From the IMG/VR virus record IMGVR_UViG_3300010430_000498, positions 1-22,256 of that record: a stretch of 22,256 nucleotides of DNA; one strand, written 5' to 3'. Source of the DNA: a virus. Of this stretch, positions 1 through 22,256 are shown piece by piece. Positions within the stretch are counted from its first letter, which is position 1; each line of letters starts with the position of its first letter. The notes beneath the pieces are model-generated. The model ran no database searches, was not told the DNA's origin, and saw nothing but the letters and a program-made list of their open reading frames with translations. A program made the position numbers and the translations under genes.

Positions 1-1204
1 CCCGAAAGAGCCCCTGCTGATTACCGAAGGCGAGATTGATGCGCTTTCCGCGATTGAGGCGGGGCACCTTCGCACCATCTCCGTTCCTGACGGAGCGCCT
101 AACGAAGAGCTTGGCGGCGATTACACCGGGGCGAAGTATTCCTACCTCGAAGATGTTATGAACAACCTGCGCGAGGAGCCCAAGATCATCATTGCGACTG
201 ATGGTGATGCTCCTGGGCGCAATCTTTTGAACGACCTCGCGGCGCTCATCGGCATTGCACGCTGCTGGTATGTTTCCTACCCCGAGGGCTGCAAGGACCT
301 GAACGATGTTCTGCGCGAGCAAGGCCCCGACGCTGTGAGGCAACTCATTGGCGCGGCTCAGCCTGTGCAGATGGACGGGTTTTATTCGCTCTACGAGCTG
401 CCACCGCCCCGGCCCACAACGTCCTACACGCTCGGCATCCGCCAACTGGACGAGCAGTTCCGCGTTGTCTCCGGCGATGTGATTGTGGTGACCGGCATTC
501 CCGGCTCCGGCAAGACCACGGCCATGCGCAACATCGCAACGTGGCTCGCCACCAAGCACGGGATCAGGCCCTGCATCTGCACTTTCGAGAACAACCCAAG
601 TACCGATTTCATGTACTCGATGGTTTCTGCAATGACCCAGAAGCCGTGGAAGATGCTGCCTGAAGATCGGCGCAAGAAAGCGCGCGATTGGGTGAACGAT
701 AACTTCATTTTCCTGATGCCTAACCTCGACGACGATGTGACGCTGGATTGGGTGTTGGAGCGCGCGGCGGCCGCAATTCTTCGCCGGGGCTGCGGCGCGT
801 TGTTCATCGACCCATGGAACCAGATCGAGCACACACGCGATCACGGCGAAAGCGAAACCGATTACACACGCTGGGCACTCAAGCGCCTGAAGCGATTTGC
901 CGTGGCCTACGGCGTGCCGGTGTTTGTGCTGGCACACCCCGCCAAGATGATGCGCGACCGGGACGGCTCCATCCCGTGCCCCACGCTCTACGATATCTCG
1001 GGCTCGGCGCACTGGATCAACCGCCCCGACCTCGGAATTGTTACGCACCGGGGCGGGGATGGCTGGTTCTGGCGCGTGGCCAAGGCCCGCATTCAAAACC
1101 CTGACAGCCCAGCATGGAACGGCAAACCCGGCGACGTGACCATGTATCTCGATGAGTATGAGGCGGCTCACTACCGCCATGTGGAGGCAGAAATCTATGA
1201 CTGA
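1..1204 (+). CDS. Primase-helicase, Toprim plus RecA-fold helicase (5' truncated by window)
   Basis: Replicative primase-helicase of the T7 gp4/Twinkle type: it would unwind the phage fork with NTP hydrolysis and, if the missing N-terminus has a primase active site, lay primers. The frame is open from base 2, giving 400 visible residues with no start, so the gene begins outside the window. The visible part opens with Toprim motifs: EGEIDALS near residues 9-16 and ATDGDAPG (the DxD motif) near 65-72. A RecA-like ATPase follows, with Walker A GIPGSGKT at about residues 165-172 (bases 494-517), a Walker B-like stretch ALFIDPWN, and a later VLAHP motif typical of this helicase fold. The stop overlaps the next start. 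It heads the visible replication unit. The family is clear, but whether the zinc-binding primase part is present cannot be seen. Confidence 0.9.
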   Translation, partial: PKEPLLITEGEIDALSAIEAGHLRTISVPDGAPNEELGGDYTGAKYSYLEDVMNNLREEPKIIIATDGDAPGRNLLNDLAALIGIARCWYVSYPEGCKDLNDVLREQGPDAVRQLIGAAQPVQMDGFYSLYELPPPRPTTSYTLGIRQLDEQFRVVSGDVIVVTGIPGSGKTTAMRNIATWLATKHGIRPCICTFENNPSTDFMYSMVSAMTQKPWKMLPEDRRKKARDWVNDNFIFLMPNLDDDVTLDWVLERAAAAILRRGCGALFIDPWNQIEHTRDHGESETDYTRWALKRLKRFAVAYGVPVFVLAHPAKMMRDRDGSIPCPTLYDISGSAHWINRPDLGIVTHRGGDGWFWRVAKARIQNPDSPAWNGKPGDVTMYLDEYEAAHYRHVEAEIYD

Positions 1205-1952
1205 TCTTTCAACGGACGCCCAGCGCGCATTGCTCGCGCTCTACCGCGAGACAGAGTGGACATGGGTGGAGGAAGACGCCCCGGAGAAGGGCAGGGCGGC
1301 TGTGCTGCTCCACCCCGCAGGAAAGGCCGCCAGACGCCTCTGGGCGGGCTCCATGCGCACCATCAACGACCTGTGGACCCGCGACTACCTCAGCCACCGG
1401 CAGGGGCAGGTGGGGCTCTCAGAGGTGGGTGTGATGGCCGCTCGTCGCCTACGCACCAAATCATCCCAGCCCTTTGGCGCCCAACATCGCACCGAGGCCA
1501 TGAGAGTACTGGTGCGGCCCGACCAGGACGAGGGCGACACGGCGGTCAAACAGGCCATGACGGTGAACATTGGCGGGAGCGCCCCCGGCTGGCTGCTCGC
1601 GCGCGGTCACATCAGCCAAGAGGAATATGAGGCAGGAGAGCGGTTCAGAGAAGATTTCGACCTCGCCGGGATGCAGCCCAAACTCTCTGCTGGTGTTGCG
1701 CTGATCCCATTGGGCGGTGCCAAGCGCACGGGCGGCAATATGCCCATCAAACGCATGGACGCCTACAACCGCTGGAAGAAGGCAAGCGAGGCTCTGGGCG
1801 CTGAACTGGCCGACATCGCCATTGATGCGTGCTGCCTGTGCAAGGGCGTGGAACGCATTGAGCGGGAGCGGTCCTTCAAGGCGCGATCTGTGCGCCCCAA
1901 ACTTGAGGCCGCCCTTACCCGGCTCGCCAAACACTACCGGGGAGAATTGTAA
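1197..1952 (+). CDS. DUF6456 domain protein
   Basis: A 251-residue protein with no known reaction. The C-terminal half (about residues 125-248) matches my memory of DUF6456, found mainly in alphaproteobacterial chromosomes and their phages: a SAPGWLLARG opening, then EYEAGERFREDF at about 143-154, and a cysteine-rich helix ending in a KGVERIERE stretch near 216-224. The N-terminal 120 residues look like a divergent helical domain (DAQRALLALYRE at 7-18) that may bind DNA. I chose the ATG at 1197 because it overlaps the primase-helicase stop by 8 bases. A longer reading from 1152 would begin deep inside the upstream gene. Its place between helicase and nucleotide-metabolism genes suggests a role in replication or its regulation, which is inference only. 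Confidence 0.75.
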   Translation: MTDLSTDAQRALLALYRETEWTWVEEDAPEKGRAAVLLHPAGKAARRLWAGSMRTINDLWTRDYLSHRQGQVGLSEVGVMAARRLRTKSSQPFGAQHRTEAMRVLVRPDQDEGDTAVKQAMTVNIGGSAPGWLLARGHISQEEYEAGERFREDFDLAGMQPKLSAGVALIPLGGAKRTGGNMPIKRMDAYNRWKKASEALGAELADIAIDACCLCKGVERIERERSFKARSVRPKLEAALTRLAKHYRGEL

Positions 1953-2329
1953 TGCGCGGTGCAACGATGGACCCCACCGGACGGATCACACCCCTGCCTG
2001 ACGGCCACGGCCCCCTCAAGAAGTACGACGGTGGCAAGGCGGACCTTGCAATCCTTCCCGGCCCCTCACTGGAGGCGACAGCCGAGGTGCTGATGTTCGG
2101 AGAGGAGAAATACTCGCGGCATAACTGGCGTGCTCCTGATTTTGATTTTGACAGATATGTTGCGGCCGCCTTGCGCCACATTTTCGCGTGGAACGAGGGC
2201 GAAGACACAGATCCCGAAACCGGCTTGAGCCACCTTGCCCACGCAAGCGGCTGCCTGATGTTCCTACTCTGGCATGAGCGGCGGGGCACCGGCGCATCCA
2301 AACGCTATGTCCCGAAGGAGAAGCTGTGA
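1952..2329 (+). CDS. dATP/dGTP diphosphohydrolase N-terminal domain protein (MazG-like, DUF5664)
   Basis: A 125-residue all-helical protein of the DUF5664 group, which is related to MazG nucleotide pyrophosphohydrolases. Members are thought to hydrolyse dNTPs to dNMP plus pyrophosphate. Recognisable features are KYDGGKADLAILP at about residues 24-36, the FGEEKYSRHNWR helix near 49-60, RYVAAALRHIFAW near 68-80, and DPETGLSHLAHA near 87-98, with acidic and histidine residues placed to bind metal. The start overlaps the previous stop (TAATG). A second ATG five codons in is possible. It is followed by another nucleotide-type gene two genes on, so the pair may tune the dNTP pool during phage replication. 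Substrate preference cannot be read from sequence. Confidence 0.8.
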   Translation: MRGATMDPTGRITPLPDGHGPLKKYDGGKADLAILPGPSLEATAEVLMFGEEKYSRHNWRAPDFDFDRYVAAALRHIFAWNEGEDTDPETGLSHLAHASGCLMFLLWHERRGTGASKRYVPKEKL

Positions 2330-2529
2330 TGAACGCTATTGTCGGATTTGTTGCGCTGGTTTGCGCTGGCGGGGAACCGGATTGCTTTGTGCATGAGGCG
2401 GTGTACGACACTCATTATGATTGCGAGGTGGTGATGAACGACGCGGTGCGCCGCATGGTGATTGCTGGAACGCAAGTCACGCTCGCTGAATGCGTCCCGC
2501 TGGTTGGGCGACCGGAACAGGAGTCGTGA
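2329..2529 (+). CDS. Small cysteine-containing protein, possibly exported
   Basis: A 66-residue protein I do not recognise. The first 14 residues are hydrophobic (NAIVGFVALVCAG), but without a positively charged N-region, so this is a weak signal-peptide candidate. The rest is soluble and has cysteines at about 19, 32 and 55 that could pair in an oxidising compartment. The ATG at 2329 overlaps the previous stop (TGATG). A GTG one codon earlier is also possible. The gene is embedded in a run of coupled genes (its stop overlaps the next start in the same way), which supports it being real. Function unknown. Confidence 0.65.
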   Translation: MNAIVGFVALVCAGGEPDCFVHEAVYDTHYDCEVVMNDAVRRMVIAGTQVTLAECVPLVGRPEQES

Positions 2530-2888
2530 TGAAACGAGTTATCATTGAAAGCCCCTATGCGGGCGACATAGAGCGCAATACAGAATACGCGCGGCGGTGC
2601 ATCAAAGACAGCTTAGATCGTGGAGAAGCGCCCTTGGCCTCGCACCTCCTTTACCCCCAAGTTCTCGATGAGAACGACCCAGCGCAGCGCAAGCAGGGGA
2701 TTGACGCGGGGCTTGTCTGGTCCCGGCAAGCTGACCTTGCAGCTTTCTATTGTGATTATGGCCGCTCCCCTGGGATGGATTTCGCGTGGGATCGTTACTT
2801 TGACCTAAATTTGAAGTTTTCCAACACCCACGATCCCGCCTTCCAGTTTGAAGAGAGATTTATCGGCAAGAATGTGGGTGACGAGTGA
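2529..2888 (+). CDS. Nucleoside 2-deoxyribosyltransferase-like protein (DUF7768/DUF4406 type)
   Basis: A 119-residue protein that resembles the small Rossmann-like family related to nucleoside 2-deoxyribosyltransferases, which cleave or exchange the base of deoxynucleosides. Seen directly: an IIESPYAGDIERN opening at about residues 5-17, a conserved SHLLYPQVL stretch near 39-47, then DAGLVWSRQAD and the YGRSPGMDFAW turn, corresponding to the family's GxSxGM region. The start at 2529 overlaps the previous stop (TGATG); a longer reading from 2490 would overlap the upstream gene by 40 bases. Together with the DUF5664 gene it suggests phage control of deoxynucleotides. Many phage members of this fold have no demonstrated activity. 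Confidence 0.7.
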   Translation: MKRVIIESPYAGDIERNTEYARRCIKDSLDRGEAPLASHLLYPQVLDENDPAQRKQGIDAGLVWSRQADLAAFYCDYGRSPGMDFAWDRYFDLNLKFSNTHDPAFQFEERFIGKNVGDE

Positions 2889-3451
2889 TGGATTGTTACC
2901 AGAACATCATTCAGTCCGGCGCGCCCACTGTAATGGGCATTGACCCAAGCCTTACCAGCACTGGCATTGCGGTAATCTCAGGTGGCTCGCTCTATGTGCA
3001 GAACATCACAACAAAGGCCAAGGGCATGGGGCGGCTGGCGTTCCTGCGCGATACCATCATGGACCGCGTGGAAATCACCAAGCCCGACATCATCATGCTT
3101 GAAGGTTATTCCTTCGCCTCGCGTGGTCGCGGGACGTTCAGCTTAGGTGAACTCGGTGGTGTGCTGCGCCTTGCGCTCTATGAGGCCGACCAGCCCGTCC
3201 ATGTGCTTTCTCCGAACTCGCTCAAGCTGTTCGTGACCGGCAAGGGCAACGCCAACAAGACAGCGGTGTCATTGGCGCTGATGAAGCGGTGGAAGGTGGA
3301 ACTGGATCAGGAGGACCAGGCAGATGCCACCGGCCTTGCGCTGGCTGCTGCCTATCACCTGATGCCAGCGTTAGAGCCAACTGTCCCTGAAGCGCAACTC
3401 AAGGCTCTTGAGAAGAGTGAGGTTCTTGGGGCGGTGGAGTCACCAAAGTAA
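2888..3451 (+). CDS. RuvC-like Holliday junction resolvase
   Basis: A 187-residue RNase H-fold nuclease of the RuvC type, expected to cut four-way junctions and other branched DNA made during phage replication so that it can be packaged. The acidic active site is visible: Asp19 in GIDPSLTSTG, Glu72 in IIMLEGYSF, and Asp143/Asp146 in QEDQADATG. The GRGTFSLGELGGVLR helix and the VLSPNSLKLFVTGKGNANK region also fit RuvC. The start at 2888 overlaps the previous stop (TGATG). It is the last gene of the rightward replication unit. Its final 53 bases overlap the end of a minus-strand gene, so the two units converge tail to tail. Length is normal for RuvC (about 170-190 residues). Confidence 0.88.
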   Translation: MDCYQNIIQSGAPTVMGIDPSLTSTGIAVISGGSLYVQNITTKAKGMGRLAFLRDTIMDRVEITKPDIIMLEGYSFASRGRGTFSLGELGGVLRLALYEADQPVHVLSPNSLKLFVTGKGNANKTAVSLALMKRWKVELDQEDQADATGLALAAAYHLMPALEPTVPEAQLKALEKSEVLGAVESPK

Positions 3452-3923
3452 AGGGGTCTTCCTCACCATCATCTGTGATGGGGTAGGGGGTATCACCGTG
3501 CAGGTAGATGTCACGCACCACGCGCCGCGCCCACTCATGGATCATACCATCGCTATCATGGAGCGATGTGCCGGTGCCTCTGGTGTCTGTGCCACCTCGG
3601 CAAGCAAATGAGAGAGTGGCGAAAGATACGCCCATGCCATTTGCAACTTCGTGCATGGAGAGCCCCAGCCCTTCAATGTAGTGCCTCAAGTCCGTGCGGT
3701 GGATCTCGATTGGAGGCTCCATGAATGCAATCCAGTCACGGATGCACCGTTCAATCCTCACCGCAATGTGACCATCGGCTTCTTCACGCTGACGCGCCCG
3801 CACACAGGCCATGCGAATGGTGTTGGGTGGGAACCCGACCGCCCGGTAAAAGGCGTCCTTTTGAGGCTGGCCCTTACGGTTCAGGTGCCTTTTTTTGAAT
3901 GATTGGTACTGGTCTGGTGTCAT
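3399..3923 (-). CDS. Helix-turn-helix DNA-binding protein (putative regulator)
   Basis: A 174-residue protein, last gene of the leftward unit. Around residues 93-115 the stretch GLSMHEVANGMGVSFATLSF looks like an XRE-type helix-turn-helix, and an earlier segment (DAFYRAVGFPPNTIRMACVRAR) could be a second one, so a two-HTH regulator is possible. The tail is acidic and proline-rich. An ATG at 4022 in the same frame, with GGAAAAG upstream, would give 207 residues. I prefer 3923 because the element shared by all block leaders of this operon (3979-3987) would otherwise be coding, and because the 3923 ATG overlaps the stop of a short leader ORF. The 3' end overlaps the resolvase gene by 53 bases. 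Targets unknown; repression of its own operon is a guess. Confidence 0.65.
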   Translation of the reverse strand: MTPDQYQSFKKRHLNRKGQPQKDAFYRAVGFPPNTIRMACVRARQREEADGHIAVRIERCIRDWIAFMEPPIEIHRTDLRHYIEGLGLSMHEVANGMGVSFATLSFACRGGTDTRGTGTSLHDSDGMIHEWARRVVRDIYLHGDTPYPITDDGEEDPFTLVTPPPQEPHSSQEP

Positions 3924-3952
3924 TGTGCTTGGCAATCTCCGCTGCACTGCAT
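3920..3952 (-). CDS. Possible 10-residue leader peptide
   Basis: A short ORF encoding MQCSGDCQAQ sits directly before the helix-turn-helix gene. It has the best Shine-Dalgarno sequence in this leader, GGAGG six bases before its ATG (minus strand, 3963-3959). Its stop TGA overlaps the ATG at 3923 (ATGA), as in translational coupling. The alternative is that the GGAGG serves an in-frame GTG at about 3947 of the longer protein, or that the ORF is chance. Small size makes this uncertain. Confidence 0.3.
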   Translation of the reverse strand: MQCSGDCQAQ

Positions 3953-4096
3953 ATATTACCTCCGTCCTCTTCAATGAAGGTCGAAGCTCTGCGATTTGGA
4001 CCCGGCCCCGGACTTGCTTCATTGCTTTTCCGGGGCCATTTCTTTGCCTAATCCGCTGTTTTCACTTGAGAAAACCCGCTGGATATGCTTTGTTTC
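3924..4096 (-). promoter_or_regulatory. 173-nt structured leader of the helix-turn-helix gene
   Basis: Read on the minus strand, this gap holds two perfect inverted repeats. One has 6-bp arms GTTTTC/GAAAAC (4058-4075, 6-nt loop). The other has 8-bp arms GGCCCCGG/CCGGGGCC (4004-4037, 18-nt loop). Next come the shared element GCTTCGACC (3987-3979) and the GGAGG of the short leader ORF. The loop of the second repeat contains the alternative ATG at 4022. Neither hairpin is followed by a T-run on the minus strand, so they are not ordinary terminators. The order hairpin, element, ribosome site recurs elsewhere in this operon. Confidence 0.5.
3979..3987 (-). repeat. Shared leader element, copy 1
   Basis: Exact GCTTCGACC on the minus strand, 56 bases before the preferred start of the helix-turn-helix gene at 3923. 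Its flanks match two other copies: CGCAGA before it as in copy 2, and TTCATT after it as in copy 5. Confidence 0.7.
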
Positions 4097-4426
4097 TCAG
4101 GCTCCGCGATGCTTCCGCTCGCGGGGTTTTTTCTTGCTCACACGAACGTAAGCGGCCCTTGGGAACGCTCCGGCAGCCCTGATTAGCGCAGGGTTCTGGT
4201 GCAACCGGCCAAGGCGCTTGCCATAAGGCCAGCCCGTTGGTGCTTCACGGACCACCCGTCCATGCCCACCGATTTCCTGGGCGGTGTCCACGATCTGGTA
4301 GAACCAGCTTTTGGCGCGCTCCCCGGCAAAATCTTGGTCTGCGATCTTGGCCGCCTCGATGGGGCAATCTGCATCACAGACGCCCCATGCAAAGCCTGTC
4401 TGGTCGAGGATGACATACCGGGTCAT
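4097..4426 (-). CDS. Hypothetical protein, 109 aa
   Basis: A protein I do not recognise. The N-terminus (TRYVILDQTGFAWGVCDADCPIEAA) looks like a small beta-alpha fold; the C-terminus is strongly basic (SKKKPRERKHRGA), which could bind nucleic acid. The ATG overlaps the stop of the preceding minus-strand gene (ATGA at 4426-4423), with GAGGGG just upstream as ribosome site. It is the last of a four-gene coupled block. Its last codons double as a terminator for the opposite strand, which constrains this tail and could explain part of its basic composition. Confidence 0.65.
   Translation of the reverse strand: MTRYVILDQTGFAWGVCDADCPIEAAKIADQDFAGERAKSWFYQIVDTAQEIGGHGRVVREAPTGWPYGKRLGRLHQNPALIRAAGAFPRAAYVRVSKKKPRERKHRGA
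4102..4132 (+). terminator. Rho-independent terminator for the rightward replication unit
   Basis: On the plus strand an 8-bp stem CTCCGCGA/TCGCGGGG (one G-U pair), with a 9-nt loop, is followed by six T residues (4127-4132). It is directional: the minus strand has A residues there. It lies inside the 3' end of an oppositely directed gene (4097-4426), whose codons for the final KKKPRERKHRGA segment form it. It is the first good stop downstream of the resolvase gene, so rightward transcripts would run about 650 bases antisense to the helix-turn-helix gene and its leader. Confidence 0.7.
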
Positions 4427-4656
4427 TCGGCCCCCTCAATCTCATAGTTCGAGAGGTCGCTACTCCAGTCCTCAGCGGCAAGTGTTATTGATTGAACCTT
4501 TGCCTCATAAAGGGCGCTGTTCAATCCCACCCGCGCGGCGTCTGGCACATCAATCAAGTCAGCAATGGCTTGCATCGCGGCTTGAAAGGCTGAATCGTCT
4601 TCGGCTTCCATTTCTACGTTCAGCCAAAGTTTTACGTCCACAGTGTATTTGCTCAT
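4423..4656 (-). CDS. Hypothetical acidic protein, 77 aa
   Basis: A small acidic protein, not recognised. It begins with a beta-strand-like stretch (KYTVDVKLWLNVEMEAED) followed by a helix (DDSAFQAAMQAIADLIDV) and a second strand region (YEAKVQSITLAAEDW). This is a plausible alpha/beta single domain. A GGAGG ten bases before the ATG serves it, and both ends overlap neighbours by ATGA (4656-4653 and 4426-4423), so it belongs to a coupled block with genes on either side. No motif suggests a function. Confidence 0.65.
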   Translation of the reverse strand: MSKYTVDVKLWLNVEMEAEDDSAFQAAMQAIADLIDVPDAARVGLNSALYEAKVQSITLAAEDWSSDLSNYEIEGAE

Positions 4657-4922
4657 GGGGCAAATGCCTCCGTTGCGATTTCGATGTTGGCCTCAAGCAT
4701 TTCTTCGCTGTAGTGGGTGAGCCCGCAGCGATAGACCGTGGCTGCGCCATCAACCCCGCATTTGGCGGTTGTGGCGTGAAGCAGATCGGCAATCATATCG
4801 CCCACCAGCTCTATCCAGTTTTCATCGGTGACAAGATCGCCGTTGTAGTTCTCAGAGTAAGACTTAACGGCGAGGCTGACGCGCTCAGCGCGGTCGCTGT
4901 TGGGTGGTTCGGAATAGCTCAT
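4653..4922 (-). CDS. Hypothetical protein, 89 aa
   Basis: A mostly helical protein that I do not recognise. Its central region reads TDENWIELVGDMIADLLHAT, followed by YRCGLTHYSEEMLEANIEIATE. Small phage proteins with this kind of helix pair are common in accessory regions, but none that I can name has a known role. The start lies three bases after the end of the upstream gene and its stop overlaps the next start (ATGA), so it is translated as part of the block headed by the gene at 5150. Confidence 0.65.
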   Translation of the reverse strand: MSYSEPPNSDRAERVSLAVKSYSENYNGDLVTDENWIELVGDMIADLLHATTAKCGVDGAATVYRCGLTHYSEEMLEANIEIATEAFAP

Positions 4923-4925
4923 TGC

Positions 4926-5150
4926 TCACTCCGCTGCTGCGCGCGTTGCCGCGCACGCTGAAATGGTCGCGTCCTGTGCCAGGTCATATTGCTGGCAGAA
5001 CGGGGCGAAGGCTGAAATCTCAAGAACCACGCCCTTGTTGTCGGTCAGCACAATATCAAGCGTGTAGAAGTCTCGCCCCCCATCGGTGCTCAGCTTGCGC
5101 TGCTGCACGCGCACTTCATTGATTCCGTGCAGGTTCATTGTATTCGACAT
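4926..5150 (-). CDS. Hypothetical protein, 74 aa, head of a four-gene block
   Basis: A small protein beginning MSNTMNLHGINEVRV, with likely beta strands (RDFYTLDIVLTDNKG, VVLEISAFAPF) and an alanine-rich end. Not recognised. I chose the ATG at 5150 rather than one at 5204 because AGGAG lies just upstream of 5150 and because the shared leader element GCTTCGACC (5176-5168) would otherwise be coding. It is followed by three coupled genes down to 4097. Confidence 0.6.
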   Translation of the reverse strand: MSNTMNLHGINEVRVQQRKLSTDGGRDFYTLDIVLTDNKGVVLEISAFAPFCQQYDLAQDATISACAATRAAAE

Positions 5151-5233
5151 TGGTACTCTCCTTTGTTGGTCGAAGCTCTGCGGTAACCGCATTGAGGGGC
5201 ACACCAGTTACGATGTGCCCGACGATGGGGTTT
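5151..5233 (-). promoter_or_regulatory. Structured gap leader with shared element
   Basis: This 83-base gap contains a perfect 7-bp inverted repeat GGGCACA/TGTGCCC (5197-5220, 10-nt loop), then the palindrome GCGGTTACCGC (5180-5190), then the shared element, then AGGAG and the ATG at 5150. No T-run follows the hairpin on the minus strand. On the plus strand a T5 run lies ten bases beyond the hairpin, too far for a canonical terminator. I read it as an intercistronic regulatory or processing site. Confidence 0.45.
5168..5176 (-). repeat. Shared leader element, copy 2
   Basis: Exact GCTTCGACC on the minus strand before the gene starting at 5150. With copy 1 it shares the 15-base string CGCAGAGCTTCGACC. 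A separate AGGAG ribosome site follows the element. Confidence 0.7.
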
Positions 5234-5548
5234 TTATTTCGCCTCGATGATGATTTCATCGTAGTGGAAGCTGTCGATGCCAGAGCGGCCCCCACATTCC
5301 CAGAAGTCTTCCACTTGCTCCTCTGTGGGCTCTTGGCCTTCCTCAAGGTCGCCCCACGCGGTCATCTGCTCACGGGCGAGGGACACGCGCCATGCCTCGC
5401 AGCCATCGGCGCTTGCGAAGGCTCGGGTGCCATCGCTGATGCCATCGTCACTGTCATGGACGGCAACCCACACTCTGGCGGGCTCGCGCGGTGTGATGGG
5501 CAATGTTTTTTCAATGGTGGCGGGGTTCTTTGTGCCGTTGTTGGACAT
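5234..5548 (-). CDS. Hypothetical acidic protein, 104 aa
   Basis: An acidic protein, not recognised. Its middle reads ARVWVAVHDSDDGISDG and DGCEAWRVSLAREQM, then an acidic helix (EEGQEPTEEQVEDFWE) and a final strand (DEIIIEAK). The repeated short strands and tryptophans suggest a compact phage accessory domain. A strong ribosome site, GAGGAGA, lies at the end of the upstream gene, eight bases before the ATG, and the two genes are only two bases apart. Last gene of the block headed at 6185. Confidence 0.6.
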   Translation of the reverse strand: MSNNGTKNPATIEKTLPITPREPARVWVAVHDSDDGISDGTRAFASADGCEAWRVSLAREQMTAWGDLEEGQEPTEEQVEDFWECGGRSGIDSFHYDEIIIEAK

Positions 5549-5550
5549 TT

Positions 5551-5817
5551 CTATATCTCCTCAATACCCGGTAGCTTGCCCGCCCTCTTGGCCGCAACGC
5601 GCAGGGCCTCCACTTGGTCCCAGCAAAAATCAAACTCATCTCGCACAATGATAAGCGCACAAAGGGAAAGCACTGGGTCGGACGCTCCAGCCCTTGAAAT
5701 CTGGGTCACAAAGTCTTTGGTCGCCACCTGCGAGCCCTTCACTGGGTCAGCGTGTGGGTAGGGGTTGTCCCCGTTCAGGTCAGCCATTTCAGCAATCTCT
5801 TGCAGCAGGTCGTTCAT
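5551..5817 (-). CDS. Hypothetical protein, 88 aa
   Basis: A small, mainly helical protein that I do not recognise, with an acidic N-terminus (MNDLLQEIAEMADLNGDN) and a C-terminal segment FDFCWDQVEALRVAAKRAG that could be an amphipathic helix. It overlaps the preceding gene by ATGA (5817-5814) and ends two bases before the next start, so it is the middle gene of a three-gene coupled block. No function can be proposed. Confidence 0.6.
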   Translation of the reverse strand: MNDLLQEIAEMADLNGDNPYPHADPVKGSQVATKDFVTQISRAGASDPVLSLCALIIVRDEFDFCWDQVEALRVAAKRAGKLPGIEEI

Positions 5818-6185
5818 TGCGCGGCCTCCTCGTACAAATCAGAGTGAGCGGTGCTGATGCTGATGCCCTCACCTGTCACCCTGAAAACCATTTCGGTGAA
5901 GGTCGGGTCGCCGCAAACATCTGCCAGCAGGTTGGCCTCAAATGTTTCACCAAAATCATCACCCCCGAACTGATCGCGGGCGGTTTCGTAGTAGTCCTCA
6001 TCCTTCTCTGGGTCGCAGCCAGGAAAATAGAAGATAAGGCTCTCAAAGGTATCATCGTCGCGGTTTCCGCCACACGCGCCCACATACGCGCCTTGGTCCT
6101 TGGCGAGGAAAAAATAGTTGTCATGTTTGGTGCAGAACTTGAACAGGTCTGCCACCTGATGGCGGCTCAGTTTAAGAGTTGGCAT
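5814..6185 (-). CDS. Possible DUF3085-like protein, 123 aa
   Basis: A protein beginning PTLKLSRHQVADLFKFC, with a central FFLAKDQGAYVGACGG stretch and an acidic, aromatic segment (FPGCDPEKDEDYYETARDQFGGDD). This order resembles DUF3085 proteins as I remember them, found on plasmids and phages next to antirestriction-type genes, but I cannot confirm it. I chose the ATG at 6185 because AAGGAGCTTCGACCA directly precedes it; a longer reading from 6239 would turn this ribosome site and the shared element into coding sequence. It heads a three-gene block. Confidence 0.6.
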   Translation of the reverse strand: MPTLKLSRHQVADLFKFCTKHDNYFFLAKDQGAYVGACGGNRDDDTFESLIFYFPGCDPEKDEDYYETARDQFGGDDFGETFEANLLADVCGDPTFTEMVFRVTGEGISISTAHSDLYEEAAQ

Positions 6186-6260
6186 TGGTCGAAGCTCCTT
6201 TTCAATGCTGTGCCTAATCGCACAGGATGGCGCACCCATCGGATGCGCTCACCTCTGCGG
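6186..6260 (-). promoter_or_regulatory. Gap leader with two hairpins and shared element
   Basis: Read on the minus strand, the 75-base gap contains GCGCA/TGCGC (6230-6248, 9-nt loop), then TGTGC/GCACA (6209-6224, 6-nt loop), then the ribosome site AAGGAG fused to the shared element GCTTCGACC (6195-6187) and the ATG at 6185. Neither hairpin has a T-run. The arms are short (5 bp each) but perfect, and their placement matches the other gap leaders in this operon. Confidence 0.4.
6187..6195 (-). repeat. Shared leader element, copy 3
   Basis: Exact GCTTCGACC placed between ribosome site and start codon of the gene at 6185. The 18-base string AAGGAGCTTCGACCAATG is identical to that of copy 4, so here the element is part of the ribosome-binding region itself. 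Confidence 0.7.
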
Positions 6261-6599
6261 TCAGTACCCTGCGGCCTCTGCTTGGTAGTCGCGGCGATAG
6301 CTGTCCTCCTCTTGCCAGTCTGGCACCCATGGCCAGCCGCGCGAGCATGGCTTGGCTGCGAGGCGGTCCAGCGGGCACACAAGGTCCGCACCAGTGGTCA
6401 GGCGTCCGTCGCAATCGCACCCATCTGACGTATGCTCTATGCGCACATGGTCGCCTTCGTGGGATACGACAAATGATGCGGACCACCACCCTTCTTCGGT
6501 CGGCCCGCCGCGATGGTGATGCAGGGCTTGGTCTGGTTTCAGCGTCAGCTTCACAAAGCTGCCTCTGTGGTATGTCCAGAATCGTGCGTTCTTGCTCAT
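6261..6599 (-). CDS. Hypothetical protein, 112 aa
   Basis: A protein rich in Trp, His and Cys. It opens MSKNARFWTYHRGSFVKLTL, has a PDQALHHHRGGPTEEGWWSA segment, then SDGCDCDGRLTTGADLVCPL and a tryptophan-rich end. The CDCDG motif and histidines could hold a metal, but this is only a suggestion. I have an impression of similar phage and plasmid proteins without known role. The start at 6599 overlaps the stop of the methyltransferase-like gene (ATGA); upstream in-frame starts at up to 6740 lie inside that gene and have no ribosome site. Third gene of its block. Confidence 0.65.
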   Translation of the reverse strand: MSKNARFWTYHRGSFVKLTLKPDQALHHHRGGPTEEGWWSASFVVSHEGDHVRIEHTSDGCDCDGRLTTGADLVCPLDRLAAKPCSRGWPWVPDWQEEDSYRRDYQAEAAGY

Positions 6600-7324
6600 G
6601 CTGCCTCCTTCAAGTATTGCAGGGCTTGTGGCCCCCATTGTTTCGCCATTGCTTCTGCCACTCCCGGAAAGAAGCGAGCGCGCTCTTTGCTGCGGTCTTC
6701 GCCGGGGCTGGCGTAATGAATCTTGTTCCAAGCCCTCCACTCGTCAGAGCCTTTGACTGGCGGTGTCAGGCGGTTGGTGTCTTCCAGCGGCGCTAGGTTG
6801 TTCAGCCAGAGGCAGGTGCGCTTGAAGCACTTGTCTCCGAACTGCCACGGCTGGAAGGTCTGCGCGAAGTTCTTGTAATTGCGAATACGCGCCTTGGCGT
6901 GTTTGTGCATTATTGGGTTCTCTGCTGCGATGCAGGGGATCGGCGCGTTCCACAGGTCAGAGAAGAGCTCGGCGTGTTCATCCAGTTTCTGCCAGAGCCA
7001 CGCAAAGCGTTCTTTGTCGGTGGTAAGGGCTGCATACTCGGCCCGCTCTTCATCGGTGTGAGCTGGCACATCCTTGGGAGCCACTTGGCCCGCAAGGTGT
7101 TTCGAACCCGAATTGCAAAGTCTTGTGCATGGCGGGTGCATTACCGCCATCAGGTCCCACATGCCCGGCTCAAGGTGGTTACGCACATCATCGCGAATGT
7201 GGCGATTGCTGCCGCGTTCATCGGCCCGCAGATCGCAGGACCATGCGTCATAACCCTCGCGAAGGAAGGCATCACGCACGGTCCCGCTGAACTCACATGC
7301 GACTAGGACACGCAAGTTACCCAT
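6596..7324 (-). CDS. Cytosine-methyltransferase-like protein
   Basis: A 242-residue protein of the group annotated as DNA cytosine methyltransferase in phages. The N-terminus RVLVACEFSGTVRDAFLREG fits the cofactor-binding motif I with the following helix. DAWSCDLRAD gives the acidic residue of the next strand, and HPPCTRLCNSG (PPC at about 64-66) corresponds to the catalytic Cys motif IV. AAENPIMHKH (about 133-142) corresponds to motif VI, and PWQFGDKCFKRTCLWL follows. It is shorter than full C5 methyltransferases and I see no clear QxRxR motif or target-recognition domain, so activity is uncertain. It could modify phage DNA against host restriction. It overlaps the next-upstream gene by 8 bases and the following gene by 4. 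Confidence 0.75.
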   Translation of the reverse strand: MGNLRVLVACEFSGTVRDAFLREGYDAWSCDLRADERGSNRHIRDDVRNHLEPGMWDLMAVMHPPCTRLCNSGSKHLAGQVAPKDVPAHTDEERAEYAALTTDKERFAWLWQKLDEHAELFSDLWNAPIPCIAAENPIMHKHAKARIRNYKNFAQTFQPWQFGDKCFKRTCLWLNNLAPLEDTNRLTPPVKGSDEWRAWNKIHYASPGEDRSKERARFFPGVAEAMAKQWGPQALQYLKEAA

Positions 7325-7691
7325 GAGGACGGGCCTCCAAGTCGTCCTGGCTGTTTACATTCACGGGCTGGTCGGCAGGGCGCTTGCCCTCGATCAGGAT
7401 CAGGTTATCCATGTAGGTGATGGCCACATGGTCGAAGCCAGCGAAGACTTTGGCCACCTGCTGGCCGGTAATGTCGATCACAGGCTTGTCGCCCTTGCCG
7501 GACACGCGGCGCGCTCCCGGCTGGTCGGCCTCACACGCGGCGAGCACAAGTGATGGCTCGCTCTCATGCCAGCTTCGGACATAGTAGGTTTCTTTGGCGC
7601 GGAACCCGGCACGATCAAGGCGCTTGCCTTCGAGCCAGATTCGGCGTCCGCCACGATGGTGGCCCAGTTTTGAAGTGAATATCTCAATCAT
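7317..7691 (-). CDS. Small beta-rich partner of the methyltransferase-like protein
   Basis: A 124-residue protein. The N-terminus MIEIFTSKLGHHRGGRRIWLEG followed by KRLDRAGF, and the later RRVSGKGDKPVIDITG, resemble a small beta-barrel domain that I recall as an N-terminal extension of some phage and bacterial cytosine methyltransferases. Here it is a separate gene just upstream of, and overlapping, the methyltransferase-like gene. The ATG at 7691 is chosen because AAGGAGCTTCGACCA directly precedes it; an upstream start at 7736 would lie inside the DUF2958 gene. It heads a three-gene block. A further exact copy of the nine-base element (7438-7430) lies inside this coding region. Confidence 0.65.
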   Translation of the reverse strand: MIEIFTSKLGHHRGGRRIWLEGKRLDRAGFRAKETYYVRSWHESEPSLVLAACEADQPGARRVSGKGDKPVIDITGQQVAKVFAGFDHVAITYMDNLILIEGKRPADQPVNVNSQDDLEARPHG

Positions 7692-7692
7692 T

Positions 7693-7701
7693 GGTCGAAG
7701 C
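7693..7701 (-). repeat. Shared leader element, copy 4
   Basis: Exact GCTTCGACC in the ribosome-binding region of the gene at 7691, identical over 18 bases to copy 3. The intergenic gap is only 13 bases, so this copy has no room for an upstream hairpin. Confidence 0.7.
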
Positions 7702-7704
7702 TCC

Positions 7705-8025
7705 TTATGCTTTGATGTACGAATGTGCGCGCGCAAGGTTGGTGTATTCGCTCAGGGTCTTTGAGGCGGTGAACCACAGATCACGCTCAACTGTGATGCC
7801 GCTGTTCGCAATCTCTGACAGGCTGACGCTCCCAAGCTCGGGGACCCCTTGCCCAAGGTCACACAGGCCAAAGGCAATGTCGGGGTCTTCAGGGTCCAGT
7901 TCGGTCAAGAGCCAAGTAGCCCCGGCGGATGGCGTGAATAGCTTGACGACTGGCACATGGTCCGCGCCTCGGTCGGCTCCGTTCGCCAGTAGCTGGCGCT
8001 CAATCTCTTTGGTGATGAGTTTCAT
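7705..8025 (-). CDS. DUF2958 domain protein
   Basis: A 106-residue protein matching the DUF2958 pattern. It opens MKLITKEIERQLLANG, then has VPVVKLFTPSAGATWLLTELDP at about residues 24-45 and IAFGLCDLGQGVPELGSVSLSEI near 50-72, with ITVERDLWFTA near the end. The family occurs on plasmids, integrative elements and phages, often near antirestriction and transfer genes; its biochemical role is unknown to me. It follows the small membrane protein with a 3-base gap. The ribosome site for the next gene lies just past its stop. Confidence 0.8.
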   Translation of the reverse strand: MKLITKEIERQLLANGADRGADHVPVVKLFTPSAGATWLLTELDPEDPDIAFGLCDLGQGVPELGSVSLSEIANSGITVERDLWFTASKTLSEYTNLARAHSYIKA

Positions 8026-8028
8026 GGT

Positions 8029-8202
8029 TCACTCCCCCAGCCAGAGAGTGGCGGTAACAATCGAGCACACAAGCCCGGTCATGGCTGCGAGCCCCGCGCT
8101 ACCCACGTCTGCGTAGGCCAGCAGCGCAACAGCCGAGCCCAGCATCACGACAGATGCAGACGCGGACAGCGCAAATAAGAGCTGGTTGGTCAATGTCTTC
8201 AT
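8029..8202 (-). CDS. Small two-helix membrane protein, 57 aa
   Basis: A 57-residue protein, nearly all hydrophobic, with two predicted membrane helices (about residues 7-29 and 33-54) joined by a short turn (YADVGSAG) and a basic residue near the N-terminus. No family recognised. I chose the ATG at 8202 because AGAGGAGAAA lies nine bases upstream; a longer reading from 8241 would absorb the ribosome site and shared element. It heads a two-gene block with the DUF2958 gene. It could be a membrane-acting host-takeover or exclusion factor, without direct evidence. Confidence 0.6.
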   Translation of the reverse strand: MKTLTNQLLFALSASASVVMLGSAVALLAYADVGSAGLAAMTGLVCSIVTATLWLGE

Positions 8203-8307
8203 TGGTCTTTCTCCTCTTTGGTCAAATGAAGGTCGAAGCATTTATTGACGGACTGGCGGTCATAGGGGATATGGGACACCAGCCCGCTGTAAGTGCTTAG
8301 GCCGTTC
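8203..8307 (-). promoter_or_regulatory. Gap leader with hairpin and shared element
   Basis: On the minus strand this 105-base gap contains an imperfect hairpin (outer arms CTGG/CCAG, inner arms CATA/TATG, 8253-8282), then the shared element GCTTCGACC (8239-8231) followed by TTCATTTGACC, then AGAGGAG and the ATG at 8202. I looked for a promoter and found no convincing -35/-10 pair. The element plus TTCATT is repeated at 3973-3987 before the last gene of the operon. Confidence 0.4.
8231..8239 (-). repeat. Shared leader element, copy 5
   Basis: Exact GCTTCGACC upstream of the small membrane protein gene at 8202. It is followed by TTCATT, as in copy 1, and by a separate AGAGGAG ribosome site. 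Confidence 0.7.
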
Positions 8308-8583
8308 TCATGCGTGGTCCTCCCTTGCTAAATGAAACTTGGCCTCGGTCCCGCCACGGCCTTTGCCGGACAGGTCCAAGATTGAGTGGTACATGGTGGC
8401 GTTATGGAAATTGAGCCGCGCGGCAACCCGGCGAGCCGCATCAACTTGCCAGTGGCCGCGCAAACTAACATGGCGCGCGTGCTCGGCCCTCCAGACGTAT
8501 TGATCCATCGTGGAGAGCTGTGAGAACCCGGCAGGTTCTGGCGCGTCATAGCCAATGATTGTGGTGTTCTTGGCGTAGGTCAT
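8308..8583 (-). CDS. Hypothetical protein, 91 aa
   Basis: A protein I do not recognise, with MDQYVWRAEHARHVSLRGHWQ near its centre and VAARLNFHNATMYHSILDLSGKGRGG towards the end. It is moderately basic and likely helical. The start overlaps the stop of the first gene of the unit (ATGA at 8583-8580), which supports coupling and this start. Second of two genes in the promoter-proximal block, so it should be made early and at a level similar to its partner. Confidence 0.6.
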   Translation of the reverse strand: MTYAKNTTIIGYDAPEPAGFSQLSTMDQYVWRAEHARHVSLRGHWQVDAARRVAARLNFHNATMYHSILDLSGKGRGGTEAKFHLAREDHA

Positions 8584-9059
8584 GCTGCAACCGCCAAGGC
8601 TGAAACCAACCGCCTACGCGCATCGCCAGTCGAAAGGTGATAGACTTCACCTCGGCCTTGGTCGTCCATGAACGAGAGAAGGAGCCATTGGCGCTTGCCC
8701 CCCTCGGCCTCGATAGCGTCAAACCATTCAAGGTTCATCGCTGGCGTCTGGATACCATCGGCCCGGCGAACTGGAATCAGGTGAGAGCCATATTCACGCG
8801 CTTGCCAGATCCACAAGTCGCCACGCCTCGCGCCAGACAGCATCTGGCGATCATGGAATGTGATGTCGGTCTTATAATGCTTCACGACACCAGAACAGAT
8901 GGCCATACGGATCAGCCGAGCCATAATGGGCTCAGGTGGCGCAGCTCGCGTGATGGGAGCATCAGAGCCAGCACCGTATTCAGCATGGTCGCTGGGTGAA
9001 GCCAGTGGATCAGAGCCAGAAGGGTCAATGGCATCCGCATTCCAGAATAATGGGGTCAT
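8580..9059 (-). CDS. Hypothetical protein, 159 aa, first gene of the leftward unit
   Basis: The promoter-proximal gene of the leftward unit. After a low-complexity N-terminal 45 residues rich in Ser, Pro and Ala, the sequence contains MARLIRMAICSGVVKHYKTDITFHDRQML, then RRGDLWIWQAREYGSHLIPVRR, and ends in a region with KRQWLLLSFMDDQGRGEVYHL. It looks like an alpha/beta domain, but I do not recognise a family. The ATG at 9059 follows GAGGAGA; a start at 9095 would include the shared element and part of the predicted transcript leader. First genes of early phage units often act on host functions. Confidence 0.6.
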   Translation of the reverse strand: MTPLFWNADAIDPSGSDPLASPSDHAEYGAGSDAPITRAAPPEPIMARLIRMAICSGVVKHYKTDITFHDRQMLSGARRGDLWIWQAREYGSHLIPVRRADGIQTPAMNLEWFDAIEAEGGKRQWLLLSFMDDQGRGEVYHLSTGDARRRLVSALAVAA

Positions 9060-9079
9060 GGTGGTATTCTCCTCAATTA

Positions 9080-9088
9080 GGTCGAAGC
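9080..9088 (-). repeat. Shared leader element, copy 6
   Basis: Exact GCTTCGACC in the leader of the first gene of the unit (start 9059), within about ten bases of the transcription start expected from the predicted promoter. A separate GAGGAGA ribosome site follows. Confidence 0.7.
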
Positions 9089-9091
9089 ACT

Positions 9092-9138
9092 TCAAATATA
9101 TACGTCAAATTCGACAGCGATGCAATACGTATATTTGA
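9092..9138. promoter_or_regulatory. Operator-like half-sites over the leftward promoter
   Basis: On the plus strand TCAAAT occurs at 9092-9097 and 9105-9110, and its inverse ATTTGA at 9133-9138. The outer pair is part of a longer imperfect inverted repeat: TCAAATATATACGT at 9092-9105 against ACGTATATTTGA at 9127-9138, differing by a TA insertion. The sites overlap the predicted -10 and -35 boxes, which is where a repressor would bind. Which protein binds them is not shown; the helix-turn-helix protein of the same unit is a candidate. Confidence 0.45.
9097..9125 (-). promoter_or_regulatory. Predicted sigma70-type promoter of the leftward unit
   Basis: On the minus strand TTGCAT (9125-9120) and TATATA (9102-9097) are separated by 17 bases, the optimal spacing. 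TATATT two bases further on is an alternative -10. Transcription would start near 9091, giving a leader of about 30 bases that contains shared element copy 6 and the ribosome site of the gene at 9059. It is by far the most AT-rich stretch nearby, and no other leftward promoter in this gap looks as good. Confidence 0.55.
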
Positions 9139-9287
9139 CTAATTGCGCACACACACAAGTCTTTTGTGAGGAAGACTCACGTTTGCCACTGGCCACGGCT
9201 TGACTCGGCCCGCTGCAATGGCCATATTCACTACTCTCGACGCCAAATCGAGACACAACCTCCTGATTGGAATGGTTGAAGCGGATT

Positions 9288-9313
9288 GCCCCGATACTCA
9301 AAGGTGTCGGGGC
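9288..9313 (+). terminator. Hairpin, possible weak terminator
   Basis: A 10-bp stem GCCCCGATAC/GTGTCGGGGC with a 6-nt loop is followed by CTTTCGC on the plus strand. The one non-Watson-Crick pair is U-G in a plus-strand RNA but A-C in a minus-strand RNA, so it favours plus-strand transcripts. The T-tract is short and no plus-strand gene precedes it, so its job is unclear; it may insulate the two divergent units. Confidence 0.35.
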
Positions 9314-9520
9314 TTTCGCATAATCGCATAGAGCGAATAGCAGTGTTCTCGCTTCGTTCCCCCGTTTGATCTCGTTCTGCCTTTGTTCCAGCCTCTAGGA
9401 TGGCTCAGGAGCGCCAAGCCATGGTCTTTAGGTATCGACATAGCCTAGAGATAGATGGCCACTCACGGAGCGGCACAGGGGCTGCGAGCCAATAGCGCAA
9501 CATTGTTACCCATACCCACG

Positions 9521-9552
9521 CCCCTCCACACCTATCTACTGTGGAATAGGGG
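9521..9552. other. Bulged hairpin in the non-coding region
   Basis: Outer arms CCCCT/AGGGG and inner arms CCACA/TGTGG stack on each other apart from an AAT bulge on the 3' side, with a 9-nt loop. Ten base pairs in all and no T-run. It may be a protein-binding or replication structure. Confidence 0.35.
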
Positions 9553-9624
9553 GAGACTGGCCGACAACCGCACGGAACGCGGGGCGATGGAGACAGCCAG
9601 GACGAATTGAAGTGGGACCCCTAC

Positions 9625-9641
9625 GGCATGGCAGGCATGGC
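9625..9641. repeat. Short tandem direct repeat GGCATGGC x2
   Basis: Two exact copies of GGCATGGC with one base between them (period 9), just before the guanine-rich block. It may be a binding site for a regulator or replication protein, or chance in GC-rich DNA. Confidence 0.35.
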
Positions 9642-9649
9642 CGGACCGA

Positions 9650-9682
9650 GGGGGCGGGGGGAGAAAAAGATGGGGGCCGGGG
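9650..9682 (+). other. G-quadruplex-type motif
   Basis: Four guanine runs of 5, 6, 5 and 4 bases lie on the plus strand (9650-9654, 9656-9661, 9672-9676, 9679-9682), separated by loops of 1, 10 and 2 bases. This meets the usual pattern for an intramolecular quadruplex and allows three or four tetrads. It is the strongest guanine clustering I noticed in the window and lies between the two divergent units. Confidence 0.5.
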
Positions 9683-9834
9683 TACGGATAAGGAAATCCC
9701 CCCTCCCCATATCGCACCAATTTTCAAAATGTTCAACCTATACGAGCATCCCAAATCCCCGAAGGTCAAAACCCGGCATATCGGCTACTTTTTGGGTACT
9801 TCTGGTTGAACCCACGTAAAGAGAAGGAAATACC

Positions 9835-9882
9835 ATGGATTTCGGAGACACATTGCTGGCAGAAGACTGGGAGGTGGCGTGA
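9835..9882 (+). CDS. 15-residue ORF resembling both ends of the Tad2-like gene
   Basis: The ORF encodes MDFGDTLLAEDWEVA and has a good ribosome site, AGAAGGAAA, five bases before the ATG. Its stop overlaps the next start (TGATG). The product matches the first residues (MDF) and the last ten (LAADWEIVE) of the 69-residue Tad2-like protein encoded at 10711-10920, with the middle missing. The nucleotides also agree over the last 30 bases (TGCTGGC, AGA, TGGGAG). It could be an internally deleted gene copy that now serves as a leader peptide for the membrane protein behind it. Confidence 0.4.
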   Translation: MDFGDTLLAEDWEVA

Positions 9883-10043
9883 TGGGTATGCTTGTTCTCT
9901 TCTGGTACTGCTACGACGACTTCCTGGCCGGGCTTTTGGATATGCCGGCGCTGGGTGAGGTGCCGTTTGTGTGGTGGCTTTTGTTTTTTGGTTTGGCCTG
10001 CCTGGAGAGTGCCTCGCAGCGCGCGAGGTCTAGCGGGTATTGA
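9882..10043 (+). CDS. Small membrane protein, 53 aa
   Basis: A 53-residue protein starting MGMLVLFWYCYDDFLAGLL, with a clear hydrophobic segment FVWWLLFFGLACL (about residues 29-41) and a basic, polar tail (SASQRARSSGY). This suggests one membrane helix with the tail on the cytoplasmic side. The start overlaps the stop of the 15-residue ORF (TGATG), so translation is probably coupled. The frame is well used and ends shortly before a terminator-like hairpin, so these two small ORFs form their own little unit. Family unknown; very short late-region membrane proteins in phages may act in lysis or exclusion. Confidence 0.5.
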   Translation: MGMLVLFWYCYDDFLAGLLDMPALGEVPFVWWLLFFGLACLESASQRARSSGY

Positions 10044-10152
10044 GTGCGGATCACGATTCCCATGTTCGCCGCTACAGATTGTTTCTGTGGGCCTGCGAGG
10101 CTGTAGGCACGCGGTGGGCGTCGAGCATGGATGCGATTTTTATCAACGGAAC

Positions 10153-10176
10153 GGGTGCTTCGCGGCGCTCTTTTTT
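10153..10176 (+). terminator. Terminator-like hairpin with T6 run
   Basis: A 6-bp stem GGGTGC/GCGCTC (two G-U pairs in RNA), loop TTCGCG, is followed directly by six T residues at 10171-10176. It lies between the small membrane gene and the coiled-coil gene. The stem is weak, so read-through into the following genes is likely and it may act as an attenuator. Confidence 0.4.
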
Positions 10177-10191
10177 CTAAGGAAAGTGAAT

Positions 10192-10665
10192 ATGGACAAC
10201 CGGATTAGTGACGCTATCCAGGACGTGATGGCGGAGACCACCTTCACCGAAGGGGCTCTTCAGAAATTTAAGGATGCCTTGGAGCAGGTGAAAACCCTCG
10301 AAAGCGATCTTGAGAGCGACCGCCAGGAGCTGCGGGATGCACTAAAGCACACTTACGGCTTGGAGCAGGACAACAAGGCCCAAGCTAAAACCATTCAGAC
10401 GCTGAAGGCCCGCGAGCGGGAGATGGAGAAGCGCGAAGACCTCTGCCACGCAAAAGAGGTTGATAACGCTGCGCATAAGGCGAGGGCCGAGGCGATCAAG
10501 GAATGCTTCGGGATGGTGTTCGGCAATCCCACTGTGCATCGCTCCATCCACGGCCAAGTGCCCGTGCGCGAGGGGGGCGACAATGGCTATTCGGTCCAGC
10601 AAAACTACACCAAGGACGAGAGCGTGACCGAGGCGATCACCGCGGGATGGGGTGAGTCGGGATAG
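10192..10665 (+). CDS. Coiled-coil protein, 157 aa
   Basis: A 157-residue protein. Residues 20-105 form a long charged helix with heptad character (FKDALEQVKTLESDLESDRQ, then QTLKAREREMEKRED), typical of a coiled coil. The C-terminal 55 residues (ECFGMVFGNPTVHRSIHGQV, then GYSVQQNYTKDESVTEAI) are glycine and threonine rich and probably a separate small domain. The ATG at 10192 follows AAGGAAAG at good spacing; the same frame is open upstream to 9892, but that part crosses the small membrane gene and the terminator-like hairpin. Not recognised; possibly a DNA- or protein-binding accessory factor. Confidence 0.65.
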   Translation: MDNRISDAIQDVMAETTFTEGALQKFKDALEQVKTLESDLESDRQELRDALKHTYGLEQDNKAQAKTIQTLKAREREMEKREDLCHAKEVDNAAHKARAEAIKECFGMVFGNPTVHRSIHGQVPVREGGDNGYSVQQNYTKDESVTEAITAGWGESG

Positions 10666-10710
10666 GCAAATATCCTTGACATAGGCTTTAATTCCTAGAA
10701 AGGTTAAATC

Positions 10711-10920
10711 ATGGATTTTTCAAATGCGCTTGTAGCCTTGAAGGAAGGGCACACGCTTGCCCGGGTAGAGTGGCCCGAAGGTGTCTCGATGGTCCTGCGT
10801 GATTTCGATGCCGAGAGCAAGTCTGGCGAGTTCGTCGCCACTGACGAGGACGGAAACATCTGGCCGAACGGTCCCGTTGAGACCGATATGCTGGCCGCAG
10901 ATTGGGAGATTGTGGAATGA
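10711..10920 (+). CDS. Tad2-like protein (DUF2829, Thoeris anti-defence 2-like domain)
   Basis: A 69-residue protein with the DUF2829 pattern: MDFSNALVALKEGHTLARVEW at the N-terminus (helix then a conserved RxxW-type strand), a MVLRDFD strand, a middle strand (FVATDEDGNIWP), and the closing LAADWEIVE that is typical of the family. Tad2, a characterised member, sequesters the cyclic ADP-ribose-type signal of Thoeris defence. Phages carry many DUF2829 proteins of untested function, so anti-defence activity here is inference. It is a little shorter than the best-studied Tad2. AAAGGT eight bases before the ATG is the ribosome site, and a TTGACA box (10676-10681) lies upstream without a matching -10. 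Confidence 0.75.
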   Translation: MDFSNALVALKEGHTLARVEWPEGVSMVLRDFDAESKSGEFVATDEDGNIWPNGPVETDMLAADWEIVE

Positions 10921-11882
10921 GTACCGAGCAAACCAAGACAATCACCTTCGAGGAACTGGAAGAGAAGGGCCTTTCTGTTGATGAGTGGGCCGGCGGCAGG
11001 CCAGCTTACATCGGCAGCGACGGCGAGAGCATGACATACAACGTGCTGTATCCCGAATTTGTCCTGCAGGCCGGCACCTACACCGAGGTTGACCAGCCCA
11101 TGCACCGCCTTGAGGCGTTCGCCAAGCGCGTGGCTCAGGTCTGCAATGACTTTGATGTGCCAGCGATCCAAGACCGCCTCACGGGCAGCGAAGAACCCGG
11201 CATCATGGCCATCGGTTACGAGGGCAAGACATACGAGGTCGTGGACCTTGTGGACGCCCTGCTTGAAACCATCGGCATCATGGATGACAAGCTGGAGGCA
11301 GCAGAAGATGAGCTTGATGTGTTACGGCGCTCGGCCACCGGTGACATCGGGCTACAGGGCCTTGTGCGCGAGGCAGCCCGGACAGTGGAGCCAGAAACGC
11401 AGCCGCTGGGCGAGGAAAAGATCGTTACTGAAGAGTGGCCCTTTGGCGCCGCTCCACTCAAAATCGAGGGTGAGCCGCTAGACCTTTGGGGCGGCCTTCG
11501 CCTGGGCGAAGTTGTTGGTGTGTTTGGCACGCCGGGCAACACTAAGACCGTGACAGCCGACAGACTTTTCGTCCAAGGCGACATCCATGCGGGGCAGCTA
11601 TCCACGGAAGGGCGGCCAACTGTGAAGGGTCTCAACTTTGAATGTGCCGCGGATGCTGTGCCCAGCGACCCTGGCGAACAGCGCCAAATGCGGATGCAGG
11701 CGCAACGGGTAGCGCATAGCTATGATTACGCGATGATGGACCGGGTTGCCGCTCAGGTGTTTGCCGATGTGATTTCAGAGGCCAAGGGCGCCCAACTCGA
11801 ACCGGCGTCCGATGAGGAAGCCTCCCGTATGGGATACCGCGGCCCGGAATCCGAAGAGGGTGAGACGTACAAAACATGGTAG
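10917..11882 (+). CDS. Hypothetical protein, 321 aa, upstream of terminase
   Basis: A 321-residue acidic protein that I do not recognise. Residues 1-90 (FEELEEKGLSVDEWAGG, then MTYNVLYPEFVLQAGTYTEV) look like a small alpha/beta domain. A helical segment (about 105-145, DLVDALLETIGIMDDKLEAA) could be coiled coil, and the C-terminus is rich in Glu and Pro. The start overlaps the Tad2-like stop (ATGA at 10917-10920), and the stop overlaps the next start. An ATG at 10902 in the same frame would lie further inside the Tad2-like gene. The position before the terminase genes suggests a packaging or early-late role, but nothing in the sequence proves it. Confidence 0.65.
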   Translation: MSTEQTKTITFEELEEKGLSVDEWAGGRPAYIGSDGESMTYNVLYPEFVLQAGTYTEVDQPMHRLEAFAKRVAQVCNDFDVPAIQDRLTGSEEPGIMAIGYEGKTYEVVDLVDALLETIGIMDDKLEAAEDELDVLRRSATGDIGLQGLVREAARTVEPETQPLGEEKIVTEEWPFGAAPLKIEGEPLDLWGGLRLGEVVGVFGTPGNTKTVTADRLFVQGDIHAGQLSTEGRPTVKGLNFECAADAVPSDPGEQRQMRMQAQRVAHSYDYAMMDRVAAQVFADVISEAKGAQLEPASDEEASRMGYRGPESEEGETYKTW

Positions 11883-12520
11883 CCCGCGCTCCCGCTACAG
11901 CCGAGGTCCGCAAATCTCTTCACGAAACATACCGCCAGCTTGGCGCGCCGGAGCTCCCAGACTTCCGCCTGCACCTCCTGAAACTATGGGGTGAGGACGC
12001 AACACCAAACATGCGTGAGATCAAGATGATTTCCCGGCAGGACGGATGGGTGGCGAAATGGCTGGCCGAGCAGGACGAGAAGTCGGCCAAGTCTGAGGCC
12101 ATCAAGTCTGAGGCGGCCAAGTCCACCGGTGACCTGCGCGAGCGCAGCGTCGATGAGGTGGCAAAAGATATTGGCGTGATCGGCAACAAGCTGATCCGCA
12201 AGGTTACAGATTACCTCAGTGACGTAGACCCCGACAAGGGGTTCGTGATTGAAAACCCGGCGCAACTCGACAAGGCCATGACGGCCCTTGAGAAAGCCGT
12301 GAAGCTCAAGGAACTGCTCGACGGACGCCCAACAGAGCGGCGGGAAGACAACCGCATTCTTGAAAACGTCCCCGACGAAGAACTGTTTGAACTTTTCGGT
12401 AGCGACTATGCCTCTTCACGCGAAGACGGCCGGTCCCTAACACCGCCGGATGACTACGACCCAGATAATAACGCCACAGAAGCTGGCGGAGGAAGCAAGA
12501 AGGCGTCTGTGCGCCACTAG
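11876..12520 (+). CDS. Putative terminase small subunit
   Basis: A 214-residue protein directly before the large terminase, the usual place of the DNA-recognising small subunit. The N-terminus (ATAEVRKSLHETYRQLGAP, then FRLHLLKLWGEDATPNMREI) is helical and could be the DNA-binding part. A repeated KSEA segment, SAKSEAIKSEAAKSTGD, comes from a 15-base tandem repeat near 12089-12114, and the rest is charged helix suited to oligomerising. The start overlaps the previous stop, and its final 71 bases overlap the large subunit gene in another frame. No strong family signature is visible, so the call rests mainly on position. Confidence 0.5.
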   Translation: MVARAPATAEVRKSLHETYRQLGAPELPDFRLHLLKLWGEDATPNMREIKMISRQDGWVAKWLAEQDEKSAKSEAIKSEAAKSTGDLRERSVDEVAKDIGVIGNKLIRKVTDYLSDVDPDKGFVIENPAQLDKAMTALEKAVKLKELLDGRPTERREDNRILENVPDEELFELFGSDYASSREDGRSLTPPDDYDPDNNATEAGGGSKKASVRH

Positions 12521-14072
12521 GCTGATCCCGTTTATCCAGCACATCAATCCGGCCTTTGTTGCCGAGTATATCCACTACGCCATTGCTGAACACCTGGAAG
12601 CGGTGGAGGCGGGTGAGATTGACCGGTTGTTGTTGGCTCTGGCCCCCCGAATGGGTAAGAGCGAGATGGTCTCGCGGACGTTCCCCAGTTGGTACATGGG
12701 GCGTCAGCCGGAACGGAAAGTGATTGTCGGCTCATACAGTTCAGATCTCGCGCGCGGTTTTGGCCGGAACGTGCGGAACATCGTCAAGAGCAAGGACTAC
12801 CAGCAGATTTTCCCGGGCGTGAAGATCTCGCGGGATTCGCAGGCAGCCGACGAGTGGCGCATCGAACACGAAGAGGCGAACCGAGCAGGCGAGTTCTTCG
12901 CCATCGGCACCAGCGCCGGCGTGGCCGGTAAGGGCTTCAATCTTGGCATCCTCGATGACCCCCTGTCAGAGCAGCAGAAGGACTCAAAGCTCGAAAAGGA
13001 TAAGCTCTGGGACTGGTATCCTGGCGGCTTCTATACCCGGCGCCAGCCGGAAGAGAACGCGATCGTGGTGATGGCCACCCGATGGGCGAAAGATGATTTG
13101 ACTGGCCGCCTCCTGCAAATGTCGCGGGATGACCCGGAAGCTGACCAGTGGCACATGCTGTCGATCCCCTCCCTCCTCGATGAGGGCAGCCGGAAGAAGA
13201 TCGTCTACATCTGCGATAACATTGGCATCAAGGGGTCGGCCGAAGAATTGCGGGTCGGTGAAAGTTCAGCGCCTAAACGATTTTCGAACAAGGAGCTTAA
13301 CCGCACCCGCAAGACCCTTCCTAAGCGCGACTGGATGGCGCTGTACCAACAAAGCCCGGTAGATGCGGAGGGCCGGATTCTGAAGAAAGATGATTGGCGC
13401 CTCTGGCCATCTGTGCAGCCCGGCGGCGCGAAGAACCCATTGCCTCCGGTGCATACCGTTATCCAGTGCTACGACACGGCCTTTGAAGAGGGTGAGGAGG
13501 CGGACTATTCCGCGCGCACCACTTGGGGCCTGTTCGATTGGGACGACCACGGCAAGACAGACGTGCGCACCCACGCGCTCCTCATGGAGGCGTGGAAGGA
13601 TCGCGTTGCATTCCCCGAACTGCGGGATGAAGCGTTCCGCGCCTTTCGCAAGGCCAACCCCGATGTTGTGCTTGTTGAGAAGCGCGCAAGCGGCCACAGC
13701 CTCTTGCAGGAGCTCAAGCGCGCCGGCGTTCCGGCCAAAGCGTGGCTCCCGCCTGGAAGGCCCGGGCAGAAGGGCAAGATCCCACGGGCTCACGCGGCAA
13801 GCGTTGTCCTGGAACAAGGGTCCGTCTGGTATCCCGCCCGTGAATGGGCGCTCAAAGTAATTGATGAATGCGCCGACTTCCCGAACGGGGAGCACGATGA
13901 CTGGGTGGATACAGTCACAATGGCGCTCATCTACATGAGGAAATCATTTGGCCTTGAGCTTGAGTCTGACGACCGGCTGGCCAAACCGCGCATCAATGCG
14001 CAACCGAAGAGATTGTACGGCAACCAGCCGCGCAAAACCAAAGCAACCCAACCAACGAGGTCAAGTTTATGA
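12450..14072 (+). CDS. terL: Terminase large subunit
   Basis: A 540-residue packaging motor that cuts concatemeric DNA and pumps it through the portal using ATP. The N-terminal ATPase shows Walker A APRMGKSE at about 65-72 and Walker B LGILDDP at about 165-171, with a coupling-type motif VMATRW near 207-212. The C-terminal RNase H-like nuclease shows Asp342 in CYDTAF, Glu410 in VVLVEKRASG, and the HDDWVD motif near 482-487. The first 60 residues (IHYAIAEHLEAVEAGEIDRL) fit the family and lie partly in the 71-base overlap with the upstream gene, so the early start is right despite a weak ribosome site. Its stop overlaps the next start (ATGA). Confidence 0.95.
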   Translation: MTTTQIITPQKLAEEARRRLCATRLIPFIQHINPAFVAEYIHYAIAEHLEAVEAGEIDRLLLALAPRMGKSEMVSRTFPSWYMGRQPERKVIVGSYSSDLARGFGRNVRNIVKSKDYQQIFPGVKISRDSQAADEWRIEHEEANRAGEFFAIGTSAGVAGKGFNLGILDDPLSEQQKDSKLEKDKLWDWYPGGFYTRRQPEENAIVVMATRWAKDDLTGRLLQMSRDDPEADQWHMLSIPSLLDEGSRKKIVYICDNIGIKGSAEELRVGESSAPKRFSNKELNRTRKTLPKRDWMALYQQSPVDAEGRILKKDDWRLWPSVQPGGAKNPLPPVHTVIQCYDTAFEEGEEADYSARTTWGLFDWDDHGKTDVRTHALLMEAWKDRVAFPELRDEAFRAFRKANPDVVLVEKRASGHSLLQELKRAGVPAKAWLPPGRPGQKGKIPRAHAASVVLEQGSVWYPAREWALKVIDECADFPNGEHDDWVDTVTMALIYMRKSFGLELESDDRLAKPRINAQPKRLYGNQPRKTKATQPTRSSL

Positions 14073-14422
14073 CGAAGAAGAAAGTATCCGAACAGCCTGA
14101 AGCGCCCCAAGAGCAGCAACCCGCACCGCGGCTGGAACCGCTGATGACGGTTGATTGTGGCGATGCCGGCAAGTGGGGCCTGATGGTCGCGCAAGGCGCG
14201 ATCGCCCCGCTCATGTTTCAAGGGCCGGAAGTGGGCTGGCAGCCAAGCCAGATCATCCCCATGAAGGTCGCCCAGCACATCGACCTTTTTGTGCAGCAGC
14301 ACGCAATGATGCTTGCGCCGTGGGGCTACCCCATGCGCCAGCCTGCCGCGGCGGATGACAAACCTGCGCCCAAACCCGCTGCGAAGCGCAAGGCGCCCAA
14401 ACGCAAAACTACGAGGAAGTAA
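14069..14422 (+). CDS. Hypothetical protein with basic tail, 117 aa
   Basis: A 117-residue protein. The first 22 residues are polar and Gln/Pro-rich. The core (LMTVDCGDAGKWGLMVAQGA, IAPLMFQGPEVGWQPSQII) is probably a small beta domain, and the last 30 residues are a lysine- and proline-rich tail (KPAAKRKAPKRKTTRK) suited to binding DNA. I do not recognise it. It is coupled to the terminase stop by ATGA, with GAGGT upstream. A packaging accessory or DNA-condensing role would fit the tail, but is only a guess. Confidence 0.6.
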   Translation: MTKKKVSEQPEAPQEQQPAPRLEPLMTVDCGDAGKWGLMVAQGAIAPLMFQGPEVGWQPSQIIPMKVAQHIDLFVQQHAMMLAPWGYPMRQPAAADDKPAPKPAAKRKAPKRKTTRK

Positions 14423-14424
14423 CC

Positions 14425-14607
14425 ATGGACATTTCCAAATACCACAAGCTCGTTGCGGCGGTCATACCATTGCTGGCGGCGATCGCCCTTCATTACGGTG
14501 TTGACCTGGGCGATGGCTGGGTCGGGCAGGCCGAAGGCGCGCTCGATGAAATTCTCATCCTGCTCACACCGCTCTTTGTTTTCTTCGCACCGAAGAATGC
14601 GGAGTGA
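14425..14607 (+). CDS. Holin-like small membrane protein, 60 aa
   Basis: A 60-residue protein with two hydrophobic helices (about residues 9-24, LVAAVIPLLAAIALHY, and 41-55, DEILILLTPLFVFFA) joined by a glycine-rich acidic turn, and a charged N-terminus (MDISKYHK). This is the outline of a class II-type holin, which would make holes in the inner membrane at the end of infection. No dual start motif or partner endolysin is visible nearby. It is two bases past the previous gene, and close genes to its right encode lipoproteins. A simple membrane protein with another role is the main alternative. Confidence 0.45.
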   Translation: MDISKYHKLVAAVIPLLAAIALHYGVDLGDGWVGQAEGALDEILILLTPLFVFFAPKNAE

Positions 14608-14610
14608 ACC

Positions 14611-14889
14611 ATGTGGGCCAAGATCAAGAACTTCTGGGAGAGCTTCATCTATGGCGGCTCCCAGAGCCCGCCTGAGACCGAAGCAAAGCGAGCGCACGTT
14701 TCCTACGATGTGCGCGTTACTCCGCGGAAGGGCTCATCGTTCATCTGCAATAGGGCGCTTGGGGAGCGAGCTGCGTGGGAGCGAGTTTATTGCGTTCGCC
14801 GCGATGGCGTTGCCCATCAGCATGTTTATTACCACCCCGGGGATATTGCGCGCGTATCGCTGATAATCCACGAAATCGAAGAGGAATAA
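14611..14889 (+). CDS. Hypothetical protein, 92 aa
   Basis: A 92-residue protein that I do not recognise. It starts MWAKIKNFWESFIYGGSQSP, which looks like a short amphipathic helix, and continues with strands (HVSYDVRVTPRKGSSFICNR, AWERVYCVRRDGVAHQH, ISLIIHEIEEE-like end). Two cysteines and several aromatic residues suggest a compact domain. It sits three bases after the holin-like gene, so it may belong to a lysis-related cassette, but no muramidase, amidase or peptidase motif is present. Confidence 0.55.
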   Translation: MWAKIKNFWESFIYGGSQSPPETEAKRAHVSYDVRVTPRKGSSFICNRALGERAAWERVYCVRRDGVAHQHVYYHPGDIARVSLIIHEIEEE

Positions 14890-14896
14890 CCAGAGA

Positions 14897-15286
14897 ATGC
14901 TCAAGGAAAGTCAAGACCAAGCGATCCAGACCTTCATGGAGGTCTACAACATTCGCGATCGCGAACACCTGCTGGAATACATCGAAGACATCGGCTTGCC
15001 GGCCAAGGATCTCGCGGGAACGCCTTGGCGCAAGCACCAGAACAAGTATCGCCTGACCGAATATCAAACGATATTGTGCGATGCGCTCTGGAAGGCAAAC
15101 GAAAGAGTTCTTGCCACGCAGACGCTAAATATGCTATTATACAATAATTCGTGGGAAATACCCCTGCAGGACCGCATCAAGGTCCACCTTTGCAATGCGC
15201 GCAAGCGCCTCAAGGGCTCGGGGGTTTTGATCCGCGGTATGCCCGGCCGCCGTGGCGGCGGGTACAGAATGCTGAGGCCAGAATGA
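14897..15286 (+). CDS. Winged-helix DNA-binding protein (OmpR/PhoB-type domain)
   Basis: A 129-residue protein. About residues 52-126 resemble the C-terminal winged-helix domain of OmpR/PhoB response regulators: RLTEYQTILCDALWKANERV, a recognition-helix candidate DRIKVHLCNARKRLKGSG, and a wing ending GRRGGGYRML. The N-terminal 50 residues are helical (ESQDQAIQTFMEVYNI) with no receiver domain or phosphate-accepting Asp. It would bind DNA without two-component control. The position inside late genes is unusual; it may regulate late expression, or bind packaged DNA. The ribosome site is weak (AGAGA). Confidence 0.65.
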   Translation: MLKESQDQAIQTFMEVYNIRDREHLLEYIEDIGLPAKDLAGTPWRKHQNKYRLTEYQTILCDALWKANERVLATQTLNMLLYNNSWEIPLQDRIKVHLCNARKRLKGSGVLIRGMPGRRGGGYRMLRPE

Positions 15287-15537
15287 GGCTCGCTTGCTTG
15301 ATCGCAGCGGGCCTTTTGCTTTCTGGCTGCGCCTCTTTCGACAGAGAAATCGAAGGCGCTCACATTCGCAAGACAGTCAGCCTGATTGGTCTCATCACAC
15401 CTGATGGTGTGGCGCTTGGCCCTTCTTATTCGATGACCGCACAGCTTGGGCCTGAGTGCCGCGCCGTGGTGATCGGTGAATCCGACCTAACCCTGGGCGA
15501 GCTAGACGCCCTTTGTAACGGAGAAGTAAATGATTAG
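15283..15537 (+). CDS. Small lipoprotein, 84 aa
   Basis: An 84-residue predicted lipoprotein. The N-terminus is MRLACLIAAGLLLSGC, with a lipobox LSGC and the lipid-accepting Cys16. The mature part (about 68 residues) has few recognisable features (TPDGVALGPSYSMTAQLGPE). The start overlaps the previous stop (ATGA), so the true start is at 15283 rather than at an earlier ATG (15151) inside the winged-helix gene. Phage lipoproteins include outer-membrane spanins and superinfection-exclusion factors; the composition here is not proline-rich like many o-spanins. Lipidation is a confident reading, function not. Confidence 0.7.
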   Translation: MRLACLIAAGLLLSGCASFDREIEGAHIRKTVSLIGLITPDGVALGPSYSMTAQLGPECRAVVIGESDLTLGELDALCNGEVND

Positions 15538-15916
15538 CAGAATTTTGGGGGCCATCGCGCTCTCCCTGACAATGGTAGCCTGTTCAAATGGCGCCCTGTT
15601 CACAGCATCGCATGGCGGCCTTGGCGCGAACATCAATGTTCGGGACCAAAGCATTGCCGCCGGCCAGTACACCGGCACTGTGACGGTGGTTCCAACCAAC
15701 GCCGAAGGCGAACTCCTGAAATCTGAATGGCTTGAGACGGGCGCCGATGGCGCTTCTGTTGAAATTCGTGACCTGCCGTCCACTTGCGCGGCGCACGTCT
15801 CTAACAATCAAGCGAACTTCAACGTATTCAATGGCGGTATGTCCCATGTGGTGGCTACCGGCAACGCAGCCCCTGAAAGCTGCCTCGCGCTGGCTGAGGA
15901 CATCGCTGAACGCTAA
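15530..15916 (+). CDS. Second lipoprotein, 128 aa
   Basis: A 128-residue predicted lipoprotein that begins MISRILGAIALSLTMVACSNG, with a lipobox ending at Cys18. The mature part is rich in Ala, Gly, Asn and Thr, with beta-type stretches (GLGANINVRDQSIAAGQYTG, TVTVVPTNAEG) and two cysteines near the end. Not recognised. It overlaps the previous lipoprotein gene by 8 bases and its stop overlaps the portal start (TAATG). Tandem lipoproteins suggest a pair acting at the envelope, such as a spanin-like or exclusion system. Confidence 0.7.
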   Translation: MISRILGAIALSLTMVACSNGALFTASHGGLGANINVRDQSIAAGQYTGTVTVVPTNAEGELLKSEWLETGADGASVEIRDLPSTCAAHVSNNQANFNVFNGGMSHVVATGNAAPESCLALAEDIAER

Positions 15917-18408
15917 TGTCTCTGGTCTACGACACCACGCCTAACGACGATGACAAGATCCCGGACACCGGCGAAATTGTCATTGACGACCTTGCCCCGC
16001 CCGGGCCGGTAGTCGATGGCGATGTGATGCTCGATGACCTCCCAGACGGCGGCCTTGAGATCATTGATCTTGAGTCTATCCTCATGGATGACGTTGGTGT
16101 TGATGCTGATTTTGGCGCCAACCTCGCCACCCAAATGGAAGAGGGCGACCTTGGTGTGCTCGCGAATGAGATTTGCGAGATGGTCCAGCAGGATGACGAA
16201 AGCAGGGCAGGGTGGAAGTCGCGCCTTGAACGTGGCCTTGAAATCCTGGGGCTTACCGATGTCCCTGACGATGACGGCCCGTTCCCGGGCGCTGCAAGCG
16301 TAACGCACCCCCTCATCCTTGAGGCCGTGGTGCAGTTCCAAGCCCGCGCCATGAGTGAGATATTCCCACCAGCCGGCCCTGTTAAGGGCGTGGTTCTGGG
16401 GGATGAAACGCAAGAGCGCCGCGAGCGCGCTGACCGCGTTGCCGACTACATGAATTACCAGTGTACGCAGGAAGACCCGGGCTATTACCGGGCAACCGAG
16501 CGCATGCTGTTCTATCTCCCGATCTCAGGGACAGCCTTCAAAAAGTCCTACCGCAATACAGTGCTCGACCGCACCGACAGCGATTTCGTGAAAGCCGAAG
16601 ATTTCATCGTCCCTTATTCGGCGGTGGACCTGGAAACGGCCCCGCGCTACACGCACCGCATTCGCATGAGCCCCAATGAGCTTATGAAGCGGCAAGCGAA
16701 CGGTCAGTACCGTCGTGTGGCCCTCGACGAGCCCGGCATGCCGGATGAAGAGGACAACACCCGGGACATCTACGATGATGTGGAAGACCGTGAGTCCCCA
16801 TCATTTGATGAGCATGATGCCCAGCACATACTCTACGAGTGTCACATCGACCTCGACCTCAAAGGCTACGAAGACATAGACGAATTTGGTGAGCCGACTG
16901 GCATTGCGCTCCCGTACATTGTTACGGTCGAGAAGCAGAGCAACAAAGTCCTCGCCATTCGCCGGAATTGGAAAGAGAGCGACAGCGACCTCAAACGCAA
17001 GCGCATCTGGTTCACCACATACGAATACCTGCCCGGCCTCGGGTTTTACGGCTTTGGCCTCCTGCATACAATCGGCTCCCTCAATGAGGCGGCCACTGGA
17101 GCAATGCGCGCGCTTCTTGATAGCGCGGCGTTTGCATCCCTGCAGGGCGGCTTTATGTCCGAAGAGGCGAGGCTGGACCGCGGCGAGGCGGTGCTTCAAC
17201 CGGGCACCTATCACCCAACGAAGATGAGCGCGGAAGAACTGAGCCGCGCCTTCTACACCCCGCCGTACAAAGAGCCGTCCATGGCTCTGCAAAAAATGTT
17301 TGAAGTGCTGATCCAGAGCGGTCAACGGTTCGCATCAACCACCGAGTCGATGGTCGGTGATGCGCCTAACACAGGCCCGGTCGGCACCACAGTGGCCCTG
17401 ATTGAACAGGGCTCCAAGGTATTCTCAGGCGTCCACAAGCGTATCCACGCGGCGGCCGGCCTTGAGTTCAAGTTGCGCTATGAGATCAATGGCGAGAACG
17501 TGCCCGACGAAGGCTACCCCTATTATGTTGAGGGCGCATCTCGCGAGGTTATGGCCGAAGACTTTGACGAGTTTGTCGATGTCGCGCCGGTCAGTGACCC
17601 CAAGATCTTTTCGCAGACCCAGCGCATTGCGCAGGCCCAGGCGCTAAGCCAACTGGCTCAGCAAAAGCCCCATCTCTACGACGAGTTGGAGGCCGAGCGC
17701 CGCATGCACCAAGCACTGGACATCCCGGATTCGGACAAGCTGCTCATTGACACGAGCAACCCTGACCCGATGGACCCGGTGAGTGAGAATTTGGCCCTCC
17801 TTACAGGGCGGCCGATCAAGGCTGTAATGATGCAGGATCATGATGCGCACATTGCTGTTCACATGGCGTTCCTGCAACACCCTCAATTCGGCGGGCACCC
17901 GCAAGCTCAGGAGATGATTGCCGCGCAAATGATCGCGCACCTCTCCGAGCACCTTGGCTTCAAATACCTCCATGGTATGGCCGGGCTGGGCGTGCCTGTT
18001 GTGCCTTTCGATGCAAGCGTCTCCCACGGCGAAAGCCCCATCCCGGAGGTTCCACCTCAGATGCAGGATCAGATTGCGCGCATGGCAGCGCAGGGCCTCG
18101 AAGGCTTCAAGCAGATGACAGGCATTGCGCCTCCTCCTCCGCAGCAGGAGCAAGACCCGGCAAATGCCAAGCTCGCCCAGAGCCTGCAGCTCAACGAAGA
18201 AAAGCACAAGCAGGACGTGCGGCACAAAGAAGAAGACCACCAACACGATATGCGCATCACCGCCGAGAAGACAGGTGTAGAGGTGCAGAAGAAAATGAAA
18301 TCTGCGCAGGCCGACATCGCGCGAAAAGATATGACCGCAGCGGCTGAGCGTGAGGATCAGGCTCTTGAAAGCCTGATGCCTAAGAAACCAGAAGAAAAGA
18401 AGGATTGA
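15916..18408 (+). CDS. Portal protein, 830 aa
   Basis: Large portal that forms the ring through which DNA enters and leaves the capsid. The N-terminus (1-90) is acidic (DDDKIPDTGE, then MDDVGVDAD). A characteristic block at 121-157 contains GPFPGAASVTHPLILEAVVQ and AMSEIFPPAGPVK. Further conserved-looking segments are YYRATERMLFYLPISGTAFKK and QRFASTTESMVGDAPN. The C-terminus (745-830) has a proline/glutamine stretch followed by a Lys/Glu/His-rich helix (LNEEKHKQDVRHKEEDHQHD). Length and order fit portals of podovirus-like phages that use a long portal. The start overlaps the second lipoprotein stop, and the next gene follows after 3 bases. Confidence 0.9.
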   Translation: MSLVYDTTPNDDDKIPDTGEIVIDDLAPPGPVVDGDVMLDDLPDGGLEIIDLESILMDDVGVDADFGANLATQMEEGDLGVLANEICEMVQQDDESRAGWKSRLERGLEILGLTDVPDDDGPFPGAASVTHPLILEAVVQFQARAMSEIFPPAGPVKGVVLGDETQERRERADRVADYMNYQCTQEDPGYYRATERMLFYLPISGTAFKKSYRNTVLDRTDSDFVKAEDFIVPYSAVDLETAPRYTHRIRMSPNELMKRQANGQYRRVALDEPGMPDEEDNTRDIYDDVEDRESPSFDEHDAQHILYECHIDLDLKGYEDIDEFGEPTGIALPYIVTVEKQSNKVLAIRRNWKESDSDLKRKRIWFTTYEYLPGLGFYGFGLLHTIGSLNEAATGAMRALLDSAAFASLQGGFMSEEARLDRGEAVLQPGTYHPTKMSAEELSRAFYTPPYKEPSMALQKMFEVLIQSGQRFASTTESMVGDAPNTGPVGTTVALIEQGSKVFSGVHKRIHAAAGLEFKLRYEINGENVPDEGYPYYVEGASREVMAEDFDEFVDVAPVSDPKIFSQTQRIAQAQALSQLAQQKPHLYDELEAERRMHQALDIPDSDKLLIDTSNPDPMDPVSENLALLTGRPIKAVMMQDHDAHIAVHMAFLQHPQFGGHPQAQEMIAAQMIAHLSEHLGFKYLHGMAGLGVPVVPFDASVSHGESPIPEVPPQMQDQIARMAAQGLEGFKQMTGIAPPPPQQEQDPANAKLAQSLQLNEEKHKQDVRHKEEDHQHDMRITAEKTGVEVQKKMKSAQADIARKDMTAAAEREDQALESLMPKKPEEKKD

Positions 18409-18411
18409 CCC

Positions 18412-18663
18412 ATGGCCAAGATGGAAATGGTGCTGCTGACCGGCGCCAACGTGTTTTTCGATGATGTGCTTACCGCAGAAGAGATTATTGAGAATGCGCG
18501 AGATCAGGGCTTTTACACGGCCTCGATCACAGCGCCGCGGGCGTCGAGTGAGGCAACTGTTACATTCAACGCTGACCACATCGTTTCTGTTGGCGAGGTC
18601 CTACAGGCTGATGCCCCCGGCCAAATCCTGCCGGTTCCCGGCAAGTTCGGCTTGGTTAGCTGA
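18412..18663 (+). CDS. Hypothetical protein, 83 aa
   Basis: An 83-residue protein that I do not recognise, with a strand-rich look (MEMVLLTGANVFFDDVLTAE, FYTASITAPRASSEATVTFN). The C-terminus is rich in Gly, Pro and Val. It is three bases after the portal gene and its stop overlaps the next start (TGATG). Given the position, it could be a small capsid or head-completion protein, but no motif supports this. Confidence 0.55.
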   Translation: MAKMEMVLLTGANVFFDDVLTAEEIIENARDQGFYTASITAPRASSEATVTFNADHIVSVGEVLQADAPGQILPVPGKFGLVS

Positions 18664-18878
18664 TGGCCGTTCCTGCGCGCCTCGTTCGTGAGGCCAAAGA
18701 ACTTCTGGCAACGAAAGATGTATCCGGCATCACAGCGCGCGCCCTCGCAGACGCAGCGCATGAAGGCGGCAAGTCATTGGGTGAAACACTCAAACTCGTA
18801 GCGGCACTTGCCTCCGGCGGCCAAGGCGAAGGCCCGGCCCCTGAAGGGCGCGCTGCGGCAGAATCTGATGCTGATTGA
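18663..18878 (+). CDS. Hypothetical helical protein, 71 aa
   Basis: A 71-residue protein, mostly helical in the first 48 residues (VPARLVREAKELLATKDVSG, GKSLGETLKLVAALAS) with a disordered alanine- and glutamate-rich tail. Not recognised. Its end overlaps the next gene by 11 bases. It lies between the portal gene and the co-chaperonin gene, in a run of three small unknown genes that may be assembly accessories. Confidence 0.55.
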   Translation: MAVPARLVREAKELLATKDVSGITARALADAAHEGGKSLGETLKLVAALASGGQGEGPAPEGRAAAESDAD

Positions 18879-19080
18879 CAGCCAGCAAGCGAATGAGCTC
18901 CGCAAGCTGATCGCCGCTGAGCAAGAGGTGCTTAGTCAAAAAGTTTTCACTATACCCCCCAAGACCTGGGAAGAGTTCCAGCAGCGGGTGGGGCGTTACA
19001 AGGCTTTGGCCTCCCTCGATGGGAAGGTTGAGGATGCAATGAAGAAAAGGGAAGAACTGGATGAACATGGAATTGAATGA
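18868..19080 (+). CDS. Hypothetical protein, 70 aa
   Basis: A 70-residue helical protein (MLIDSQQANELRKLIAAEQE, TWEEFQQRVGRYKALASLDG), possibly a coiled coil. The ATG at 18868 gives an 11-base overlap with the previous gene; a longer reading from 18808 overlaps much more. Not recognised. Its end overlaps the co-chaperonin start by 20 bases. Tightly coupled neighbours suggest co-translation, perhaps a small cofactor of capsid assembly. Confidence 0.55.
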   Translation: MLIDSQQANELRKLIAAEQEVLSQKVFTIPPKTWEEFQQRVGRYKALASLDGKVEDAMKKREELDEHGIE

Positions 19081-19489
19081 CGGCAGCGATATTTCGGATT
19101 GGGACTACAAACCCGACCTTGATCTTCTGCCTGAGCCGTTGTTTGCCAAGTACCTGCTTATGCCGGTCAAGGCGCCGAACAAGACCACGGGTGGTATTAT
19201 CATCCCCGATCAGGCGACCGAAGTTTACGATTACAAATCGTTCGTGTGCCGCGTTATCAAGCGTGGTCCCGGTGTTGGCAAGCACCCCCGGTACAAAGAG
19301 CAGATGGACCTCGCAGACACCGACTACCCCGTGGTTGGCGACTACGTGGTGTTGAGTAACAACTTCAATCCCAACCGTATGAACATCGGCGGCATTAGCT
19401 TTCTGCTTGTCAACGAAGATTCAATCGGTGCGGTCATCCCCAAAGAGCGGGCCACAGCCGACACACTGCTGGCCTATAAGATACTCTAA
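19061..19489 (+). CDS. GroES-like co-chaperonin
   Basis: A 142-residue protein with the GroES/Cpn10 fold. LPEPLFAKYLLMPVKAPNKT is followed by TGGIIIPDQATE, which looks like the flexible mobile loop with its GroEL-contacting hydrophobic stretch III. After it comes VCRVIKRGPGVGKHPRYKEQ, and later VGDYVVLSNNFN. Canonical GroES has about 95 residues, so this version has about 20 extra N-terminal residues and a longer end. T4 gp31 and relatives show that phage co-chaperonins can replace host GroES to fold a capsid protein. Its position between portal and scaffold genes suggests the same here. An ATG at 19067 is an alternative start. Confidence 0.85.
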   Translation: MNMELNDGSDISDWDYKPDLDLLPEPLFAKYLLMPVKAPNKTTGGIIIPDQATEVYDYKSFVCRVIKRGPGVGKHPRYKEQMDLADTDYPVVGDYVVLSNNFNPNRMNIGGISFLLVNEDSIGAVIPKERATADTLLAYKIL

Positions 19490-19506
19490 CGCATTGGGAT
19501 GCGCGA

Positions 19507-19758
19507 ATGACAAGCGACGACACACAGATTTTGCCTGACCGGGAGACCGGTCGGGTGGCATGGTTTGACTCAGATAAGCGATACGGCTTCATCCAGAGGG
19601 ACAAAACCGGCGATGACATTTTCGTCCATTTGACGGAAGCAAAAAAGGCAGGGATGGAATCTCTGCTTGAGGGTGAGCGCCTTTCCTTCATTGCGCTGCC
19701 TTCCCCCGCAAAGCCAGATCAGCTTGCGGCAACCGACCTCCAGCAGGTCATCTCTTAA
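19507..19758 (+). CDS. Cold-shock domain protein (CspA-like)
   Basis: An 83-residue protein, with the cold-shock fold at about residues 14-60. RNP1 is seen as KRYGFIQ (24-30) and RNP2 as DIFVH (37-41), in GRVAWFDSDKRYGFIQRDKT. Such proteins bind single-stranded RNA or DNA and can melt structure or prevent termination. The first 13 residues are an acidic extension (TSDDTQILPDRET) absent from standard CspA. It comes 17 bases after the co-chaperonin gene and precedes an intergenic hairpin (19771-19800). A role as an RNA chaperone for phage late mRNA, or as an antiterminator, is inference. Confidence 0.85.
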   Translation: MTSDDTQILPDRETGRVAWFDSDKRYGFIQRDKTGDDIFVHLTEAKKAGMESLLEGERLSFIALPSPAKPDQLAATDLQQVIS

Positions 19759-19770
19759 AGCTAAGACTGT

Positions 19771-19800
19771 GCTCCGCTGCACCACGCAGCCCCATGGAGC
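19771..19800 (+). other. Strong hairpin between cold-shock and scaffold genes
   Basis: Inner stem GCTGC/GCAGC (5-nt loop ACCAC) and outer stem GCTCC/GGAGC stack apart from a CCCAT bulge on the 3' side. There is no T-run, so it is not a standard terminator. It is in the 116-base leader of the scaffold gene, where the rest of the sequence (about 19831-19866) is an unstructured run of CAAG-type repeats ending in the ribosome site GAGG. It may protect or regulate the mRNA; a link to the adjacent cold-shock protein is speculative. Confidence 0.45.
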
Positions 19801-19874
19801 CATCAAGCTAATTCCCCACAAGTAAATACCCCAAGCCAAGTCAAGCAAGCACTCAAACAAAGCAAGAGGCTGTT

Positions 19875-20900
19875 ATGGCACAAGCAAACGCTGGGGGTGG
19901 ATCTCCCGTCGAATTGGGTGAGTTCGAGGACGAAATGGATGTGCTGGACCCCACCGGGGAAAGTGACCCATTTGCCGAGCTCTCCGATACGAAAGAAACC
20001 CCCGAGCCCGAGATTGTCGAAGACGACGAAGAAGAAGATGTCGAGCTTGAGATCGTAGACGAAACGGTCGAAGAGGAAGACGAGGGAGACGATGAGGAAG
20101 ACGAGGACGAGCCCGCGGAAGAGCCTGTTGCCCAAGCGCAGCCGGTTGACATCACGCAGGACCCCCGCTTCCAGGAAATGGCGCGCCGCGAGCGGCTGGC
20201 CAATTACAACGGTATTCGCGCAGCGACAAAGCTGCGAGAGGCAGACCTGGAGAAGGTGAAAGCCGACCTTCGGGACGCCAAGGAAGAGGGCGACTCCGAC
20301 AAGGAGATCGAGGCGCTTGGCCAATTCAGCCGCGTGCAGGCCGAAGTCGGCCAACTCCGAACCCTTGAGGATCAAGTCAAACGGGAGATTGAAAGCAACG
20401 CGCCTGTCGCGGTGCAGCAAGCCCCCGCAGCGGCCCAGCCAGAGGCGCCCAAACTGACGGGCGAGGCTGACGCTTGGGTGAAGAAGCAAGCCTTCTTTCA
20501 GAACAATGACGACGACAGTATGCGCATCCGCGCGCTGGCAATGTCCATTGACAATGCAATGTCCGGCGAACGCCAGGATACAGGCAGTGCTGCCTACATG
20601 AAGGAATTGACCAAGCGGATCAACGCAGCCAGCGGTAAGTCGGTCGCGGTCTATTCCAGCGGGCGCAAGCCAGCAACCGGTCAGCGCAAGCGCGGTCAGG
20701 GCAAGCCCTCTCCAGTAGCTGGAGGCGTGGCCGGCAACGAAGGCGCAAAGCGCAAGGGCGTTGTCGCCAAGTATTCCGGCGAAGAGATGCGGGTTCTCCA
20801 GAGCTTTGGGCTCGACCCCAAGAACCCCACCCACCGCAAACACATGCAGCGTGAGCGGCAAGCCCGCATGAAACGCGAAGCTCAAGGAGATATGGCATGA
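19875..20900 (+). CDS. Putative scaffolding protein, 341 aa
   Basis: A 341-residue, strongly acidic protein located shortly before the capsid genes. Residues 15-115 are Asp/Glu-rich with long runs of alternating acidic residues. About 125-190 are helical with coiled-coil character (LANYNGIRAATKLREADLEK). The C-terminal third is basic (ATGQRKRGQGKPSPVAGG, PTHRKHMQRERQARMK), a typical scaffold layout in which the basic end contacts the capsid protein. The start follows GAGG at good spacing; the stop overlaps the next start (ATGA). Function is inferred from composition and position; no protease domain is visible. Confidence 0.7.
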   Translation: MAQANAGGGSPVELGEFEDEMDVLDPTGESDPFAELSDTKETPEPEIVEDDEEEDVELEIVDETVEEEDEGDDEEDEDEPAEEPVAQAQPVDITQDPRFQEMARRERLANYNGIRAATKLREADLEKVKADLRDAKEEGDSDKEIEALGQFSRVQAEVGQLRTLEDQVKREIESNAPVAVQQAPAAAQPEAPKLTGEADAWVKKQAFFQNNDDDSMRIRALAMSIDNAMSGERQDTGSAAYMKELTKRINAASGKSVAVYSSGRKPATGQRKRGQGKPSPVAGGVAGNEGAKRKGVVAKYSGEEMRVLQSFGLDPKNPTHRKHMQRERQARMKREAQGDMA

Positions 20901-21526
20901 GCACCAAGAACAAGGGCTCAAGCCCTGAACACATGGCGAAGATGCGCGAAGCGGCCGCCAAGGCCCGCGCTGCCAAGAAGGCTGCCGCAGCCGAGGCAGC
21001 GGCTTTTGAAAAAGACGAAAGCCTTGAGATGACGCACGCCGAAGACACCCACGAAACGGATTCGCTCGATATGGACGAATGGTCCGAAGACTGGGTGATG
21101 GGCAACGTCATCCCTGAATTGGAGACCAAGCACCCCAAGATGGGGTATCGCTGGATCAGGGTTTCCATCACCGGCAAGGCCGACAACGACAACATCTCAA
21201 AGCAGATGAAGAACTGGAAGCCCGTACCTGCCAAGGAATGCCCCCCATCAATGACCGCAAACCTGACGCAATTTGGCGCGAAGGGCGAAGTCATCCAGGT
21301 GGGCGACTTGGTTCTGTGCTGGGCACCGAAGGCTCTGATCGCGAAGCGGGACGCAAAAGTCCGCGCACGAACAATGCGACAGCAAACGATTATGGAACAA
21401 TCCGAGCTGGCGGGCGCCGCCTCAAATCAGGTGGCCAAGGCTTACGGCCGCCCCGAAGTGATCGAAGACACAACACAAGCCACGTCAAGGCCAGCCCGCT
21501 CCGGGCTGGAAATCGCTGCCGACTAG
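20897..21526 (+). CDS. Hypothetical protein, 209 aa, between scaffold and capsid genes
   Basis: A 209-residue protein. Residues 1-45 form an alanine- and lysine-rich helix (AKMREAAAKARAAKKAAAAE), then an acidic stretch (DESLEMTHAEDTHETDSLDM). A folded middle (MGYRWIRVSITGKADNDNIS, then KNWKPVPAKECPPSM) follows. The end is helical and polar. I do not recognise a family. It overlaps the scaffold stop (ATGA) and its last codons overlap a terminator-like structure. It may be a head protein or a scaffold cofactor. Confidence 0.6.
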   Translation: MSTKNKGSSPEHMAKMREAAAKARAAKKAAAAEAAAFEKDESLEMTHAEDTHETDSLDMDEWSEDWVMGNVIPELETKHPKMGYRWIRVSITGKADNDNISKQMKNWKPVPAKECPPSMTANLTQFGAKGEVIQVGDLVLCWAPKALIAKRDAKVRARTMRQQTIMEQSELAGAASNQVAKAYGRPEVIEDTTQATSRPARSGLEIAAD

Positions 21527-21540
21527 CGACGGCGGTTTTT
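21491..21540 (+). terminator. Tandem hairpins and T5 run ending the scaffold-side genes
   Basis: The first hairpin has perfect 7-bp arms CCAGCCC/GGGCTGG (21491-21509, 5-nt loop). The second has 6-bp arms CTGCCG/CGGCGG (21516-21535, 8-nt loop, one G-U pair) and is followed by five T residues (21536-21540). The stop codon TAG (21524-21526) lies in the loop of the second. A partial terminator here would shape expression of the capsid genes that follow. Confidence 0.5.
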
Positions 21541-21572
21541 ACTTAACAAGACCCCATTAGGGAGTTTGACGA

Positions 21573-22136
21573 ATGGCGAATACAGACGCGCCTTTCGGTC
21601 TGCGCCCCGCTAAGCACAGCGGCGGTGGAACTGCCCGTGGCAATGCGTACTCGATTGCGAGCACGTATGGTACGGACCTTTTCCACGGCGATCCAGTACG
21701 GAGCACGGGCACTGGCCGAAACATCCAGATCGGTACGGCAGGGGGTAGTATCCTCGGCGTATTTATCGGGTGTGAATACACCAAGTCGAACGGGGAATAC
21801 GTCTTTGACAACAAATGGGTTGCATCGACGGCTCTCCTGTCCGGCACCACAGCAACTGCATACGTTTGGGATGACCCTCAAATGTTGTTCTACGCGCAAG
21901 CCGCGGGGGACGTAGCAGAAGCTGACATCGGCCTGTTGGCCGACCTCTCGTCCGGCACTGGCAACTCATCCACGGGTATTTCCGCGTGGGAAGTTGGCGG
22001 CCATGACGGGTCCGAAGCTCAAGTGAAAATCATGGGCAAGCGGCGCACGCCTCCTGCCAATGATTATGGCACCAACGCGGTCGTGGAAATCCTGATTATG
22101 GAACACGAACTCCGCGGCAACGGCGTGGAGGTCTAG
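21573..22136 (+). CDS. Putative capsid decoration or head protein, 187 aa
   Basis: A 187-residue protein. It opens MANTDAPFGLRPAKHSGGGT, a start I know from proteins encoded next to the major capsid gene in alphaproteobacterial and other phages. It continues with beta-rich segments (GRNIQIGTAGGSILGVFIGC, then LSGTTATAYVWDDPQMLFYA) and ends LIMEHELRGNGVEV. It is beta-rich with many Gly, Thr and Ser, as expected for a capsid-surface or decoration protein. Ribosome site AGGGAG lies upstream. The next gene is the major capsid protein, after 4 bases. The exact structural role is uncertain. Confidence 0.7.
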   Translation: MANTDAPFGLRPAKHSGGGTARGNAYSIASTYGTDLFHGDPVRSTGTGRNIQIGTAGGSILGVFIGCEYTKSNGEYVFDNKWVASTALLSGTTATAYVWDDPQMLFYAQAAGDVAEADIGLLADLSSGTGNSSTGISAWEVGGHDGSEAQVKIMGKRRTPPANDYGTNAVVEILIMEHELRGNGVEV

Positions 22137-22140
22137 CACC

Positions 22141-22256
22141 ATGGCGATGACACGCTCAGAGTTTAAGTCGCTCCTTTGGGAAGGCTTGAACGCACAGTTT
22201 GGCATGAACTACGCCAAATACAAAAAAGAGTGGCCTGAGCTCTTTGATTCTCAAAA
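22141..22256 (+). CDS. Major capsid protein, N-terminus only (cut by window end)
   Basis: The frame starting at 22141 is open to the end of the window, giving 38 codons. The visible residues (MAMTRSEFKSLLWEGLNAQF, then GMNYAKYKKEWPELFDSQ) resemble the N-terminus of major head proteins of phages with this scaffold/decoration/capsid order: TRSEF, EGLNAQFG and the YKKEWPELF stretch. A second ATG two codons in is an alternative start. The gene would form the main shell of the head. Only the N-terminus is visible, so this is a pattern and position call. Confidence 0.7.
   Translation, partial: MAMTRSEFKSLLWEGLNAQFGMNYAKYKKEWPELFDSQ

Follow-up and report, generated by a model that had tools for sequence, protein, structure and literature searches.

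The phage fragment and its leftward operon

The window, by which we mean the whole stretch of 22,256 bases analysed here, is an IMG/VR fragment of a phage genome. Its terminase and portal proteins share 34–40% identity with their counterparts in HTVC023P, DSL-LC04, and CRP-901, three phages that also have a GroES-like gene beside the head genes, as the window does. The source is an orphan phage; these three, with portal identities of about 35–40%, are distant kin. Homologues of its DUF2958 and DUF3085 proteins are found in Sphingobium, Erythrobacter, Brevundimonas, Roseobacter, and Ruegeria phages, and this distribution makes an alphaproteobacterium the likely host.

The window carries a leftward operon of small genes, with 15 called genes and a mini-ORF, and ordinary ribosome sites in nearly all. 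Nine starts, all within blocks, lie −8 to +3 nt from the preceding stop, and the five gaps between blocks measure 13, 75, 83, 105, and 144 nt. The genes thus fall into six blocks, the heads of which are listed in Table 1 together with the other features of the locus. The ribosome sites of the block heads, at −7.4 to −13.1 kcal, are also ordinary.

The last of these sites, the strongest in the operon (−13.1 kcal), belongs to the ATG at 3952, which opens an ORF of 10 codons whose TGA overlaps the ATG of gene 3923. The true start of block 6 is probably at 3952. No phage homologue of the 3923 product was found by tblastn. Its structure model, with a pLDDT of 44, is too poor to use, and its sequence matches in the PDB are meaningless.

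Table 1. Features of the leftward operon and its leaders, in the order of transcription.
Feature	Positions	Strand	Remarks
Stem before one-mismatch copy	9288–9313	−	z about −4; terminator-like stem on the plus strand too
One-mismatch copy, GCTTCAACC	9274–9282	−	5 nt 3′ of a strong hairpin, then AGGAGG
Element copy 1, GCTTCGACC	9080–9088	−	exact; 20 nt 5′ of start 9059
Block 1 head gene (block 9059+8583)	8580–9059	−	ORF list and gap analysis
Inverted repeat before copy 2	8248–8287	−	z −4.2
Element copy 2	8231–8239	−	exact; 28 nt 5′ of start 8202
Block 2 head gene (block 8202+8025)	8029–8202	−	gene 8025 is DUF2958
Element copy 3	7693–7701	−	exact; ribosome site, element, start 7691 (1 nt)
Block 3 head gene (block 7691+7324+6599)	7317–7691	−	7324 is of a phage DNA methyltransferase family, phrog_757
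In-gene exact copy	7430–7438	−	within gene 7691–7317; judged chance
Two tandem inverted repeats before copy 4	6205–6248	−	z −4.3
Element copy 4	6187–6195	−	exact; ribosome site, element, start 6185 (1 nt)
Block 4 head gene (block 6185+5817+5548)	5814–6185	−	DUF3085
Inverted repeat before copy 5	5185–5232	−	z −3.95
Element copy 5	5168–5176	−	exact; 17 nt 5′ of start 5150
Block 5 head gene (block 5150+4922+4656+4426)	4926–5150	−	ORF list
Perfect 9-bp stem before copy 6	4004–4037	−	z −3.8
Element copy 6	3979–3987	−	exact; 26 nt 5′ of mini-ORF start 3952; 55 nt 5′ of 3923
Block 6 mini-ORF, MQCSGDCQAQ	3920–3952	−	stop overlaps 3923 start
174-aa protein, last operon gene	3399–3923	−	weak helix-turn-helix (HTH_3, E = 0.023, below cut-off)

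A 9-base element at the head of each block

In the whole 22,256-base window, GCTTCGACC occurs exactly seven times, always on the minus strand. One copy lies at the head of the operon and one in each of the five gaps of at least 13 nt, while none of the nine coupled starts has one; around these starts there is no copy with up to two mismatches within 60 nt. The grouping into six blocks and the rule of one element per block head, both proposed in an earlier sequence-only reading of this DNA, are thus correct, as is its remark that copies 3 and 4 share 18 identical bases. All six of its positions also stand, but its total of six exact copies does not, for it overlooked the one at 7438–7430. Likewise, the distance of 1–60 bases to the start that it gave now shrinks to the values in Table 1, provided that block 6 begins at 3952. 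With that start, every leader copy, and hence six of the seven exact copies, lies 1–28 nt before a start codon in a single orientation.

The seventh copy codes for Gly-Phe-Asp, with the next start 105 nt further on, and reads as a chance occurrence outside the system. The one-mismatch copy GCTTCAACC at 9282–9274, which the earlier reading does not list, is a candidate further element. The ORF that follows it, 9256–9092, is doubtful, having a GC3 of 0.44 against 0.56–0.74 in the operon genes and a ribosome site too near its start.

The Shine-Dalgarno core adjoins the 9-mer in all leaders, and the overlap is at most the first G of the 9-mer (copies 3 and 4). Since the ribosome sites of the block heads are ordinary, the element is no substitute for a Shine-Dalgarno sequence.

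The expected count of GCTTCGACC, the mean of 100 dinucleotide shuffles, is 0.25, and the largest count in any shuffle was 2. When 40 nt were taken for each of the 15 leaders, one 9-mer was common to six of them; in 3,000 dinucleotide-shuffled sets, no 9-mer was common to more than three. Chance repetition or a compositional artefact, for which one could cite the in-gene copy (one of seven) and the single copies in other phages, which read as coding sequence wherever they were inspected, is refuted by these counts and has a negligible probability. Pairwise identity is 100% across the 9 bases and 30%, near random, in the flanks (15 bases per side). So sharp an edge in unrelated flanks speaks for selection on these bases as a putative binding site and against simple recent duplication. 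We conclude that the 9-mer is a genuine element, sharply bounded and conserved among its copies, and that it is probably regulatory.

Inverted repeats upstream of the copies

The 60 nt before each copy were folded, and the z-scores were compared with those of 200 windows drawn from the length of the operon. Strong inverted repeats, with z-scores reached by at most 0.5% of these windows, lie upstream of four of the six leader copies and of the near-copy at 9282–9274 (Table 1). There is no strong fold upstream of copy 1, at the operon head, of copy 3, in the 13-nt gap, or of the in-gene copy at 7438–7430 (z = −0.75). The predicted stems, which might be RNase III processing sites, have 6–11 pairs, and the repeats of different copies are unrelated in sequence, with no common consensus.

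Are these repeats intrinsic terminators? A terminator scan found no minus-strand terminator and no T-run oriented with the operon in the gaps. The repeats fold about equally well on the plus strand, where some are terminator-like with T-runs, so they may block antisense transcription instead of belonging to the element. The coincidence of repeats and element is a fact; that the repeats contribute to its function is an inference.

Search for relatives

Scans with the portal and terminase proteins and of GTDB genomes revealed no close relative in IMG/VR, the phage collection, or the GTDB genomes, and the best distant relatives reach at most about 46% identity over long matches. The 9-mer turns up four times in the loci of these distant relatives (1.16 Mb), never in what could be recognised as a leader, and the arrangement of one copy per block was absent from all other records searched. 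The 17-mer AGGAGCTTCGACCAATG gave two single matches in IMG/VR, both unrelated. A scan of the whole collection for a gapped pattern of element, AGGAGA, and ATG matched 32 contigs, near the number estimated for chance, with at most three copies of the 9-mer in each. In another contig, G021, a 9-mer is common to seven of seven leaders, but it consists of C-terminal codons common to tandem genes and is not a leader element. The window has no match among known RNA families.

Comparison with known leader motifs

Several phages carry short motifs in the leaders of their genes. The start-associated sequences (SAS) and ESAS of cluster K mycobacteriophages are present in several copies per genome, some with an upstream inverted repeat; the SAS has 13 bp, GGGATAGGAGCCC, with a core resembling a ribosome site (PMC3203893). 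The likeness to SAS suggested in the sequence-only reading is apt anatomically, because the element is short and asymmetric and lies in one orientation directly 5′ of the start codons of nonstructural genes. Its sequence is distinct, as was also said there: GCTTCGACC, in all six leaders, does not fit the GGGATAGGAGCCC consensus at up to two mismatches. Whereas the SAS includes the ribosome-binding sequence, the 9-mer stands beside the ribosome site or between the site and the start. And whereas ESAS are inverted repeats of 17 bp that share a consensus, the repeats here precede only four of the six copies and are unrelated in sequence.

The lytic Microbacterium phages of cluster EC have an 18-bp unidirectional motif in small intergenic regions, 21–30 bp before the start and upstream of the ribosome site, also among structural genes; cluster EF has SAS-like motifs, and EG and EI have repeats (PMC7302621). 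Our element resembles the EC motif in being an identical asymmetric sequence in many small gaps, in the same orientation and near starts, and the geometry of copies 1, 2, 5, and 6 is similar. It differs in its length of 9 bp, in its sequence, and in that copies 3 and 4 separate the ribosome site from the start.

L5-type stoperators are asymmetric 13-bp sites in short intergenic gaps, oriented with transcription, to which a known repressor of temperate phages binds, a protein of 183 aa in L5 (PMC9283540). Of all these motifs (SAS/ESAS, EC/EF/EG/EI, stoperators), only the stoperators have a known function (PMC3203893, PMC7302621, PMC9283540). The earlier comparison with stoperators holds for orientation and placement, since the element too is asymmetric and lies in intergenic gaps in the direction of transcription. 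It does not extend to the repressor: the site has 9 bp, and no repressor or lysogeny gene was identified in the fragment, only the weak helix-turn-helix in 3923.

In T4, RegA acts at AU-rich sites of low conservation, and RegB requires GGAG (PMC3014915). The likeness that we propose is that of one phage factor acting on many early-gene leaders; the sequence GCUUCGACC itself fits neither the RegA operator nor the RegB site.

Leader repeats comparable to the element, and different from it, are present in three alphaproteobacterial phages. In the Ruegeria phage RpAliso, ACCGAAACG occurs 26 times, versus once for a reversed control, and in the region read ACCGAAAC lies 14–19 nt before starts, mostly 3′ of TTGAC/TAT-like boxes. 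The Roseobacter phage CRP-3 has three copies of CTAACTTGGAG, and CRP-901 has a promoter-like repeat. In some alphaproteobacteria, the rrn boxA consists of a hairpin followed by GCTCTTTGACA. We considered a resemblance to boxA and dropped it, as the match is two bases short and the core is unmatched. By consensus mismatch, the element is outside all named families, and the class of unidirectional leader motifs to which its sequence and placement assign it is a descriptive one.

Possible modes of action

On what does the element act? The easiest reading of one copy per block, kept even in a gap of 13 nt and missing from coupled starts, is that the acted-on unit is the translated block. We tentatively suggest that GCTTCGACC is a cis-acting leader element at the mRNA level, one per translational block. 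The 9-mer in the mRNA would be the recognition sequence for a phage or host factor (an RNA-binding protein, a nuclease, or a small RNA), which would set the translation or decay of all blocks jointly, much as T4 RegA or RegB does with many early leaders. The upstream inverted repeats may separate and insulate the messages of neighbouring blocks. All copies are in the transcript sense, which counts for action on mRNA, and the copy in the 13-nt gap is squeezed between the ribosome site and the ATG. However, we found no structural context common to the copies of the 9-mer, and the folding of the repeats is about equally strong on the other strand; both observations count against this reading. A search of the window for an antisense partner, GGTYGRRGY, returned two scattered sites and otherwise nothing but complements of the copies and near-copies. 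The variable distance to the start, 1–28 nt, is ill suited to a mechanism of fixed geometry at the ribosome. Furthermore, the gaps are the only noncoding places in the operon, so the confinement to leaders could reflect coding constraint alone and would fit DNA sites too.

The main rival, unlikely but serious, is stoperator-like silencing, in which a phage repressor would bind the double-stranded element and halt leftward transcription, with copy 1 near the head of the operon serving as an operator. Variable spacing and a purely linear sequence keep such a DNA site in contention, as a repressor would tolerate different distances to the start. The single orientation in short intergenic gaps is that of L5-type sites (PMC9283540), and the last operon gene codes for a protein of 174 aa, close in length to the L5 repressor, with a weak helix-turn-helix match. 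Against this, the element is 9 bases long, not 13, the fragment has no integrase or confirmed repressor, and the helix-turn-helix match falls below the cut-off in a protein whose structure model is poor. A site in every gap, even that of 13 nt, also exceeds what silencing needs.

It is improbable that the element is part of a phage-specific promoter or an initially transcribed sequence, giving each block its own transcript. The repeat ACCGAAAC of RpAliso shows that leader motifs can accompany promoters, and a TTGCAT-17-TATATA sequence upstream of copy 1, noticed by eye, would place the start of transcription at the element. In copies 3 and 4, however, the ribosome site is 5′ of the element and would be lost from a transcript starting within or after it; this position also disfavours a role as a −10 or −35 sequence. 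The flanks, at 30% identity, hold no conserved −10 or −35 sequence before the copies, and neither the flank comparison nor a promoter scan, which predicted no promoter at any copy, found sigma-70 hexamers at a fixed distance from the element.

Another view, also rather doubtful, makes the hairpin and GCTTCGACC a composite mRNA-processing tag. The transcript would be cut at the hairpins, and each message would be tagged at its 5′ end with the 9-mer, to be read by a phage factor that controls how it is translated or degraded. Copy 1 may lie at the transcription start and would then gain the same 5′ end uncut.

Equally doubtful is a recombination joint, in which leader cassettes were exchanged or duplicated with small genes and the 9-mer is their common, nonregulatory edge. 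The flanks of copy 6 look like a crossover, with the 6 bases on the left as in copy 5 and the 6 on the right as in copy 2, and the long identity of copies 3 and 4 fits as well; these flanks suggest that some exchange of leaders may have happened too. But all 54 of the 54 element positions are intact amid otherwise random flanks, which calls for selection, and the element was not found in other phages that could donate cassettes.

Significance

Repeated leader elements of this kind are already known in phages of other bacteria. What is new here is the presence of strong inverted repeats before four of the six copies and before the near-copy at 9282–9274. Unidirectional leader motifs thus recur in unrelated phages, in clusters K and EC/EF/EI of phages of Actinobacteria and now in a phage distantly related to those of Pelagibacter and Roseobacter. 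The sequence differs from group to group, and none of the K, EC, EF, or EI motifs has a known function. In this phage, every translational block has a single exact 9-mer in its leader and the coupled starts have none, and mutation of a few bases would suffice to test so clean a rule.

Repeats in other phages and a contig

The 149-kb sequence of Ruegeria phage RpAliso (OR257569.1) contains 26 copies of ACCGAAACG, vs. 1 for the reversed control. In the region that was read, every copy of ACCGAAAC lies 14–19 nt upstream of a gene start, and most are preceded by TTGAC/TAT-like boxes. The repeat looks like a phage-specific promoter or leader motif.

Roseobacter phage CRP-901 has five copies of GTAATCTGT, four on one strand and one on the opposite strand, with four of the five contained in GTAATCTGTGACAnnTGTCA. 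Downstream of the copies are AT-rich stretches and GAGAGAG ribosome sites, and this repeat is probably a promoter with a palindromic operator. Three adjacent genes of Roseobacter phage CRP-3 have a common ribosome-site leader, CTAACTTGGAG, which is absent from the rest of that record.

Seven consecutive genes at 19619–23290 of contig G021 each have a start overlapped by the end codons of the preceding gene, which are identical in every case (GDLA-stop). This region looks like an array of repeated tail genes.

Features of the leftward operon

Features at the head and end of the leftward operon in the window
Feature	Position	Strand	Description
Gene-poor stretch, ~800 bases	9092-9900		Between divergent operons; few credible genes
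Strong terminator	4087-4136	+	GC-rich stem, then TTTTTT
Ten-codon ORF	3952-3920	-	Very strong ribosome site; stop-start coupling to HTH-like gene 3923

The terminator, located in the last gap of the operon, probably stops rightward transcripts coming from gene 2885-3451. The ten-codon ORF is possibly a leader peptide. The gene-poor stretch, a candidate operator/promoter region, includes an imperfect inverted repeat, TCAAATATACGT ... ACGTATATATTTGA, located at the head of the operon.
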